Shown: positions 1-64,000 of the stretch, piece by piece
Position numbering within the stretch: position 1 is the stretch's first letter
Layout: each line of letters starts with the position of its first letter
Assembly (NCBI RefSeq): GCF_023195915.1
Contig: NZ_JALPRP010000001.1
Coordinates: forward strand, 1,302,001-1,366,000
Direction of reading: 5' to 3'
Length of the DNA stretch: 64,000 nucleotides
Origin: Methanoculleus sp. 7T
GTDB taxonomy: Archaea; Halobacteriota; Methanomicrobia; Methanomicrobiales; Methanoculleaceae
Made by a program: the position numbers and the translations under genes
The notes under the pieces: generated by a model
What the model was told of the DNA's origin: nothing
Databases searched by the model: none
The model's input: only the letters and a program-made list of their open reading frames with translations

Positions 1-73
1 ACGCAGTGAGAAGCATGATAAGCCCCGCCGCCACGCCCTCCATCGTGTAGAGCTGCCCCGCATCGTTCACCAT
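1..73 (-). CDS. Pilin-like secreted protein, N-terminus only
   Basis: Only the first 24 codons lie in the window; the gene runs off the left edge. The visible start reads MVNDAGQLYTMEGVAAGLIM, a short polar head followed by a hydrophobic helix, as in archaeal type IV pilin-like precursors. Its ATG overlaps the stop of the upstream gene (67-1140), so the two are probably translated from one mRNA. The mature part is unseen and no function can be assigned. Confidence 0.6.
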   Translation of the reverse strand, partial: MVNDAGQLYTMEGVAAGLIMLLTA

Positions 74-1140
74 ACCGCCACCTCCAGAACGCCGGTCTTC
101 AAGTCGGTGCGGGTGACGTTCCGGTAGTCGTACAGATGGGTCCCGTTGATGAGGGCCCTTGGGGGGTCGTCCTCGAAGGTGAACCGAATGTCCAAGATGC
201 TGTTCTGGTCGAGGGTGAAGACCGAGGTCGCCGCCGGTTTCAGGACGAGGGAGATGCTGGATTCGACCGGCACATCCGGTTTGAGCGAGTGCGGTTCGGA
301 GGCGCCGTTGATGCGCAGGGTGTAGAGGTCCGGGTCTACCGTATCATACGAGAACGGGATGCGGGTGAACCGCGGGTTCGGCCTCGTCGGGTCCATCTTC
401 CAGAACGTCACGCTCCGGAGCGTCGCGTTCTCGGCGGCGGGTACGGTCTGGTTAAGGTACGCACCGAAGTTCGTGATCGTCACGTTCACCGGCTCGATCC
501 TCGGGTCGATCCGGTAGGCCGGGCCGACCGACTGGTTCAGCAGTTGGCTGAAGTTGAGTTGGACGGTGAATGTCTGGGTCGGGCTTGTAGGACTATTTGT
601 CCAGTATGGCGGCCCCTGCACCCCCACAATCTCCGTCACTCCCGGCTCCTTGATCTTCACCACCCGGCGGATGTAGCCGTAGCCGAGGGGGAGGGGGTCG
701 CCGGTCCTGTTGTTGTATGTCCCATCCTCGCTCCGGAGCGAGACGCTGTAGGAGTAAGGGTAGTCGCCGAAGATCACCTTGCTGCGGTAATCGTCCTCGG
801 TGAAAAACGGGTCGTCCGTGGAGGCATTCTCAAAAAACCTCTCAACCTTCGTCGAGAGAAGGATGTTCGGCGTATCCTTCGAGACCGCAAGCCCCATCCG
901 CTCAATCTCGTCTTTATGGTCCCGATCGTAGAGTTCCCATGGGGGATAGACCGGCCAGCCGGGGTCCTCGACGAGGATCACCCCTGTCCGATAGGCGACC
1001 GCGTCGTAGTCGATGCCGCTGCTCTCAAGGCCGGCGAGGAGGCCCGGCACCATGCTCACCACCATGATCAGGGCGAGCATGAAGATGGTGAACCCGGCGA
1101 GGAAGTCGAGCGACAAAACCCCGTCGTCGGTCCGCCTCAT
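67..1140 (-). CDS. Hypothetical pilin-like secreted protein
   Basis: This is a 357-residue protein with one hydrophobic helix near the N-terminus (about residues 12-36) after a short polar head, then a long polar domain rich in Asn, Thr and Pro. That is the layout of an archaeal class III signal peptide (pilin-type) or membrane-anchored surface protein. The start overlaps the stop of the lipoprotein gene at 1137-1712 (ATGA), and its own stop overlaps the next gene, so three surface-protein genes form one operon. I recognise no catalytic domain. It may be a minor pilin or a pilus-like assembly component. Confidence 0.7.
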   Translation of the reverse strand: MRRTDDGVLSLDFLAGFTIFMLALIMVVSMVPGLLAGLESSGIDYDAVAYRTGVILVEDPGWPVYPPWELYDRDHKDEIERMGLAVSKDTPNILLSTKVERFFENASTDDPFFTEDDYRSKVIFGDYPYSYSVSLRSEDGTYNNRTGDPLPLGYGYIRRVVKIKEPGVTEIVGVQGPPYWTNSPTSPTQTFTVQLNFSQLLNQSVGPAYRIDPRIEPVNVTITNFGAYLNQTVPAAENATLRSVTFWKMDPTRPNPRFTRIPFSYDTVDPDLYTLRINGASEPHSLKPDVPVESSISLVLKPAATSVFTLDQNSILDIRFTFEDDPPRALINGTHLYDYRNVTRTDLKTGVLEVAVW

Positions 1141-1712
1141 ACGACCGCCTCCCCGGTATCGGCCCGGAACGCGAGGGACTCCATCCCGGCGTCCGAACGG
1201 ATGGTGACGGTGTAGACCCCCTCTGCGAGCCCGATATCAACCGTACTCGCGCCAAGTCGCTCCATCATGGGGGAGATCCTCCCTTTCTGCGTTGCAAGGA
1301 GGTCCTCCGGAGTGACGACGTCGGCGAGGACCACCTCCTCCGGGGGCAGGGGGGCCCGGAACGAGATCTCCTTCCATCCCGCAAGACCAAAGGTCAGCCA
1401 CCGCACCTCATCCCTGTCCCTGAGCCCGAGGGCCCAAGTTGCTGCCCGGCCGTCGAGGCCGACGCCGCTGCCGAGCACCTGGTGCACAGCGGCCCCGGTG
1501 ACGTTCAGGTCTCCCTCGGCTTCGAGCAGGTCCAGTTCGCTGAGAGCCTCGGCGAGCGTGTACGCCTCTTGCGGTTCCGGCAGGTCGATGGGGGTTATAC
1601 CGCCGCCGGCGGGCGCGTCAGGCGGCGATGCGGAAGTACCAAGACAACCGCATGCGGTGCAGAGCAAGCATACTGCGGCAAGAAGGGTCAGGGCTCCCCC
1701 GGGGATTCTCAT
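1137..1712 (-). CDS. Hypothetical lipoprotein
   Basis: The 191-residue protein begins with a hydrophobic signal (LLAAVCLLCTAC) and cysteines at about residues 21-23, followed by a Ser/Pro/Ala/Gly linker, which is typical of an archaeal lipoprotein. The rest is an acidic extracytoplasmic domain that I do not recognise. It is the first gene of the three-gene surface-protein operon. A TATA-like box (1738-1745) lies about 27 bp before the ATG, so the message is probably leaderless, which supports this start. Confidence 0.7.
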   Translation of the reverse strand: MRIPGGALTLLAAVCLLCTACGCLGTSASPPDAPAGGGITPIDLPEPQEAYTLAEALSELDLLEAEGDLNVTGAAVHQVLGSGVGLDGRAATWALGLRDRDEVRWLTFGLAGWKEISFRAPLPPEEVVLADVVTPEDLLATQKGRISPMMERLGASTVDIGLAEGVYTVTIRSDAGMESLAFRADTGEAVV

Positions 1713-1736
1713 GTAAATCAGTCATTATACATCAGG

Positions 1737-1747
1737 GTATATAAATA
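1737..1747 (-). promoter_or_regulatory. TATA box of the surface-protein operon
   Basis: The minus strand reads ATTTATATAC here. Its centre is about 26-27 bp upstream of the ATG at 1712, so transcription would begin almost at the start codon. Confidence 0.5.
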
Positions 1748-1924
1748 ACCACCTCTCTTGTATCTTCAAAGATCTGCCGTTTTAACGGGATATTGGAAAC
1801 GTGCGGACGACATGCGGCAAAAATATTTCTTCAGGCGTGCGGGTTCGCGGACCGGGTGCTCCGATCCTTATATGTGCAGGACCCGCCCCGCCGCCGGCTC
1901 GTAGTAACCGGCACGTTTTCATAA

Positions 1925-1932
1925 CATATATC
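1925..1932 (+). promoter_or_regulatory. TATA-like box before the FmdE-family gene
   Basis: CATATATC lies about 26 bp upstream of ATG 1955. Confidence 0.4.
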
Positions 1933-1954
1933 AAGCCACTTGCAACAACATCTC

Positions 1955-2620
1955 ATGCAAGGTAAGCATATGTGTAATACTGCATCCGGAGACACATCCG
2001 GCAAGCCGGCGAAATTCCATAGCCGGTTCAGCGAAGCGGCTGCCTTCCACGGCCATACCTGCCCCGGCCTTGCGATGGGCTACCGGGCGGCCGAGACCGC
2101 CCTTGAGCGGCTCAGTTCCGGCCGGGCCGAAGACGAGGAACTCGTCACCATCGCCGAAACCGACGCCTGCGGCGTCGACGCCATCCAGGTCCTGACGGGA
2201 TGCACCGTCGGGAAGGGGAACCTTTTCTTTAAGGATTACGGCAAGCACGCCTTTACGTTCATCAACCGCCGGACCGGCGACGCAGTCCGCATTACCGGAA
2301 ACCCATCGTTTGACATCGACTCGCTCGACCCCGGTCTTGCGTCGCTCCGGGCGCGGGTGATGCAGGGCCGAGTCCCCGATGAGGAGTGGGCCGAGTACCG
2401 CAAGCGGACGGACCGTGTCATCGATGCGATCCTCGATCTGCCCGCCGAGACCCTCTTCTCCATCCGGAAGGTCGACGTCGAGATCCCCGAGCGGGCCCGG
2501 ATCTTCCGCTCGGTGCCGTGCTCGAAGTGCGGCGAGTTGACCGCCGAGTCCCGGGTTATGGTCGAGGACGGCAAGTTCGTCTGCCGTGCCTGCGCAAAAG
2601 AGTACTCCCGGCGCTGGTGA
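1955..2620 (+). CDS. FmdE-family protein with C-terminal zinc finger
   Basis: This resembles subunit E of formylmethanofuran dehydrogenase (FmdE family). The N-terminal domain carries the hallmark HGHTCPG and, later, TDACGVDAIQ and TGCTVGKGN with conserved His/Cys. The last 40 residues hold a CSKC...CRAC zinc finger. No other fmd/fwd subunit is adjacent, so it is a stand-alone member and its substrate is unknown. Start choice: ATG 1955 is about 26 bp from a TATA-like box (1925-1932) and would be leaderless. ATG 1970 is preceded by AAGGT and is an equally possible start, removing five residues. The gene is convergent with hisG. Confidence 0.8.
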   Translation: MQGKHMCNTASGDTSGKPAKFHSRFSEAAAFHGHTCPGLAMGYRAAETALERLSSGRAEDEELVTIAETDACGVDAIQVLTGCTVGKGNLFFKDYGKHAFTFINRRTGDAVRITGNPSFDIDSLDPGLASLRARVMQGRVPDEEWAEYRKRTDRVIDAILDLPAETLFSIRKVDVEIPERARIFRSVPCSKCGELTAESRVMVEDGKFVCRACAKEYSRRW

Positions 2621-2622
2621 GG

Positions 2623-2680
2623 GCGACTGTCCGTAGGACAGTCGCTTGAGAAGCCGTCAGGCTTCGAGGGGGCATCCCTC
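2623..2680. terminator. Three consecutive hairpins between convergent genes
   Basis: Three perfect stems fill the 61-bp gap between FmdE and hisG: 2623-2632/2636-2645 (10 bp, loop GTA), 2650-2655/2660-2665 (6 bp) and 2666-2670/2676-2680 (5 bp). They probably act as a bidirectional termination or mRNA 3'-end structure. There is no T-run. Confidence 0.55.
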
Positions 2681-2681
2681 C

Positions 2682-3554
2682 TCACCGCACTATTTTCGTG
2701 ATCGGGATCTCAAGGATATCCTCGGCGCCTGCAGCCTTGAGGTGGGGAATAAGGCTGTTGACAAGTCCTTTCTGCACCACCGTCTGGATGCTGAAGTAGT
2801 CGATGCCGTGCAGCCTCCCGACGGTGGGCTTCTTCATCGCAGGGAGGACCTCGATGACACGGTCGAGCGCCGCCGCCGGCACGTTCATTGTCAGGAGCAC
2901 CTGATGGCGGGCCTCGATCACGCCGAGGAGGAGGGTCGTGATCTCTTCGATCTCCCGGCGCTTCTCCGGGTCCTTGAGGGATTCGTGGTTCGCGAGGAGC
3001 GCGGTGTGCGACTCCATGATCTGGCCGACGATCTTGAGCCCGTTCTTCTTGAGCGTGCTCCCCGTCTCGGTGAGGTCGACGACGACGTCCATCAGGTCGG
3101 GCACCTTCGCCTCCGAGGCGCCGTAGGAGGGAAAGAGCCTGACGGGAACTCCGGCTTCCTTAAAGAACCGTTCAGTAATCTGCGGATACTCGGTCGTCAC
3201 CCGGCTCCCCGGCCGGATGGCGGCGATGTTCTCGATAGGCTCGTCGCGGTGGACCGCGACCACGATCTTCACGTTTCCATCGCCGGTCTTGCTGTAGGAG
3301 AGGTTCGCGACCTCGGCGACGTCTGCGCCGCTCTCCTGCACCCAGTCGAGCCCCGAGATCCCGAGGTCGAAGTAGCCCATCTGGACGTAGAGCGGGATCT
3401 CCTGCGGGCGGAGGATCTTCACCTTCCCGATCCGGGGGTCGTTGATGCGGGGGTTGTAGTCGCGGTCGGTCCGCCTGACCTCAAGGTCGGCTTCCTTGAA
3501 GAGTTGGAGCGTCTGCGCCTCAAGGCTCCCCTTGGGGAGAGCGATTGTGATCAT
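2682..3554 (-). CDS. hisG: ATP phosphoribosyltransferase, long form (HisG)
   Basis: HisG catalyses the first step of histidine synthesis, condensing ATP with PRPP. At 290 residues this is the long (HisG-L) form, with a C-terminal ACT-like regulatory domain (about 215-290) that binds histidine for feedback control. Visible motifs are the N-terminal IALPKGSL, GISGLDWV (65-72) and the PRPP-binding loop DLTETGSTLKKNG (160-172). No other his gene is nearby. The ATG is followed directly by the conserved N-terminus, which supports the start. Confidence 0.96.
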   Translation of the reverse strand: MITIALPKGSLEAQTLQLFKEADLEVRRTDRDYNPRINDPRIGKVKILRPQEIPLYVQMGYFDLGISGLDWVQESGADVAEVANLSYSKTGDGNVKIVVAVHRDEPIENIAAIRPGSRVTTEYPQITERFFKEAGVPVRLFPSYGASEAKVPDLMDVVVDLTETGSTLKKNGLKIVGQIMESHTALLANHESLKDPEKRREIEEITTLLLGVIEARHQVLLTMNVPAAALDRVIEVLPAMKKPTVGRLHGIDYFSIQTVVQKGLVNSLIPHLKAAGAEDILEIPITKIVR

Positions 3555-3601
3555 AAGAGGTGATCGTGCAGAAAAAGAGTTAAAGATGGTGATATGGATT
3601 T

Positions 3602-4864
3602 TTAGTCGATGGTGTGGATAACAAGCCCTGAGAGGAGTTTCGGCTCGAACCAGGTGGACTTCGGGGGCATGACACCGTCTGCATCGGCGATCGAGAGCAC
3701 CGTCTCGACCCGCACCGGTTGCATGGCTACCGCGAGGGCATACTCCCCGGAGTCCACGAGGCGCTCAAGCCCGGAGAGCGGTTTTGCCCCGCCCATGTAG
3801 TTGAGCCTCCGGTCGCCCCGGGGGTCGGTGATGCCGAGCATTCCTTCGAGGATCTCCTTCTGCAGCACCGAGACATCGAGCGACCCGATCAGGTCGGAGG
3901 GGTCGCTGACCGGCCGGGAGACTTCGTACCAGGTCTTCTCCAGGTAGAAGTGCATGACGTGCATCGGCGCATCCCCGGCTGCGAGCGGCGTGATCTGGTA
4001 GCCGGATGAGTCGACACCCCTGTGGGGGCGGACGTCCCAGCCCGCCGTTAAGAGCGCATCGACGAACCCCGGGAGGGTGTATCCGTTGAGGTCCGCAACA
4101 AGCCGGCTGTAGCCGTGGATGCGGACACGGTCGTGGGCGAAGAGGACCACCATGAACTTCCCTGCTTCTTCCGTGAACCGTCCTTCGTTCCGGCGCCGCT
4201 CCGCAACATTCACCGCCGACTTGGCCCGGTGGTGGCCGTCAGCGATGTAGACCTCAGGGACGGCCGAGAAGAGGTCCCCGAGGCGGGAGAGTACTGCCTC
4301 ATCGGCGACCCGGTAGACCTGGTGAAGCACACCCGATCCGGTCGTGGTGCTCCCGGCGGCCTCCGCCCCATCGATGAGGGATTGAACGTAAGGGAAGATC
4401 TCGCCGGGATCGCGGTAGAGCAGGAAGACGAGGCCGGTGTTTGCCCCGACTGTGTCGATGTGTCTGGTCCGGTCCTCTTCCTTGTCGTACCGGGTGAGTT
4501 CATGCCGCCGGATCCGCCGGTTCTCGTAGTCCTCTGTCCCTACGCAGCAGACCAGCCCTATGAACTCCTCACCATCCTGGACAGCCCGGTAGACGTACAT
4601 CCCGGGCTCCGGGTCCCGCTGCATCTGGCCGTCGGCAAGCATGGCATCGAAGACCTCCCGCGCTCGCCGGTAGACCCGGTCATCGTTCGGAGGGATATCG
4701 GGAAGTTCGGCATCGGGCCGGCTGACCCGCAGGAAACTCATGGGGTTCTTCTCAATACACTCCCGGGCCTCCTCTGCCGTCACTACATCGTACGGTACGG
4801 AAGGAATTTTTTCGGAATATTGCTGTCCCGGACGGACTGCAGCAAAACGATATATCTGAACCAT
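3602..4864 (-). CDS. DUF1015 family protein
   Basis: This is a 420-residue cytosolic protein of the widespread DUF1015 family. It carries the family signature VYIADGHHRAKSA (DGHHR at about 209-213) and the N-terminal block AVRPGQQYSEKIPSVPYDVV. The biochemical role is not established. A GTG 12 bases upstream (4876) is in frame, but ATG 4864 gives the conserved N-terminus MVQIYRFAAVRP. It is a single gene, divergent from rimI. Confidence 0.85.
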   Translation of the reverse strand: MVQIYRFAAVRPGQQYSEKIPSVPYDVVTAEEARECIEKNPMSFLRVSRPDAELPDIPPNDDRVYRRAREVFDAMLADGQMQRDPEPGMYVYRAVQDGEEFIGLVCCVGTEDYENRRIRRHELTRYDKEEDRTRHIDTVGANTGLVFLLYRDPGEIFPYVQSLIDGAEAAGSTTTGSGVLHQVYRVADEAVLSRLGDLFSAVPEVYIADGHHRAKSAVNVAERRRNEGRFTEEAGKFMVVLFAHDRVRIHGYSRLVADLNGYTLPGFVDALLTAGWDVRPHRGVDSSGYQITPLAAGDAPMHVMHFYLEKTWYEVSRPVSDPSDLIGSLDVSVLQKEILEGMLGITDPRGDRRLNYMGGAKPLSGLERLVDSGEYALAVAMQPVRVETVLSIADADGVMPPKSTWFEPKLLSGLVIHTID

Positions 4865-4950
4865 GGAAACCGCCACTCGTATGTGCCTACTATTTTGTCT
4901 CCTGACACTATATTAGATAAGGCACTCCACGAGGGAGAGGCCGGTTAACG

Positions 4951-5415
4951 ATGATGCCGCTTCAACTCACGATTCACAGGGCACAACCTGCCGATATTCC
5001 GCAGATAGTTGCCATCGAGAGGATAGCGTTCGTCGATCCCTGGGACGAGAGGACGTTCCGGGAGTCGCTTGCTCTCTACCCGGAGACGTTTTTTGTGGCG
5101 AGAAACAACGGTGACTTGGCCGGGTTCGTCGCCGCAGGCATCGAGGATACCGGCGAAGAACTCTATGGGCATATCATGAATCTCGCGGTCGCCCCGGCGT
5201 ACCGGCGCCATGGGATCGGGCAGCAACTCATCCGCCGCCTAGAGCAGGAGTATGCAGTCCTCGGCGCGAGCGGGGTCCAGTTGGAGGTCAGGATCACCAA
5301 CGCCGGGGCGCAGGAGTTCTACCGCCGCCTCGGTTACCAAGAAGTCTTCCATATCGCCTGCTATTACGCGAATGAGGAAGACGCCCTGGTCATGATGAAG
5401 TGGTTCCGGTTTTAG
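4951..5415 (+). CDS. rimI: Ribosomal-protein-alanine N-acetyltransferase (RimI-like)
   Basis: This 154-residue GNAT-fold enzyme resembles RimI, or archaeal Ard1-type N-terminal acetyltransferases, which acetylate protein N-termini from acetyl-CoA. The acetyl-CoA-binding loop is APAYRRHGIG (81-90), followed by the helix QQLIRRLEQE. The C-terminal LGYQEVFHIACYYAN block is also typical, with Tyr residues expected near the catalytic centre. It stands alone. The substrate is inferred from the family only. Confidence 0.88.
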   Translation: MMPLQLTIHRAQPADIPQIVAIERIAFVDPWDERTFRESLALYPETFFVARNNGDLAGFVAAGIEDTGEELYGHIMNLAVAPAYRRHGIGQQLIRRLEQEYAVLGASGVQLEVRITNAGAQEFYRRLGYQEVFHIACYYANEEDALVMMKWFRF

Positions 5416-5440
5416 GGGCCGGAACCGGCAGTTGTTCTTC

Positions 5441-6649
5441 TTATCCACGGCCGAGGTCCTGATGAGCCCGGGCCAGATGCTGGGCCGCGAGGGCGCCGAG
5501 GAGAGAGAGTTCGCCCGCGAGCACTCCTGCTCCCACGATCTCGGCAAACGCCTTCGCGTGGGCACCCGGCGGGTCGCCGCCCCCGGCAACGCCGAGCATC
5601 GTAAGACACTCCCGCTGGGTCTCGACCCCGGTGCCGCCGCCGACCGTCCCCACCGGGAGCGAGGGAAGGGTGACCGAGACGTAGACCCCGCCGTCCACCC
5701 GGTCGACGGTGGTGATCGCGGTGCTCCCCTCGACGACGTGGGCGGCGTCCTGCCCGCAGGCGATGAACATGGCGGCGACGACATTCGCCGCGTGGGCGTT
5801 GAACCCGAACGAGGCCGCCCGCGCCGAACCCACCAAGTTCTTCCGGTAGTTGACCGCTACGAGGGTCTCCGCATCGGTCTTCAGGAGGTCGGCGATCATC
5901 GCATCGGTGAGCCGCACCCCCGCGACCACGGTCTTCCCCCGGCCCCTGACCAGGTTGATCGCCGCCGGTTTCTTGTCGGTGCACATGTTCCCGGAGTTGG
6001 CGACAAGGCGTGCTCCGGTCTCCCGCTCGATGAGCTCACCCACCTTCTGGCTCGCGATCGTCACCATGTTCATGCCCATGGCATCCTTGGTGTCGAACTC
6101 GAGCCGGACGAAGACACTCGTCCCCGCCACGTAGGTGACGGCGTCGAGGAACTCCCCGTGCTTCGTGGTGCTCTCCGCGACCTCCCGGATCTCGGCGGTG
6201 TGCCCCTCAACCCAAGCGGTCACCTCACGGGCGTGGATGACGTCGCGTGCGGCGAAGACCGGCGCTCTGGTCATACCATCCCGCATGATCCGCACGTCCG
6301 CACCTCCCGCCCGCATGATCAGGGAGCATCCGCGGTTCACCGACGCCACGAGCGCCCCCTCGGTCGTCGCCAGCGGGAGGTAGTAGGACCCGGTGGCGTA
6401 CTCGCCCTTCACCCGGAGCGGTCCCGCGACACCGAGCGGCACCTGCACCGTGCCGATCATGTTCTCGATGTTCGCCTTCACCACCCGGTCGATCCCGATG
6501 GAGAACGACCCTACTGCGGGCAGGGGGGCCCCTGTCTCGCCCTCGATGAACGCCCGCCGCACCCGGACCGCCTCCTCCGGCGGGAGTTCCTTCTCGAGCG
6601 CATAGAGTTTGAGGGAGCCCTCTTTCAATCTCCCGATATACTCATCCAT
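5441..6649 (-). CDS. hmgA: HMG-CoA reductase (NADPH), class I
   Basis: The enzyme reduces HMG-CoA to mevalonate, the committed step of archaeal isoprenoid lipid synthesis. It has 402 residues, the normal size of a soluble archaeal class I enzyme. Motifs include ENMIGTVQVPLGVAGPL with the catalytic Glu (about residue 62), TDKKPAAINL with the catalytic Lys, DAMGMNMVT with the catalytic Asp, GTVGGGTG, and a C-terminal QHLARAH with the catalytic His. It is not in the mevalonate operon at 7.8-11.1 kb but lies close to it. It is transcribed divergently from trm5 across 34 bp that contain a perfect palindrome. Confidence 0.96.
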   Translation of the reverse strand: MDEYIGRLKEGSLKLYALEKELPPEEAVRVRRAFIEGETGAPLPAVGSFSIGIDRVVKANIENMIGTVQVPLGVAGPLRVKGEYATGSYYLPLATTEGALVASVNRGCSLIMRAGGADVRIMRDGMTRAPVFAARDVIHAREVTAWVEGHTAEIREVAESTTKHGEFLDAVTYVAGTSVFVRLEFDTKDAMGMNMVTIASQKVGELIERETGARLVANSGNMCTDKKPAAINLVRGRGKTVVAGVRLTDAMIADLLKTDAETLVAVNYRKNLVGSARAASFGFNAHAANVVAAMFIACGQDAAHVVEGSTAITTVDRVDGGVYVSVTLPSLPVGTVGGGTGVETQRECLTMLGVAGGGDPPGAHAKAFAEIVGAGVLAGELSLLGALAAQHLARAHQDLGRG

Positions 6650-6654
6650 GAATA

Positions 6655-6670
6655 GTATGAGGACTCATAC
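6655..6670. promoter_or_regulatory. Palindrome between hmgA and trm5
   Basis: GTATGAG-GA-CTCATAC is a perfect 7-bp inverted repeat with a 2-bp centre. It sits in the 34-bp divergent gap, where it would overlap or abut both transcription starts. A candidate operator. Confidence 0.45.
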
Positions 6671-6683
6671 CTAAAGATGGCTG

Positions 6684-7616
6684 GTGGTCCGCGTGGATGA
6701 GGAACAGTGGTGCCTTGCGGTGCCGAAACGAGAGGCCGAGCAGAGACGGCGCCGACTGCTTGAGGAGGGGCTCCTCGACCGGCGCTATAAGCCGCGCCCC
6801 GAAGGCGACACCGTCCTCCTCCCGGTGACGGAAGAGGTCGCGGGCGCCGTCCGGTGCGAGTTCGAGGCCGTGCCGGAACGCGCAGAACTCCCCCGACACG
6901 AACTCGTGGGCGGGATCGCCATCATGCAGGACGACGACCCGGAGGCCGCTCGGAGGCTGCTTGCGTCCCGGCCTTCGCTCGAGACGGTGCTCTTCCCCGA
7001 GAGCCCGGTCGAGGGGGAGTACCGCACCCGCCGGTTCGCCGTCCTCGCCGGGGCTCCCACTACCCGCACCCGGGTGACCGAGTACGGGCTCCACTTCGAC
7101 GTTGACCTCGCGCTCGCCTACTTCTCGGCCCGGCTCTCGACCGAGCGGCAGCGGGTCCTCGAAGGGATGGGGGAGGGGGAGCGGGTGCTCGATATGTTCG
7201 CCGGCGTCGGGCCGTTTGCGATCACCCTTGCACGCAAGGCGGGGCTCGTCATCGCCGCCGACCTCAACCCCGACGCGGTCCACCTTTTGGTCCACAACAT
7301 CGCGCTCAACCACGCTGAAAACGTCATCCCGGTGCTCGCCGACGCCGGGCACCTCGACCGGCTAGGCTTCGAGCCGTTCGACCGGATCATCATGAACCTC
7401 CCCATGGCCGCACCGCAGTTCCTCGCGACGGCCGTGGGGCTCTGCCGAGACGGCGGGGCGATCCACCTCTACGCGCTCCAGGAGAAGGAGGGCGAATACC
7501 TTCCCCAGATCCGGGCGGTCACCCGTGGAGCGGTCACCGAACGGCTGGTCAGAACCTACTCGCCGGGAAAGTGGCACGCAGTCTACGATATCGTTGTGGA
7601 GAAAGAGGACTGCTAA
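6684..7616 (+). CDS. trm5: tRNA (guanine-37-N1) methyltransferase, Trm5 family
   Basis: This is a class I SAM methyltransferase that would form m1G37 in tRNA and so prevent frameshifting. It has 310 residues. The SAM loop VLDMFAGVGPFAI is followed by IAADLNPDAV, and the catalytic Trm5 motif is NLPMAA. The N-terminal region (about 1-110) matches the tRNA-binding part. The start is uncertain: GTG 6684 is used here, but GTG 6693 with an upstream GGTGG is equally possible. There is no ATG in frame nearby. It could also make wyosine intermediates, as some archaeal Trm5a enzymes do. Confidence 0.88.
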   Translation: MVRVDEEQWCLAVPKREAEQRRRRLLEEGLLDRRYKPRPEGDTVLLPVTEEVAGAVRCEFEAVPERAELPRHELVGGIAIMQDDDPEAARRLLASRPSLETVLFPESPVEGEYRTRRFAVLAGAPTTRTRVTEYGLHFDVDLALAYFSARLSTERQRVLEGMGEGERVLDMFAGVGPFAITLARKAGLVIAADLNPDAVHLLVHNIALNHAENVIPVLADAGHLDRLGFEPFDRIIMNLPMAAPQFLATAVGLCRDGGAIHLYALQEKEGEYLPQIRAVTRGAVTERLVRTYSPGKWHAVYDIVVEKEDC

Positions 7617-7783
7617 GGGATTCCGATCCGGTGATCGCCGGTGCCCCGGTCTCATGCAAAGTGCGAGCGCCAACACCCGCACGGGCTTAGCATTTTTCCC
7701 GGCTTCGCGTGAGCCAAAGAGTATAGAGCGATCCAATCTTGCGCAAAGCGCGGGAAATCTGCTGACAATCAAAAAGTTAGGAT

Positions 7784-8176
7784 TTATTCTACCGGCACGA
7801 ACTTCGTGCCGTAGTGGATGGTGCCGCTCTCGCCGTCCGCCGTCACCCGGCGGAAGACGCTTTTCACCCGCATCCCGATCTTCGCCTCTTCGGGGAGGCA
7901 GGCGACCTGAGCGGTGAGCCTCGGGCCCTCGTCGAGCTCGACGATCGCAAGGACGTACGGGGTGGTATTCTCGAACTGGTCGCTCGCCGACCGGATCACC
8001 GTGTAAGTGACGACCGTCCCCTCGCCGGTGAACTTGTGGTCGACGATCTTGCCGCTCCTCCGGCAGTCGGGGCAGAGCGACCGGGGCGGGTAGAAGTGGC
8101 GCCCGCAGGTCGTGCACTGCGTCCCGATGAGGTTGTACCGCTGCGGGATCTTTCTCCAGAACCGTGAAACCGACAT
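7784..8176 (-). CDS. DUF35 zinc-ribbon OB-fold protein of the mevalonate complex
   Basis: This 130-residue protein has an N-terminal rubredoxin-like zinc ribbon (CTTCGRHFYPPRSLCPDC) and a C-terminal OB fold that binds CoA. In methanogens, DUF35 proteins bridge acetoacetyl-CoA thiolase and HMG-CoA synthase in one complex that channels acetoacetyl-CoA; that is established for archaeal homologues. Here it is the last gene of an HTH/HMGS/thiolase/DUF35 operon, four bases after the thiolase gene, which supports the same role. Confidence 0.92.
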   Translation of the reverse strand: MSVSRFWRKIPQRYNLIGTQCTTCGRHFYPPRSLCPDCRRSGKIVDHKFTGEGTVVTYTVIRSASDQFENTTPYVLAIVELDEGPRLTAQVACLPEEAKIGMRVKSVFRRVTADGESGTIHYGTKFVPVE

Positions 8177-8180
8177 GGAT

Positions 8181-9341
8181 TTACGCCCCCAGGATGTGCA
8201 CGACGACCGTCGCGCCTGTGCCGCCGACGTTATGGGTCATACCGATCTCAGCGTCCACCTGTCGGCCCGCGGCCTCGCCGCGGAGCTGGGTGACGACCTC
8301 GCAGATCTGCTTGATCCCGGTCGCGCCGACCGGGTGGCCGCAGGCCTTCAGGCCGCCGCTCGTGTTCACCGGAAGTTCTCCGTTGAGGGCTGTCGCCCCT
8401 TCTTCGGTGAGTCTCCCTGCCTCGCCCTTCTTGCAGAACCCGAGGTCCTCGATCGCGCAGATCTCGGCGATCGTGAAGCAGTCGTGGACCTCGACGAGGT
8501 CGATGTCCTTGTGGGTGAGGCCTGCCTGCGCAAACGCCCGCTTCCCTGCCGCCACGGAGGCGTCCAGGGTGGAGATGTCCCGCCGGTCGTGGAGCGCGAT
8601 TGTGTCGCTCGCCTGGGCGCTCGCAAGCACCTTGACCGGCGAATCGGTGAACTCGTGGGCGCGCTCCAGCGGCACCACCACGACCGCCGCCGCACCGTCG
8701 GTGATCGGCGAGCAGTCGAAGAGCCGCAGGGGGTCGGCGACCAGCGAGGAGGAGAGGACCGTATCGACCGTGATGCGGTTTCTGAACTGTGCGATCGGGT
8801 TCTTCGAACCGTTCTCGTGGTTCTTCACCGCAACCTGCGCAAGCTGCTCCCGGGTGAGCGGGTAGCGGTGCATGTAGTCGTTTGCGATCATGGCGTAGAG
8901 CCCGGGGAAGGTCGCCCCGGCGAACCCCTCCCATTCGCGGTCCGCGGCGCTCGCGAGCATATCCACGCTCGCCCCGGTCCCGACATCGGTCATCTTCTCG
9001 ACACCCGCAGCGACCACGACATCTTCCATGCCGCTTGCGACCGCGATCACAGCCTGCCGGAAGGCAAGCCCGCCGGAGGCGCAGGCCGCCTCCACCCTCG
9101 TCGAGGGGACGTTGTTGGTGGCGAGCCCGGCGTAATCCGCGATCAAGGCCCCGATGTGCTCCTGCTCGACGAACCTGCCCGCACTCATGTTCCCGACGTA
9201 AAGAGCGTCGATCTTCTCGCCGGAGACCCCGGCATCCTCAAGCGCCAGGGTCCCGGCCTTGACGAAGAGGTCCCTGAACGAGGTGCTCCAGTGCTCCCCG
9301 AAATCCGTGCACCCGACTCCGATTACTGCTACGTCTCTCAT
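8181..9341 (-). CDS. Acetyl-CoA acetyltransferase (thiolase), mevalonate pathway
   Basis: The enzyme condenses two acetyl-CoA to acetoacetyl-CoA. It has 386 residues and is the archaeal SCP2-thiolase type. The nucleophilic Cys sits in [14 protein letters not shown] and the active-site His in [12 protein letters not shown] further conserved block is SVANN-type [10 protein letters not shown] just before the Cys. Its ATG overlaps the HMG-CoA synthase stop, so translation is probably coupled and the two subunits would be made in equal amounts for the channelling complex. Confidence 0.94.
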
Positions 9342-10390
9342 CTCTGCATCACGATTTTTCCCTTGTGTTTGGCATACAGTGCATAGTCGAGATAGATCGG
9401 GTTTGCGAGCAGCTGCTCCACGGTCGGCGCAGCCGTCCGGTCAAACGCCTCCGACTCGATCGCATCGGTGACCGTGATATCGAAGGCGTCGCTCCCTGCT
9501 CCTGATCCGAACGAGGTGACGAAGATCCTCTCACCGGGTTTTGCCACATCAAGCGTAGCGGCAAGCCCGATCATCGACGCCCCCGAGTAGGTGTTGCCGA
9601 GTCTCGGGACGACGAGGCCGGGCCGGATCTGCTCTTCGGTAAATCCGAGCATCTTTGCCACTCGTTGTGGGAACTTCGCGTTCGGTTGGTGGAAGACTGC
9701 GTAGTCGTAGTCCTTCGGGGTTGTGCCCATCCGCTCAAACATCAGCCGGGCGGCGCCCTGAACGTGTTTGAAGTAGCCCGGGTCGCCGGTGAACCGGCCG
9801 CCGTGCCTGGGGTAACTCTGCCCCTCGCGCCGCCAGAAGTCGGGGGTATCGGTGGTGTAGGAGCAGGTCTGGTTGATATCGGCGATGGTGTCTCCCTCGC
9901 CGATGACGAACGCAGCCCCGCCGGCCGCCGCCGTGTACTCAAGCGCGTCGCCGGGAGCGCCCTGCGCGACATCCGCCCCGATGGCGACCCCGAGCGGGAT
10001 CATGCCGCTCTTGACGAGCCCCATACAGGTCTGGACACCCGCCGTTCCGGCCTTGCACGCGAACTCGTAGTCGGCGGCGGTCATGTGGGGCGTCGCCCCG
10101 ATCGCCTCGCCGACCGTGCAGGCGGTGGGCTTGACCGCGTAGGGGTGAGACTCGCTTCCTACGTAGATGGCGCCGATTGCCTCGGGGTCGATGGTCCTCC
10201 GTCTGAGAGCGGCACGGGCCGCCTCGACGGCGATCGTTGCGGTATCTTCATCCTGGTCGGGGACCGATTTCTCAAAGACCCCTAGGCCTCTTGTGATGTC
10301 GTCTGCATTGGCACCCCATACCCGCGCGATCTCCGGGACTTTTATCCGGTATCGCGGGATGTAGACGCCGTACGAATAAATGCCTACCAT
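9338..10390 (-). CDS. Hydroxymethylglutaryl-CoA synthase
   Basis: HMG-CoA synthase joins acetyl-CoA to acetoacetyl-CoA. The 350-residue archaeal form is shorter than the eukaryotic one. The catalytic Cys is in [11 protein letters not shown], the His in [11 protein letters not shown], and the substrate block is [12 protein letters not shown]. The gene starts inside the end of the upstream HTH gene (7-base overlap) and overlaps the thiolase gene. Product and operon identity are clear. Confidence 0.95.
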
Positions 10391-11094
10391 AAGGTTCCTC
10401 GTAGAGAACTGATGATCGTCTCGACATCCATCTCCGTGCAGAGCACCGTGATCCGGTCGCGCTCCGCGAGGCTCGGGATCAGCGGATGCACCTCTTCCGG
10501 TTTGATTCCCTGCAGCACCACGCAGCGGGGCTTGAAGGGAGTGACCCGGATCGCCACCATGGGAGACTTCCCGGTTGAGACATCGGTGAAGATGAGGGCA
10601 CGCTCCGTGCTCCAGCCGTATATGCGGTTGAATTCGCTCGATGAGAGTTGGAGGATCGCATTGAGGCTGTTGATCAGCGTGTAGCCGTAGATGGTCTGGT
10701 CCATCGGGCCGCAGAGTGTGGCGGCGTCGATGATCCCTGCAAACTCGGAGAGGTCAACGGGTGATGCATACTCGTGGATGTCGTAAATGACGTCTTCGTC
10801 AAATTCACTGTACAGGATTTTAGCAAATTTGTTGATAAACCGGCCACCGTTGTCCTCGTCGATCGAGAGGATCGTATCGACGATCTTGCCGACGATGGCG
10901 GTTCCCGGACTCTTTCGCCGTCCGCTTTCGTAATCACTGATAACTGAGGGAGAGACCTCGAGTCGTTCGGCAAGCAATCCCTGGGGGATGTTGAAACTCT
11001 GCCGCCACTTCTTCAGGGCCTGTCCCGGTGAGTCCGAGAGTGTGATCTCTCCTGCCATTTTCTCGGCAAGCTGATGCCGCACCCCGGATTTCAT
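10384..11094 (-). CDS. XRE-type HTH regulator heading the mevalonate operon
   Basis: This is a 236-residue protein with an N-terminal Cro/CI-type helix-turn-helix (about residues 25-85; [20 protein letters not shown] is the core) and a C-terminal domain of unknown ligand. It overlaps the HMG-CoA synthase gene, so it is co-transcribed with the isoprenoid genes. A TATA box (11116-11124) is about 26 bp from the ATG, indicating a leaderless message. A 6-bp inverted repeat flanks that box, so autoregulation is plausible. The effector is unknown; a CoA ester or isoprenoid would fit but is conjecture. Confidence 0.85.
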
Positions 11095-11097
11095 GTA

Positions 11098-11130
11098 GCT
11101 AATGTTACCACATGGACTTAAATAATTAGC
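11098..11130. promoter_or_regulatory. Promoter/operator of the mevalonate operon
   Basis: GCTAAT (11098-11103) and ATTAGC (11125-11130) form an inverted repeat around the minus-strand TATA box TTATTTAAG. The centre-to-ATG distance of about 26 bp implies leaderless transcription from 11094. Confidence 0.45.
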
Positions 11131-11216
11131 GTATGCTACTTCGACATTTCACGAAGGGCTGCCGGTTCGGGATCGTTACACAACTCGTATATAGTATGCA
11201 TCTCAATTATGATATA

Positions 11217-11885
11217 ATGGTTGAAGCGGAAGATCTGCAGTCCTTAAAGACGATCGCCCTGCTCGGCGGGTGCAGAGGCCCGATCTGGCTCTCATCGCAG
11301 TCTCTCGGGGATGAACTTGGCATCAGCCCCCAGACCGCCTCACGGCGCCTGATCGCGCTTGAGCGGCAGCAGTTCATCATCCGGTCGATGAAGCCCGACG
11401 GCCAGTACGTCGCAGTCACGAGGGCGGGCGAGCAGGAGTTGAAGCGGGAGTATGCGGATTATGTCAGGATATTCAACCCGAAACGCAAGCAGTACGTCCT
11501 GACCGGGACCGTGATCAGCGGGCTCGGAGAAGGGCGCTACTACATGAGCATCCCTCACTACAAAGAGCAGTTCGGCGGACGTCTCGGGTTTGAGCCATTC
11601 CCCGGGACCCTGAACATCAAGCTCGATCCGGCGAGCATCCAGGTCCGGAAACAACTTGAGCACATCGGGTGGATCGACGTTCCCGGGTTTACTGCCGATG
11701 AGCGGACATTTGGCGGTGCCCGAGTGCTCCCCTGCCGGATCCGGGGCGAGGAGTGCGCGATCGTAGTGCCCTCCCGCACCCACTACCCGGAGGATATCAT
11801 CGAAGTCATCGCCGGATGCGAACTCCGGAAAGCCCTGAATCTGAACGATAACGATATGATCGAGGTGGAGATTACCTATGATTGA
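11217..11885 (+). CDS. ribK: CTP-dependent riboflavin kinase with N-terminal HTH
   Basis: RibK phosphorylates riboflavin to FMN using CTP, an archaeal peculiarity. The N-terminal 85 residues form a MarR-like winged helix (SLGDELGISPQTASRRLIAL). The C-terminal half is the kinase, with EGRYYMSIPHYKEQF and GFEPFPGTLNIKL. The HTH-kinase fusion is common in this family and could let the enzyme regulate its own operon. The start at 11217 is set by a TATA box (11188-11193) about 26 bp upstream; an in-frame start at 11133 would precede the promoter. It overlaps ribB by 8 bases. Confidence 0.92.
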   Translation: MVEAEDLQSLKTIALLGGCRGPIWLSSQSLGDELGISPQTASRRLIALERQQFIIRSMKPDGQYVAVTRAGEQELKREYADYVRIFNPKRKQYVLTGTVISGLGEGRYYMSIPHYKEQFGGRLGFEPFPGTLNIKLDPASIQVRKQLEHIGWIDVPGFTADERTFGGARVLPCRIRGEECAIVVPSRTHYPEDIIEVIAGCELRKALNLNDNDMIEVEITYD

Positions 11886-12555
11886 CGCAGCCATAGAGGC
11901 CCTGGCAAAGGGCGAGTTTGTCCTGTTGTACGACTTTGATAACCGGGAACGCGAGACTGATTTCGCGATCCGCTCAGACGCTGTCACGCCCGCCCACATC
12001 CGGCAGATGCGCAAGGACGGAGGCGGGCTGATCTGCACTGCGGTGCACCCCGACGCCGCAAAGAAACTCGGCCTCCCGTTTGCGCACGACGTCCTGCGCG
12101 GCTGCAACCTCGTCGAGAAGGACGGCGAGATCCCGTATGATAAGAAGAACCACTCGTCGTTCTCGCTCTGGGTGAACCACCGGGACACCTACACCGGGGT
12201 CACGGACCGTGACCGCGCTCTGACGATCACCGCCGTCGCGGAAGAGGTGAAGCGGTCGCTCAACGGCGGCGGGCACGACTTTGCCGCACACTTCCGGACG
12301 CCGGGGCACGTTGCGCTCCTCCGGGCGGCCGACCGGCTGCTCGATGAGCGGCGTGGGCAGACCGAGCTCTCGATCGCGCTCGCCGCCATGGCCGGGATCA
12401 CCCCGGCGGTCACGATCTGCGAGATGCTGGATGACGAGACCGGGCTCGCCCTCTCGAAGGAGGATGCGGCGAGTTACGCAAAGAAGCATGGGCTCGTCTT
12501 CGTCGAAGGGCAAGAAGTGCTCGACCGGTGGCAGGCCCAGAAACCGGGAGTATAA
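11878..12555 (+). CDS. ribB: 3,4-dihydroxy-2-butanone-4-phosphate synthase (RibB)
   Basis: RibB converts ribulose 5-phosphate to 3,4-dihydroxy-2-butanone 4-phosphate plus formate, supplying the xylene ring of riboflavin. The 225-residue archaeal single-domain form shows YDFDNREREtDF-type acidic motif near residue 20-30, NHRDTYTGVTDRDRALTI, and FRTPGHVALLRA. It is the second gene of the ribK-ribB unit with an 8-base overlap. A T6 run begins one base after the stop. Confidence 0.94.
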   Translation: MIDAAIEALAKGEFVLLYDFDNRERETDFAIRSDAVTPAHIRQMRKDGGGLICTAVHPDAAKKLGLPFAHDVLRGCNLVEKDGEIPYDKKNHSSFSLWVNHRDTYTGVTDRDRALTITAVAEEVKRSLNGGGHDFAAHFRTPGHVALLRAADRLLDERRGQTELSIALAAMAGITPAVTICEMLDDETGLALSKEDAASYAKKHGLVFVEGQEVLDRWQAQKPGV

Positions 12556-12556
12556 C

Positions 12557-12562
12557 TTTTTT
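12557..12562 (+). terminator. Oligo-T terminator after ribB
   Basis: Six T residues follow the ribB stop codon almost directly, the usual archaeal termination signal. Confidence 0.5.
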
Positions 12563-12733
12563 GGCCTCGCCGGCCTTCCCTGCCGAGACGGGAAAGTTCG
12601 GGAGGGAGAGCAACCCCCATCGGAGTGCATTGTCTTCGGGCTCTATTTTTACACATCGCCGGCGGAGAGCAGGAATGTGCATGGGATTTCCCGGCGTGCC
12701 GTGGGAATTCGTTCCTTGTACCGCTTCATAAAT

Positions 12734-12741
12734 AATATATA
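12734..12741 (+). promoter_or_regulatory. TATA box of the recombinase-like gene
   Basis: AATATATA is centred 27 bp before ATG 12765, so the message should be leaderless. Confidence 0.5.
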
Positions 12742-12764
12742 CAATTATACGGCATCATAAACGG

Positions 12765-13418
12765 ATGAAAAAAGATGCCGTGGCATACTTGAATACGAGA
12801 AAGAAGGAAGATTTTGCAGCACAAAAAGTTGAAGTCGAGAATTACTGTAAATATCGGTTTCAGATCGTCGAGATCTTCCATGACCACCGAGCGAGTGCAA
12901 CACCTCCCGAGAAGCGAAAAGCCTTCGGTGAGATGCTGGATTACTGCGCCGCCAACAACTGCCCCGATATCGTCATCTACGATCTTGCCGGTCTTGCCAA
13001 AGATATGGATGTCGGGCTTGCAACACTCAAAAACCTGAACGACCTATCATATACGGTTTACTGCGTGAATAACGATTTTTTCGGGTTTCGGGACGATCCG
13101 GAACTCCGGAGGGAGGCTGTCGGGAACTTCCTCGCGTATATGGACCAGTATCGGGAGAGCACCCGGAAGGCAGCCCCCTCGGCGTCGAAGAAAGCGGAGA
13201 AAGGGGGAGGAAGGCCGATCGGGCGGCCGAGGGCGCTCAACGACGGCCAGGTCGAGGCCCTTCTTGCGATACGGCGGGCCGGGACGAGTATCAGCCAGAT
13301 CTGCAGGATGTTCGACGTCAGCAGGAGCACGGTCAGTAAGATCCTTGCCGACTACCCTGAACTGAAGGGGGAGTGGAAGGGGGCCCGGCAGGAGGCGGCG
13401 GAAGGATCGACGGAGTGA
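12765..13418 (+). CDS. Serine-recombinase-like DNA-binding protein lacking catalytic residues
   Basis: The 217-residue protein has a resolvase-like N-terminal domain, a Gly/Arg/Lys linker (GGGRPIGRPRALN) and a C-terminal HTH (SISQICRMFDVSRSTVSKIL), the normal layout of small serine recombinases. Aligned by eye to gamma-delta resolvase, the catalytic Ser10 position is Arg12, Arg8 is Asn10, and the DRLGR motif is AGLAK (75-79); only Arg45 (here Arg42) is kept. Strand cleavage is therefore unlikely, and it is better described as a DNA-binding regulator or structural protein. No mobile element ends are visible around it. Confidence 0.8.
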   Translation: MKKDAVAYLNTRKKEDFAAQKVEVENYCKYRFQIVEIFHDHRASATPPEKRKAFGEMLDYCAANNCPDIVIYDLAGLAKDMDVGLATLKNLNDLSYTVYCVNNDFFGFRDDPELRREAVGNFLAYMDQYRESTRKAAPSASKKAEKGGGRPIGRPRALNDGQVEALLAIRRAGTSISQICRMFDVSRSTVSKILADYPELKGEWKGARQEAAEGSTE

Positions 13419-13466
13419 TCCTCCCTCTTTTGGAAGCATCTCTGCCCGCGTTACGGGTAACCTCTA

Positions 13467-13485
13467 CCTCCTCTCGATGAGGAGG
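13467..13485. terminator. Hairpin between convergent genes
   Basis: CCTCCTC-TCGAT-GAGGAGG is a perfect 7-bp stem between the recombinase-like gene and the esterase gene, a probable bidirectional 3'-end structure. Confidence 0.4.
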
Positions 13486-13501
13486 AGAACCATCGCCGCT
13501 C

Positions 13502-14794
13502 TCATTGTTGCAGCGGCGGCCCCCCGCGGCTGTATCCCGTGGAATCCAAGACTGCCAGCCAGTCGAAGTCGGTGAGGGACTGAGGCGTCAGCGGGAAGTA
13601 GGTCGGGTTCTTCTTACTGCCTGAACGGATCGGGAGGGCTGCGATCGCCGGGGCCGGGAGCGTCGGGATGAACCGCCCCGGCCCGGCCGCGGCGGTGAGA
13701 AGCGCTTCAAGCGTGCCGGCCTCGGGCCGGCCTATGCCGTTTTCGTCGGATTCCCCTACCGCCGAGCCGATGACGGCATAGCGTGAGCCGAGCATCTCAT
13801 CGAGGTGCGTCCCGGCCGTCCACCATACGTGGAGGTCGGTGCCCCATTGCCACTGCGCCTTTCCACGCCGAAGATGGCTGTTGTGGGCGAAGGCGAGCAC
13901 CTTCCCCCGGCTGCGCTCGCGGGAGGCTATGTACGCGAGGTTATCCGCCATCGCCGCGTCGCGCATGCCGAGCAGCCTCGCCACCCGGTCGCCCGAGGTT
14001 CGCGCGAGCGCTGCGTGGTAGACAAGCAACTGCCGTGCGATCGTTGCGTAGTGCACGGCTTCGAGATAGCGATCCCTGCCGCTCTTCGCCGTCAGCTCCG
14101 GGCGGCGTCTCTGCAGTTCGGCGATGAGGTCCTCGGTCTCGACCCGGAGCGCGGTTGCGGCCGGTGATTGGCCTATTGACTTCGTCGGGTCGAAGACTGT
14201 AGCGGGGTCCTCCCAGTCGGCGTCCTCGCCGAGAAGCGCCTCAATCCGGTCGCGGTACTCCGCGCCTGCGGCATCATCGGTTGAGGCGAGGTAGTCGAGA
14301 ACGAACCGCAGGACCCGGCGCGGGCTATCGGTGCTGCCCATCTCGGTCGGGCTATCGAAGCCGTAGAACCGGAGTTTGACACGGTGGGAGGGATCGGCGT
14401 TGTGCGCCCGCATCCACTCCACGAGTTCCCGGTTCGCATCGAGCCGGCCGAAGCCGTGGCTGAACCCGGTCTCCTGCACGGCCTCGTAGGTTGACGGGCC
14501 GCGGCCGACGTACTCGTTCACGAAGTGCCCTCGAGGGAAACTGCTCTCGATAGCGATGGCGGAATAACCGTGCGCCTCCACGAGGCGCCGGAAGAGCCGG
14601 TTCCGGAGCATGAGGATATCCTCCCCGCCGTGGAGCGCCTCGCCGAAGCCGAGGAGGTCCACAGAGCCGCCGAATGAGGCGACCATTTTGTCGACGGCGG
14701 CGTCGAAGGTCTCGGGCGAGTCCAGAGAGAATGGGATCGTTTCGTGTGCGATCCAGTCATTGAGCGTTGCGTACGTAGGGGTGGGATGAGACAT
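13502..14794 (-). CDS. Erythromycin esterase family protein
   Basis: This 430-residue protein matches the Ere (erythromycin esterase) family. It has LLGFGEALHGGEDILMLRN with the family His, AIAIESSFPRGHFVNEYV, and LAFAHNSHLRRGKAQWQWG carrying the paired His residues. Bacterial Ere enzymes open macrolide lactones. Most family members have no proven substrate, and in an archaeon macrolide hydrolysis is doubtful. It is a single gene with a distribution that suggests transfer from bacteria (inference). Confidence 0.85.
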   Translation of the reverse strand: MSHPTPTYATLNDWIAHETIPFSLDSPETFDAAVDKMVASFGGSVDLLGFGEALHGGEDILMLRNRLFRRLVEAHGYSAIAIESSFPRGHFVNEYVGRGPSTYEAVQETGFSHGFGRLDANRELVEWMRAHNADPSHRVKLRFYGFDSPTEMGSTDSPRRVLRFVLDYLASTDDAAGAEYRDRIEALLGEDADWEDPATVFDPTKSIGQSPAATALRVETEDLIAELQRRRPELTAKSGRDRYLEAVHYATIARQLLVYHAALARTSGDRVARLLGMRDAAMADNLAYIASRERSRGKVLAFAHNSHLRRGKAQWQWGTDLHVWWTAGTHLDEMLGSRYAVIGSAVGESDENGIGRPEAGTLEALLTAAAGPGRFIPTLPAPAIAALPIRSGSKKNPTYFPLTPQSLTDFDWLAVLDSTGYSRGGPPLQQ

Positions 14795-14919
14795 GGGTAC
14801 TTCAGGTGTGCCGAAGGGCGGGCTCTATGCTGTACGATAGAGGAGACGGTGATATTTATGTAATGCCGCGCTGGGAAAGTGTTCCGTCAAAAAAGGGTAT
14901 TCGGAGGTAGAGCGCCGCC

Positions 14920-15486
14920 CTACAACTGCACTTGGGTGAGTGCGTCGTAGACGATCTTTCGGTAGAGGTCCGGTTGCGTCCCGTATTCCTCCTGGGCCTT
15001 CCGGGAGTCGTCGGTGGTGCCGAACGCATCCAGGCGGTCCAGCGTCTCGCGGGCGGTATCCAGCACCCAGAGGTCGCGGGTCTCGCGGTCGACAACCGAG
15101 ATCGACTCCGCACGGACCGAGACGAGACAGGTCCCGTCCGGGGTCGTGTAGAGGTTCGGCTTGCCGACGACGGCGACGAAGGCCGGCGGCTCGATCCGGG
15201 CAAGCTGTTGCATCGCCTCGGGCTGGTACGACCCGGCCATGATGAAGAAGGTGCCCGTCGGGTCGACCACCCGTCCCCGGTAGAAGATGTTCTGGTCGCC
15301 CTGCCGTTGCTTCTCCGTGAGCGTCCCCACGACGAAGATGCGGTTGCTCCGGATGCCGCTCGGGAGGAGGACGAAGGTCGGGCTCTTCTCGTCGTCGCCC
15401 TCCTTGAACTGGTAGCGGGTCTCGCGGAGTTCGGAGGCAAAGACTCTGCGGGCCGGCTCACGCTCGAATGCGCTCTGGGGTTTCAT
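14920..15486 (-). CDS. RPA-associated protein (COG3390-like)
   Basis: This 188-residue protein is encoded directly downstream of, and overlapping (ATGA), the gene for replication protein A. In euryarchaea this position is held by RPA-associated proteins that join the single-stranded DNA-binding complex. The sequence shows an OB-like beta-rich core (FVLLPSGIRSNRIFVVGTLT, GTFFIMAGSYQPEA). The assignment rests on gene order and overall resemblance. Confidence 0.8.
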   Translation of the reverse strand: MKPQSAFEREPARRVFASELRETRYQFKEGDDEKSPTFVLLPSGIRSNRIFVVGTLTEKQRQGDQNIFYRGRVVDPTGTFFIMAGSYQPEAMQQLARIEPPAFVAVVGKPNLYTTPDGTCLVSVRAESISVVDRETRDLWVLDTARETLDRLDAFGTTDDSRKAQEEYGTQPDLYRKIVYDALTQVQL

Positions 15487-16709
15487 GCTGCCTCACCTCC
15501 GGCACGGTTCAGGAGTGCAGCCAGTTCTTCAGGCTTGAACGTGACCGGGGTGCAGGAGTTGACGAGCAGCCTGCCGGCGAACTCGCCGCCGCTGCAGGTG
15601 TAGTAGCGCCCGAGCACCGCGTTCCTGACGCGGTAGAAGATCTCGTCCATGCCGAGCGGGTTCGATTCCGCGATCCCGATAGCCTCATCGAGGGTGATCC
15701 CGGTGAGTTTCTCGACGAGTTCGCGCTGTATCAGGACGTTCCGGGCACGCACCCCATCGTCCAACACAGCCTTCAGGCGGAGGTCGTACCGGAAGTTGGG
15801 CTGGATCTCGTGTACCGGGCAGTAGTTCTGCCGGGAGAGGGTCCTGTTGCACCCCTCGACGGGGCAGCGCTTGATCAGGCCCGACCCGGGAGCGACATGG
15901 ACGAGAGCGCCTTGGACCTCGGTCTCGTTCCGCCCGACCTCGATATCGCCCTCGTCCGCGATGTACATCGCGGTGTTCAGGGAGAGGGAGAGCCTGCCGT
16001 TGAACTCATCGACTGTGGCATAGAAGATGTTGTAGACGGTATCAAGTTCCAACTTCTCCTTGCCCTCGTCTTTCCAGATGACGAACTTGATGGTGCCGGT
16101 CTCGTCGCCGAGGAGCCCGGTCTGGAGCATCCGCCCGTGGGAGACTTCCCAGTCCTGGATGACCTTGGCCCGCACGCTGCCCACTCCCGGCTTCAACTCC
16201 GCAATCGGCGTGATTGAAGGGAGGAGCGGGATATCTTTCTCCATCTGGGAGATGGTGGTGCCTGAATGGATCTTCAGGTTCGGCGCGCCTTTGTACTCAT
16301 CGACGACCGCGGATTCGATTCTGTACCAGTGGCCGTATTCCATTGCAGGGGCGTTCGCCCGGGTCCAGGTCACGAAACGTATGGCGCCGCTCGAATCGGC
16401 GATGATCCCGCTCTGCGCGATCGAGGATGAGAGCGACGGGGTCAGGGCGACGATCTTTCCCTCAATTGTCACCCACTCGCCGGGAACGATCTCGTTTATC
16501 GGGCGGAGCTCCGTGGAGGTGCTTCCGACGCCGGTGAGATTGTACTCGCGGGCGAGATCGCTCGTCACCGTCCGCTCGGCCTCGGCGACATTGACGCCGA
16601 ATTCCTCGACGAGGCGGCGGAGACGCGACTCGATCTTCTGCCGATCAGGCTGTGCGCCTTTCATTTCAAGTTTCTGGGAGATTCTCTCTGTTACCTCGGA
16701 TAGGTTCAT
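15483..16709 (-). CDS. Replication protein A (single-stranded DNA-binding, OB folds plus zinc finger)
   Basis: This 408-residue RPA binds single-stranded DNA in replication and repair. Three OB-fold segments are visible (about 70-165, 170-270 and 275-390), with typical blocks GEWVTIEGKIVALTPS, IADSSGAIRFVTW and LGDETGTIKFVIWKD. Near residues 285-305 a zinc finger (CPVEGCNRTLSRQNYCPVH) is inserted in the third OB fold, as in eukaryotic RPA70 and archaeal homologues. It overlaps the RPA-associated gene. Confidence 0.92.
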   Translation of the reverse strand: MNLSEVTERISQKLEMKGAQPDRQKIESRLRRLVEEFGVNVAEAERTVTSDLAREYNLTGVGSTSTELRPINEIVPGEWVTIEGKIVALTPSLSSSIAQSGIIADSSGAIRFVTWTRANAPAMEYGHWYRIESAVVDEYKGAPNLKIHSGTTISQMEKDIPLLPSITPIAELKPGVGSVRAKVIQDWEVSHGRMLQTGLLGDETGTIKFVIWKDEGKEKLELDTVYNIFYATVDEFNGRLSLSLNTAMYIADEGDIEVGRNETEVQGALVHVAPGSGLIKRCPVEGCNRTLSRQNYCPVHEIQPNFRYDLRLKAVLDDGVRARNVLIQRELVEKLTGITLDEAIGIAESNPLGMDEIFYRVRNAVLGRYYTCSGGEFAGRLLVNSCTPVTFKPEELAALLNRAGGEAA

Positions 16710-17007
16710 ACATACATCTCCAGTCTGTACTTCACATCACGAGGGTATTAAGGCTGGGCGTGCGGTGTGAAAATGAAACCCGGGACTACCTACCACGAAG
16801 TCCGGGACGCGGTCGCCCGGGGGAGAGCGCGGCGGCCGTAGTCGACCGCGGCATGCGTGCGGGGGGAACGAGGTATATGGCCCGGCAGGGTTGTCCGCAC
16901 CCGGTAGAGGCGGCCGGACGCGCCGTTTTGCGGTCTGCGGCTGAATTGGGGGGTATTCACACCCGATCCTTGAACGTATATATACTGGCAGGGACAACAC
17001 CAGGTGT
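16710..17007. other. GC-rich spacer with inverted repeats
   Basis: The 298-bp gap between the divergent RPA and DUF1858 genes holds several GC-rich inverted segments and a 22-codon ORF at 16773-16841 that I do not trust. A TATA box (about 16977-16987) serves the DUF1858 gene. I see no recognised RNA motif. Confidence 0.4.
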
Positions 17008-17202
17008 ATGGCATTAAATGCGGACAGTACAATCGCGGACCTCCTTCGGGAGAAGCCCGAATCGGCACAGGTACTCTTCCGGTTCGGAATGGGTTGCCTT
17101 GGTTGCGCCATCGCAAATAACGAGACGATCCGGGAAGCCGCTCAGGCACACGGCGTCCCTCTCGAAGAGATGCTCTCCGCGCTCGGCATCGCCGAGGCGT
17201 GA
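17008..17202 (+). CDS. DUF1858 redox-disulfide domain protein
   Basis: This is a 64-residue stand-alone domain. The CxxC in RFGMGCLGCAIANNETI marks the DUF1858/hybrid-cluster-associated disulfide family, small proteins thought to act in redox sensing or Fe-S handling. The ATG is preceded by CAGGTGT and by a TATA box about 26 bp upstream, so it is leaderless or nearly so. It ends convergently with cbiZ, 5 bases apart. Confidence 0.9.
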   Translation: MALNADSTIADLLREKPESAQVLFRFGMGCLGCAIANNETIREAAQAHGVPLEEMLSALGIAEA

Positions 17203-17207
17203 ACCAA

Positions 17208-18116
17208 TCATAGCCTGTCCCGGAGGCGCTTGAGCTCGGCGAGAGCGGCCTCGGGATTTCTTTTCACGTAATCTGCGACCTCAGGAACGTGTAGGAGCGT
17301 GCATTTAGTGCAGCTCCATACCCTGCCGCCGCTTGAACTCTCGACCCATTCTCCGAGTTCCTCATCGTTGCAGGGGTAGTAAGGGCAGTAGCAGTAGTCG
17401 CATCGCTGTCCCGGGAAGTGGCACGGGTAATAGGGACAGCCTTCTTTTTGCCACTCCACCCAGTGCTCCCCGCCGTAACGGCTGTAGATGAAGAACGATG
17501 GGTCGCTCCGGCGGACTTTCCCTAGCTGCCTTGCGAGGGCCTCCGGGACGCCGTAGAGGACGGCCGCATGGACCCGCCGGCCGATCTCGGTCAGCGTTCC
17601 GGCATAGGTGTGTGCGCAGGAGGCGTCACGCTCACAGGCGACGGCGACCGCATCCGTGGTGGTGCCCGGGAAATCGTATCCTAGATCGTGGAGCGCCTGG
17701 GCCTTTGCTCCGGTCGCCGTGACGATCGTCTCGAGGAGCGCCGCGTCAGGCATCCCCTCCCGGCTGTAGACGATGATGTTGATGGTATGCGGTGCGGGGG
17801 GAGGCGTCGGGTTTGTCACCCCTGCCGTAACCGTCGGGTTCGTTACTCCCGCCGTGATGAAGACCGTGATGAAGTCGTACTGGAGGACACAGAGGTGGTG
17901 CATCTCGACGGCGGTCAGAAGCCCGAAATACTCCCGGGAGAGGCCGTGCCTGGCGGCCAGCAAGTCAAGGTAGCGTTGCGGGTCGTCGTCGAAGTCGTGC
18001 GGCACCGTGCTGTTCAGGATCGTCGTGACGTCGGCGATGCCGCCATTGATGCCGGTACTGGCCGCCCGAAACCGGCCGCGAAGGAAAAGAGTATTGTTCC
18101 TGACGAAATATCTCAT
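17208..18116 (-). CDS. cbiZ: Adenosylcobinamide amidohydrolase CbiZ with Cys-rich tail
   Basis: CbiZ cleaves adenosylcobinamide to adenosylcobyric acid for corrinoid salvage in archaea. The 302-residue protein has the CbiZ N-terminus (STGINGGI, VTTILNSTVPHDFD) and FITAGVTNP. The latter is immediately repeated (TAGVTNPTVTAGVTNPT), so the conserved loop appears twice. The C-terminal 85 residues are an added Cys-rich region (CPYYPC, CDYCYCPYYPC, CTKC) that probably binds metal or a cluster. ATG 18116 overlaps the stop of the upstream zinc protein gene; an in-frame start at 18233 lies inside that gene and is rejected. Confidence 0.88.
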   Translation of the reverse strand: MRYFVRNNTLFLRGRFRAASTGINGGIADVTTILNSTVPHDFDDDPQRYLDLLAARHGLSREYFGLLTAVEMHHLCVLQYDFITVFITAGVTNPTVTAGVTNPTPPPAPHTINIIVYSREGMPDAALLETIVTATGAKAQALHDLGYDFPGTTTDAVAVACERDASCAHTYAGTLTEIGRRVHAAVLYGVPEALARQLGKVRRSDPSFFIYSRYGGEHWVEWQKEGCPYYPCHFPGQRCDYCYCPYYPCNDEELGEWVESSSGGRVWSCTKCTLLHVPEVADYVKRNPEAALAELKRLRDRL

Positions 18117-18475
18117 ACGACGGAATAGCGGACTCTGTCTTTCAGTTCCTGCTGCTTGCCCGCATTCCAACCTGCAACATCCTGCAGGTACCCGGTAACC
18201 CTGCTGATCTGCACGACATCGTGGCTCCCGCACTCCGGGCAGACGGCATGGCCGCAGAGCGGGCAGTACTCGATACTCTCAACGATGGAGTGATGGCAGT
18301 CGCAGTGGTCGAGCGGGCACATGATCTCTAGCGACGCCTCGCCGCAATGGGGGCAGGGGGTCTCGTCCACGACGAAGTGGCATGTGTGGCACTTGTACCG
18401 CCGCTCTTCTACGGGAATTTCCTCAAGGCTTGAGTACTTCTCTGCTATCTTCTGCTGTTCCGGGCTCCACTTCAT
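18113..18475 (-). CDS. NrdD-like zinc protein with glycyl-radical-type motif
   Basis: The 120-residue protein ends in a block resembling the C-terminus of anaerobic ribonucleotide reductase NrdD: CPECGSHDV, then SRVTGYLQD and WNAGKQQELKDRVRY. NrdD carries its radical glycine in an RxxGY motif, matched here by Gly95. Upstream are two further Cys clusters (C29/C32/C41/C44 and C53/C58/C60). The large catalytic barrel is absent, so it is not a reductase by itself. It is co-transcribed with cbiZ. A TATA box (18496-18505) gives a leaderless start. It may be a metal-binding or radical-spare domain; the role is unknown. Confidence 0.75.
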   Translation of the reverse strand: MKWSPEQQKIAEKYSSLEEIPVEERRYKCHTCHFVVDETPCPHCGEASLEIMCPLDHCDCHHSIVESIEYCPLCGHAVCPECGSHDVVQISRVTGYLQDVAGWNAGKQQELKDRVRYSVV

Positions 18476-18495
18476 GTTATCACTGTCGACAGGAG

Positions 18496-18505
18496 ATTAT
18501 TTAAG
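18496..18505 (-). promoter_or_regulatory. TATA box of the NrdD-like/cbiZ operon
   Basis: CTTAAATAAT on the minus strand is centred about 26 bp from ATG 18475. Confidence 0.5.
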
Positions 18506-18588
18506 GCTTAAGATGCGGGGTAAGCCGCATCCGCCTCAGAACACTCATAGGGTTCGTCATATCCCGAGGGATCGGAACGGAGAACTCA

Positions 18589-19224
18589 TCACCGGCGGAT
18601 GCGGGCCAGACGCTCGGCTTCGGCGCCTGGGTCCTCTGCCTCGTAGATGCTCCTGCCCACGATGACCCCGTCGACCAGCCGGGCCACCGTGTCGAGGTCG
18701 CCGCCTTGTGCCCCCACGCCCGGAGAGTAGATCGTCTTCTCCCCGACGATCTCGCGGAGCCGGCCGATCCGGTCCGGACGGGTGGCGGGGGCGATGATCC
18801 CGTCGGCCCGGCAGGAGACCGCGAGCGCCGCCAACCGCTCGGCCACGCCTCCGTGGAAAAACTCGGTCGCCCCGGGATGGCTCATCTCCGCGACGATATA
18901 GGCGGCCCCGCCGTGGTTGTGCGCCACCTCGACGCAGGCCCGCGCCGCATCGGCCCCCACGAACCCCTGGGCGATGACGGCGTCAAACCCGGCCGAGAAG
19001 ACCGCTTCGCATATGAGTCGGTTGGTGTTGGGGATATCCGCGACCTTGAAGTCGGCGATGAGCGGGAGGCCGAGACCGGCAAGGTCCTCGACGATGGAGA
19101 GGCCGGTCGAGAGGACGAGCGGGTAGCCGATCTTGACGGCGTCGATGTAGGATGCACAGGATTCGGCGATCGCGCACGCCCGTTTTCGGTCGAGCACATC
19201 AAGGGCGAGGATGAGCTCGGTCAT
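18589..19224 (-). CDS. pyrF: Orotidine 5'-phosphate decarboxylase
   Basis: PyrF decarboxylates OMP to UMP, the last step of pyrimidine synthesis. It has 211 residues and shows the catalytic ADFKVADIPNTN (Asp-Lys-Asp network), AVKIGYPL, PGVGAQGG and VIVGRSIY phosphate-binding loops. ATG 19224 overlaps the stop of the deoxyhypusine synthase gene (ATGA), which fixes the start. Downstream a 6-bp hairpin (ATGCGG/CCGCAT near 18513-18530) may end the transcript. Confidence 0.95.
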   Translation of the reverse strand: MTELILALDVLDRKRACAIAESCASYIDAVKIGYPLVLSTGLSIVEDLAGLGLPLIADFKVADIPNTNRLICEAVFSAGFDAVIAQGFVGADAARACVEVAHNHGGAAYIVAEMSHPGATEFFHGGVAERLAALAVSCRADGIIAPATRPDRIGRLREIVGEKTIYSPGVGAQGGDLDTVARLVDGVIVGRSIYEAEDPGAEAERLARIRR

Positions 19225-20156
19225 CCTTCCAGCCTCTCGAGGGTTGCGGCCACGAGCATCGGAAGGTTGATGGTCGCGTCGCCGTAGACCGTCACCGCCC
19301 GGGCCTCCCCGGTGAGCTTGCCCCACGAGCGGGCCTCTTCGAGCGTCGCGCCAGAGAGGCCGCCGAGGTCCGGCCGGTCGCCGGTGAGCTGCACCGCGTA
19401 GTCAAACCCGCTCTCGGTCATCAATTTGCTCTGCAGGATGTAGTTCTTCGGGACGCCGCCGCCGACGAGGATGGCCCCGGCCCGCTCGGCCTCAAAGCAC
19501 CGGTCGAGGAGTGCGTGCATGTCTCCAAACGCGCTGACTACAACCTTATGCGTCTGGGAGAAGAGCCAGTACTGCAGTCCGATCATGGAGTCCTGGATGG
19601 CGGGGCAGTAGACCGGCACCCCGGCCTTTGCCGCCTCGGCAAGGATCCCGGTATCGAGCCTGCTCCCGATCCGGTTGAGAAGTTCGGAGATCGAGACCGT
19701 CGAACCTTCCGGGATCGAGGAATAGATGTCCTGCATGAACTCTTCGAACCTGATGAACGCTTCGTTTGGGAGGAAGATGTCGTAAATCCGGTTGACTCCC
19801 TCCTCGCAGAGTTCGGTATCGGAGACGTCGCAGGTCCCGTGATAATGGTGGCAGCCGATCGCCTCGATGGTATCGTGGGTGAGGTTTGCGCCGGTCGATA
19901 CCAGCACGTCGATGTATCCCCGCCTGATGAGGTCGGCGACGATGCCTCCCATACCGCCGGGCACCATGGCGCCCGAGAGGCCGAAGAACTTCAGCGCCTT
20001 CTCGTCGCGAAGCATCCGCTCGTAGATGTTGACCGCCTGCCACAGGGATCCCCCGTTGTAGGCTCCGGCTTTTCCAAGTTCGTCGACGAGTTCGCCGACG
20101 GTCATACCGGGGCGCACTCGTGCCTGTTGTACTGCATCCCCATACTTGAAGGTCAT
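19221..20156 (-). CDS. dys: Deoxyhypusine synthase
   Basis: The enzyme transfers the aminobutyl group of spermidine to a lysine of aIF5A, the first step of hypusine formation. It has 311 residues from ATG 20156. Motifs are GLSGAMVPGGMGGIVADLI, STGANLTHDTIEA, VGGGVPKNY and, near the C-terminus, ARSWGKL with the lysine that forms the enzyme intermediate, then VYGDATINLPML. It is the first gene of the dys-pyrF pair. An in-frame start at 20210 is less likely, since MTFKYGDAV matches the family N-terminus. Confidence 0.95.
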   Translation of the reverse strand: MTFKYGDAVQQARVRPGMTVGELVDELGKAGAYNGGSLWQAVNIYERMLRDEKALKFFGLSGAMVPGGMGGIVADLIRRGYIDVLVSTGANLTHDTIEAIGCHHYHGTCDVSDTELCEEGVNRIYDIFLPNEAFIRFEEFMQDIYSSIPEGSTVSISELLNRIGSRLDTGILAEAAKAGVPVYCPAIQDSMIGLQYWLFSQTHKVVVSAFGDMHALLDRCFEAERAGAILVGGGVPKNYILQSKLMTESGFDYAVQLTGDRPDLGGLSGATLEEARSWGKLTGEARAVTVYGDATINLPMLVAATLERLEG

Positions 20157-20454
20157 GATAGTGTTACACCAACTCTTGGGAGAGGTATTGGCGTTCATCC
20201 ACAATAACACCTTTTCTTTTCCGGGGTCGGCCGGGAACGCTCGGTCGGGAGACGGGCTTGCACTCCCGAAGATCGCAATTCCAAGAGCCTTCCGGGAGTT
20301 GCCCTATCTACCGCCGGGGTCGTCTTGCACCCCCGGCTCGCCTCTAGGTGCAGGACCACGGATACGCCCAAGGTCGAAGGCGGGGCCTGAACGGAGAGGG
20401 CGGTTGGAGGAGGAGACTACCCGAGACCAGGCGAAAAGAGACGCCCGATGAAAA
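20157..20454. other. Gene-free spacer between dys and the RNA candidate
   Basis: No convincing coding region is visible. It contains the dys upstream region and a GC-rich hairpin at 20313-20319/20331-20337 (GCCGGGG/CCCCGGC). It is the downstream side of the RNA candidate at 20455-20786. Confidence 0.4.
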
Positions 20455-20786
20455 ATTATAGTTCTGCGGGAACCCGATAACTCGGTTCCTCGCTGCCAGA
20501 CAGGGGATGGCTTGTTATCCGACACGGGATGATCCCACTCGTCCCGCCGTGTCGGGGAGTCCGGACTTGAACCGGACGTTCTCTCGTAAGAGCGGGTTCT
20601 CGGGCTGGGGAGGAGAAACGCATCCGGGATCTTATCCTCGTGCCTTCTGCCTCCTTTCCGTGCACACCCAACTGAGGGTCTGTACAGCCTGTCGCTGGGC
20701 CCTGTTTACCGGGGCCCGGCACCGTCGCGAGCGTGCAAGTACAGACGTACACCTTCATCGCTGATGGTTAACACGGGATCACCAAA
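20455..20786 (-). ncRNA. Candidate structured non-coding RNA, identity unknown
   Basis: This lies in an 818-bp gap without a credible CDS. A minus-strand TATA box (about 20808-20816, TTTATAAC) predicts a start near 20786, and a T5 run (20451-20455) ends it. Between them are many stems: 20678-20685/20739-20746 (8 bp) enclosing 20694-20702/20712-20720 (9 bp); 20581-20584/20589-20592 with a tetraloop; 20559-20564/20572-20577 with loop TTCAAGT; 20519-20527/20547-20555 (9 bp); and 20469-20474/20484-20489. I cannot find the universal RNase P (GGAAAGTCC) or SRP (GGAAGG-AGCAG) motifs, so I do not name it. Confidence 0.5.
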
Positions 20787-20974
20787 GACTGGTTAACGCC
20801 CTAACGTTATAAAACTTTTTTTGTAAAGTCCATTAGATTAACGGGCGGGAAGGACCCCCGGCTCCGCTCTACGGGATGGATTTGGGGTATGCCCCGGGAA
20901 AAGGACTGTCGTCCCGACCTTATCGGAGAATTACCGACGGGAGATTGCCGCTAGGGGTCGAGCCCTCGGTCGGT

Positions 20975-22216
20975 TCAGTCGCAGAGGACCTGCTGCCACG
21001 CGGGGACGCCACGCGCAAGCGGCCGTGCAAGATGCCGGCGGGCGGTGGGGGGCACCTCGTACCACCCCGGCCGGATCAGACGCTCCTGCCGCTCAACCTC
21101 AGGCTCCCGGCTACGGGCCCCGCAGACCCTGCACTTGTAGCCCTTTGCGGCCCCGGCGCTCGTCATTCGCTTTCCGCAGGCAGGACAGACCGGCGGGCGG
21201 ATGCGGACCGCTTCGGCGAGGCGACAGACCCCGAGTTTCTCGAGGTTGAGACTCTCCCCTTTGTAACTCCCGGCCATGACCACCACATCCCCCGGGACAA
21301 GGGCTCTTGCGACGTCCCGGAACCCCTTGGTCGGCTCGTAGGCCATGCAACGGACCTCTACGCCATCATCTTCGAGGGAGAACGAGACATGGCCGCCGGG
21401 CCCGGTGGTCGGGAAACCGGCGACCATGCCCCGCACCAGGTACGACCGCCCTTCCCGGAGTTCTCCGATCTTCCCCGGCACCAAGTGAGCGTCCGTCCCC
21501 TGGTTGGTGGTGTAGACCTGTTCACAGGCCTGCTCCTCGGAGCGGACGTAGGACCGCGCTTTCCTGATCCATGCCGGGCTCTCGCCCCTAATGCCGAAGA
21601 GAACCGGGTCGGGGGTATGGGGCACGCAGACCACAACATCGTTCTCTTGGTCCACCGTGTCCCAGGTATGCGGATAGGTCGTCTTCTCGGCCAAAAAGAG
21701 GCTTTCGCGGTCCACCTGCCGGCGGGTGCCCCAGTTCTCACGCTTCCGGTAGGCGAGCAACTCGTATGTCCAATCCGGAAAATCGCTTGCAACCGCCGCC
21801 GTCGCCCCAATGAGTCCGCGTCGGTTCTTGTAACCCCGGTAGCGGGCTCCGACCGACTCGAGCACCTCGACAGCCTCGCCCACGTTGCAGAAGTCCCGGA
21901 GCGCCGCATAGTAGAAGTCCGGCGGCAGCCGGATCTCGGAGACCACCACGCCGGGGTTGGTCTCGGCGGCGTCAAACTCCGCGAGTTCTTCCACGCACGC
22001 GCAGGTGAGCGCGAACGCCGCCTCCACATCGCCCTCGGCCTCGATGCAGACCGCCGCGTTCCCTCGGGTCTTGTGGATGACGTTCGGGTTCAGCCTGACC
22101 AGCCGGGCGTCGACGACACGGATCCCTGCACGCGCGAGCCGCCGCACCAGAACCGCCCCGATGTAGGTGGTGCACATCCCGGCAGGGGAATCCGTGTCGT
22201 CGATCCCGATCCACAT
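20975..22216 (-). CDS. tiaS: tRNA(Ile2) 2-agmatinylcytidine synthetase TiaS
   Basis: TiaS attaches agmatine to C34 of tRNA-Ile(CAU) so that it reads AUA; it is specific to archaea. The 413-residue protein begins with the acidic kinase-like motif IGIDDTDSPAGMCTTY. It continues through the ferredoxin-like and THUMP-like regions to an OB fold (about 270-335), and ends with a zinc ribbon (CPACGKRM...CRVCGAR). Length and order match the family. It is divergent from the HTH gene at 22264 across 47 bp, with its own TATA-like box (22242-22250) near-leaderless. Confidence 0.95.
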   Translation of the reverse strand: MWIGIDDTDSPAGMCTTYIGAVLVRRLARAGIRVVDARLVRLNPNVIHKTRGNAAVCIEAEGDVEAAFALTCACVEELAEFDAAETNPGVVVSEIRLPPDFYYAALRDFCNVGEAVEVLESVGARYRGYKNRRGLIGATAAVASDFPDWTYELLAYRKRENWGTRRQVDRESLFLAEKTTYPHTWDTVDQENDVVVCVPHTPDPVLFGIRGESPAWIRKARSYVRSEEQACEQVYTTNQGTDAHLVPGKIGELREGRSYLVRGMVAGFPTTGPGGHVSFSLEDDGVEVRCMAYEPTKGFRDVARALVPGDVVVMAGSYKGESLNLEKLGVCRLAEAVRIRPPVCPACGKRMTSAGAAKGYKCRVCGARSREPEVERQERLIRPGWYEVPPTARRHLARPLARGVPAWQQVLCD

Positions 22217-22223
22217 GACCCTA

Positions 22224-22250
22224 TACTTTATATCGTCTCCGGCTATATCG
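22224..22250. promoter_or_regulatory. Overlapping divergent promoters tiaS / HTH gene
   Basis: The 47-bp gap holds TTTATATCG (22224-22232), serving the plus gene at 22264, and CGATATAGC on the minus strand (22242-22250), serving tiaS at 22216. Each is about 26-35 bp from its start, so both mRNAs have little or no leader. Confidence 0.45.
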
Positions 22251-22263
22251 ATTCTTACGGGTT

Positions 22264-23184
22264 ATGTCGCAGGATCGCCTTCCTCAGATGGTCGTCAGCA
22301 TCATGCTCCTTGCAGACTTCGACGTCTCGGAGCGATGCAATATCCGTCCGCGGAGTTTCGACCTTATCGTGAAGAAAGGCGACACCCTCGTCATCATCAA
22401 GATCGTCTCCCATATCGACAGCGTGAGCGCCGATATCGCCTGGGACCTCAACCTGATCGCCCGGCACCTTGAGGCGACGCCGCTCATCGTCGGCGAGCGG
22501 GCACGGGATGCGGAACTTGAGCGTGGGGTCGTCTACATCCGCTACGGGCTCTTCGCCATCAGCCCCGAGACGCTCTACGACTACTTTGTGGAAGGTCTCT
22601 CCCCGATGGTCTATGCGTCCCCCGGCGGCCTCTACGTGAAGATCAGGGGCGACCTCCTCCGCGAAGTGCGGGAACGCTCCCGGATGTCGCTTGGGGACCT
22701 GGCATCGGAACTCGGGGTCTCCCGCCGGACCATCAGCAAGTATGAGAGCGGAATGGGCACCACGCTCGATGTCGCCATCAGGCTCGAGGAGCTCTTCTGT
22801 GCGCCGCTCGTCGAGACGATCGATCTGGTCGGCTACCACTCGCCCGAGGTCAAGCCCCCGGCGCCTGCAGAATCCGCAACCGGAGATATCCTCGTCGATC
22901 TCGAACGCATGGGCATGGAGATCCATGCGATGCGGCAGGCGCCGTTCCAGGCGCTGGCGCTCTTCGATCGGCATACGATCCTGACGGCATACGGCACTTC
23001 CCAGAAGGTCGTCAAGCGCGCTTCCCTCATCGGCAACATCTCCCAGATCACGAAGACGTTTGCGATGTGCGTCGTCACAGATTACAAAAAGCGGAAGAAA
23101 ATCGGCAAAACCCTTCTTATCGGCGAAGAGCATCTCCACACCCTCGAAGACGGCTCAGAACTCATAGATATGATTAATGAGTGA
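22264..23184 (+). CDS. Archaeal HTH regulator (MTH_967-like, Cro/CI type)
   Basis: The 306-residue protein has an N-terminal nuclease-like alpha/beta domain (about 1-120; FDLIVKKGDTLVIIKIVSHI). A central Cro/CI HTH follows (143-160, LGDLASELGVSRRTISKYES), and then a C-terminal domain. This layout is that of the putative HTH-type transcriptional regulators conserved in methanogens. The target is unknown. It ends 5 bp before the thermosome TATA box, so a link with chaperonin expression is possible but unproven. Confidence 0.88.
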   Translation: MSQDRLPQMVVSIMLLADFDVSERCNIRPRSFDLIVKKGDTLVIIKIVSHIDSVSADIAWDLNLIARHLEATPLIVGERARDAELERGVVYIRYGLFAISPETLYDYFVEGLSPMVYASPGGLYVKIRGDLLREVRERSRMSLGDLASELGVSRRTISKYESGMGTTLDVAIRLEELFCAPLVETIDLVGYHSPEVKPPAPAESATGDILVDLERMGMEIHAMRQAPFQALALFDRHTILTAYGTSQKVVKRASLIGNISQITKTFAMCVVTDYKKRKKIGKTLLIGEEHLHTLEDGSELIDMINE

Positions 23185-23189
23185 AAAAG

Positions 23190-23198
23190 TTTATATAG
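23190..23198 (+). promoter_or_regulatory. TATA box of the thermosome gene
   Basis: TTTATATAG follows the stop codon of the HTH gene by 5 bp and predicts a start near 23220, giving a leader of about 22 nt. Confidence 0.6.
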
Positions 23199-23216
23199 AA
23201 CTACAAACCTATCTTT

Positions 23217-23239
23217 CTATCGCTTAACAACGGTGATAG
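23217..23239 (+). promoter_or_regulatory. Thermosome Shine-Dalgarno with possible hairpin
   Basis: GGTGAT (23232-23237) is a strong ribosome-binding site 4 nt before ATG 23242, and it rejects the in-frame GTG at 23233. CTATCGC (23217-23223) can pair with GGTGATAG (23233-23239), hiding most of the site. Confidence 0.4.
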
Positions 23240-23241
23240 CT

Positions 23242-24897
23242 ATGTCAAGTCTTGGAGGACAACCAATCCTTATTCTGAAAGAGGGTAGCCAGCGTACCCG
23301 CGGTCGTGACGCACAGTCAGGCAACATCGCTGCCGCAAAGGCCGTCGCAAGCGCTGTACGGACAACACTCGGCCCTAAGGGCATGGACAAGATGCTCGTC
23401 GACACCATCGGCGACGTCGTCATCACGAACGACGGCGTGACCATCTTAAAAGAGATGGATATCGAGCACCCCGCCGCGAAGATGATGGTCGAGATCGCAA
23501 AGACTCAGGACGACGAGGTCGGCGACGGCACCACGACCGCAGTGGTGATCGCAGGCGAACTCCTGAAGCGGGCTGAGGACCTCCTCGAACAGGACGTACA
23601 CCCCACGGTTATCGCCCACGGCTACCGCATGGCCGCCGATAAGGCGCAGGGCATCCTCGACGAGATCGCCATCGACGTCAAGCCCGACGACATGGCGCTG
23701 CTCAAGAAGATCGCCGACACCGCCATGACCGGCAAGGGCGCAGAGGCCGCAAAGGAGAAGCTCACCGAGCTCGTCGTCAAGGCGATCACGATGGTCGCTG
23801 ATGCCGACGGTACCGTCGACACCGAGTTCGTCAAGGTCGAGAAGAAGGTCGGCGGGTCCATCGAGGACTCCGAGATCGTCGAAGGCATGATCATCGACAA
23901 GGAGCGTGTGCACCCCGCCATGCCCCGGGCCGTCAAGGACGCAAAGATCCTGCTCCTGAACGCCGCCGTTGAGTTCAAGAAGACCGAGGTCGACGCCGAG
24001 ATCAGCATCACAAGCCCCGACCAGCTCCAGATGTTCCTCGATGAAGAGGAGCGGATGATCAAGGGCATCGTCGACAAGGTCGTCGCAAGCGGTGCAAACG
24101 TCCTCTTCTGTCAGAAGGGCATCGACGACATCGCCCAGCACTACCTCGCCAAGGCGGGCATCTTCGCCGTGCGGCGCGTCAAGAAGAGCGACATGGAGAA
24201 GCTCGCCCGCGCTACCGGTGCGGCTATCGTCAGCTCCATCGACGCCATCGCCCCCGAGGAACTCGGCAAGGCCGGCAGCGTCGAAGAGAAGAAGGTCTCC
24301 GGTGAAGAGATGATCTTCGTCACCGGGTGCGAGAACCCGAAGGCGGTCTCGATCATCATCCGCGGCGGCACCGAGCACGTCGTCGATGAGCTCGACCGCG
24401 CTATCGAGGACGCTCTGCGGGTCGTCAGCGTTGCCGTCGAGGACAAGAAGTTCGTCGCCGGCGGCGGTGCACCCGAGATCGAACTCTCGCTCCGGCTCCG
24501 CGAATACGCGGCAACCGTCGGCGGACGGGCCCAGCTCGCTATCGAAGCGTTTGCAAACGCTCTTGAGATCATCCCGAGGACGCTTGCCGAGAACGCAGGT
24601 CTCGACCCGATCGACATGCTTGTCGCTCTCCGTGCATCCCACGAGAAGGGCGGTGCAAGCGCGAAGTACATGGGACTTGACGTCTTCAACGCCGCCTCCG
24701 GAGACATGCTCAAGGCCGGCGTCGTCGAGCCCCTGCGGGTGAAGACCCAGGCGATCGCAAGCGCCGCCGAGGCCGCCGTCATGATCCTCCGGATCGACGA
24801 CGTCATCGCCGCGTCCAAGTCCGCCGGCCCCTCTCCTGAAGAGATGGCTGCCATGGGCGGCGGCATGGGCGGCATGGGCGGCATGCCCCCGATGTAA
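23242..24897 (+). CDS. Thermosome subunit (group II chaperonin)
   Basis: The thermosome is the ATP-driven folding chamber of archaea. The 551-residue subunit has the ATP-binding [12 protein letters not shown] and the catalytic block [15 protein letters not shown], then the apical domain with helical protrusion. The C-terminal [15 protein letters not shown] region comes next, and the chain ends in the flexible [12 protein letters not shown] tail that projects into the cavity. Codon use is strongly biased to GC-ending codons, as expected of a highly expressed gene. It has its own promoter, ribosome-binding site and terminator. Confidence 0.98.
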
Positions 24898-24929
24898 CAT
24901 CACCGTACCGATCCGGCACAATACAGCTT

Positions 24930-24963
24930 GGGGCCGTGATCCCGGCCCCGGCACTCACTTTTT
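24930..24963 (+). terminator. Hairpin plus T-run after the thermosome gene
   Basis: GGGGCC (24930-24935) pairs with GGCCCC (24944-24949), followed by T5 at 24959-24963. A likely transcription terminator. Confidence 0.6.
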
Positions 24964-24987
24964 CCACCCAATACACCATCGCGCGAC

Positions 24988-25032
24988 CCGTCGATGCCGA
25001 ATTCCTCAAAATTGAGCCGTCGGCATCGACGG
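24988..25032. repeat. Nested 13-bp inverted repeat
   Basis: CCGTCGATGCCGA (24988-25000) is perfectly complementary to 25020-25032. Inside the loop a second hairpin, CTCA/TGAG (25005-25008/25013-25016), is nested. It lies in the 290-bp spacer between thermosome and kinase genes and could form a cruciform or an RNA stem. Confidence 0.6.
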
Positions 25033-25187
25033 AGGACGGCCCTCATGGAACCCCCGGGGAAATAAACTTCGTTTAACCACTAATTTTCCCGATGAAATCG
25101 GTCATGCTATATAAGATACAGACGTACCCATCCTTGAGAGCCTGTTTTAGCCGGTGATACGTCATGGACGGGTACGGGGTTGATTGA

Positions 25188-27086
25188 ATGGCAGCGGATA
25201 GAGAGATGCGGCCGTCCCCGTCGTTCCCGTTCACGATCTACCTCCTGATTGCCATCCTGCTCGCGATGACTCCTGTCGTCTGCCTGATCTCGGCCGTCGA
25301 TTACACTGAGGGCAGGGGCCAACTCGATGCTAACGCAGAAGCCTTTCAGAACCAGACCGAGACCGGCATTCTCCTCTCGATGCGCCTCGTTGATGCGGGC
25401 CTGAAACTCTTCGACGACACGTTAGACCGCCGGATGGAAGAGGGATTCGGCCCGGTCCTCGCCGAGTACGAACGCGCGGGAAGGGACCCCGCCGCCATGA
25501 ACCTCTCCCGTGTCCAACAAGAGCTCGGGGAGGAGTTCGAGATCTACATCATCAATGACTCGGGCGTCATCGAGTACACCACCTACCTGCCGGACCTCGG
25601 CCTTGATTTCAGAGGAATCCCCTATTTTTACGACCGGATTACGGGGATCCGAACCGGGGACACGTTCACGGCCGACCGAGTCGTGATGGAGCATTCCACT
25701 GGGGAACTCAGGAAGTACGCCTACATGCCTTCCCCCGACCATCGCTACCTCTTCGAGCTTGGGCTTGCGGCGTCGGAGTTCAAGCAGTCCCGGGCAGGAC
25801 TGAATTACCAAGCCGCCGCTGAGGAACTGGTGGCCTTGAATCCGAACATCGAGGATCTCACGGTCTTTAACTGTCTTTGCGTACCGATCACCAATGAGAC
25901 CTATCCTGACGACGGCTGCCGCCTGTCCTTTGTCCAAGAGGCATACCGGGAGCGGACCACCCTTGAGGTGGAGAACGCTACCGCAGGTGAACAGACTCGG
26001 TATCTCTTCATCGATATGGCGGACCCCAGACACGCCTCGGATATGAGCCTGGTCGCCGTGTTGACGTACAACACGAGGGCCGCAGAAGAGAAACTCGCAG
26101 ATGTTATAGTCCAACATTTCAGGGTTCTCTTCGCCGTGTTCGTCCTCATCGGATGCTTGTCGGTCTTCGGTGTGTACTGCCTGACACGGCCGATACGCAC
26201 GCTTGTCGAGGACGTCGAGACCATCGCCCGGGGCGATCTGGGCCATCCCATACGGATGAGCAGGATTGAGGAGTTCGCTCACCTTGAGCGGAGCATCTCT
26301 GCGATGGTTGCATCTTTGGAGGGAACCATGCAGAAACTCCGGGAATCGGAGGAGACAGCCACCCGATACGGTCATACCCTTGAGGAGCAGGTCAGAGAAC
26401 AGACTGCCGACCTTGCAGAGTCCAATCGGATGGCAAATCTCTATCTGGACGTCATGGGCCACGACATCAACAACGCCAACAACGTCGCAAACCTCTACTC
26501 GGACCTCCTCCTCGCCGACCTTGAAGGAGAGCCCGAGGCGGAGTACGCCCGGAAGGCGAAGATGGGTCTTACAAGGAGTATCGAGATCATAAGAAGCGTC
26601 AACACCATCCGGGATATCCAGGAACGGACTCCCGCCTTCAGGGTGATGGATCTTGATCGGGCCATCAGGCACGAGATCGAGCACTTCCCGGGATTGGGCA
26701 TAGCATATGCCGGAACCGGAGTCACCGTCTTCGCCGACGACCTCTTGCCGGAGGTCTTTGCAAATCTGCTTGGAAACGCCGTCAAGTTCGGCGGGCCGGA
26801 CGCGGAGATAACCGTCCGGGTCGAGGAGCGCGGGGAAGAGGTCGTGGTCTCGGTCGAGGACACCGGGCCTGGGATCCCCGATACGGTGAAGACGCACCTC
26901 TTCAACAGGATGGTCCGGGGGGGCCACAGAGCTGCTGGAACCGGGCTCGGCCTCTACATCTGCCGCATGCTCGTCGAGCGTTACGGCGGCAGGATATGGG
27001 CGGACGACAGGGTTCCCGAAAAGCCGGAGTGCGGCGCGGCGATCCGGTTCACGCTGAGAAAAGCCGGGTCGGGGAGCGGCCCATGA
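25188..27086 (+). CDS. Membrane sensor histidine kinase, first of a tandem pair
   Basis: The 632-residue kinase has TM1 (about 13-36), an extracellular Cache-like sensor (37-305), TM2 (about 308-332), HAMP (333-385) and a short coiled coil. The H-box VMGHDINNANN follows (His425), then an HATPase domain with N-box LPEVFANLLGNAVKFGG, G1 VEDTGPGIPD and G2 AGTGLGLYICR. It would autophosphorylate on His in response to an external signal. No response regulator gene is adjacent. A TATA box at 25107-25115 and GGTTGAT before the ATG support the start. The sensor is nearly identical to part of the next gene. Confidence 0.92.
   Translation: MAADREMRPSPSFPFTIYLLIAILLAMTPVVCLISAVDYTEGRGQLDANAEAFQNQTETGILLSMRLVDAGLKLFDDTLDRRMEEGFGPVLAEYERAGRDPAAMNLSRVQQELGEEFEIYIINDSGVIEYTTYLPDLGLDFRGIPYFYDRITGIRTGDTFTADRVVMEHSTGELRKYAYMPSPDHRYLFELGLAASEFKQSRAGLNYQAAAEELVALNPNIEDLTVFNCLCVPITNETYPDDGCRLSFVQEAYRERTTLEVENATAGEQTRYLFIDMADPRHASDMSLVAVLTYNTRAAEEKLADVIVQHFRVLFAVFVLIGCLSVFGVYCLTRPIRTLVEDVETIARGDLGHPIRMSRIEEFAHLERSISAMVASLEGTMQKLRESEETATRYGHTLEEQVREQTADLAESNRMANLYLDVMGHDINNANNVANLYSDLLLADLEGEPEAEYARKAKMGLTRSIEIIRSVNTIRDIQERTPAFRVMDLDRAIRHEIEHFPGLGIAYAGTGVTVFADDLLPEVFANLLGNAVKFGGPDAEITVRVEERGEEVVVSVEDTGPGIPDTVKTHLFNRMVRGGHRAAGTGLGLYICRMLVERYGGRIWADDRVPEKPECGAAIRFTLRKAGSGSGP
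25392..25684 (+). repeat. Near-identical sensor-domain segment, copy 1
   Basis: This 293-bp segment matches 27284-27576 at a constant offset of 1892 bp without gaps, with only about ten differences seen by eye, while the flanks diverge strongly. Confidence 0.85.
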
Positions 27087-28987
27087 CGCCGACGGGCGGC
27101 AGCGGGGGAAAACTCCACCGGTTCAGCACGCTTCTGATGCTGGTCATGATCCTGATCACACTCCCGTTGATCGGGCTGATCTCGGTCCTGGACTACCGGC
27201 AGGTCGAGGAGAGGCTGGTCGCCGACGAAGACTTGCTCCGAGAACAGACGGAAAAGAGCGTTGTCCAGTCGATAACCCTTGTGGATGCGGGCCTGAAACT
27301 CTTCGACGACACGTTAGACCGCCGGATGGAAGAGGGATTCGGCCCGGTCCTCGCCGAGTACGAACGCGCGGGAAGGGACCCCGCCGCCATGAACCTCTCC
27401 CGTGTCCAACAAGAGCTCGGGGAGGGGTTCGACCTCTACATCATCAACGACTCGGGCGTCATCGAGTACACCACCTACCCGCCGGACCTCGGCCTTGACT
27501 TCAGAGGAATCCCCTATTTTTACGACCGGATTACGGGGATCCGAACCGGGGACACGTTCACGGCCGACCGAGTCGTGACGGAGCCGGCAGGCGGGCAGTT
27601 GCGGAAGTACGCCTACATGCCTTCCCCCGACCACCGCTACCTCTTCGAGCTCGGGCTCAACTGCACCGCACTCGAGGCCGAAAGGTATGACCCGCAGTAT
27701 CAGGCCCTCAAAGAAGACCTGATACGGCTGAATCCGGCGCTCGAAGGGATCCGGATCTTTGACTGTTACGGGAGGCTCATCAACGTGACCGAGTCGGAGA
27801 GCCCGAACGACCCCGACGCTATCAACCCCGTTGCCCGAGAAGTCTTTGAGGAGAAGCGGGATCGGACGCTGATAAATGCGGCTGCCGGGAAGGTCACCCG
27901 GTATATCGTCGTTGATCTCTCCGACCCTTACTATCCCTCGGATACGAGCCGGGTTGTCGAGTTGACCTACACCACCGTCCCCCTCGATACGCGGCTCGCC
28001 GGCATGCGGTTTAGCCATACCGCCCTCGCAGTCTTCGCAAGTCTGATCGTCTGCTGCATCGCGTTTCCGATCTCACGGCAGATCACCCGGCCGGTCCGGG
28101 AGATCGTCGACGACGTCAACAGGATCGCCGCAGGCGACCTCGACCACCGGATCCGAATCTCCACAGGAACGGAGTTTACCCTTCTTGAGGAGAGCATCGG
28201 TGCCATGGTTGATTCTCTCAAAGATAATATCGGACGCCTCCGCGAATCGGAGGAGACCGCACGGCAGTACAACGCTCGCCTCGAAGCCTTGGTCAGGGAG
28301 CGGACCGCCGAACTCGAAGATGCAAACCGGGTGGCAAACCTCTACCTTGACATCATGATCCACGACATCAACAACGCCAACACCATCGCCATCGGGTACA
28401 CACGGTTCCTCGTCGATGCGCTCGATGGAGAGCGGCGAGAGGAGGCTGAGAAGATGCTCTCTCGGCTTGAGCAGAGTTCGGAGATCATCGGCCGCGTCGT
28501 CACTCTCAGAAGGGCCCAAGAGAGTGGGGCAGCCCTGACGCGGGTGGATCTCGACCGGGTGATCCGGGCGCAGGCGGCAACCCTCCCTGCTCTCTCGATC
28601 CGATACGAGGGGCGCCCCGTCGCGGTCCTCGCCGATGATCTTCTCCCTGAAGTCTTTGCGAACCTGCTTGGTAACGCCGGGAAGTTCGGGGGGCCGGATG
28701 TGGAGATAACTGTCCGGGTCGAGGAGCGCGGGAAGGAAGTGGTGGTCTCGGTCGAGGACACCGGGCCTGGGATCCCCGACGCGATGAAGGTTCAACTCTT
28801 CAACCGTTTCCAGAGGGGGGAGAGCATGATGACCGGAGCAGGGCTTGGGCTCTATATCTGCCGCATGCTCGTCGAGCGCTACGGTGGGAGGATATGGATG
28901 GAGGATCGGGTGGAGGGCCGACCGGAGTGCGGTGCGGCGATCAGGTTCACGCTCCTCGCGGGGGAACCCGGAGAGGGTAGCAAGTAG
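27083..28987 (+). CDS. Membrane sensor histidine kinase, second of a tandem pair
   Basis: The 634-residue protein has the same layout as its upstream neighbour: TM1 (about 13-36), Cache-like sensor, TM2 near 305-328, HAMP, coiled coil, H-box IMIHDINNANT (His427), N-box, G1 and G2 (GAGLGLYICR). ATG 27083 overlaps the stop of the first kinase (ATGA), which fixes the start and implies translational coupling. The sensor block and the ATPase end are almost the same as in copy 1. The distal sensor (about residues 195-300) and the H-box helix differ, so the two may sense different ligands or form heterodimers. Confidence 0.92.
   Translation: MTPTGGSGGKLHRFSTLLMLVMILITLPLIGLISVLDYRQVEERLVADEDLLREQTEKSVVQSITLVDAGLKLFDDTLDRRMEEGFGPVLAEYERAGRDPAAMNLSRVQQELGEGFDLYIINDSGVIEYTTYPPDLGLDFRGIPYFYDRITGIRTGDTFTADRVVTEPAGGQLRKYAYMPSPDHRYLFELGLNCTALEAERYDPQYQALKEDLIRLNPALEGIRIFDCYGRLINVTESESPNDPDAINPVAREVFEEKRDRTLINAAAGKVTRYIVVDLSDPYYPSDTSRVVELTYTTVPLDTRLAGMRFSHTALAVFASLIVCCIAFPISRQITRPVREIVDDVNRIAAGDLDHRIRISTGTEFTLLEESIGAMVDSLKDNIGRLRESEETARQYNARLEALVRERTAELEDANRVANLYLDIMIHDINNANTIAIGYTRFLVDALDGERREEAEKMLSRLEQSSEIIGRVVTLRRAQESGAALTRVDLDRVIRAQAATLPALSIRYEGRPVAVLADDLLPEVFANLLGNAGKFGGPDVEITVRVEERGKEVVVSVEDTGPGIPDAMKVQLFNRFQRGESMMTGAGLGLYICRMLVERYGGRIWMEDRVEGRPECGAAIRFTLLAGEPGEGSK
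27284..27576 (+). repeat. Near-identical sensor-domain segment, copy 2
   Basis: Partner of 25392-25684, encoding the membrane-proximal part of the Cache-like sensor. Confidence 0.85.
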
Positions 28988-29001
28988 AGGCCGGTGGGCC
29001 T

Positions 29002-29196
29002 TTACTCGACGATCTCCTGCACCCGCCCGACCTGTCCGTCCCGGAGCCGGACCTTGATCCCGTGAGGGTGAAAGGACGAGTTTGTCAGGATCTCGGCGAC
29101 AACGCCCCGGGTGCGTCTCCCGGTCCGCTGGTCTTTCTTGAGCACGATATCCACCGTCATGCCGGGGTGGATGGCGGCCCGGTTCTGTCCGTTCAT
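29002..29196 (-). CDS. YwbE family protein (DUF2196)
   Basis: This 64-residue protein has the YwbE signature: IHPGMTVDIVLKKDQRTG, followed by GVVAEILTNSSFHPHGIKVR and VGRVQEI. It is a small basic beta-barrel-like protein with an unproven role, perhaps RNA or ribosome binding. It lies 25 bp downstream of lysS on the same strand, so it is probably co-transcribed. Confidence 0.88.
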   Translation of the reverse strand: MNGQNRAAIHPGMTVDIVLKKDQRTGRRTRGVVAEILTNSSFHPHGIKVRLRDGQVGRVQEIVE

Positions 29197-29221
29197 GGTC
29201 CTCGTAAAAATATGGGTTGGA

Positions 29222-30748
29222 TCACTCTTCCACGCTATTGTCGTCGGGTTCTGCCCCGTTCGGGCCCGTGACAGGAGTTCTCATCTGGGGGAAGAGGAGC
29301 ACTTCCTTGATGGAGTCCTTGCCGGTGAGGAGCATCACTAGGCGGTCGATGCCGATGCCGACGCCGCCCGTCGGGGGCATCCCGTAGCCGAGAGCGTTGA
29401 TGAAGTCGTAGTCGATCATCTGCGCCTCAAGGTCGCCCCGGCGGCGTTTGGCGTCCTGGAGTTCGAGCCGGGCCTTCTGGTCGAGCGGGTCGTTCAGTTC
29501 CGAGAAGCCGTTTGCCATCTCCATCCCGGCGATGAAGAGTTCGAACCGCTCCGTCAACCCCTCCTTCTCCCGGTGCTTCTTTGCGAGCGGCGAGTTCTCG
29601 ATCGGGAAGTCGTAGATGAACGTCGGTTGGATGAGTTGCTTCTCGCCGAAGTGCTCAAAGAAGAGCACCAGGAACTCGCCCCACGTCGTGGCGCTCTCGT
29701 AGTCTTCGACGTTGTGTTCCTGTGCGAACGCGCGGAGTTCCTCGACGGTGTGGGCCCGGACGTCGATGCCGGCGTACTCCTGCACCGCCTCCTCCATGGT
29801 AAGGCGGCGCCAAGGGCGCGTAACGTCGAGTTCGTGCCCCGCGAACGAGAGTATGGAGTTTCCGTGTACCTCCTGCGCCAGGAACGATATAATCTCCTCG
29901 GTGAGATCCATCATATCGTTGTAGTCCTGGTAGGCTTCGTAGATCTCCACCATAGAGAACTCGGGGTTATGGTTGGTGTCGATGTCCTCGTTCCTGAAGT
30001 TCTTCGCGATCTCAAAGACCTTCTCGAAACCGCCGACGACGAGGCGCTTGAGGTAGAGTTCCGGCGCAATACGGAGGTAGAGTTTCTGGTCGAGGGCGTT
30101 GTGGTGGGTGGTGAACGGCCGGGCGTTCGCGCCGCCGTAGATCGGCTGCAGGGTGGGCGTCTCGAACTCGAGGTAGTCCCGCTCGAAGAGGAACTGCCGC
30201 AGGAGCGATATGATCCTGCTCCGGGTCCGGAACGTCTCGCGGCTCTCCTCGTTCATGATCAGGTCGAGGTAGCGCTGCCGATAGCGGGTCTCGACGTTCT
30301 TGAGCCCGTGGAACTTCTCCGGGAGCGGGCAGACCGACTTCGTCAGGAGTTCGAACCGGTCGACCCAGATGGTGATCTCGCCCATCTTCGTCCTGAAGAC
30401 ATGGCCGACGACGCCGATGATGTCTCCTGCGTCGACATACTGCTTGAAGACGTCGAACTGCTCCTCGCCGAGGTCGTTCTTCCGGAGGTAGAGTTGTATT
30501 CTTCCTCCCGAGTCTCCCATGTCGGCGAAGATCGTCTTGCCGTGCTGGCGGACGACGTAGATTCTGCCCGCGGTGCTGACTTCTTCAGCGCTCTTCTCGT
30601 GCCCGATTGCGGAGAACCGCTCCTTGATCTCCTCGACGGTATCCTTGCGCTCGAAGGTGTAGGGGTATACCGTCACCCCGCGCTCGCGCAGATCTTGTAT
30701 CTTATCGATCTTTGTCGTATCAAAACAGAGATGATCCGTATCGCTCAT
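29222..30748 (-). CDS. lysS: Lysyl-tRNA synthetase, class II
   Basis: LysS charges tRNA-Lys. The 508-residue protein is the class II (bacterial/eukaryotic) type: an N-terminal OB anticodon-binding domain (about 60-160), then motif 2 FRNEDIDTNHNPEFSMVE and motif 3 PPTGGVGIGIDRLVMLLT. Many euryarchaea use the unrelated class I enzyme instead, so this form may derive from transfer. A TATA-like box on the minus strand near 30847-30855 gives a leader of about 75 nt. It is followed by ywbE. Confidence 0.96.
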   Translation of the reverse strand: MSDTDHLCFDTTKIDKIQDLRERGVTVYPYTFERKDTVEEIKERFSAIGHEKSAEEVSTAGRIYVVRQHGKTIFADMGDSGGRIQLYLRKNDLGEEQFDVFKQYVDAGDIIGVVGHVFRTKMGEITIWVDRFELLTKSVCPLPEKFHGLKNVETRYRQRYLDLIMNEESRETFRTRSRIISLLRQFLFERDYLEFETPTLQPIYGGANARPFTTHHNALDQKLYLRIAPELYLKRLVVGGFEKVFEIAKNFRNEDIDTNHNPEFSMVEIYEAYQDYNDMMDLTEEIISFLAQEVHGNSILSFAGHELDVTRPWRRLTMEEAVQEYAGIDVRAHTVEELRAFAQEHNVEDYESATTWGEFLVLFFEHFGEKQLIQPTFIYDFPIENSPLAKKHREKEGLTERFELFIAGMEMANGFSELNDPLDQKARLELQDAKRRRGDLEAQMIDYDFINALGYGMPPTGGVGIGIDRLVMLLTGKDSIKEVLLFPQMRTPVTGPNGAEPDDNSVEE

Positions 30749-31027
30749 AGTGTAACCGCTCCATTAGTCTTGCAGCCGGATTCAATGCTCCAAACCGGAG
30801 TTCGCCGCTTTTCCGGGGATACAGGGCCGCATTCTCATTGGTAAATCCTATATACACTTCCCCTCCGATGCTCTTAACCTTTGAGGAGGATGAGGCGGGA
30901 CGTTATGAGCGGGCGGAGGAGACGCCACCCCCTGTGTGGTTGTCGTGGTTGCACCAGGGGTACTCCCAGAACGAATCGGACGGAAGGGTGCCGGCCTCCC
31001 GGTCGGGCCGGCGGGGGTTCAGCTGCC
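30749..31027. other. Spacer with lysS promoter and a hairpin
   Basis: The spacer carries a TATA-like box near 30847-30855 and a 6-bp GC-rich hairpin CCGGCC/GGCCGG (30991-30996/31006-31011) that may end the lipoprotein transcript. Nothing else is recognised. Confidence 0.35.
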
Positions 31028-31633
31028 CTATCCCTCTACGGCCTGGAGCCACTCTTTCCCGTATGAGGGGTAGAGGTAGAAGATCGCCGTTTCGTTATAG
31101 ACCATCAGCAGTCTCTCGTTGTGGTGATCGAAGACAGAGAACGCAGAGAACTGATACGTCCAGTTCTGGTGGTAGTCCTCCGGCCCCCCTTCCCATTCCG
31201 GAACGTTGCAGTACCCTCTGCCGGCCCGTCTCTGTTCGTCCACTTCGATGAAGAACGACGGCGACGGTTCATCGCGCCGGAACTCCACGTCGACATATGT
31301 CCTGGCCGGGTCGACCGAGCGGAGCTTCGCGAAGCCCGTCCTGACCGAGGCGATCTTCCACCCGTTTTCAAGCAGGACTCCTGCCCGCTGGTCGGCAAGG
31401 AGGATCTCGATCACCTCCGTGGTGTTGGCATCGAAACTCCTCACCGGGATCTCGGAAGTGTTGATCGGGATCGAGACGTTCCCTCGCTCGTAGATGAAGA
31501 CTGGTGCGGGGGTGACGTTTTCCGTTGCATTCGTCTCCGGGGCGTCGGTGCATCCGGCCCCGAACGCCAGGAGCAGCAGCGCAAGGGAAAGGATAAGTGT
31601 GGCTTGCGCCTGCCTTCCAATGTTTCTGTTCAT
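31028..31633 (-). CDS. Secreted lipoprotein, paralogue 1
   Basis: This is a 201-residue lipoprotein: basic head, hydrophobic core and lipobox LLLAFGAGC, then a Thr/Asn/Pro linker. The globular part shares YERGNVSIPINTSEIPV, ADQR-GVLLENGW and NETAIFYLYPSYG with the next gene. I recognise no enzyme family. ATG 31633 is chosen because AGGAGGAAAA precedes it at good spacing; an in-frame ATG at 31756 would overlap the neighbouring gene. Secreted by the Sec pathway (inference). Confidence 0.8.
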   Translation of the reverse strand: MNRNIGRQAQATLILSLALLLLAFGAGCTDAPETNATENVTPAPVFIYERGNVSIPINTSEIPVRSFDANTTEVIEILLADQRAGVLLENGWKIASVRTGFAKLRSVDPARTYVDVEFRRDEPSPSFFIEVDEQRRAGRGYCNVPEWEGGPEDYHQNWTYQFSAFSVFDHHNERLLMVYNETAIFYLYPSYGKEWLQAVEG

Positions 31634-31743
31634 TTTTCCTCCTATGGTGATTCCGGCATCCCGTGGTTTTTCGGATCGCCCTTCCCTACCTCTTTCATAT
31701 CGCCCTGTTCCGTACGAGAGGGAAGAGGTCCGCCGGTTCCGCT

Positions 31744-32340
31744 TCAGGGACCCCATACATGCGCGTCTCCGTATGAGGGGTAGAGGTAGAAGATCGTCGT
31801 TTTGTTATAGACCATCATCACCCTCTCGCCGTGATCGATGACCTCAAACAGGTTCATGTACGGGTTTACCGATTGATAGTAGTCCACCTCCTCTGAGAGG
31901 GGTCCTGTGTCGAGCCATGGGCGTCCCCCCCAGAACGGGGCGCTGCAGCGCCCTCTGCCGGCACGCTTCTCCTCTTCGTCTACTTCGATGAAGAACGACA
32001 GCGGCAGTTCATCGTTCCTGAACTCCACATCGATATGCTTCTGGTCCGGGTCCTTTTCCTCAAAGCCCGTCCTGATCGAAGTGATGTTCCACCCGTTTTC
32101 AAGCAAGACCCCGGAGCGCTGGTCGGCGAGGGCAATCTCGATCACCTCCGTGACGTTGACGTCGAAACTCTTGACCGGGATCTCGGAAGTGTTGATCGGG
32201 ATCGAAACGTTCCCTCGCTCGTAGTGGAGAATCTGGGCGGAGGTGGCGTTCTTCGACGTATCGGAGGCCCCAAGATCGGTGCATCCGGCCCCGAACGCCA
32301 GGAGCAGCAGCGCAAAAAGGAGTATGGAGGGGTGTTTCAT
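31744..32340 (-). CDS. Secreted lipoprotein, paralogue 2
   Basis: The 198-residue lipoprotein has lipobox LLLAFGAGC and is about half identical to paralogue 1, including YERGNVSIPINTSEIPVKSF and the end NKTTIFYLYPSYG. The two are tandem duplicates 110 bp apart on the same strand. Function is unknown; both probably sit on the outer face of the membrane. The start is supported by GAGGCGG upstream. Confidence 0.8.
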   Translation of the reverse strand: MKHPSILLFALLLLAFGAGCTDLGASDTSKNATSAQILHYERGNVSIPINTSEIPVKSFDVNVTEVIEIALADQRSGVLLENGWNITSIRTGFEEKDPDQKHIDVEFRNDELPLSFFIEVDEEEKRAGRGRCSAPFWGGRPWLDTGPLSEEVDYYQSVNPYMNLFEVIDHGERVMMVYNKTTIFYLYPSYGDAHVWGP

Positions 32341-32353
32341 CAGACCGCCTCTA

Positions 32354-33499
32354 TCAGTTGTAGGTATGGAGCCGCACCTGTGATGGGTTCTGGATGATCT
32401 CCACCCAGCAGTATTGCATGATCTCGCGTGGGAAGTTGCTTGAGTAACATGGTTCCAGATCGATGTTCATGGGCGTCCCATAACTCTTGTACTCCATGTC
32501 GTAGAAGAGCGTATCGCCTGGTACATCGGTGTTATCCTCGATATTCCAGGCTTCAAGGACGCAGGCAACACGGTACCCAACCTCTGGCTGTATGCAGTCC
32601 GTCGACAGCGAACTGTACTGGCCTGTTGTATGGTCGTAAATCGTGATTGACCAGAGCTTGAGATCGTTAGCCCAGTAGATACGCCCCCTCATCGTATGCC
32701 CGGTGGCGGTGTCGAACAGGGGCCCGTAATAACTATCATCGCCATTCGTATGACATGCCCAAGCCTGTCCCTCCCATTGATGGGTGGATCCGCTGTAGCC
32801 CAGCACCGGTTGCAACAGGTATGTCTTTGACCCGGTAGTATTCTCTATGCCGTTAAAGAGGTAGATCTTCTGATAACTCTCAAGTGAAGGCGGGCTGGAC
32901 GGAACCCTCCAGTATGCCGTGTACTCGGTGATTTCAGAGTCCGGCATATCTTCCGCTGACTCTACCCAGTCATTACCTAACCTCCCTTCTAGCGCCGCCA
33001 CATTTTGACCGGAGGCTGTGGTTTCGTCAATAACGGTCAGGATCAGTTCGCCGGCGGCGTCAAGGACGAAGGTCTGATCTCCACGGTGGTACACCCTTGA
33101 ATCGTTCGGAAGTTGGTGCAGTCGGGTACAGGATTTTTCGACACCTGCCGGTGTGGGCATTTTTCCCGATTTCTCGTCACTGATTGAGAGCAATTGGTTT
33201 CCATCTTTGTCGAATACCCGAGTGATCCCGTCGGCTGCGTGGACAACGATCGAACCGAACGGTATCCCACCCTCTGTCTTACCGTCCATGATTCGCTGCT
33301 CCGACTGGGGGCTTAACGCCTCGAAGATGGCTATCGTCTCAATTGATGAGTCGATACTCAATTGAGGAGGGGAGTATTGATCAAAATCGATTTCAGCGCC
33401 TTCGTTTTCGATTGCGCTTGCAATAGGCATAATCCCTGCGCTCACTAGCAACACCGCTAGGAGCAGAGGGAGTGCCTGCCTTTCAATTTTCCTGTTCAT
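32354..33499 (-). CDS. Secreted protein of unknown function
   Basis: The 381-residue protein starts with a Sec-type signal peptide (MNRKIERQALPLLLAVLLVS, cleavage probably after ASA near residue 29). The C-terminal half (about 180-381) has aromatic beta-strand blocks such as EYTAYWRVPSSPPS, KIYLFNGIENT, YLLQPVLGYSG and QAWACHTNGDD, suggesting a beta-sandwich extracellular domain. I do not recognise a catalytic site. ATG 33499 follows GGAGG at 7 nt. Base composition is less GC-rich than neighbouring genes, which hints at transfer. Its promoter, leader and signal peptide are duplicated at 35.5 kb. Confidence 0.75.
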   Translation of the reverse strand: MNRKIERQALPLLLAVLLVSAGIMPIASAIENEGAEIDFDQYSPPQLSIDSSIETIAIFEALSPQSEQRIMDGKTEGGIPFGSIVVHAADGITRVFDKDGNQLLSISDEKSGKMPTPAGVEKSCTRLHQLPNDSRVYHRGDQTFVLDAAGELILTVIDETTASGQNVAALEGRLGNDWVESAEDMPDSEITEYTAYWRVPSSPPSLESYQKIYLFNGIENTTGSKTYLLQPVLGYSGSTHQWEGQAWACHTNGDDSYYGPLFDTATGHTMRGRIYWANDLKLWSITIYDHTTGQYSSLSTDCIQPEVGYRVACVLEAWNIEDNTDVPGDTLFYDMEYKSYGTPMNIDLEPCYSSNFPREIMQYCWVEIIQNPSQVRLHTYN

Positions 33500-33785
33500 T
33501 GGTTTTCCTCCGATAGTACCCCGGAGGCAGGTGAAGCATATCTTCAAGTACACAGAGTGCGTACATCCCTTTGCCTCCGGGCATGCGGGACGTTCACCCA
33601 TCCGGCTCGCTCCTGGTCGGGTGGACCCCCGCGCTTTGGGATACCGGAGCCGGTATCCACGCATGAGAGCTCAACGTTCTGCTATATACCTTTTCTGTGC
33701 TGCGCGTCTACACGTCGAGTTCTCTCGATTGCTTTTCCATTGAACAATGGGTCCTACGGGCATGAAGGGGTGGCGCGCAGAACGA
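33461..33785 (-). repeat. Duplicated promoter/leader/signal-peptide cassette, copy A
   Basis: Copy A matches 35461-35787 at an offset of 2000 bp (2001 past one inserted base). It includes a TATA box (33681-33690), a predicted start near 33660, a 160-nt leader and the first codons. The leader contains a 9-bp palindrome (33639-33647/33650-33658) and a long-range 10-bp stem (33520-33529/33572-33581). Confidence 0.8.
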
Positions 33786-33804
33786 GCGGTGGGGCCAGCC
33801 CTCC

Positions 33805-34497
33805 TCATGGGACGATGGGAGGGGTTATCACCACGGTTCTCATCGGCTTGACGACCGCCTGCTCCGGCGGGCTGTACCGGAATATGTTCTCCGGGATTCC
33901 GGTGTTTTGAGTGACGTTGCGGTACTCCACCGTCATGACCGGCTTGCCTGTGGCGTTGAGGAATTCGGTACTCCTGAGAATCCACGAGTCCTTCTCAACC
34001 CCGGCGCGTACGGCGTAGACCGGATACCACCCGAGAACCGGGGCCTCCGCCATCTGCGTGTCGTTCACGACCTCAAGCGTGTAGATCGTCTCTCCATCCG
34101 TGGTCTTCACCCCGGATAGGGTACATTCATAGCGGGCGAGGAGGTCCCTGGTCAGATCGAGGGCGACGAGCGCGCCGCCTGTCTCGCTTTCATCGGCCGA
34201 ATGTGTAGTTCAGGGACTGAGCGGAGGCATAGAGGACGTTCCCGGTAGCATTGACGTAGTGCCATTGCGTTTCACCATCGAAAACAACGAGGTCTCCCGT
34301 TTTTGTAGGGCGTCCAGAATCAGTGGAACGTTCGTCAAGGTAGTGAACACGGAACCGATTCGGCTTCTTAAACCAGACCTCTTGGAGGAGCGTCCCGCGA
34401 TCCGATATGATCGTCACCGTCGCAGAGAAATCCTGCCTTGAGTCGTAGGTCTCGACGAACTTCACCGCAACCTCCGGTGCGGGGGGAGGGGGACACC
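33805..34497 (-). pseudogene. LolA/RseB-like lipoprotein-sorting domain gene, frameshifted and 5'-truncated
   Basis: Two open segments in different frames join into one LolA/DUF4367-type domain. The first (34497 to 34190) reads KFVETYDSRQDFSATVTI, WFKKPNRFRVHY and FDGETQWHYVNATGNVLY. The second reads ALVALDLTRDLLARYECTL, then TIYTLEVVNDTQ and ILRSTEFLNATGKPV. The frame breaks near 34190, consistent with one lost base. The expected signal peptide is missing: upstream sequence is the palindromic repeat block at 34490-34745. A sequencing error could explain the shift but not the missing 5' end. Confidence 0.65.
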
Positions 34498-34745
34498 CGC
34501 TCGCACCTTCGGTGCTCACGCTCACTGCGTTCGCGGCTCGAAGATCGAAGATCTTCTCAAGCTCCCTCTGGTCGCACCTCCCGGACCCTCGCTCGCACCT
34601 TTGGTGCTCAAACTCCTGTCGTACCGACAGTCGTTCCCCGAGTGGCGATGAACGACGCTCCGTTGGAGCGGAGTTGGAGCATCGCCAGATGCGACTTGCT
34701 GTCTTCCTGCGGAAGATAGCAGGAGCACCGTGAGGTGCGACTCCC
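34490..34745. repeat. Palindromic repeat block inserted between two secreted-protein genes
   Basis: This block of about 250 bp contains several copies of GCACC-N3-GGTGC palindromes (for example 34594-34606) and CTCGCACCTTTGGTGCTCAA (34592-34611). The latter recurs with few changes at 62853-62872. It supplies out-of-context codons to the 3' end of one gene and the 5' end of the next. Confidence 0.6.
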
Positions 34746-35499
34746 AGTGGAAAGCCGTTTCACCCTCCTCGTCCAGGATACTGTTCAGAGGGTAGATGCC
34801 TCGAAGGTGAGTGTTCCGATCCGAGTGGAATGAAGGCTCAGGGATCTTTTTGGGATGACCTCGTGAACTCACAAAGTATTGAGCCCATTCACCATGTATG
34901 GGTGGGGATTCATATGAAGGGGACCGCGCATTTGCAGGTAAGTAGACTTCGGGCTCTTCGGGGGTGGCTATGCACACTTCGCTCAGCATGGTGTGCAAGT
35001 TTGAATACGTAGTAAAATACTTCCGAGGAAACGAGATACCTCCGTCATTGGTGGTAAGAGATAACTCAAACATCTTCTTTGGGATCCTTAATACTGTCAG
35101 GCTCTGGGTTTCGGTTATTTGAACGGGAGAGAAGTATCTCAATCCAGTCTCTTCGTCGAAGTACTCGTTTTTCAGGATCTCTTGTGCATCCGTGAGTTCA
35201 ACCCTGTCGGGATAATTAGCTGTGTTTTTATCCTGAATCCAATATTCAGGGAATACCAGTGTTATCAGATCCTCCTCAGCTAACGACGGTGAAACAACAA
35301 TTTCCTGAGAACTGAAGTCAGGAGTGATGATCACGCTATCGGCAAGGTTCCTGTTCACATCGGCATCTGCAACACCTCTCCTCTCACTTCCTATCACATC
35401 GACACTTGTTTGCGCACTTGCCATCGGTACCACAATCCCACTCCCGAGAAGTATCACGAGGAGCAGAGGGAGTGCCCGCCTTTCAATTTTCCTGTTCAT
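34522..35499 (-). pseudogene. Secreted protein gene with replaced 3' end
   Basis: The frame starts with a signal peptide almost the same as that of the gene at 32354-33499 (MNRKIERRALPLLLVILL). It then continues into an unrelated, less GC-rich mature region (LITLVFPEYWIQDKNTANYP, SPSYESPPIHGEWAQYFVSS). From about 34745 to the stop the codons come from the repeat block and give an Arg/Ser/Gly-rich tail (RSVVHRHSGN, STKGASEGPGG) that does not look like natural protein. I therefore call it a truncated gene with a fused tail. The intact product and function are unknown. Confidence 0.6.
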
Positions 35500-35787
35500 T
35501 GATTTTCCTCCGTTTTTAATCCGAAGGCAGACAAAGCAAATCTTCAAATACACGGAGTGCGTACATCCCTTTGCCTCCGGGTATGCGGGACGTTCACCCA
35601 TCCGATTCGCTACGGGCCGGGTGAACCCCCCGCGCTTCGGGATTCCGGAGCCGGTATCCACACGTGAGAGCTCAACGTTCTGCTATATACCTCTTCTGTG
35701 CTGCGCGTCTACACGTCGAGTTTCCTCGATCCCTTTTCCACCGAGCACTGGGTCCTATGGGCATGAAGGGGGTGCCGCGCAGAACAG
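35461..35787 (-). repeat. Duplicated promoter/leader/signal-peptide cassette, copy B
   Basis: Partner of 33461-33785. The TATA box is at 35682-35691. The long-range leader stem is kept (35521-35529/35572-35580) with one G-C pair changed to G-U, and the 9-bp palindrome has one mismatch. Confidence 0.8.
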
Positions 35788-35985
35788 TATTGGTTGGAGG
35801 GGCGGGACCGCTTCCTGCTCTGCACGAACCGATACCGGATCGGGGCAGGGCCCGACGGTAAAGCGCAATGCGTGAACTACCCCCTGCGCAAGCAGAGGGT
35901 CTTCCCGCTCATGCCGCCGCCGAGCCCCACAGAGATAAAAGGATAAGATAAAATGATAATATGAGTTATCGTCAATAGTGTGGGC

Positions 35986-36603
35986 ATGGTGCAGGAGACG
36001 GGAAGACAGGAAGCGATAGAGAGGCTCGCCGCCGTCATCGGCGAGTGTCGGAAGTGCCCCCTCTGGGAGAACACCCACTGCGCGGTTCCGGGGGAAGGGA
36101 ACGCCGGGGCCGACCTCATGCTCATCGGCGAGGCGCCGGGGAAGCAGGAAGACCTCACCGGGCGGCCGTTCGTGGGACGGGCGGGGAAGTTCCTCGAAGG
36201 CCTCCTTGCCGGGATCGGTCTCTCGCGGGACGAGGTCTTCATCGCGAACATCGTGAAGCACCGGCCGCCCGGAAACCGCGACCCCAGAGACGAGGAGATC
36301 CGGGCCTGCACCCCGTATCTCGAAGAGCAGATCCGCATCGTCGAGCCGAAGGTGATCGTGATGCTGGGCCGGCATTCGAGCAGGTATATCCTCTCGTTCC
36401 TGGCGATCGAGTTCGACCGGATCACGGAGATCCGGGGGACCGTCTACTCAGGCTCCCTCTTCGGCCACCCGGTCCGTCTCATCCCGACCCTCCACCCCGC
36501 CGCCGCGCTCTACAACCCGGCGTACCGGGAGGCCTTGGAAGAGGACTTTCGGATCGTCGGGCGCGAGCTCGCGGGGGCCGGCGAATCTGCGGCACAGGAC
36601 TGA
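35986..36603 (+). CDS. Uracil-DNA glycosylase, Fe-S type (family 4)
   Basis: The enzyme removes uracil from DNA to start base-excision repair. The 205-residue protein has Cys residues for a 4Fe-4S cluster (CRKCPLW near residue 21-27, and ACTPYLEEQ). It shows motif GEAPGKQEDLTGRPFVGRAG and the C-terminal active-site loop TLHPAAALYNP. This is the usual archaeal family 4 layout. ATG 35986 is chosen over an in-frame GTG six bases upstream. It is followed after 5 bp by a NUDIX gene, suggesting one repair/nucleotide-hygiene operon. Confidence 0.93.
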   Translation: MVQETGRQEAIERLAAVIGECRKCPLWENTHCAVPGEGNAGADLMLIGEAPGKQEDLTGRPFVGRAGKFLEGLLAGIGLSRDEVFIANIVKHRPPGNRDPRDEEIRACTPYLEEQIRIVEPKVIVMLGRHSSRYILSFLAIEFDRITEIRGTVYSGSLFGHPVRLIPTLHPAAALYNPAYREALEEDFRIVGRELAGAGESAAQD

Positions 36604-36608
36604 ATGGC

Positions 36609-37040
36609 ATGGCGAGAGAGAAGTCATACGGGGCGGTGGTCTTCCGTCGGGATAAGGATCTCCAGTACCTCATTCTGCAGTACGGGGCCGGGCACTGGGA
36701 CCTCGTGAAGGGGCACGGCGAGCGCGGCGAGAGCGAGGAGGAGACGGTGCTCCGCGAACTGCGAGAGGAGACCGGGATCACTCGGGCCACGTTCATTCCC
36801 GGGTTTCGGGAGGAGATCCACTACTTCTTCCAGCGCCGGGGGCGCACGGTCTACAAGGAGGTAGTCTACTACTTGATCGAGACTCCGGAGAAGCAGGTGA
36901 TCCTCTCGGATGAGCATGTCGCCTACCAGTGGCTCCCGTACACCGAGGCGTTGCGGGCGATCACGTTCGGGAACTCCAAACGGCTGGTCGAGCAGGCACA
37001 CGAGCATCTGGCGGCTTTGCGGAGTCGGAAGAGCGGGTGA
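36609..37040 (+). CDS. NUDIX hydrolase, Ap4A hydrolase type
   Basis: This 143-residue NUDIX enzyme has a perfect box GHGERGESEEETVLRELREE followed by TGI, which holds the Mg-binding glutamates. The short N-terminus AREKSYGAVVFRRD and overall size match diadenosine tetraphosphate hydrolases, which cleave Ap4A-type nucleotides. It lies 5 bp after the UDG gene. The start at 36609 gives the family N-terminus. Confidence 0.9.
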   Translation: MAREKSYGAVVFRRDKDLQYLILQYGAGHWDLVKGHGERGESEEETVLRELREETGITRATFIPGFREEIHYFFQRRGRTVYKEVVYYLIETPEKQVILSDEHVAYQWLPYTEALRAITFGNSKRLVEQAHEHLAALRSRKSG

Positions 37041-37216
37041 TCCCGGACCTGTTCCCGTGCAGGGGACTGTATCGGAGACCCGCCGGATTGCCAGGCATTT
37101 ATCGCATTTGGGGGTAATCGGGAGTGCGAACATGCAGGATTCCGTTTCTAATGTAGTTACGATTTTAGCGCGGAACACCCCTTCCGGAGGAAAGCGGCAT
37201 ATATGCTCTTGCCCGT

Positions 37217-37546
37217 TTACACCTTCCCATCACCCGGAAGTCCGCTCACTTCCCTCCCGAGGAAGTAACTCACGACCGTCCTGATCGCGACGAGCGACCC
37301 GAGGATGATCAGGTCCTGAAACGTCGGTTCGAGGATCGTCTTCAGGAGATCGGCGGCGACGAAGAACTCAAGGCCGATCAGGATGCGTGTAGTGAACGTC
37401 GCCCTGATATCGTGGTAACTCTGCCTCCGTATGCGGGTCTCCCGCGCCAGGAGCTCGATGATCGCGATCACCGCCCCATAGATGATAAAGAGCGCCCCGA
37501 AGGCCCCGAGGACCGTCCCGACAATCCCGATAAGCGTCTCAAGCAT
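37217..37546 (-). CDS. DUF1622 membrane protein
   Basis: This is a 109-residue integral membrane protein with three hydrophobic helices (about 5-32, 55-75 and 80-98) and a polar loop RETRIRRQSYHDIRATFTTR. The sequence IGLEFFVAADLLKTI is typical of DUF1622. Function is unknown. It is a single gene, convergent with the NUDIX gene. Confidence 0.85.
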   Translation of the reverse strand: MLETLIGIVGTVLGAFGALFIIYGAVIAIIELLARETRIRRQSYHDIRATFTTRILIGLEFFVAADLLKTILEPTFQDLIILGSLVAIRTVVSYFLGREVSGLPGDGKV

Positions 37547-37619
37547 CGTGCCCGGCGGGCATATCGGCCTTGGCGGGCTTATATGTTACCCGGGCTCCCG
37601 CCGTTGCAGGAGCCCGGGG

Positions 37620-38387
37620 TCAGGCGCTCTCCGGTGCGAGCGGCACGACGATATGGAACCCGTTGTAGCGCTCGACCGCGACCGAGACGCCGTAGACAGC
37701 CTCGATGGTCTCCGCCGTCACGACCTCGGTGCCCCCGGCGGCGTGGATGACGCCGTCCTTTAAGAAGATGAACCGGTCGGCGTAGCGGAGCGCCATGTTC
37801 AGGTCGTGCATCGTCATCACTGCCGCGACATCGTGTTCCGCCACCACGCGCCTGACGACCTCGAGGATCTCGAGTTGGTTCCGGAGGTCGAGGCTGCTCG
37901 TCGGCTCGTCGAGGAGGAGCACCCTGGGCTCCTGCACCAGCGCCCGGGCGATGCTCACCTTCTGGAGTTCCCCGCCGCTCATCTCGTCGATGTACCGAAG
38001 CGAGAGGTCCTCGAGGCGCAGCATCCGGATCGCCGCCTCGACGATCCGGTGGTCGGCATCCGAGACGTTCCACCGAATATGCGGCCGGCGACCGAGGAGG
38101 ATAGCGTCGAACGCGGTCATCCGGCCCGTCTCGCACCGCTGCGGAACGTATCCCACCTTCCGTGCGATCTCCATTCGGTCCACCGAGAGGAGGTCCGTCT
38201 CTTCGACGAGGATGGAGCCGGCCTTCGGCTTCAGGATGGCGTTCATGCACTTCAAGAGCGTCGTCTTCCCGACGCCGTTCGGCCCGAGGATAGCAAGGAT
38301 CTGGTGGGGACGCACCCCGAACGCGATATCCCGTATGACCGGGGTGCTCCGGTAGGTGAACGCCACGCCGTCGACTTCGAGGATCAT
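37620..38387 (-). CDS. ABC transporter ATP-binding protein, iron/cobamide importer family
   Basis: The 255-residue ATPase (FecE/BtuD type) has Walker A GPNGVGKTT, signature MSGGELQKVSIARAL, Walker B RVLLLDEPTSSLD and the switch His in TMHDLNMAL. It would power uptake of a metal chelate or corrinoid with the permease and binding protein encoded just upstream; its ATG overlaps the permease stop. Substrate is not decided by sequence. CbiZ in this window makes a cobamide substrate attractive, but a siderophore fits equally. Confidence 0.93.
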   Translation of the reverse strand: MILEVDGVAFTYRSTPVIRDIAFGVRPHQILAILGPNGVGKTTLLKCMNAILKPKAGSILVEETDLLSVDRMEIARKVGYVPQRCETGRMTAFDAILLGRRPHIRWNVSDADHRIVEAAIRMLRLEDLSLRYIDEMSGGELQKVSIARALVQEPRVLLLDEPTSSLDLRNQLEILEVVRRVVAEHDVAAVMTMHDLNMALRYADRFIFLKDGVIHAAGGTEVVTAETIEAVYGVSVAVERYNGFHIVVPLAPESA

Positions 38388-39502
38388 CGCCGATACCCCA
38401 CAAGAAGCAGGTAGATAAAGACCGGTGCGCCCAGAAACGCCGTGAGCACGGCGACCGGGAGGACGTAGGGTGCCACGATGACTCGGGCGACGGTGTCCGA
38501 GGCGAGGAGGAGGATCCCGCCCATCACGCAGGAGCCCGGAATCAGGTAGCGCTGGTCGTCGCCGATGAGTCTCCTCACCATGTGCGGGCAAACGAGCCCC
38601 ACAAACCCTATAACCCCGAGGAACGAGACGATCACGGCGGAGACGAGCGCAGCGACGACCATCCCGATGTTGCGCACCGCTTCGACGTTGACCCCAAGCC
38701 CTTTTGCGGTCTCATCGCCGGCATCGATCGCGTTGTAGTTCCAGCGGTTCGCCATGAAGAAGATGCTGGCCCCTGCGACGACGAGGGTCATGATCCCGAG
38801 TTCCTGCCAACCGGCCCGGCTGACGTCGCCGAAGGTCCAGAAGACGACCGCGGCGAGCTGGGTGTCGTCGGCGAAGTACTGAAGGAACATCGTACCTGCC
38901 GTGAAGAGAGAGGAGATGGCGACGCCGGCGAGCACCATCACCTCGGGGGACGCCCCGCGCACGCGGGAGATGAGCAGGATCACCGCCGTCGCAAGGAGGC
39001 AGAAGATGAACGCCACGACCGTCGTCAGGTAGGGGTTGTTCAAGGTGACGGCGTCGGCAACCGTCGAGTGCATCTGTCCGGCGCCGAGGAGGATGACCGA
39101 GACGGCCGCTCCGAAGGCGCCGGCGTTCGATATGCCGAGCGTAAACGGCGACCCGAGCGGGTTACGGAGGATCGACTGCATGGCGACTCCCGCCACTGAG
39201 AGTCCCACCCCGGCGACGATCGCGGCGAGCGCCTGCGGGAGGCGGATGTTCCAGACGATCCGGTCCGTGCTGGACAACTCTTCGGCAGGGATCACCGTGG
39301 AGTGAAGAAACGCAGAGATCCTGTCGGCGGTGCCGCTCACGATGGAGAGGAAAACGTCGTACGGGGGGACACCGGCGGCACCGACCGAGATGGATACGAT
39401 CAAGAGAATGAAAAGGAGGACGATCCCCCCGAGGATCCAGAGGTACTTGCGCCGCACGTACCCCAGGTAATCCGCGGGGATGGTCCCGTCTGCGAAGTGC
39501 AT
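38384..39502 (-). CDS. FecCD-family ABC permease
   Basis: This 372-residue permease has about nine or ten hydrophobic helices. The FecCD/BtuC signatures are RLPQALAAIVAGVGLSVAGV, NPLGSPFTLGISNAGAFGA and GVIGFVGLVCPHMVRRLIG, the last being the coupling helix that contacts the ATPase. It is the middle gene of a binding protein-permease-ATPase operon. Confidence 0.94.
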   Translation of the reverse strand: MHFADGTIPADYLGYVRRKYLWILGGIVLLFILLIVSISVGAAGVPPYDVFLSIVSGTADRISAFLHSTVIPAEELSSTDRIVWNIRLPQALAAIVAGVGLSVAGVAMQSILRNPLGSPFTLGISNAGAFGAAVSVILLGAGQMHSTVADAVTLNNPYLTTVVAFIFCLLATAVILLISRVRGASPEVMVLAGVAISSLFTAGTMFLQYFADDTQLAAVVFWTFGDVSRAGWQELGIMTLVVAGASIFFMANRWNYNAIDAGDETAKGLGVNVEAVRNIGMVVAALVSAVIVSFLGVIGFVGLVCPHMVRRLIGDDQRYLIPGSCVMGGILLLASDTVARVIVAPYVLPVAVLTAFLGAPVFIYLLLVGYRR

Positions 39503-39535
39503 GCCTTCCTACCCTCCTGCTACTCTCTCCTCGCA

Positions 39536-40690
39536 TCACAGCGGGATCTCTGCGAACCCGAGGCTCCTGTACTGGCTGTTCAGGTCCTCAAAGGCCGGTT
39601 TGCCGAGGAAGAAGGTGTAGATCTCGTCTGCCTTCTCGACGGGGTCGACGTCGGCGAACCGGTCTGGATACAGGGTCTTCCCGATGAAGTAGGCGTCGGC
39701 AAGCACGGTCTCGTAGTTCGTGTTGTAGAAGTTGTACGGGAGGACGCCGTAGACCCGGCCTTCCTTCGACGCGGTGAGGCCCCGCAGCGCGGCGTCGTTC
39801 TTCAACTCGCCGATCGCCCCGCCGCCGTTCATCTGGATGGTTCCGACGTCGACGAAGATGTAGTCGGGGTCCCAGCTGACGAGCGCCTCTTTCGCGACAT
39901 CGGCGTGGGCCGTGCCGAGGCCGGCCGCGACGTTTCTCGCATGCACCCAGAGGAACGGCGGGTAGGCCGGTTCGGTGGAGATGATCCCGTGGGCGCCTGC
40001 TGAGGAGATTCCGCCGACATAGACCCTCTTCCGTTCGGTCTCGGGGATGTCGCCGGTCCGGCGCTCAAGGTCGGCCATCGTCGCATCGATGTAGGCGATC
40101 ACCTCTTCGGCCCGGTCCTGCTTTCCGAGGACCTGACCCATCGCGCGGAGGCCGCCGTGCATCTCGGCCTTCTCGGCGTCGTTCCGGAGTGAGCCGTACG
40201 GGAACGCCACGACCGGGATGCCCGTCTTTTCTTGGAGTTTGTCGGCTTCTGCGGCGCTCGTCCCGTATGCCGTCCCGCTCGATCCTGTCTTGAAGACGAC
40301 CTGCGGATTGATCGCGATGATCTTCTCAGGGTCGTCCTTGCCCCTGAACTCGCCGATCAGGGGGAGGCCCTTGAACTGCGACCCGTAGGCGAGGGCGTAG
40401 GGGCGGCCTTCTATCGCCTGTTCCTTCTTCTCGATGTCGTCGACGCCGACGACGAGGTCCTGGCCCTGCAGGTAGACGAGGTAGCGGAGACACCCTGAGC
40501 CCGAGCAGACGACGCTCTCGGGGGACGACGGGACGGTGACGGTCCGGCCGAATCCGTCGGTGACCGAGGCCGTCTGGCCGTCCTGAGTGACGGTCGAACC
40601 GGTGCCGGTGCATCCGGCGGCGAAGATGAGCACAATGAGGGCCGCCAGCATCGCGGCCGTCGGGAATCCTTTGTATCCTGATAATGACAT
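39536..40690 (-). CDS. Substrate-binding lipoprotein of the iron/cobamide ABC importer
   Basis: The 384-residue protein has a signal peptide with lipobox IFAAGC (Cys27), then a two-lobed FecB/BtuF fold: VTDGFGRTVTVPSSPESVVC at the start of lobe 1, and VSWDPDYIFVDVGTIQMNGG later. It captures the ligand outside the membrane. ATG 40690 is 30 bp from the centre of a TATA box (40716-40725), so the start is near-leaderless; an in-frame start at 41095 is upstream of the promoter and is rejected. A 9-bp inverted repeat begins over the TATA box. Confidence 0.92.
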   Translation of the reverse strand: MSLSGYKGFPTAAMLAALIVLIFAAGCTGTGSTVTQDGQTASVTDGFGRTVTVPSSPESVVCSGSGCLRYLVYLQGQDLVVGVDDIEKKEQAIEGRPYALAYGSQFKGLPLIGEFRGKDDPEKIIAINPQVVFKTGSSGTAYGTSAAEADKLQEKTGIPVVAFPYGSLRNDAEKAEMHGGLRAMGQVLGKQDRAEEVIAYIDATMADLERRTGDIPETERKRVYVGGISSAGAHGIISTEPAYPPFLWVHARNVAAGLGTAHADVAKEALVSWDPDYIFVDVGTIQMNGGGAIGELKNDAALRGLTASKEGRVYGVLPYNFYNTNYETVLADAYFIGKTLYPDRFADVDPVEKADEIYTFFLGKPAFEDLNSQYRSLGFAEIPL

Positions 40691-40711
40691 ACTAACAACA
40701 ATAATTGTAGC

Positions 40712-40769
40712 ACTAATTAATATAGGTGACGAAACTGGGCCTACCTGATGTGACTTAATCTTAATTAGT
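40712..40769. promoter_or_regulatory. Promoter and inverted repeat of the ABC importer operon
   Basis: ACTAATTAA (40712-40720) and TTAATTAGT (40761-40769) are perfect inverted repeats 40 bp apart; the first overlaps the minus-strand TATA box. A metal-responsive repressor could bind here (inference). Confidence 0.4.
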
Positions 40770-41021
40770 ACCACACATGCCGACGTCGGAGTGCCTCCCT
40801 TGTGAACTATCCGACGGGCGAGCCTCCAGGCCGCGATACCCCTATTCCGGGTTTTTTGATCCGAACGGGCCCGGCATCCTATCGGCCTTGCGCCGCTTCT
40901 TCCTGCAGAAACCGGATCCACTCCCCCGGTTGGATAACTCTTATGAGTGATCGGGGTAACTCCGAGGCGGAAGTGTCGGTCATGCAGCCCCTGCATGGTC
41001 GGCCAGCAGCGAGGAATGCGG

Positions 41022-43118
41022 ATGCCGGAGAGGATGTTAACCGAACCAGAGGGGTACGACATGCTGGATTCATGCGGGATACCCGTCCCGCCCAACCAGG
41101 TGGTCGCCAGTGCCGACGATGCCCGGGCTGCCGCCGAGCGAATCGGCTATCCTGTTGTTATGAAGGTCGTATCCCCGCAGATTATCCATAAGAGCGACGT
41201 CGGCGGAGTCATTACCGGGATCGGGGGACCGGATGAGGCTGAGGCGGCATACAATACCATCGTGCGGAACGCCGCCGCCCGTGCCCCGGAGGCAACAATC
41301 ACCGGTATCATCGTTGAGAAGCAGATGCCGGGAGGGCTCGAGGTCCTGATCGGCGGGAAGAGCGACCCGTCGTTCGGCAAAGTCATAACGTTCGGCCTCG
41401 GGGGGAGACTCGTGGAACTCCTCCAAGACGTCTCCATCCGGGTGCTCCCCGTCACCGAAGACGATATCCGGGCGATGATCCGGGAGATCGAGGGCTACCG
41501 GCTCATCCGGGGGTACCGCGGGGAGCCCCCAAAGGATGAGGGGGCGCTTATCCGGGCCATCGGAAAGATGGCCCGCCACTTCGCCGAAGACCCCGGGCTC
41601 CGGGAGTTCGACCTCAACCCGGTCATCGTCTACGAGCGAGGAGTCAGCGTCGTCGACGCAAGGATCATCGTCGACGACGCCCCCCGGGTCGGGGCAGCCC
41701 GTCTCAGCATCAGGGCGCCCCCGGAGATCTTCTACCCGGACTCTATCGCCGTGATCGGTGCATCCGCAAGCCCGAACAAGGTGGGCTACTCGGTCCTCCG
41801 GAACCTGCTCTCCTTCCCCGGCAGCCTCTATCCGGTCAATCCGACCCGAACCGAGCTCTTCGGACGGAAGGTCTATCCCTCTGTTGCGGAGATCCCGGGC
41901 CCCGTCGACTGGGCGGTCATCGCCGTGCCGGCCCGGCTTGTCCCGGAGGTGATGGAGGAGTGCGGAGAGAAAGGGGTCAGGCTCGCCGTCATCGTCACCG
42001 CCGGGTTCCGCGAGATCGGGGGCGACGGCGCCGTTCTCGAAGAGAGGGTCGTCGAGATCGCACGAAGACACGGGATCCGAATCACCGGCCCGAACTGCCT
42101 CGGGATCATGATGCCGCACCAAGGGATCAACGCCACCTTCGACCCGGTCTCTCCGCGGGCGGGGGATGTGGCGTTCGTCTCCCAGAGCGGCGCGATCATC
42201 ACCACCGTCGTCGACTGGAGCCTCCCCGAAGAGTTCGGGTTCTCAAGCGTCATCAGCGTCGGCAACCAAGCGGACCTCGGGTTCGAGCACTACCTCCGGT
42301 TCGCCGAACAGGACCCGACCACCCGTTCCGTCACCCTCTACATCGAGGAGATCCAGGACGGGCGCGGTTTCATGCATATCGTGCGCCAGGTCGCCGACAG
42401 AAAACCGGTGGTGGCGGTGAAATCGGGTTCGTCCCGGAAGGGCAGGGCCGCGGCGTCGTCCCACACCGGTTCGCTTGCCGGCAGCTACGACGTGTATGTC
42501 GCGGCGTTCAGGCAGGCGGGAGTGATCCCGGTCCAGACCCTGCGGGACGCCTTCAACCTGGCAGAACTCCTGGCAAGCGAGGGCTACCCGCGGGGGAACC
42601 GCGCGATCGCCGTCACCAGCGCAGGGGGGTTTGCCGTCCTCGCTTCCGACTACGCCGAGACGTACGGGATCGATATGGTCGACCTTCCCGAGGATGTGTT
42701 TCGTGAACTCAACGCGTTCCTCCCATCGTGCTGGAACCATGCAAACCCCATGGATATCATCGGAGACGCCGACGCCGCCCGGTTTGCGGCCCTCTTCGAC
42801 GTGTTGATCCGGCATCAGGACTTCTGGGACATAGCGTTCGTTATCGCCGTGCCGACCACGCTTGCCGACCCGGCGCATATCGCAAATGAGATCGTCCGGT
42901 TCTCCCGCAACACCGATAAAATGGTGGTGGGCTGCATGCTCGGCGGCGACAGCATCAGGAGCGGCCTGCGAATCCTCCGGAGTTGCCGGATCCCGAACTT
43001 CTCAGAACTAGAGGATGCGTTCAAGGCGGCAGGGAGCATCCTCCGGGTCAGGACCGCACGGCCTGGCGAGCAGCCCCGTCCTCCCGCGTTCGACCGGTGC
43101 CCGGGCGGCGGGCGGTAA
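41022..43118 (+). CDS. Acetate-CoA ligase (ADP-forming), fused beta-alpha subunits
   Basis: The enzyme interconverts acetyl-CoA (or another acyl-CoA) + ADP + Pi and acid + ATP + CoA. The 698-residue protein is a fusion with the ATP-grasp (beta) part first (about 1-230; PQIIHKSDVGGVITGI with the beta His). The CoA-binding and ligase (alpha) part follows (IAVIGASASPNKVGYSVLRN and ASSHTGSLAG with the phosphorylated His). Start at ATG 41022 with GAGG 7 nt upstream; earlier in-frame ATGs at 41016 and 40995 lack this spacing. It could also serve aryl or branched-chain acids. Divergent from the ABC operon. Confidence 0.9.
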   Translation: MPERMLTEPEGYDMLDSCGIPVPPNQVVASADDARAAAERIGYPVVMKVVSPQIIHKSDVGGVITGIGGPDEAEAAYNTIVRNAAARAPEATITGIIVEKQMPGGLEVLIGGKSDPSFGKVITFGLGGRLVELLQDVSIRVLPVTEDDIRAMIREIEGYRLIRGYRGEPPKDEGALIRAIGKMARHFAEDPGLREFDLNPVIVYERGVSVVDARIIVDDAPRVGAARLSIRAPPEIFYPDSIAVIGASASPNKVGYSVLRNLLSFPGSLYPVNPTRTELFGRKVYPSVAEIPGPVDWAVIAVPARLVPEVMEECGEKGVRLAVIVTAGFREIGGDGAVLEERVVEIARRHGIRITGPNCLGIMMPHQGINATFDPVSPRAGDVAFVSQSGAIITTVVDWSLPEEFGFSSVISVGNQADLGFEHYLRFAEQDPTTRSVTLYIEEIQDGRGFMHIVRQVADRKPVVAVKSGSSRKGRAAASSHTGSLAGSYDVYVAAFRQAGVIPVQTLRDAFNLAELLASEGYPRGNRAIAVTSAGGFAVLASDYAETYGIDMVDLPEDVFRELNAFLPSCWNHANPMDIIGDADAARFAALFDVLIRHQDFWDIAFVIAVPTTLADPAHIANEIVRFSRNTDKMVVGCMLGGDSIRSGLRILRSCRIPNFSELEDAFKAAGSILRVRTARPGEQPRPPAFDRCPGGGR

Positions 43119-43212
43119 CGCCCGTTCCTCAATTGCAGAATCCCAGAAAATATTTATACATCTCTCCCGCATCCCGGCATACCGGAGCAGGGGACGAGGC
43201 CTACCATAGGGG

Positions 43213-44622
43213 ATGAAGGAGATGTTGTTTGAGAAGATAAAATCCGATATCCTTGCCCACAACTCGTATATCATCGGGGCTGGCGGGGAGGCGGCGGTCA
43301 TCGATCCGAGGCGCGACTGCCGGATCTATACGAATATCGCCGAAGCGTGGAACATGAAGATCACGGTGATCTTCGAGACGCATAAGAACGAGGATTACGT
43401 CAGCGGCTCTCGGGAACTTGCCCGCCCGACCGGAGCCGAGATCCTTCACGGGGCGCGGGAGGAGTTCGGGTTCGGCACCAGCGTCGAGGAAGGAGAGGCG
43501 TTCACTCTCGGGCCGATCGAACTTGAGGTGTTGGAGACCCCCGGCCACACCGTTGAGAGCATTTCGCTCCTGATGCGTGACCGGTCGGTCTCAGACGACC
43601 CGCTGATGGTCTTTACCGGAGACGCGCTCTTTGCCGGGGAGGTCGGGAGGACCGACCTTGCCGGCGAAGACCGGCGGCGGGAGATGTCGGAGATGCTGTA
43701 TGCGAGCCTGCACGAGAAGATACTGCCGCTCCCCGACGGCGTGATCGTCTGCCCCGCCCATGGGGCCGGTTCGGTCTGCGGCGGGAATATCAGCGACCGG
43801 GAGTACACGACCATCGGTTTTGAGGCGGCGACGAATCGGCTGCTCTCCATGGGGAGAGAGGAGTTTGCCGAGTATAAGGTGAACGAGCGGATATACGAAC
43901 CGCCGTATTTTACAAAGATGCGGGAACTCAATAGGTCCGGTCCTCCTCTGATCTACAACCTGCCGCATCTACAGGCCACATCGGCACGGGAGATCCGCTC
44001 CCTCGTGAACCAGAAGGCTCAGGTCGTCGATATCAGGTCGCCGACGAGTTTCGCCGGCGGGCATATCCCGGGGAGCATCAACATCTGGCGTGCCGGCCTC
44101 CCTCTCTTCATGGGTTATTTCTTGAACTACGAGGACCCGATCGTTCTGGTCGACGACTTCAACCTCGACCTCGACCACGTGGTGCGCCACTTCGTGCGTC
44201 TCGGCTACGACAACGTCGTCGGCTACCTCGCAGGCGGGTTCCCGGCTTGGTTCAAGCAGGGCGAGCGGATCGAGAGGACCGGAACATGGTCCCCCTGCGA
44301 CCTCGCGGAGCACCTGGACGACCCGTCGATCTACGTCCTCGACGTACGGGACATCAACCACCGAGACGAGAAGGGCCACATCCGGGGCTCCCACCACATC
44401 TACGTCGGGCACCTTGAAGAGCACCTCGAGGAGATCCCCGAGGATAAGCAGGTCGTCGTCCATTGCGATGCCGGGTTCAAGGGGAGTCTTGCGGCAAGCA
44501 TCCTGCAGAAGCACGGGTTCCGGAATGTCACGAACCTGCTCGGCGGCACCATCGGCTGGGAGGCGGCGAACTATCCGCTCATCAAGGAGCGATCCGCTCC
44601 CCCCGTGCCTCTCCCTCGGTGA
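43213..44622 (+). CDS. MBL-fold protein with two rhodanese domains, altered metal motif
   Basis: The 469-residue protein has a metallo-beta-lactamase domain (1-about 250) and two rhodanese domains (about 262-350 and 365-460), the layout of persulfide dioxygenase-type sulfur proteins. The usual HxHxDH motif is H57-K-N59-E-D61-Y62, so two His ligands are replaced. ETPGHTVESISL and FTGDALFAGEVGRTDL are intact. The first rhodanese domain lacks its Cys; the second keeps it (VHCDAGFKGS). A role in sulfur or persulfide chemistry is inferred. It has its own promoter region. Confidence 0.87.
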   Translation: MKEMLFEKIKSDILAHNSYIIGAGGEAAVIDPRRDCRIYTNIAEAWNMKITVIFETHKNEDYVSGSRELARPTGAEILHGAREEFGFGTSVEEGEAFTLGPIELEVLETPGHTVESISLLMRDRSVSDDPLMVFTGDALFAGEVGRTDLAGEDRRREMSEMLYASLHEKILPLPDGVIVCPAHGAGSVCGGNISDREYTTIGFEAATNRLLSMGREEFAEYKVNERIYEPPYFTKMRELNRSGPPLIYNLPHLQATSAREIRSLVNQKAQVVDIRSPTSFAGGHIPGSINIWRAGLPLFMGYFLNYEDPIVLVDDFNLDLDHVVRHFVRLGYDNVVGYLAGGFPAWFKQGERIERTGTWSPCDLAEHLDDPSIYVLDVRDINHRDEKGHIRGSHHIYVGHLEEHLEEIPEDKQVVVHCDAGFKGSLAASILQKHGFRNVTNLLGGTIGWEAANYPLIKERSAPPVPLPR

Positions 44623-44715
44623 GAGCAGGCGACCGGCCGGCATACCCGGCTCCTCTCTGCCTGCCGCTATATGCCGGGAGCGGAACGCCGGGTTCAAAAG
44701 ATGGACGGAATACTG

Positions 44716-45240
44716 TCAGGCCGCTCCCGCATCCTCTTTTGCGAGGCAGACCCTGACCGGTACCTTGCCCTCGAGCGAGTCCACGACCGGCGAGCGCCGG
44801 TAGCCGCGGTCCACGAGTTCCCGGATCTTCTCCCAAGGTGCGTCGGCCTCTATCCTGACGGTCACCCGGACCTCCTCAAAGCCCGCTCTGACGTCGGCGA
44901 CCTCAAAGAGCCCCCTGAGATCGAGATCGCCCTCGACATCGATCTCGATCGAATGGACCTCGACCTCCTCTTCGGCCGCGCTGTAGGCGATAGAGATCGT
45001 GATGCAGGCCGAAAGCGCCGTGAGCACCAATTCCATCGGGCTCGGACCCCGGTTGGTCCCGCCGATGGCGCCCGGCTCGTCCGCCGGGACGGCGAAGTTC
45101 CGGACGATCGTGGTTGAGTGCGCACCGCCGTTCCAACTGGTGATGCCGGAGAGGGTCCTCTTTCCCTCTCCCGGGTCTCTCCGCATCGCCTCCACGCGGG
45201 CGTTCACCTGTTCCATATCAACTCCGTTTCGCATCATCAT
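44716..45240 (-). CDS. OsmC-family protein
   Basis: This 174-residue protein matches OsmC/Ohr: GGTNRGPSPMELVLTALSAC with the first redox Cys, then YRRSPVVDSL. The second Cys (normally CPVS-like) is Ser here, so classical peroxidase chemistry with a disulfide is doubtful. Three consecutive ATG codons (45240, 45237, 45234) are possible starts. It lies 69 bp downstream of the DUF255 thioredoxin-like gene on the same strand and may share its transcript, a redox-flavoured pair. Confidence 0.87.
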   Translation of the reverse strand: MMMRNGVDMEQVNARVEAMRRDPGEGKRTLSGITSWNGGAHSTTIVRNFAVPADEPGAIGGTNRGPSPMELVLTALSACITISIAYSAAEEEVEVHSIEIDVEGDLDLRGLFEVADVRAGFEEVRVTVRIEADAPWEKIRELVDRGYRRSPVVDSLEGKVPVRVCLAKEDAGAA

Positions 45241-45309
45241 CCTGAAACTCCTTGCGGGAAGTTGCGCCCGCGGGGTATCACTCCGCCGGATAATACCATA
45301 ACCCTACCG

Positions 45310-47475
45310 TCAGATGGCCGGTTCCGGCGGCTTCCGCGTCGACTTCATGAGTTGCAGCATCTCATCGGCATCGGTCGTCGGTATATCGCAGGCGTAGTTG
45401 GTACAGACGTATGCCGTCGCTTTTCCCTCGATCGCCACAATATCCCGAGTAAACCCGGCGACTTTCGTGATCTCGGGTTCTTCCTCATCGGAGGGGCGGA
45501 AGAGGACGACGGCATCGGGCGTATAGCGCGACCGGACGGCACGGATCATCGCCCGGGTATCCTCGGCGCCCGGAGCCCCGGCGACGATCACCTCGAAGTT
45601 CGGCCCCAGCATGAACTCGAGGCCCGTGAGCAGGTAGGCATAGGGGGTGGGGGATTCTCGGACAGTATCGGCAAAGACACGCCGTAGCCGGTCTGCCATC
45701 TCCTCAAACTCAAGGTTCGCCGTCATCCTCCCGAGGACGAAGAGGGTGTACATGGCCACGCTGTTGCCGGAGGGCGTCGCCCCGTCAAAGACCGGCTTCT
45801 GCCGGACAGGCACGTCTCCGTCGTCAGGCGTGAAGAAGAACCCTCCGTGGTCGCAGTCCCAGTAGTGGGCGACCAGATCCCGGGAGAGTTCGACGGCGGT
45901 CCTGAGGTAGCCGGGGGAGAACGATGCCTCGTAGACCTCGATGAGCGCCCAGAGCATGAACGCGTAATCATCCAGGGTCGCCGCGAGGCCGGCCTTACCG
46001 TTCCGGTAGCGGTGGAGGAGCCGCCCGTCGGGCCGGCGCAGGCGGGTGAGGACGAACGCGGCCGCCTTCTCTGCCGCCGCCAGATAGTCCTGGTTATCGA
46101 ACGCCCGGGCCGCCGTCGCAAGAGCGGCGATCATGAGGCCGTTCCAGTCGGTGAGGATCTTGTCGTCCTTTGCCGGACGGACCCGCTCTTCCCGGGCCGC
46201 AAAGAGTCTCTGCCGGGCGCCTTCTATAAACCAGGCCAGGTCCTCTTCAGACATCGAGAACTCGCGGGCAAGGGATGCCGGCGGGCGGCGCAGGCGAAGG
46301 ATGTTTCTGCCCGTCCTCTTCCCGCTGGGCTGCTCCCGGTAGTTGCCGGGCTCCGTGACATCGAAGATCCGGGAGAACCGTTCCCCGTCCTCCTCACCGA
46401 GGACCCCGAGGATCTCGGCCTTCGTCCAGAGGTAGAACTTCCCCTCCTCGCCTTCGCTGTCTGCGTCCTCCGCAGAGTAGAAGCCGCCGTCAGGGTCGGT
46501 CATGTCCCGGAGAACGTAGGTGATCACCTCCCGGGCGGTTCGGGCGAACTCTTCCCTGCCGGTCGCGAGGTAGGCTTCCGTATACGCCATAACGAGGAGC
46601 GCCTGGTCGTAGAGCATCTTCTCGAAGTGCGGGACGAACCACTCCGCGTCGGTCGAGTAGCGGTGGAATCCGTAACCGATCTGGTCGAAGATCCCGCCCC
46701 GCCGCATGGCGTGTAGCGTCTTCTCGACCATCGTGTATGCCGGCGCCTTCCCGGTTCGGTTCCCGTAGCGGAGCAGGAATATGAGGTTGTGCGGCGCCGG
46801 GAACTTGGGCGCGTCCCCGAACCCTCCGTTTTCGCCGTCGAAGATCCGGAACAGGGTGTTGTAAGCCTCATCGAGAGTCGCCTCCGAGAGTTCGCCCTCC
46901 CCGGGAGGAGTGCGGCCCGCGCTCTGCAGTGCATCAATCACCTGACCGCCGGCGTGCTCGAGTTCCTGCCGCTGTGTCTGCCAGACCTTGCTGATACGGG
47001 GAATGAGGTCCAACAAGCCGGTCATCCCGTAGCGGCTCTCTTTCGGGATGTAACTGGCTGCAAAGAACGGTTTTCCATCGTGCGTCGTGAGGACGGTGAG
47101 CGGCCATCCCCCGGCCCCGGTCAGCACGTGAGCGGCCGCCATGTAGACCTGGTCGATATCGGGGCGCTCCTCGCGGTCCACCTTGATGCAGACGAAGACG
47201 TCGTTTAAGAGTTTTGCGACCTGCGGGTCTGCAAACGACTCTTCTTCCATGACATGGCACCAGTGGCAGGCCGAGTAGCCGATGGAGAGGAATATCGGTT
47301 TACCCTCCTCCCGAGCCCTCGAGAACGCTTCTTCGCCCCAGGGGTACCAGTCGACCGGGTTGTGGGCGTGCTGAAGCAGGTATGGGCTCGTTTCGTGGAT
47401 AAGCCGGTTTGGTGGCGACTTCTCCCGGGCTGCCGCTTCCGGCGCTTCCGGGTCATGTCCGCGTGCCGGGTTCAT
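45310..47475 (-). CDS. Thioredoxin-domain protein of the YyaL/DUF255 family
   Basis: The 721-residue protein starts with a DUF255 thioredoxin-like domain (about 20-185; [35 protein letters not shown] with CxxC). A long alpha/alpha-barrel (six-hairpin) region follows (190-600; [27 protein letters not shown]), then a C-terminal domain. The length is normal for the family. Its reaction is not established; glycan-active barrels and thioredoxin folds suggest a redox or sugar-related role. It is followed by osmC. Confidence 0.92.
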
Positions 47476-47688
47476 ACTCCTGACGTGCGGATGCAGGCTA
47501 ATAAAGATGACTCTTCACGGTGGAGGTGGTACGGCGGGCGGCCCGGCAGGGAGCCGTGGCGGGTTCCGGGGTGAAGCAGCGGGAGGGTATGCTTGGTGAC
47601 GGCTGCCCATCCCCTCCGGGGACACGCTTCGCGGTCGGTCCCGCAGAGCCGGTTGCCGGCCGCTATCAAAAAGAAGAGAGAGTCCCTG

Positions 47689-47991
47689 TTACTCTGCGAT
47701 GGGGATCTCCTTGGTCTCTTCCGCGGCCGGCTGTACGTAGGGAACGTCGACGGCGAGCAGGCCGTTCCTGAAGGTCGCTTTCGCCTTGTTGGGATCGACA
47801 GGACAGCCAATCGCGTACGTGCCGACATAACGGACGTCGCCTCGGGCCGCATCGATGGAGAAACTGGTCTCCTGCATCTTAAAGGTGATGTCCTTCTTGT
47901 CGACGCCCGGTAATTCGATCTCGATGTGAAGGTTCTCTTCATTCTCATCCGAGTAAGCACAAACATAGGGTGCGACTCTTAACGCTGCCAT
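47689..47991 (-). CDS. Hsp20/alpha-crystallin family small heat shock protein
   Basis: This 100-residue, alpha-crystallin-domain protein is short (typical archaeal Hsp20 has 140-170 residues), with almost no N-terminal arm. Blocks include HIEIELPGVDKKDITFKM and ATFRNGLLAVDVPYV, with an IxI-like end KEIPIAE. It prevents aggregation of unfolded proteins. A strong GAGGAGGTT ribosome-binding site precedes the ATG, and a TATA-like box (48031-48040) gives a leader of about 20 nt. Confidence 0.88.
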   Translation of the reverse strand: MAALRVAPYVCAYSDENEENLHIEIELPGVDKKDITFKMQETSFSIDAARGDVRYVGTYAIGCPVDPNKAKATFRNGLLAVDVPYVQPAAEETKEIPIAE

Positions 47992-48154
47992 CTCGATAAC
48001 CTCCTCGACGGCAACAAGGATGTGGGGGTGTTATTTAATGGTTCCCCTCTTTGGGATCCTGCTCCGGGACGGCAGATCCGTGCGATGCGGCACAGGGCAG
48101 AGAGGCCGCACCCAGGGTGCGGAGGTTTTATCATGCGGCCGTCAAGTATCATGC

Positions 48155-48547
48155 ATGAACGAGCGGTTCATCTCCACCCGGCACCGCACCAACTGCTACC
48201 ACTGCGGCGAGGATGCTGACCAGATCATAAAAGCGGTCTCCGCGCAGGCGCAGGTGATCTGCTCGAACTGTGGGGCGACACGGATCTTCATTCCACGGTT
48301 TGAGAACACCGGAGCAGTGGGAGTCTGTACGCCTCTCGGGCGTTACGATGTCTGGAACCTCGAGGCCGGTGCATGGTGCAAAAATTGCGGGGTCGCGGGA
48401 CCGCACGACCTCGTGATCGGGAGCAGCCACTTCACGACCCGGTGCCGGAACTGCGGCTACACCCACTTCTACCGGTTCAACCTAGAGTACGTTGACCGGT
48501 GTCCTATCGACGAGGAAGGAGAGGTCAGCGCTCCTCGCGCACCATAG
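48155..48547 (+). CDS. Small multi-zinc-finger protein
   Basis: This 130-residue protein has three or four CxxC knuckles: CYHCGED, ICSNCGAT, WCKNCGVA and RCRNCGYT. It is likely a zinc-binding regulator or adaptor; no known family is recognised. ATG 48155 is set by a TATA box (GTTTTATC, 48125-48132) 26 bp upstream, making it leaderless; an in-frame start at 48020 is rejected. Its last 23 bases overlap the convergent porD gene. Confidence 0.75.
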   Translation: MNERFISTRHRTNCYHCGEDADQIIKAVSAQAQVICSNCGATRIFIPRFENTGAVGVCTPLGRYDVWNLEAGAWCKNCGVAGPHDLVIGSSHFTTRCRNCGYTHFYRFNLEYVDRCPIDEEGEVSAPRAP

Positions 48548-48770
48548 CGATGGCCTGTTTCGGGCACTCGTTTGCGCAGATGCCGCATCCCTTGCAGTAG
48601 TCAAGGTCGATGTTAAGTTCCTCGTCGATGACCCCGTCCGGGCAGTACTGGGCGCAGAGCCCGCAGGCGTTGCAGACCTCCCGGTCCACGACAGGCCGGA
48701 ACGTCCGCCACGACCCGGTCTTTCCCGACGAGGCCTCCGTGGGTCTGCTGAGCGCAAGTCTCTCTCTCAT
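48525..48770 (-). CDS. porD: Pyruvate:ferredoxin oxidoreductase delta subunit
   Basis: This 81-residue ferredoxin-like subunit has two 4Fe-4S motifs, CNACGLCAQYCP and CKGCGICANECP. It carries electrons from the catalytic subunits to ferredoxin. It is the last gene of the porBACD operon, overlapping porC by four bases, and overlaps the convergent zinc-finger gene at its 3' end. Confidence 0.95.
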   Translation of the reverse strand: MRERLALSRPTEASSGKTGSWRTFRPVVDREVCNACGLCAQYCPDGVIDEELNIDLDYCKGCGICANECPKQAIAMVREER

Positions 48771-49294
48771 ATCTTCAACTCCTCATACGCCGCTTCAGCA
48801 GCTTTTACGTTCCGCTCGTCGGCAAACATCTCCCTGATTGCCTTCTCGACCGAGGGGAGCGTGACGACGCCCATCTTCGCGAGCGCCCCGAGCACCGGGG
48901 TGTTGAGGATGGGGCTCCCGGCGATCACCAGGTTCTCTGCGAGCGCAATCCCGGTCAGGTCGACGTGGCGACAGGTCGCGCCGCACCCGGGAAGTGCGTG
49001 AGCGCTGTTTAAGAGGACCGTCCCGTTGCTCTTGAGACCCTGCAGGACGTCGACGACATCCATGATGCTCGTATCGAGCACAATCACGAGATCCGGTTCA
49101 TGGATCTGGCTGTAGATCTTGATCGGCTTATCGTCTATCCTGACGAACGAGACGACCGGCGCACCGCGCCGCTCAGCCCCGTAGAACGGACAGGCGGTAG
49201 CGTATTTTCCGTCCCGAAACGCCGCGAGGGCAAGCAGGCGGGCCGCGGTGACGCCGCCCTGCCCGCCCCGGGAGTGGATCCTGATCTCATACAT
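48767..49294 (-). CDS. porC: Pyruvate:ferredoxin oxidoreductase gamma subunit
   Basis: The 175-residue gamma subunit of pyruvate synthase shows IRIHSRGGQGGVTAARLLA at the N-terminus and ACPFYGAERRGAPVVSFVRI, the family hallmarks. It forms part of the CoA-binding side of the heterotetramer. It overlaps both porA (8 bases) and porD. Confidence 0.95.
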   Translation of the reverse strand: MYEIRIHSRGGQGGVTAARLLALAAFRDGKYATACPFYGAERRGAPVVSFVRIDDKPIKIYSQIHEPDLVIVLDTSIMDVVDVLQGLKSNGTVLLNSAHALPGCGATCRHVDLTGIALAENLVIAGSPILNTPVLGALAKMGVVTLPSVEKAIREMFADERNVKAAEAAYEELKI

Positions 49295-50399
49295 GGTTGC
49301 TCACCCCAAACCAGGTCTCCTCGCCGGGATGCCGGTTCCGGACAAACTCTGCTATATTATTGTAGGTAACTTCCTGACCGCCGAGGCCGGCGATCACGCT
49401 GTAGGGCTCGACGCCGGTCTTTGCCCGGACGGCGTTTGCGACCACGCCGCCGAAGCCGAAGGAGTAGTCGCGGTCGATCACCACGACCTCCCGCCCGGCA
49501 AGGTCGAGGTCTGGGAAGGGCCGGAACCAGCGCAGGCGCATGGACCCGGCCTTGATCCCCTCGTCGCGGAGGAGGTCGATTGCCACCTCCGCCTCCTTCC
49601 CGAGCGTCCCCACGGCGATGACGACGACATCGGCGTCCTCGCACCGGTAGTCCTCGGTGGGGCCGTAGGAGCGGCCGAACCGCTCCGCAAACTCGCGCTC
49701 GACGTCTGCGATCACGCCTCTCGCGTCGCGCATCGAACGTTCGATATCCCAGCGGAACCGGAAGTAGTCGTCCGGTCCGGTCATAGGTCCGTAAACGCAG
49801 GGGTTCTCCGTATCGACTGCGTGCGGGAGGTGGTAGGGGGGCAGGAAGTCGCCGAGGTCAACCGTCTCAAGCGACTGCATGATGTGGCTGAGCGCGAACC
49901 CGTCCAGGTTGACCATCACCGGGAGGAGGACCCTCTCGTCCTCGGCGATCTTAAACGCCATCAGGGTGGCGTCGTAGGCCTCCTGGACCGTGCTCACGAA
50001 GACCTGCAGCCAGCCCGTGTCGCGCTGGGAGAAGGCGTCGGAGTGCTCGGCCCAGGTGTTCCACCCCGGCCCGAGGGCACGGTTGACGTTCGCCATGACG
50101 ATCGGCAGGCGCGCGCCGGCCGCCCAGTGAACCATCTCGTGCATGTAGAGGAGGCCGTGCGAACTCGTCGCCGTGAAGGTGCGCACCCCTCCTGCGCTCG
50201 CCCCGATACAGGCTGCCATGGCCGAGTGCTCGCTCTCCACCGGGATATACTGGCTTGCAAGGTCGCCGGCGTTGACGTACTCGGCGATCTGCTCGACGAT
50301 CTCGGTCTGCGGGGTGATCGGGTATGCGGCGATGACGCCCGGCTTTGCGGCCTTCACCGCGGCCGCCACTGCCTTGTTGCCGGTCGCGATCGTCAGCAT
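49287..50399 (-). CDS. porA: Pyruvate:ferredoxin oxidoreductase alpha subunit
   Basis: The 370-residue alpha subunit contacts pyruvate. Hallmarks are GVIAAYPITPQTEIVEQIAE, PVESEHSAMAACIGAS, ATSSHGLLYMHEMVHWAAG and the C-terminal DRDYSFGFGG. In methanogens the enzyme mostly works as pyruvate synthase, fixing CO2 onto acetyl-CoA for biosynthesis. The start overlaps porB by 7 bases. Confidence 0.96.
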   Translation of the reverse strand: MLTIATGNKAVAAAVKAAKPGVIAAYPITPQTEIVEQIAEYVNAGDLASQYIPVESEHSAMAACIGASAGGVRTFTATSSHGLLYMHEMVHWAAGARLPIVMANVNRALGPGWNTWAEHSDAFSQRDTGWLQVFVSTVQEAYDATLMAFKIAEDERVLLPVMVNLDGFALSHIMQSLETVDLGDFLPPYHLPHAVDTENPCVYGPMTGPDDYFRFRWDIERSMRDARGVIADVEREFAERFGRSYGPTEDYRCEDADVVVIAVGTLGKEAEVAIDLLRDEGIKAGSMRLRWFRPFPDLDLAGREVVVIDRDYSFGFGGVVANAVRAKTGVEPYSVIAGLGGQEVTYNNIAEFVRNRHPGEETWFGVSNHV

Positions 50400-51274
50400 A
50401 TGCCGGCCTCCTCGCGGGAGAGACGCTGGATGTTCCGTTCGACCTGTTGCCGCATCTCGTCGATGATCTCAGGGCTTATATTCTTGAACCGGCCCTGGCC
50501 TTTGATGTAGTCCTCAAGCGGTGCGGGCTTCTTCATCGCGGCCTTCGACGGGCCGCTGATGGAGAGTTTCCCGAACTCCCGCTCGTAGAGGACCCATGTC
50601 CCGGTCTTCACCGCAAGTTTCCCCATCTCGACGGTCTTCTCTGAGGGGTAGCGCCACCCGGGCGGGCACGGCGCAAGGATATGGATGAACTTCGGCCCCG
50701 GGATCGAGAGCGCCTTCTTCACCTTCTTGTAGAGGTCGAGGGGGTAGGCGCTGCAGGCGGTCGCCATGTAGGGCGGATTATGCGCCGCGACGATCCGGTC
50801 GAGGTCCTTCTTGGCCGTGGGCTTGCCGCCGGGGGTCGTGGTGGTGCGTGCCCCGAGCGGTGTTGCGCCCGACCGCTGCATACCGGTGTTGCCGTATGCC
50901 TCGTTGTCGTAGCAGATGTAGAGGAAATCGGTGCCTCGCTCGAAAGCGCCGGAGAGCGCCTGAATCCCGATATCGACCGTTCCGCCGTCACCTGCGTAGA
51001 CGATGACGTTGGTCTCTTTTCCAAGAGACCGGAATGCGTTGCTCATGCCGGAGGCGCAGGCTGCGGCTGCGGCAAATGCTATGTTGTATACGGGCACGTT
51101 CATCGCCGTGCCGGGGTAGATCCCCTGGAGGACGCTGGTGCAGCAGGCGGGCACGACCAGAACGGAATCCGGTCCGGCCGCTTTGAGCACGTAGCGCAGA
51201 CACAGGGAAGAGCTGCACCCCGCACAAGCAGAGGTGCACTTGAACAGATACTCCTCCTTCGGAATCGCGGACAA
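50393..51274 (-). CDS. porB: Pyruvate:ferredoxin oxidoreductase beta subunit
   Basis: The beta subunit (293 residues from 51274) binds thiamine diphosphate (VIVYAGDGGTVDIGIQAL) and one 4Fe-4S cluster (CTSACAGCSSSLCLRY plus a distal Cys). It is the first gene of the operon. The TATA box (51308-51318) predicts transcription from about 51287, so the in-frame GTG at 51307 would lie upstream of the transcript. TTG 51274, preceded by GGAGAGGAG, gives the usual N-terminus MSAIPKEEYLFKC. Gene order beta-alpha-gamma-delta differs from the gamma-delta-alpha-beta order of other methanogens. Confidence 0.93.
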   Translation of the reverse strand: MSAIPKEEYLFKCTSACAGCSSSLCLRYVLKAAGPDSVLVVPACCTSVLQGIYPGTAMNVPVYNIAFAAAAACASGMSNAFRSLGKETNVIVYAGDGGTVDIGIQALSGAFERGTDFLYICYDNEAYGNTGMQRSGATPLGARTTTTPGGKPTAKKDLDRIVAAHNPPYMATACSAYPLDLYKKVKKALSIPGPKFIHILAPCPPGWRYPSEKTVEMGKLAVKTGTWVLYEREFGKLSISGPSKAAMKKPAPLEDYIKGQGRFKNISPEIIDEMRQQVERNIQRLSREEAGIC

Positions 51275-51307
51275 ATTGTTTACACTCCTCTCCTCTATAT
51301 TTGTCAC

Positions 51308-51318
51308 TAATTATAATG
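51308..51318 (-). promoter_or_regulatory. TATA box of the por operon
   Basis: ATTATAATTAG on the minus strand predicts a start near 51287 and decides the porB start codon (TTG 51274). Confidence 0.55.
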
Positions 51319-51478
51319 AGTGTTTTGTGGTTCAGGCTCCAGGCGTCCGGCAACATTCCGGGAAAATGGAGGATGCAGGATGATGCGATGCCGCGGATCC
51401 AGTTGTTTCGGCTCTGGCGGATACCTTCCCCAACCCCGGCCGGGGTTTGCCGTTTGGAAGCACCGACTTGGGCGTGGG

Positions 51479-52657
51479 TCACCCCCTACCTCGGCCCATA
51501 CCCCGGATGGGTCCTGCCCCGGCGAGGTCTCCCTCACCCGTCCCTACTCCGGTACCGGCATCCTCCCCGGGAACGCGCCTCACCTGCGGTCGCGCCGGGC
51601 GGAGCGATCGGCGGAGCAGTCCGGCACAGCACTTCAGGCAGAAGGGCGTGCAGAGCCAGACGCCCATCTCCAGAAGGGGAAGGAGGCCGTTCTTGCGTAT
51701 CCGATAACGGTAACTCTCAAGGTTCATCTTCATATGGGCCGGCGCAATCTCCTCAAACCACCGTGTCTCGGTGATCCCGCCCTCGGCGACCGGTTGCGAG
51801 ATGTCTGTAATGAAAGACCGGATATCCTCGCCTCGGGCTCCCTCTGCGGGGCGAGGCACAAAATCGTCGTCGACCGTGAGCGGTATTACTTCGTACTCCC
51901 CGACGCCGCCGCTCTTTGACAAGTCGACCGCGAGTATGAAGCCCTCCGGCGAGAGGTTGTGGGGCCAGTTCGGGTCGAACTGGAACATGCCGAGCGAGTA
52001 GGCGATGAGCCCGCCGTGGTAGCGTTCGACCGCTTGCATGGTATGGGAGTGGTGTCCGAGGATCAGGGTGGCGCCCGCCTCGATGAGCCGGTGGGCGAGG
52101 TCGATCTGCCGGGGGGAGGGGTAGTAGGCCATCTCGGTTCCCCAGTGCAGCGAGACCGCGATATGGTCGCACCTGCCCGCAAGAGACGCAATATCCGCAA
52201 TGATATCCTCTTCGACCAACCGGTTGACCGAGATGCCGTCGAAGACCGCCGTTCGGCCGGTGGTATAGCCGGCAAACCCTATCGAGATGCCGTTTCTCTC
52301 CACAACGACCGGTCTCTGCCGGTCCGATGAAGCCGATGCGCCGATAGGGAGAATTCCGTGGGCCTCAAGTGCGTGGAGGGTGTTCTGAAGGCCTTCGGCC
52401 CCGAGATCGGCGGTATGGTTGTTCGCCACGCTGAGGAGATCGAACCCTGCGTCAGCCAGGTACCCGGCCGCCTCCGGCGGCGAAGAGATCACATGGTGCT
52501 TCCTTGCCCGCTCTCCGGTCTCCGAGAGGGCGGTTTCGAGATTCCCGAAGAGGAGGTCCTTGTCCCGGAGGATATGCAGGATCTCCCCGAACGGGTGCCG
52601 GTCGTTTCCCGTCTGCAGCCAGATGTCGCCTACGGCCATCAACCTGAGTTTATCCAT
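51479..52657 (-). CDS. CapA-like metallophosphoesterase-fold protein
   Basis: This 392-residue protein belongs to the CapA/PgsA family (poly-gamma-glutamate capsule proteins) with a calcineurin-like fold. Metal-site blocks are LMAVGDIWLQTG, LFGNLETALS, LSVANNHTADLG, SLHWGTEM and LGHHSHTMQ. The last 60 residues are a Pro/Gly/Arg-rich tail. There is no signal peptide, so it is probably cytoplasmic or tail-associated. ATG 52657 overlaps the stop of the CapK-like gene by 8 bases, so the two are coupled. The substrate is unknown. Confidence 0.87.
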   Translation of the reverse strand: MDKLRLMAVGDIWLQTGNDRHPFGEILHILRDKDLLFGNLETALSETGERARKHHVISSPPEAAGYLADAGFDLLSVANNHTADLGAEGLQNTLHALEAHGILPIGASASSDRQRPVVVERNGISIGFAGYTTGRTAVFDGISVNRLVEEDIIADIASLAGRCDHIAVSLHWGTEMAYYPSPRQIDLAHRLIEAGATLILGHHSHTMQAVERYHGGLIAYSLGMFQFDPNWPHNLSPEGFILAVDLSKSGGVGEYEVIPLTVDDDFVPRPAEGARGEDIRSFITDISQPVAEGGITETRWFEEIAPAHMKMNLESYRYRIRKNGLLPLLEMGVWLCTPFCLKCCAGLLRRSLRPARPQVRRVPGEDAGTGVGTGEGDLAGAGPIRGMGRGRG

Positions 52658-54080
52658 GACTCTCATATCGATATGTCCTCTCGTCCAGCGGCAGATCCTG
52701 TATCAGGAACTGATACTTGCCGCGTCGAGTGCGGGGGATCTTTCCGACGAAGCGGATGGTCACATCCACGTCGCCTTCGAACTTCTTCTCAAGTTCCCGG
52801 AGAATATACTCGGTATCTCGGTCGGTATATCCCGGTTTCCTCACGATCCGGAGGAGTACCTCGCCTTCCTTCTTCTGGTAAAACTGAAACTGTGCAACGT
52901 TGTCGAAGACATCGGAGTGCATATTGACCGCCGTCATCGATATCAGCCGGCGGCTCTTCGTCACGATGAACTCGTGCAGGCGCCCTTCCACCTTCTCGAG
53001 CAGGGGGTACTGCCTTCCGCAGGAGCACGGGCCGTTTCCAAGGACCGCCACGTCCATGGTCCGGTAGCGGATGAGGGGGAAGATAGGGTTCATAAGGCTT
53101 GTCGCGACCACCTCCCCCATCGCCCCGGGTCCCTCCACGGGGCGTCCGTCTCTTCCGATGAGTTCGACGATGCCGTATTCGGGGAAGATGTGGTAGTGGG
53201 TGCTCTCCTCGCACTCCCCGGCAAGCACGGTCTGCTCGGAGTTCCCGTACCACGAGAAGACCCGGCACTTGAAGGCCTCTTCGAGGAGGCTCCGTTGCCA
53301 GGGGTAGAGGTTCTCGGACCCGCAGAGGATCGCTTTTACCGTCGGGAACGGCGCGACCTCGTGGTCCACCATGTACCGGGCCAGGATCACGGCCATCGAG
53401 GGGTACGACTGGATGAACCGAGGCCGGAACCTCCGGATCCGGTCGATGTAGGCGGGCAAGGTCTCTTCGGTCATGTGATGGGAGGACATCAGGAGCCAGC
53501 GGCCGAAGAGGGTCTTCTTCCAGTAGACCTCGTCTTTGGCGGACCCGACGATGTAGCCGCGGAGGACGACACATTTATCGCCGAACCGGTAGCCGACGCG
53601 GTCCCACTGGGTCTTCATGAACGCCCACTCGCGGGCCCGGGAGGCGCCTTTCTCGTAGTAGAACCCGACCGGGATGCCGGTGGAGCCGCCGGTAGTGACG
53701 TATTCGAAGGCGGTTTCGGGGTAGTTCGTGGCTTTGAGGTCGGCGAGGTTGTTCTGGAGGTCTTCCCGGGTCAGGAAGGGGAGGCGTTCGAGGTCGCGAA
53801 GGGTCTGGATATCCTCGGGAACGAGGCCTCGCTCGTCGAAGACCCGGCGGTAGTAGGGGACGTTTGCGTAGGCGTGGTCGAGCAGGCGCGCGAGCGCCTG
53901 CAGTTGGTAGGCCTCCAGTCTCTCCCGGCTCCACCCCCGGGACTCTTGGAGGAGGGCGTAGGTCTCTCTATATGCGGAGTATGCCGGGAGTACGCGAAGT
54001 GCCCTCATCGTCACAGAGTTTTCAAGCCCGAGAGCCTTCAACCTCCGAAATATCATCCGCATGCCTATCGACATCGCCAT
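52650..54080 (-). CDS. CapK-like adenylate-forming ligase, copy 1
   Basis: This 476-residue ANL-superfamily protein resembles CapK and phenylacetate-CoA ligase. Visible motifs are the P-loop-like TTGGSTGIPVGFYYEK, FSWYGNSEQTVLAGECEES, RYRTMDVAV and, near the C-terminus, PRTRRGKYQFLI with the expected catalytic Lys. CSCGRQYPLLEKVEGR is also typical. It would activate an acid with ATP and pass it to CoA or an amine. It is coupled to capA. A 512-bp stretch (53461-53972) is almost identical to copy 3. ATG 54080 follows AAGGA; other in-frame ATGs (54095, 54074, 54062) remain possible. Confidence 0.88.
   Translation of the reverse strand: MAMSIGMRMIFRRLKALGLENSVTMRALRVLPAYSAYRETYALLQESRGWSRERLEAYQLQALARLLDHAYANVPYYRRVFDERGLVPEDIQTLRDLERLPFLTREDLQNNLADLKATNYPETAFEYVTTGGSTGIPVGFYYEKGASRAREWAFMKTQWDRVGYRFGDKCVVLRGYIVGSAKDEVYWKKTLFGRWLLMSSHHMTEETLPAYIDRIRRFRPRFIQSYPSMAVILARYMVDHEVAPFPTVKAILCGSENLYPWQRSLLEEAFKCRVFSWYGNSEQTVLAGECEESTHYHIFPEYGIVELIGRDGRPVEGPGAMGEVVATSLMNPIFPLIRYRTMDVAVLGNGPCSCGRQYPLLEKVEGRLHEFIVTKSRRLISMTAVNMHSDVFDNVAQFQFYQKKEGEVLLRIVRKPGYTDRDTEYILRELEKKFEGDVDVTIRFVGKIPRTRRGKYQFLIQDLPLDERTYRYESHG
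53461..53972 (-). repeat. CapK-like conserved block, copy 1
   Basis: This block of 512 bp differs from 60325-60836 at only two positions by eye. It encodes the N-terminal half of the ligase. Confidence 0.9.
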
Positions 54081-54590
54081 GTCGATCCTTCGCATTAAAC
54101 GTTTTGCTTAAGTCGGAACGGATTGGCACCGGCAGCAGAGCAGAGGGGCGGATACTCCCGGGGCATGGTAGAGTTTGTTTAAAAAAAGTTTTCGGAATAC
54201 GGGATGGATACCTGATCCCGGCACGATGCACGGCAGAAATGCTTTAAAAAATCTGGAAATAACTTTTTCTCCGCAAAAATGACCCAGATGTCGTCGTATG
54301 TCCCCGAGCGGCTGCCCTCCCATGAACCGAACGAGACATCGTCCACGGCAAGAAGGCGGAGTGCGACCATGCCCCTACCTCACGCATCGCTGTATATAAT
54401 GATTTCCATCTGAATGACCTGGTCCCGCGGCCGGAGGCGCTTTCCGATCCGGGCAGGAGAACCCTCATCCTATGGGGGCGATCGCACTCCATCGTAAGGC
54501 TCGGCGAGCCCGCAGAAAGATATATATGATGCAGGGAGGTGATTAGAGGTCGCCGAACGGCAAACAGGGTAACGAGGAGATAGTGACGGA
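54081..54590. other. AT-richer spacer upstream of the acyltransferase genes
   Basis: This 510-bp gap separates the divergent capK1 and the first acyltransferase gene. It contains long A/T runs (54179-54290), a 63-codon minus-strand ORF (54179-54370) whose first third has gene-like codon use but no recognised relative, and a TATA box (54519-54528) for the plus gene. A perfect GGAGGTGAT at 54535-54543 has no start codon at useful spacing. Confidence 0.4.
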
Positions 54591-55607
54591 ATGACCGCGA
54601 GCACAATCGACGATAAAGATACCTGGGATACCTTCATTGACGAAAGTCCATCCGGACTCCTCTTTCACAAGTGGGACTACTTGCACTTGACGGCAAAGCA
54701 TACGGAGAGCACGCTCCTCCCGTATGCGGTCTATAAAGGGAACGAACCCATCTGTGCCTTCCCGCTCTTCTGCAAGAGGGTGCACGGCGTGAGCACCGTC
54801 TTCTCCCCTCCGCCCCTCACCATAATTCCCCATCTAGGGTGCGTGATGAGCAAAAACTTCGAGGGGCTTAAGCAGAGCAAAAAGGAGTCCCTCCTTGGAC
54901 TGGTCGCAGAGGATATCCGGAATGAGATCCGGGACCTCTCGCCGAACTACCTCTCGATAACCTTCGTCCCGGAGTTCAACGACATACGCCACTACCTCTG
55001 GGACCGATGCGATGCAAAGATCCGGTATACCTACACCATCAACCTGGAGCAGCCGCTTGAGGTAATCTGGAACAACCTTCACTACAAGTTACGGAATAAA
55101 CTGAAGAAAGAAGCCGGGTCGGGTCTTAGGTTGGAGAAGTCGGACGATGTATCCACGCTTCACCGGCTCGTCTCCGAGCGCTACCGGGACCCGTCGCTCG
55201 ATATCCCGCCCATCAAGCGGGGTTACCTCGAAGATCTCGTGCGTGCCTATCCGGACAGGATCGGGGTCTACTACCTCTACGATACGGAGGATGAGGTCGC
55301 GGGGGTAGTGGCGACCCAGGAGTACAAACGGTTTCTGCTCTGGATGGGGACGCCACGGCTGGAGAGCGCTCATGCCGGCAACGAGTACCTCCAGTGGCTC
55401 TTGATCCGGCATGCGAAGGCCCAAGGTTACCGGACCTTCGAGAACATGGGGGCGAACAACCGGGACCTGATCTTCTTCAAGTCGAGGTTCAACCCTGACC
55501 TCACGATGTACTTCCAAGTCGAGAAGAAGGATACCCTCGGGGCGTTCTCCGAGTGGGCATACCTCTCCTTCGTCAAAAAACTGATGACTGCGGCCGGCAG
55601 GATATAG
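54591..55607 (+). CDS. FemAB/GNAT-like N-acyltransferase, copy 1
   Basis: The 338-residue protein belongs to the double-GNAT FemAB-like group. It shares GLLFHKWDY near residue 25, FSPPPLTIIPH near 70-80, RNKLKKE near 165-172, NEYLQWLLIRHAKAQGY and FENMGANNRDLIFFKSRFNP with its two neighbours. FemAB-like enzymes transfer aminoacyl or acyl groups to amino groups of cell-surface precursors. No signal peptide or membrane helix is seen, so it acts in the cytoplasm. The start is supported by GAGGAGAT upstream. The true donor (aminoacyl-tRNA or acyl-CoA) is unknown. Confidence 0.82.
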   Translation: MTASTIDDKDTWDTFIDESPSGLLFHKWDYLHLTAKHTESTLLPYAVYKGNEPICAFPLFCKRVHGVSTVFSPPPLTIIPHLGCVMSKNFEGLKQSKKESLLGLVAEDIRNEIRDLSPNYLSITFVPEFNDIRHYLWDRCDAKIRYTYTINLEQPLEVIWNNLHYKLRNKLKKEAGSGLRLEKSDDVSTLHRLVSERYRDPSLDIPPIKRGYLEDLVRAYPDRIGVYYLYDTEDEVAGVVATQEYKRFLLWMGTPRLESAHAGNEYLQWLLIRHAKAQGYRTFENMGANNRDLIFFKSRFNPDLTMYFQVEKKDTLGAFSEWAYLSFVKKLMTAAGRI

Positions 55608-55853
55608 TGCCGTCGCCGGACCCTGCCCCTTCATCTCCCTCACTATTTTACTTCTCATCGGAGTGATGACTTACAATTCTATGAGTCCGGTATCCGGACC
55701 CCCGTCGCCCGGAAGGACCCGGAGGGATCCTGGGTTTATGTAGCGCCGGGGGCTCCGCGCTCTACCGCTGCCGCCGGCGACCGCTACGTTTATCTAGGAA
55801 ACCGCTGGTAGTAGGAAACCTGTCGGATCTCGACAGAGTGGGGGAAGAACGAT

Positions 55854-56882
55854 TTGCCAGTCAAGGTTGTCACTGACAGGGAGACGTGGGATGCATTCAT
55901 CGATGCCAGCCCAGCCGGCCTCCTCTTCCACAAATGGGATTTTTCGAAGATCACAGAACGTTATACAGGATATACGGCCCGCCTCTATGGGATCTATAAG
56001 GGGGAGGAACTCCTCGCCGCCTGTCCGCTCTTCTGCAAGCGAACCGGCGGCCTCTCTATCGTGCTCTCTCCCCCGCCCATGCAGGCGGTCATACCCTATC
56101 TGGGCGTCGTGATGGGCAGAGACTACGCAGCGGCAAAGCAGAGCAAGAAAGAGTCGGCGTTGCAGGTGGTCGCCGAAGGACTCCGAGAAGAACTCGGGAA
56201 CCTAACTCCGAACTACCTCTCAATGAAGTTTGTTCCGGGTTTTCACGACATCCGCCAGTTTATTTGGGATGGTTACCAGGCCCGGATCAACTACTCTTAC
56301 GCGATCGACCTCGCCCCTCCTCTCGAAACCCTCTGGGAGAACCTGAACGGGAAGTTGCGGACAAGCCTCAGGAAGTTCGAAGAGAACGGGTACTACCTGG
56401 AGGAGAGCGATGATCTCAATCTCTTCTACGAGACAGTAAGCCGACGGTTCAGCCAACCGGAGATGGACATCCCGATGATCACCAGACAGTACTTCGAGGA
56501 GATCTTCCGGGCATACCCGGATCACGTGCATGTCTACCACCTCTATGACCGGGACGGAGACCTCAAGGGCGTCGGCACGACCCAAGAGTACAAGCGATAC
56601 GTTCTGTGGGTCGGAGGGCCGAAGATAAACGGGACGTCGGCAAACGAGTATCTCCAGTGGCTCCTGCTCCGGGACGCGAAAAGGAAGGGATTTTCGGAGT
56701 TTGAGAATACGGGTGCGAACAACCCGAACCTGAATATGCATAAGGCGAAGTACAACCCGGACCTCTCGATTTATCTCGAGGTGAGCAAGAAGGACGGCTT
56801 GGGGAAGGCGGCGGAGTGGCTCTACAGCAACGTCGTCAACAGACCGTGGATTAAGAGGAGAGTGGTCCCCTACATCGAGTAG
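55854..56882 (+). CDS. FemAB/GNAT-like N-acyltransferase, copy 2
   Basis: This 342-residue paralogue shares GLLFHKWDF, FSPPPMQAVIPYLGVV, PEMDIPMITRQYFEEIFRAY, NEYLQWLLLRDAKRKG and FENTGANNPNLNMHKAKYNP with copies 1 and 3. The only start giving the family N-terminus is TTG 55854, 9 nt after a GGGGGAAG run. It is separated by 246 bp from copy 1, so it may have its own promoter. The C-terminal end WIKRRVVPYIE is shared with copy 3. Confidence 0.82.
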   Translation: MPVKVVTDRETWDAFIDASPAGLLFHKWDFSKITERYTGYTARLYGIYKGEELLAACPLFCKRTGGLSIVLSPPPMQAVIPYLGVVMGRDYAAAKQSKKESALQVVAEGLREELGNLTPNYLSMKFVPGFHDIRQFIWDGYQARINYSYAIDLAPPLETLWENLNGKLRTSLRKFEENGYYLEESDDLNLFYETVSRRFSQPEMDIPMITRQYFEEIFRAYPDHVHVYHLYDRDGDLKGVGTTQEYKRYVLWVGGPKINGTSANEYLQWLLLRDAKRKGFSEFENTGANNPNLNMHKAKYNPDLSIYLEVSKKDGLGKAAEWLYSNVVNRPWIKRRVVPYIE

Positions 56883-57049
56883 CGCACGCACCCGGCGGGC
56901 CCTGTGGGGGCCGGGTCTCTTCCGGACCGCCGGGGAATGGTACAGGCCCCTATGACTGACGGGCGCCCAAGGCAAGATATAAATAGGTGTTAGAGCGATC
57001 CTGCAACGGACGCGATCCGGCACGACCGATCGGCTGGATGTTGGGCTCT

Positions 57050-58081
57050 ATGGCGCTTGAACTCATAAATGATAAGGAAGTATGGGACGCGTTCGTTGAT
57101 ACAAGTCCACATGGGCTGCTTTTTCATAAGTGGGATTACACAACGATCACCGCGCAGCATACAGGTTACCGGCTTCTCCCCTACGGGGTCTACAAGGGGG
57201 AGGAGCTCGTCTGTCTCGCCCCGCTCTACTTCAAGAGCACGCATGGGATAAAGACGCTCTTCTCACCCCCGCCCATGCAGGCGGTCATCCCCTACCAGGG
57301 CCTCATCCCGGCAAAGGAGTTCGATACGCTGAAACTGAGCAAGAGGGAGGCGATCATGGATCTCATCGCGGGCGACCTCTCTGCCGAGATCGACGCGATC
57401 TCACCGCATTATTTCTCCCTGACTCTCGTGCCGGGCCTCGCCGACATCAGGCAATTCCTTTGGCGGGGGTATACCCCGAAGGTCCGCTATACTTACATCA
57501 TCGACCTCTCGCAGCCGGCCGAAGCGATCTGGGGCGGCTTCCACAGCAAACTGCGCGGCAAGATCCGGAAGGCCGAGGAGGCCGGAATGAACCTCGTGCG
57601 GAGCAGAGACATCTCGGAGTTGTATGCGTCGATTACCGAACGGTTCAGTCAACCCGAGATGAACATCCCGATGATCAGCCGAGCCTACTTTGAGGACCTC
57701 TTCCGGGCGTACCCCGACCATCTCGCGGCCTACTACCTCTACGACCGGGAAGGTGCGCTCACGGCGGCTGTCGCCACCCAGGAGTACAGGCGTTTCCTGT
57801 TCTGGATGGGGGCGCCGCGGATCGAGAGCGGCTATGCCGGGAACGAGTATCTCCAGTGGCTCCTGATTCGGCATGCAAAGGCTTGCGGGTATCCGATCTT
57901 TGAGAATATCGGGGCGAACACACCGAACCTGAACTTCTTTAAATCCCAGTTCTGCCAGGGTCTGGGCATCTACGTGGAGGTCTGCCGGAAGGATATGGTC
58001 GGAACCCTGGCGGAATGGGCGTACAGTTCCATCGTCAACAAACCCTGGCTGAAGCGCAAGGTCGTCCCCTACATCGACTGA
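57050..58081 (+). CDS. FemAB/GNAT-like N-acyltransferase, copy 3
   Basis: This 343-residue paralogue has GLLFHKWDYTTIT, FSPPPMQAVIPYQG, QPEMNIPMISRAYFEDLF, NEYLQWLLIRHAKACGY and FENIGANTPNLNFFKSQF. A TATA box (56976-56985) predicts transcription from about 57006, so ATG 57050 (or 57038) is the start and the in-frame codon at 56987 is too early. It meets capK2 tail to tail with 4 bp between stops, binding the acyltransferase and ligase genes into one locus. Confidence 0.82.
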   Translation: MALELINDKEVWDAFVDTSPHGLLFHKWDYTTITAQHTGYRLLPYGVYKGEELVCLAPLYFKSTHGIKTLFSPPPMQAVIPYQGLIPAKEFDTLKLSKREAIMDLIAGDLSAEIDAISPHYFSLTLVPGLADIRQFLWRGYTPKVRYTYIIDLSQPAEAIWGGFHSKLRGKIRKAEEAGMNLVRSRDISELYASITERFSQPEMNIPMISRAYFEDLFRAYPDHLAAYYLYDREGALTAAVATQEYRRFLFWMGAPRIESGYAGNEYLQWLLIRHAKACGYPIFENIGANTPNLNFFKSQFCQGLGIYVEVCRKDMVGTLAEWAYSSIVNKPWLKRKVVPYID

Positions 58082-58085
58082 TCCG

Positions 58086-59474
58086 TCAGAGATCCCCGAT
58101 TGAGATCGGAAGTTTCTGAATGAGGTACCGGAACTTACCGCCCTCCGTGCGAGGGATCTCGTCGACGAAACGGACATGCACGTCCACGTCGTCACCGAGT
58201 TGCCACCGGAGTTCACGGGTCAACTGCCGGGTATCCTCGTCGGTGTACGTGGGCTTTCTGACGACCTTTATAATCAGTTCGCCCATCTTCTCTTGGTACA
58301 TCTGAAACTGCCTGATGTTCTCAAAAGCTCCCGATTCGTAGTTGATGGGGGTGACGGAGATCAAATGCCCGCTTCGGGTCACGATGAACTCTTGGAGCCT
58401 TCCTTCCACCTTCTCGAGCAGGGGGTACTGCCTTCCGCAGGAGCATGGGCCGTTTCCAAGGACCGCCACATCCCTGGTCCGATAGCGGATGAGGGGGCAG
58501 GCGAAGTTGGTGAGGTTTGTCGCGACCACCTCCCCCATCGCCCCGGGTCCCTCGACGGGGCGTCCGTCTCTTCCGATGAGTTCGACGATGCCGTATTCGG
58601 GGAAGATGTGGTAGTGGGTGCTCTCCTCGCACTCCCCGGCAAGCACGGTCTGCTCGGAGTTCCCGTACCAGGAGAAGACCCGGCACCCGAAGGCCTCTTC
58701 GAGGAGGCTCCGTTGCCAGGGGTAGAGGTTCTCGGACCCGCAGAGGACCGCCTTCACCGTCGGGAACGGTGCGACCCCGTGCTCTCGCATGAATCTAGCC
58801 AGAATCACGGCCGTAGAAGGATAGGCATGGATGAACCGAGGCCGGAACCTCTGGATCCGGTCGATGTAGACGGGCAGGGTCTCTTCGGTCATCTGGTGGG
58901 AGGACATGATCAACCAGCGCCCGAAGAGCGCTCGCTTCCAGTAGATGCCGCTCGATGCCGCGTCCACCACATGCCCCCGGAGGACGACGCATTTGTCGCC
59001 GAACCGGTAGCCGACGCGGTCCCACTGGGTCTTCATGAACGCCCACTCCCGGGCCCGTGAGACACCCCGCTCGTAGTAGAATCCCATGGGGGTGCCGGTG
59101 GAACCTGATGTGCGCACGTACTCGAAGGCCGTCTCGGGGTAATTTTTGGCCTTCAGGTCGGGGAGGTTTGCCTGGACAATCTCTTTTGTCAGGAAGGGGA
59201 GGCGTTCGAGGTCGTGGAGGGTTTGGATATCCTCGGGAACGAGGCCTCGCTCGTCGAAGACCCGGCGGTAGTAGGGGACGTTTGCGTAGGCGTGGTCGAG
59301 CAGGCGCGCGAGCGCCTGCAGTTGGTAGGCCTCCAGTTCCTCCCGGCTCCACCACTGTGACCGCTGGAGGTGCGTGTACATCTCCCGATAGACCCGGTAG
59401 GACGGCACCAGGCTGAGCGCCTTTATGGTGAGCGGATTTGCACGGGATACCCATTTCAAAAGATCGGCCTTCAT
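58086..59474 (-). CDS. CapK-like adenylate-forming ligase, copy 2
   Basis: This 462-residue paralogue of copies 1 and 3 carries RTSGSTGTPMGFYYERG, FSWYGNSEQTVLAGECEES, RYRTRDVAV and PRTEGGKFRYLI with the catalytic Lys. It differs most from the others in the first 40 residues and in the last 130, where the acid-binding and mobile lid regions lie. Short blocks (for example 59239-59337) are identical to copies 1 and 3. ATG 59474 has GGAGATG upstream. It lies 15 bp downstream of copy 3, so both are probably one transcript. Confidence 0.87.
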   Translation of the reverse strand: MKADLLKWVSRANPLTIKALSLVPSYRVYREMYTHLQRSQWWSREELEAYQLQALARLLDHAYANVPYYRRVFDERGLVPEDIQTLHDLERLPFLTKEIVQANLPDLKAKNYPETAFEYVRTSGSTGTPMGFYYERGVSRAREWAFMKTQWDRVGYRFGDKCVVLRGHVVDAASSGIYWKRALFGRWLIMSSHQMTEETLPVYIDRIQRFRPRFIHAYPSTAVILARFMREHGVAPFPTVKAVLCGSENLYPWQRSLLEEAFGCRVFSWYGNSEQTVLAGECEESTHYHIFPEYGIVELIGRDGRPVEGPGAMGEVVATNLTNFACPLIRYRTRDVAVLGNGPCSCGRQYPLLEKVEGRLQEFIVTRSGHLISVTPINYESGAFENIRQFQMYQEKMGELIIKVVRKPTYTDEDTRQLTRELRWQLGDDVDVHVRFVDEIPRTEGGKFRYLIQKLPISIGDL

Positions 59475-59489
59475 GCACACATCTCCCGG

Positions 59490-60917
59490 TCAGGCGGATA
59501 TGTCCGAGGGTATATTCTCGCTCTTTGTCGGCTCCCTTTCGCCGAATCGGATCGGCAGGCTCTGGACGAAGTAGCGGTACTTGCCGCGGGCGGTGAGGGG
59601 AATGCTGTCGACATACCTGATGGTGACGACAACGTCGTCCCCGCAACTCCGGCTCACCTCATGATAGAGATACTCCGCGTCCAGATCGCTGAACCCGGGT
59701 TTTCTCACGACGTTTAGGATGACTTCCCCAACCTTCTCTTGGTAGAATTGAAACTGTTTAACATTATCGAACGCATCGGTATCGATGTTCATGGTAATCC
59801 CGGAGAGAAGTTCCCCCTTGCCCGTCACGATGAAGTCTTGGACACGGCCTTCCACGCGTTCGAGCAAGGGATAGTTCCTCCCGCAGGTGCAGGGTCCTTG
59901 GGCTGCCGTGGCAAGGTCCATGGTCCGATAGCGGATGAGGGGACAGACGAAGTTGGTGAGGTTTGTCGCGACCACCTCCCCCATCGCTCCGGGTCCCTCG
60001 ACGGGGCGCCCGTCTCTCCCGATGAGTTCGACGATGCCGTATTCGGGGAAGATGTGGTAGTGGGTGCTCTCCTCGCACTCCCCGGCAAGCACGGTCTGCT
60101 CGGAGTTCCCATACCAGGAGAAGACCCGGCACCCGAAGGCCTCTTCGAGGAGGCTCCGCTGCCAGGGGTAGAGGTTCTCAGACCCGCAGAGGACCGCCTT
60201 CACCGTCGGGAACGGTGCGACCCTGTGGTCCACCATGTACCGGGCCAACGCGGCGGCTGTGGATGGGTACCCCTGGATAAACCTGGGTTTGAACCTCCGA
60301 ATCCGGTCAATGTAGGCGGGCAGGGTCTCTTCGGTCATGTGATGGGAGGACATCAGGAGCCAGCGGCCGAAGAGGGTCTTCTTCCAGTAGACCTCGTCTT
60401 TGGCGGACCCGACGATGTAGCCGCGGAGGACGACGCATTTATCGCCGAACCGGTAGCCGACGCGGTCCCACTGGGTCTTCATGAACGCCCACTCGCGGGC
60501 CCGGGAGGCGCCTTTCTCGTAGTAGAACCCGACCGGGATGCCGGTGGAGCCGCCTGTAGTGACGTATTCGAAGGCGGTTTCGGGGTAGTTCGTGGCTTTG
60601 AGGTCGGCGAGGTTGTTCTGGAGGTCTTCCCGGGTCAGGAAGGGGAGGCGTTCGAGGTCGCGAAGGGTCTGGATATCCTCGGGAACGAGGCCTCGCTCGT
60701 CGAAGACCCGGCGGTAGTAGGGGACGTTTGCGTAGGCGTGGTCGAGCAGGCGCGCGAGCGCCTGCAGTTGGTAGGCCTCCAGTCTCTCCCGGCTCCACCC
60801 CCGGGACTCTTGGAGGAGGGCGTAGGTCTCTCTATAGGTGCTGTAGGAAGGAAGGATGCCGAGGGCTTTCGCCGTGAACGACTCCCGGCCGCAGATCCTC
60901 TCTCCCAGACGAATCAT
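59490..60917 (-). CDS. CapK-like adenylate-forming ligase, copy 3
   Basis: This 475-residue paralogue has an N-terminal half almost identical in DNA to copy 1 and a different C-terminal third (NIDTDAFDNVKQFQFYQEKV; catalytic Lys in LTARGKYRYFV). ATG 60917 follows GAGGAG at 7-8 nt. It is the first gene of a capK3-capK2 transcript with a predicted leader of about 170 nt: the TATA box lies at 61110-61122, and the leader contains a perfect 11-bp hairpin at 61011-61036. Confidence 0.87.
   Translation of the reverse strand: MIRLGERICGRESFTAKALGILPSYSTYRETYALLQESRGWSRERLEAYQLQALARLLDHAYANVPYYRRVFDERGLVPEDIQTLRDLERLPFLTREDLQNNLADLKATNYPETAFEYVTTGGSTGIPVGFYYEKGASRAREWAFMKTQWDRVGYRFGDKCVVLRGYIVGSAKDEVYWKKTLFGRWLLMSSHHMTEETLPAYIDRIRRFKPRFIQGYPSTAAALARYMVDHRVAPFPTVKAVLCGSENLYPWQRSLLEEAFGCRVFSWYGNSEQTVLAGECEESTHYHIFPEYGIVELIGRDGRPVEGPGAMGEVVATNLTNFVCPLIRYRTMDLATAAQGPCTCGRNYPLLERVEGRVQDFIVTGKGELLSGITMNIDTDAFDNVKQFQFYQEKVGEVILNVVRKPGFSDLDAEYLYHEVSRSCGDDVVVTIRYVDSIPLTARGKYRYFVQSLPIRFGEREPTKSENIPSDISA
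60325..60836 (-). repeat. CapK-like conserved block, copy 3
   Basis: Partner of 53461-53972; two differences in 512 bp by eye. Confidence 0.9.
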
Positions 60918-61010
60918 CGTGTTCTCTCCTCTTCTCATGTGATCTTCTGCCGTGTGCACCGCGGCGGCGTCGATCCGTTGCCTCTTCTCTTCGCCGCTCC
61001 CCGTTCATCC

Positions 61011-61036
61011 GCCCGGGCGGCACAAGCCGCCCGGGC
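61011..61036 (-). promoter_or_regulatory. 11-bp hairpin in the capK3-capK2 leader
   Basis: GCCCGGGCGGC (61011-61021) pairs perfectly with 61026-61036 across a 4-nt loop. The minus-strand TATA box at about 61110-61122 predicts transcription from near 61090, placing the stem inside the leader. Confidence 0.5.
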
Positions 61037-61360
61037 AAGAGGGGTTATGGTCCTGATTGCCTCTCCTCGGCAGGACCCCCGGTACATCGGGATAGTATAC
61101 CCCCAAACACTGTATATATAAATTGGCATGCCGTCATGGGGTCCATTTGAAAATGGGGTTCTGTAACTGCATGGATGCCTCGTCAGGGGGGTCACGACGG
61201 CGTGCGGATCCGGCCTCTATCGGCGAGCAGTCGGATACTCCGAATTTCCTGCGTGATAATCCCGTTTGACGAACCCAAGACGTTGATTGGATAATTTGGA
61301 TAAACTATAAATACGCAAAAGCCTATCAGGGGTATGTCTTGGTAAGATAAGGCGATAGTC

Positions 61361-61403
61361 CCCGGAGCCGCGTACCGTCGATGCGACGGTGCGCGGCCCC
61401 GGG
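61361..61403 (+). promoter_or_regulatory. Long hairpin over the start region of the radical SAM gene
   Basis: Positions 61361-61380 pair with 61384-61403 (20 positions, one A-C mismatch, one G-U pair, loop ATG). The TATA box at 61305-61314 puts the mRNA start near 61335, so the stem lies in the leader and contains the GTG start 61389. Confidence 0.6.
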
Positions 61404-62606
61404 ATAGGGGGGATAATAATTCTTCAGAAGACCGTACCTGATAGCAGTAGCGAAGCGGAGATCTTCCCGGGTCTTCCGACTGAAAATGACATTCTGGACG
61501 AGATACGATCATTGGCGGGCGGGTTACGCAGACAAAATGGAACCGCCCCGGAGAATCTCGATTTTACCGTTCCTATCGGTTGGGAGGAGCGGATCGGGCA
61601 CCTGGACGACCAGCCGATCAAACGGCTGATCGTCTTCCTCCGTTCCACCGGTTGTGAGTGGGTCGAGAAGACCGGGGGGTGCACCATGTGCGGATTTTAC
61701 TGTGCGACATCCCGAGGCAGAGAGGTCTCGGCAAAAGAGTATGTCGCGCAGTTCGAGTATGTGATGGATGCCGTCGATCTGGGAGACTACCCGGTCGTCT
61801 CGATATACAACGATGGGAATATTTTTAACGAACGCGAGATGCCGGTTGCCGCCATCGAGAAGATCTGCTCGTACATCGACGGATACAAGAATATCAAGAA
61901 GGTGGTTGTCGAGTCAAGGATAGACTACTCTCCCGACGGGCGTGTGGAGAAGATGAAGAAGGCCCTGAACGGGCGGCAGCTCGAGGTGGCGTTCGGGTTT
62001 GAGTCTGCAGACCCGCAGGTGATGAACCTCTGCATCAACAAGGGTTTTTCGGCCCACAATTTCGATCTCTTCCATTCGAGGATGCAGGGTATGGGCGTGC
62101 AGACCAAGCCGCTCCTCCTCGTCAAGCCGCCGTTCCTCACCGAGGCCGAGGCGGTACGCGACGTCCTGCAGACCGTTTCGTACTGCGTATCCCGCGGGAT
62201 CGACTACGTCGACCTTGAGGTGACGACGGTCGAGAAGAACACCGTCGTGCACGAACTCTGGAAGAACAACCTCTACCGCCCGCCGTGGCTCTGGAGCCTC
62301 ATCGATCTCCTGCAACAGTCCAAGGAGCGGTTCGGGGACCGTGCCCATGTCTACGTCAGCCCCTGGACCTACTCGGTCGAGTCCCTCGACTGGGCTAGGA
62401 ACTGCGGGGAGTGCGACGCCGAGTTCGTCAAGGCGATCGAACGTTACAACTGCCACTTCGATACGGCGGAGTTCGAGGGGCTGGACTGTTCGTGCCGGGA
62501 CGACGGGTGGAAGGAGGCCGTTGCGGCAGAGGACCCCAGGACGATCCCGGAGAGGATCCGCGAGCAGCTTGCGTATGTGCGAAACGCGAGGCTCTCGGCG
62601 GAATAA
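61389..62606 (+). CDS. Radical SAM protein, archaeosine biosynthesis RaSEA type
   Basis: This 405-residue radical SAM protein resembles RaSEA, the partner of ArcS that completes archaeosine (G+15) in tRNA. The cluster motif is GGCTMCGFYC (CxxCxxxC, near residues 97-106), followed by SIYNDGNIFNE, EVAFGFESADPQVMNLCINK and TKPLLLVKPPFLTE. The start is uncertain: GTG 61389 is the only ordinary in-frame codon, but it lies in a long hairpin. A purine-rich GGGGGGAT (61407-61413) precedes in-frame ATA/ATT codons at 61416-61421. No arcS gene is in the window. Confidence 0.85.
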   Translation: MRGPGIGGIIILQKTVPDSSSEAEIFPGLPTENDILDEIRSLAGGLRRQNGTAPENLDFTVPIGWEERIGHLDDQPIKRLIVFLRSTGCEWVEKTGGCTMCGFYCATSRGREVSAKEYVAQFEYVMDAVDLGDYPVVSIYNDGNIFNEREMPVAAIEKICSYIDGYKNIKKVVVESRIDYSPDGRVEKMKKALNGRQLEVAFGFESADPQVMNLCINKGFSAHNFDLFHSRMQGMGVQTKPLLLVKPPFLTEAEAVRDVLQTVSYCVSRGIDYVDLEVTTVEKNTVVHELWKNNLYRPPWLWSLIDLLQQSKERFGDRAHVYVSPWTYSVESLDWARNCGECDAEFVKAIERYNCHFDTAEFEGLDCSCRDDGWKEAVAAEDPRTIPERIREQLAYVRNARLSAE

Positions 62607-63070
62607 GCGTTTTTCTGCATTGTACGGGAGAGGGAGGGCGGGTTTCGCCCCGGATCCCGATCCCGCCTCCATTGTGAACAAGCAAGGGACTCGGTCGGTG
62701 AGGCCCGGGCGCCGGGTGTGTGCTTTCCCACGAAAACCACGGTTAAACTAGAATAGGAGTCCTCTTCATCCAATCACCGAACGCGGCATTCTGCCGGTAT
62801 CGTCACGGAGGAGGGGGCTCCCCGTCCGGCCTCCGGCCTCTGACCTCCTCACTCGCACCTCCGGTGCTCAAACTCTTGTCCCATGGCCAGTCGCACTCGA
62901 AACTCGAAGAACTTCGATGAGGTTTCCCCATCCCCACAGGCGGGTACCCGTACGTTCCTCCTCAAAGCCCTCGCCCCCCGGAGAGTGTGAAAAAAGATTG
63001 ATACTCTCCTCCGTTGAGAGTGCCGGTAATTGAGAATCGTTGCACTAGGGTAGAGGCGGTCGGGCCCGCC
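62607..63070. other. Spacer with dispersed repeat and terminator
   Basis: The spacer contains no convincing gene. It holds a copy of the dispersed palindromic repeat (62853-62881), short direct repeats (ACTCGAAACTCGAAGAACTT near 62896), and a minus-strand T6 run (62992-62997) that can end the oxidoreductase transcript. Confidence 0.45.
62853..62881. repeat. Dispersed palindromic repeat, second site
   Basis: CTCGCACCTCCGGTGCTCAA and the next nine bases match 34592-34620 with three differences. The core GCACC-TCC-GGTGC is a hairpin. Confidence 0.6.
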
Positions 63071-64000
63071 CTACAACCCGACCGTGCCGATGTCGATCTC
63101 CTTGGGCATCCCGGTATCGATCGACTCCCACGCGAGGAACGTCGCAAGCGTCGTCGCGACGCTGCCGGCGAAGTCCGGCTCTTCTCCCTTCACGAACGCC
63201 AGGAGTTCCTCGGGAAACCCCTTCTCCTGGGCGAGCCACCGCCTCTCCCGCGTCGCCTTCCCGCCCTTCCTGAGTTCGAGGTCGCGGAAATCGGTGATCC
63301 TCCCGACAGCGTTGTCGCAGAAGACCTCGACGGTCTCTTTCGGGTAAGAGCGGTCGCCGAGCGTCGTGTAGGTGACGGTGCCGAGCGACCCGTCGTCGAA
63401 CGTCAGGGTCGCCTGGAAGTTATCGTACTTCCGGAGGGTGCCGATCGGTTCGATCGCCCGGGCATAGACCTGGACCGGCCGTGCCCCGGTGATATACTGC
63501 ATAAAGTCGATGAAGTGACAGCACTCCGAGATCAGCATCCCGCCGCCCTGCTCGTCGTCGTGCACCCAGTGCTCGGGCGGGATCTGCCCGGCGTTGACGC
63601 GGTAGTGCAGGATCGCAGGCGTAGCGCGGTTCCCGAAGAACTCCTTCATCCTCCGCGCGAGGGGTGAGTAGCGCCGGTTGAACCCGACCATCAGCCGCTG
63701 CCCGGACTCATGCCACGCCTCGACGATCCTCCGGAGCTCGTCGGTATCGGTCGCAAGCGGCTTCTCCACGAAGACATCCTTTCCGGCACGCAACGCATCG
63801 ATCGCCATCGGTGCATGAAGGTCGTTTCTGGTCGCGATCATCACCGCATCGATATCTGGGTCCTCAAGGATCTTCCGATAATCGGTGGTGCAGTAGGAGA
63901 ACCCGTACTTCTTCGCGACCGAGTGCGCCGAAAGCCCGGTCGCGGTCGCAAGCCCCGCAAGGTTCACGGGGAGCCCAGGCAGGTGGGGATAGAGGGCGCT
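63071..64000 (-). CDS. Gfo/Idh/MocA oxidoreductase, 5' end beyond the window
   Basis: This frame is open to the right edge (310 codons visible). It encodes a Gfo/Idh/MocA NAD(P)-dependent oxidoreductase: the second half of the Rossmann domain (DPDIDAVMIATRNDLHAPMA, FVEKPLATD with the conserved EKP) and the C-terminal beta-sheet domain (GGGMLISECCHFIDFMQYIT, with the active-site His). Such enzymes act on nucleotide sugars or inositols in surface-polysaccharide loci. The sequence before the visible Rossmann part (ALYPHLPGLP) suggests either a two-domain dehydrogenase fusion or a missing NAD-binding N-terminus. Confidence 0.88.
   Translation of the reverse strand, partial: SALYPHLPGLPVNLAGLATATGLSAHSVAKKYGFSYCTTDYRKILEDPDIDAVMIATRNDLHAPMAIDALRAGKDVFVEKPLATDTDELRRIVEAWHESGQRLMVGFNRRYSPLARRMKEFFGNRATPAILHYRVNAGQIPPEHWVHDDEQGGGMLISECCHFIDFMQYITGARPVQVYARAIEPIGTLRKYDNFQATLTFDDGSLGTVTYTTLGDRSYPKETVEVFCDNAVGRITDFRDLELRKGGKATRERRWLAQEKGFPEELLAFVKGEEPDFAGSVATTLATFLAWESIDTGMPKEIDIGTVGL

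Follow-up and report, generated by a model that had tools for sequence, protein, structure and literature searches.

Ligase and FemAB genes at the Methanoculleus locus

The window that we analyzed is a stretch of 64,000 nucleotides, positions 1302001-1366000 of contig G000:C1, in the 2.6 Mb genome of Methanoculleus sp. 7T (G000). Near its right end lie a gene for a CapA-like (PGA_cap) metallophosphoesterase (51479-52666, minus strand; PF09587, 7e-60) and the gene for ligase A, a PaaK/CapK-type adenylate-forming enzyme (52650-54095, minus strand; NF045666, 2e-41, and PaaK models), which overlap by 17 bp. They are followed on the plus strand by three FemAB-like transferase genes, F1 (54591-55607; PF13480, 1e-12; FemX/FemA fold), F2 (55854-56882; PF13480, 9.5e-9) and F3 (57050-58081; PF13480, 8e-7), and then by two more PaaK/CapK-type ligases on the minus strand, ligase B (58086-59480; NF045666, 2e-43; PF00501, 1e-7) and ligase C, which has distinct ends (59490-60959; NF045666, 9e-43). 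The F3 frame is open from 56987, and its start is likely the ATG at 57050. The genes are arranged in three strand blocks, ligase C-ligase B (minus), F1-F2-F3 (plus) and ligase A-CapA (minus). The ORF list and the profile searches confirmed the locus as originally described, with all seven genes at their places, the families as expected and a convergent gap of 4 bp between the ends of F3 (58081) and ligase B (58086). The gene set is far beyond chance, since it is kept throughout the genus Methanoculleus.

The ligases belong to the PaaK/CapK-type ANL enzymes by homology, fold, the A3/A5/A7/A10 motifs and the catalytic lysine, and in the profile search each of them matched the PaaK model with a value near 1e-30 or lower. 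The A10 motif was originally given as PRTxxGK for all three; this form was found in two of them, but ligase C reads IPLTARGK, and its orthologues have PLT in place of PRT in 12/12 genomes compared. The A10 lysine itself is invariant among 22 relatives. Ligase A matches PaaK structures at 6e-32, and its AlphaFold model (mean pLDDT 84, with the first ~32 and the last ~11 residues unreliable) best matches PaaK1/2, a Bacteroides acyl-CoA ligase, 2-hydroxyisobutyryl-CoA ligase (HCL) and NatL2/AjiA1. Fold, motifs and the A10 lysine are thus common to the Methanoculleus ligases and the known PaaK/CapK-type enzymes, to which the former add an N-terminal extension of ~50 residues. The PaaK homology could suggest catabolic phenylacetate-CoA ligases, but the scores against the PaaK equivalog models TIGR02155 and NF041878 (104-128 for cut-offs of 646 and 700) are too low for phenylacetate catabolism, and such use of the ligases is unlikely, as judged from sequence.

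For the transferases, F1-F3 all pass PF13480 (Acetyltransf_6) with 29.7-48.8 bits for a cut-off of 22, while in PF02388 (FemAB) F1 has no match and the other two reach only 18.8 and 21.4 against a gathering cut-off of 24. Their best NCBIfam model is TIGR03019, with scores (47-52) far under its cut-off of 260. The F1 model (pLDDT 88) has a tandem-GNAT fold and, with 338 residues against 335, about the size of FemX; its nearest folds are FemX, FemA, the streptothricin peptide synthases and MprF.

Association of the ligases with a glycan cluster and with FemABs

An archaeosine biosynthesis gene (61389-62606), encoding the radical SAM protein RaSEA (above its NCBIfam cut-off), separates the ligases from a glycan cluster, and the same gene stands between them in most Methanoculleus. 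The first cluster gene encodes an ADH-Gfo/Idh fusion, whose C-terminal part (63071-64000, minus strand) is in the window; the 715-aa protein is cut by the window end and continues in the neighboring region L101. The fusion is accompanied by an orphan 396-aa protein, a WcaI-like glycosyltransferase, UDP-ManNAc dehydrogenase, UDP-GlcNAc 2-epimerase and an AglJ-like glycosyltransferase. The 396-aa protein (L101:5215-6405) has weak terpene-cyclase-toroid similarity only, and a plasmid search for its homologues found none. Neither a VimE-like deacetylase nor a Wbp 3-aminotransferase was recognized by profile searches in the window locus or L101, and no exosortase was seen at the locus.

In G036 and G037, which belong to other families of the order, the ligase directly adjoins the genes of the fusion, 396-aa protein, glycosyltransferase and dehydrogenase. 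The fusion served as one marker and the 396-aa protein as the other; both are present in the same 25/120 genomes, among them all genomes that have the close ligase clade; one genome (G104, 89% complete) has both markers without the ligases, and in G004 and G010 ligases, FemABs and both markers are missing together. The adjoining cluster and this co-occurrence tie the ligases to the glycan pathway and, with the overlap of CapA and ligase A, support the surface-polymer role proposed at the outset.

The CapA-ligase A pair is found also in G036 and most Methanoculleus. The presence of CapA and its coupling to ligase A speak for a poly-gamma-glutamate or other CapA-type peptide polymer system, but PgsB/CapB was not found anywhere in the genome by profile search, and the missing synthetase contradicts synthesis of the PgsBCA/CapBCA type. 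In addition, G022 keeps the three ligases but has no CapA next to ligase A, and we regard a polymer of this kind as highly improbable. In the sister genus, CapA is followed by an asparagine-synthase-like protein (L093:14041-16062; TIGR03108, 1.7e-10), which recalls the WbpS-type amidotransferases of the Wbp/Vim pathway.

Copy numbers were compared in 12 complete Methanoculleus loci. Three ligases are present in 12/12, whereas the FemABs at the locus number one (G022, G058, G072), two (G046, G052, G068, G092) or three (G000, G016, G028, G034, G040). F1 is kept in all 12 loci, F2 is often lost or decayed among relatives, and remnants of F2 or F3 were detected in G052, G058 and G092. The sister genus (G080, G116) has two ligases and two FemABs, and in G036 and G037 ligase and glycan genes are present with no FemAB match at the threshold used. 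The original prediction of a 3+3 system, in which each ligase serves its own transferase and the two numbers co-vary among relatives, is rejected by these gene counts and by the decayed FemABs.

In the wider sample outside the family (247 genomes of the phylum), the ligase was found in 33 genomes, FemAB in 52 and both in 18. In 11 of these 18 genomes the two lie at most 10 kb apart, and each ligase is accompanied by one to five FemABs; by a rough estimate based on genome size, a random ligase would be this close to a FemAB in only a few percent of the genomes. Ligase and FemAB are associated, yet without a fixed ratio. Independent occurrence in related genomes had been named in advance as evidence against the prediction: it does count against the pairing, but not against the glycan role, which is supported by the repeated neighborhood in other archaeal families.

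Draft genomes break inside the ligase genes (G063:C45, G084:C20, G088:C67, G100:C3, G108:C5 and others), probably due to the near-identical cores, and ligase counts from drafts are unreliable for this reason. A solo FemAB close to F1-F3 (G000:C2:419943-420968, L020; L102-L105) is conserved across Methanoculleus at a separate site; its neighbors (ThiF, PIN, histidine-kinase and ABC-transporter genes) include no glycan gene, and it was dismissed as a glycan candidate. G034 has an extra PaaK-like ligase (L210:6863-8143) in another glycosyltransferase cluster, with no FemAB nearby.

Gene conversion in the ligase core

The overall identity among ligases A, B and C in G000 is 75-78%, because A and C share long stretches of 99-100% identical DNA. 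Over residues 61-210 the A and C genes are 99-100% identical, third codon positions included, while the third-position identity of the paralogues at residues 391-480 is 0.30-0.53. The homogenized core corresponds to residues 56-335, located at 53091-53930 in ligase A and 59955-60794 in ligase C, and the equivalent core of ligase B (58509-59348) is partly homogenized; all three are on the minus strand.

In the 12 genomes, every A and C core (24/24 cases, 12/12 each, silent sites included) has its nearest relative in the paralogue of its own genome, and so has the B core in 3/12. For residues 14-52 and 385-470, on the other hand, the nearest relative is the positional orthologue in 36/36 cases for each segment. 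Accordingly, A, B and C each form one clade in the tail trees (SH-aLRT 98-99), and the core tree groups each A with the C of its own genome in 10/12, with B falling inside or beside A/C in G022 and G068. Constraining the core tree to an A clade or a C clade was rejected by 1047 and 1000 log units, and runs of A-C concordant sites were longer than in every shuffle in 12/12 genomes. The same effect was detected between the two ligases of the sister genus, and the FemAB paralogues of the same loci gave no concerted-evolution signal.

Gene conversion homogenizes only the core of the ligases, and the ends follow position. It is the explanation of the pattern because the silent sites rule out selection on the protein and the single-contig genomes (G034, G040, G092), which have the same pattern, rule out assembly. 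The breaks of drafts within these genes could have pointed to an assembly artefact producing near-identical copies; this explanation, as well as the catabolic one, is left with a minimal probability. Closeness of paralogues at silent sites in one domain only characterizes domain-limited concerted evolution of the mtrA type, and the ligases display it. The mtrA-1/mtrA-2 pair of Methanomicrobiales and Methanococcales is the closest evolutionary precedent, with one domain homogenized per genome by gene conversion and the other end staying different (PMC4632066). It differs in that two copies of a methanogenesis subunit are involved, whereas the present case concerns three ligases of a glycan locus, which differ at both ends and of which one partly resists conversion. 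Three paralogues with a common recombining core also set the Methanoculleus ligases apart from PaaK1/2, HCL and NatL2/AjiA1.

Ligase B is itself partly converted (G022, G068), so that it is not fully insulated. Nevertheless, eight core positions separate it from A and C in at least 11/12 genomes and are kept despite conversion on both sides: 134, 136, 141 and 143 around the P-loop, and 181, 202, 207 and 229 in or close to the stretch aligned with the 'GYGLFTGG' region of PaaK, which from this alignment is the probable acid pocket. Under the same rule (at least 11/12 genomes), no core position separates A from C.

The meaning of the shared core can be read in two ways. It may be a by-product of recombination, with conversion acting where the DNA is alike, halting at the diverged tails and having no functional meaning. 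The tails are near silent-site saturation (0.4-0.5 identity), which in itself would block recombination, and the homogenization of the core may have had such a neutral origin, in tails too diverged to recombine. Arguing against a mere by-product, B keeps its eight sites at the P-loop and probable pocket where A and C have none between them, purifying selection acts on the tails (amino-acid identity of 0.84-0.89 between orthologues), and the core boundaries coincide with the start of the PaaK homology and a point just before the C-terminal domain. We give the by-product explanation a probability slightly short of even. Alternatively, the shared core may be selected as a system, in which a single A/C core would be maintained (e.g., for substrate specificity or mixed dimers), the tails would route the same acid to different acceptors, and B, shielded at the P-loop and pocket, would supply a second acid to the same glycan; we consider this rather unlikely in its full form.

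Proposed route of glycan acylation and related systems

Bacterial and archaeal surface-polysaccharide loci commonly contain CapK-type ligases and FemAB-type transferases. In the literature that we searched, no paper was found giving the acid activated by a CapK-type ligase, and nothing specific was found on CapK with FemAB in archaea.

We tentatively propose, with a confidence somewhat below one half, that the locus is a surface-glycan modification unit in which A and C activate one acid and B another, the ends of the ligases direct delivery and the FemABs perform the transfer. PaaK/CapK-type ligases would convert small acids to acyl-adenylates and perhaps further to acyl-CoA. A and C, with one core renewed per genome by gene conversion, should activate the same acid because their catalytic core is common, and ligase B, with P-loop and pocket residues of its own, would prefer a different one. 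The N-terminal tail and the C-terminal domain of each ligase may decide the acceptor, the partner or the place of delivery. The adjoining UDP-ManNAc/uronate and glycosyltransferase cluster would provide the glycan precursors, and the FemAB-fold transferases would modify an amino sugar of this glycan with acyl or aminoacyl groups. The acid, the acceptor and the handover from ligase to FemAB are what we infer in this scheme, and transfer by FemAB is the most likely step after the ligase. FemAB cannot serve as the sole acceptor, because the FemABs vary from one to three at a constant number of ligases and the ligase of G036 and G037 has no FemAB match.

Relatives of the FemX type work with aminoacyl-tRNA and would not require a ligase, which counts against the handover. 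The lack of a recognized deacetylase or 3-aminotransferase at this locus, either of which might provide a free amine, also weighs against the scheme. The ligases and FemABs may instead act separately on the same glycan, the FemABs adding an amino acid from aminoacyl-tRNA to an amino sugar, in the manner of FemX, and the ligases activating another acid, perhaps the carboxyl of the sugar itself for amide formation. The nearest folds of F1, the G036 and G037 ligases and the 34 of 52 FemAB genomes outside the family in which FemAB occurs without a ligase are in line with separate action, and so is the presence of the PaaK-like NatL2/AjiA1 among the structural matches of ligase A, given that some PaaK-like enzymes form bonds without CoA. 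On the other side, the ligase-FemAB neighborhood is repeated in distant families, and the FemX-like fold of the F1 model, compatible with aminoacyl-tRNA use, does not decide the donor. Separate action appears possible to us but doubtful, and we retain acyl transfer by the FemABs from ligase-activated acids as the working scheme.

The Wbp/Vim linking-sugar pathway of Porphyromonas gingivalis and Tannerella forsythia (VimE, VimA, WbpS; PMC7468200) is, by analogy, the best guide to the possible FemAB chemistry here. Acylation of an amino uronic sugar is believed to be the task of a FemAB-type enzyme in this pathway: the proposed role of VimE in P. gingivalis is to take off an acetyl group and that of VimA to attach serine, or glycine in T. 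forsythia (PMC7468200). VimA matches TIGR03019, the model that scores best for F1-F3 although they stay far below its cut-off. Unlike the Methanoculleus locus, the pathway includes the VimE-like deacetylase and the 3-aminotransferase, and it is described without a PaaK/CapK ligase.

The XrtA/PEP-CTERM exopolysaccharide loci contain the same families in a glycan setting (FemAB TIGR03019, a CapK-like protein and polysaccharide deacetylase; PMC1569441), but the scores here are under the equivalog cut-offs, no exosortase was seen at the locus and triple ligases were not found described for those loci. The HfsK/HfsH pair of the Caulobacter holdfast (PMC5362036) provides a tandem-GNAT FemX-like N-acyltransferase in a surface polysaccharide pathway; it differs in having no ligase partner described and in its regulation by c-di-GMP.

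Each part of the Methanoculleus system is of a known type; what appears to be new in the searched literature is their combination in three ligases that have two distinct ends and include one partly resistant copy. It adds another example of gene conversion that acts on only one part of a protein; the main text of a survey of prokaryotic concerted evolution (26 genes) names no ligase or polysaccharide gene (PMC6053082). Natural recombination has in effect produced a genus-wide domain-swap, with a shared catalytic core set against three fixed sets of ends, and the eight residues that mark ligase B lead to direct, testable predictions on substrate and acceptor.

The S-layer N-glycan of Methanoculleus marisnigri reportedly carries a 3-N-glyceryl amino uronamide, and G034 is presumably M. 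marisnigri JR1. An N-glyceryl group as the product was set aside as a lead only, since the likely GlcNAc3N locus of G034 is without FemAB or ligase.

A related module, with the recurrent order DUF354 protein, PaaK-like ligase, deacetylase and one to five FemABs, was detected in several archaeal families (L184-L195, L021, L098, L099) and makes up several of the close ligase-FemAB neighborhoods found outside the family. Its deacetylase is nearest to VimE (1e-27 to 1e-30, below the cut-off), so that VimE-like deacetylases accompany FemAB in this module as they do in the Wbp/Vim pathway. On a Roseobacter litoralis plasmid, a 738-aa annotated glycosyltransferase (L216:8149-10365) contains a PaaK-like ligase region and is apparently a ligase-glycosyltransferase fusion.
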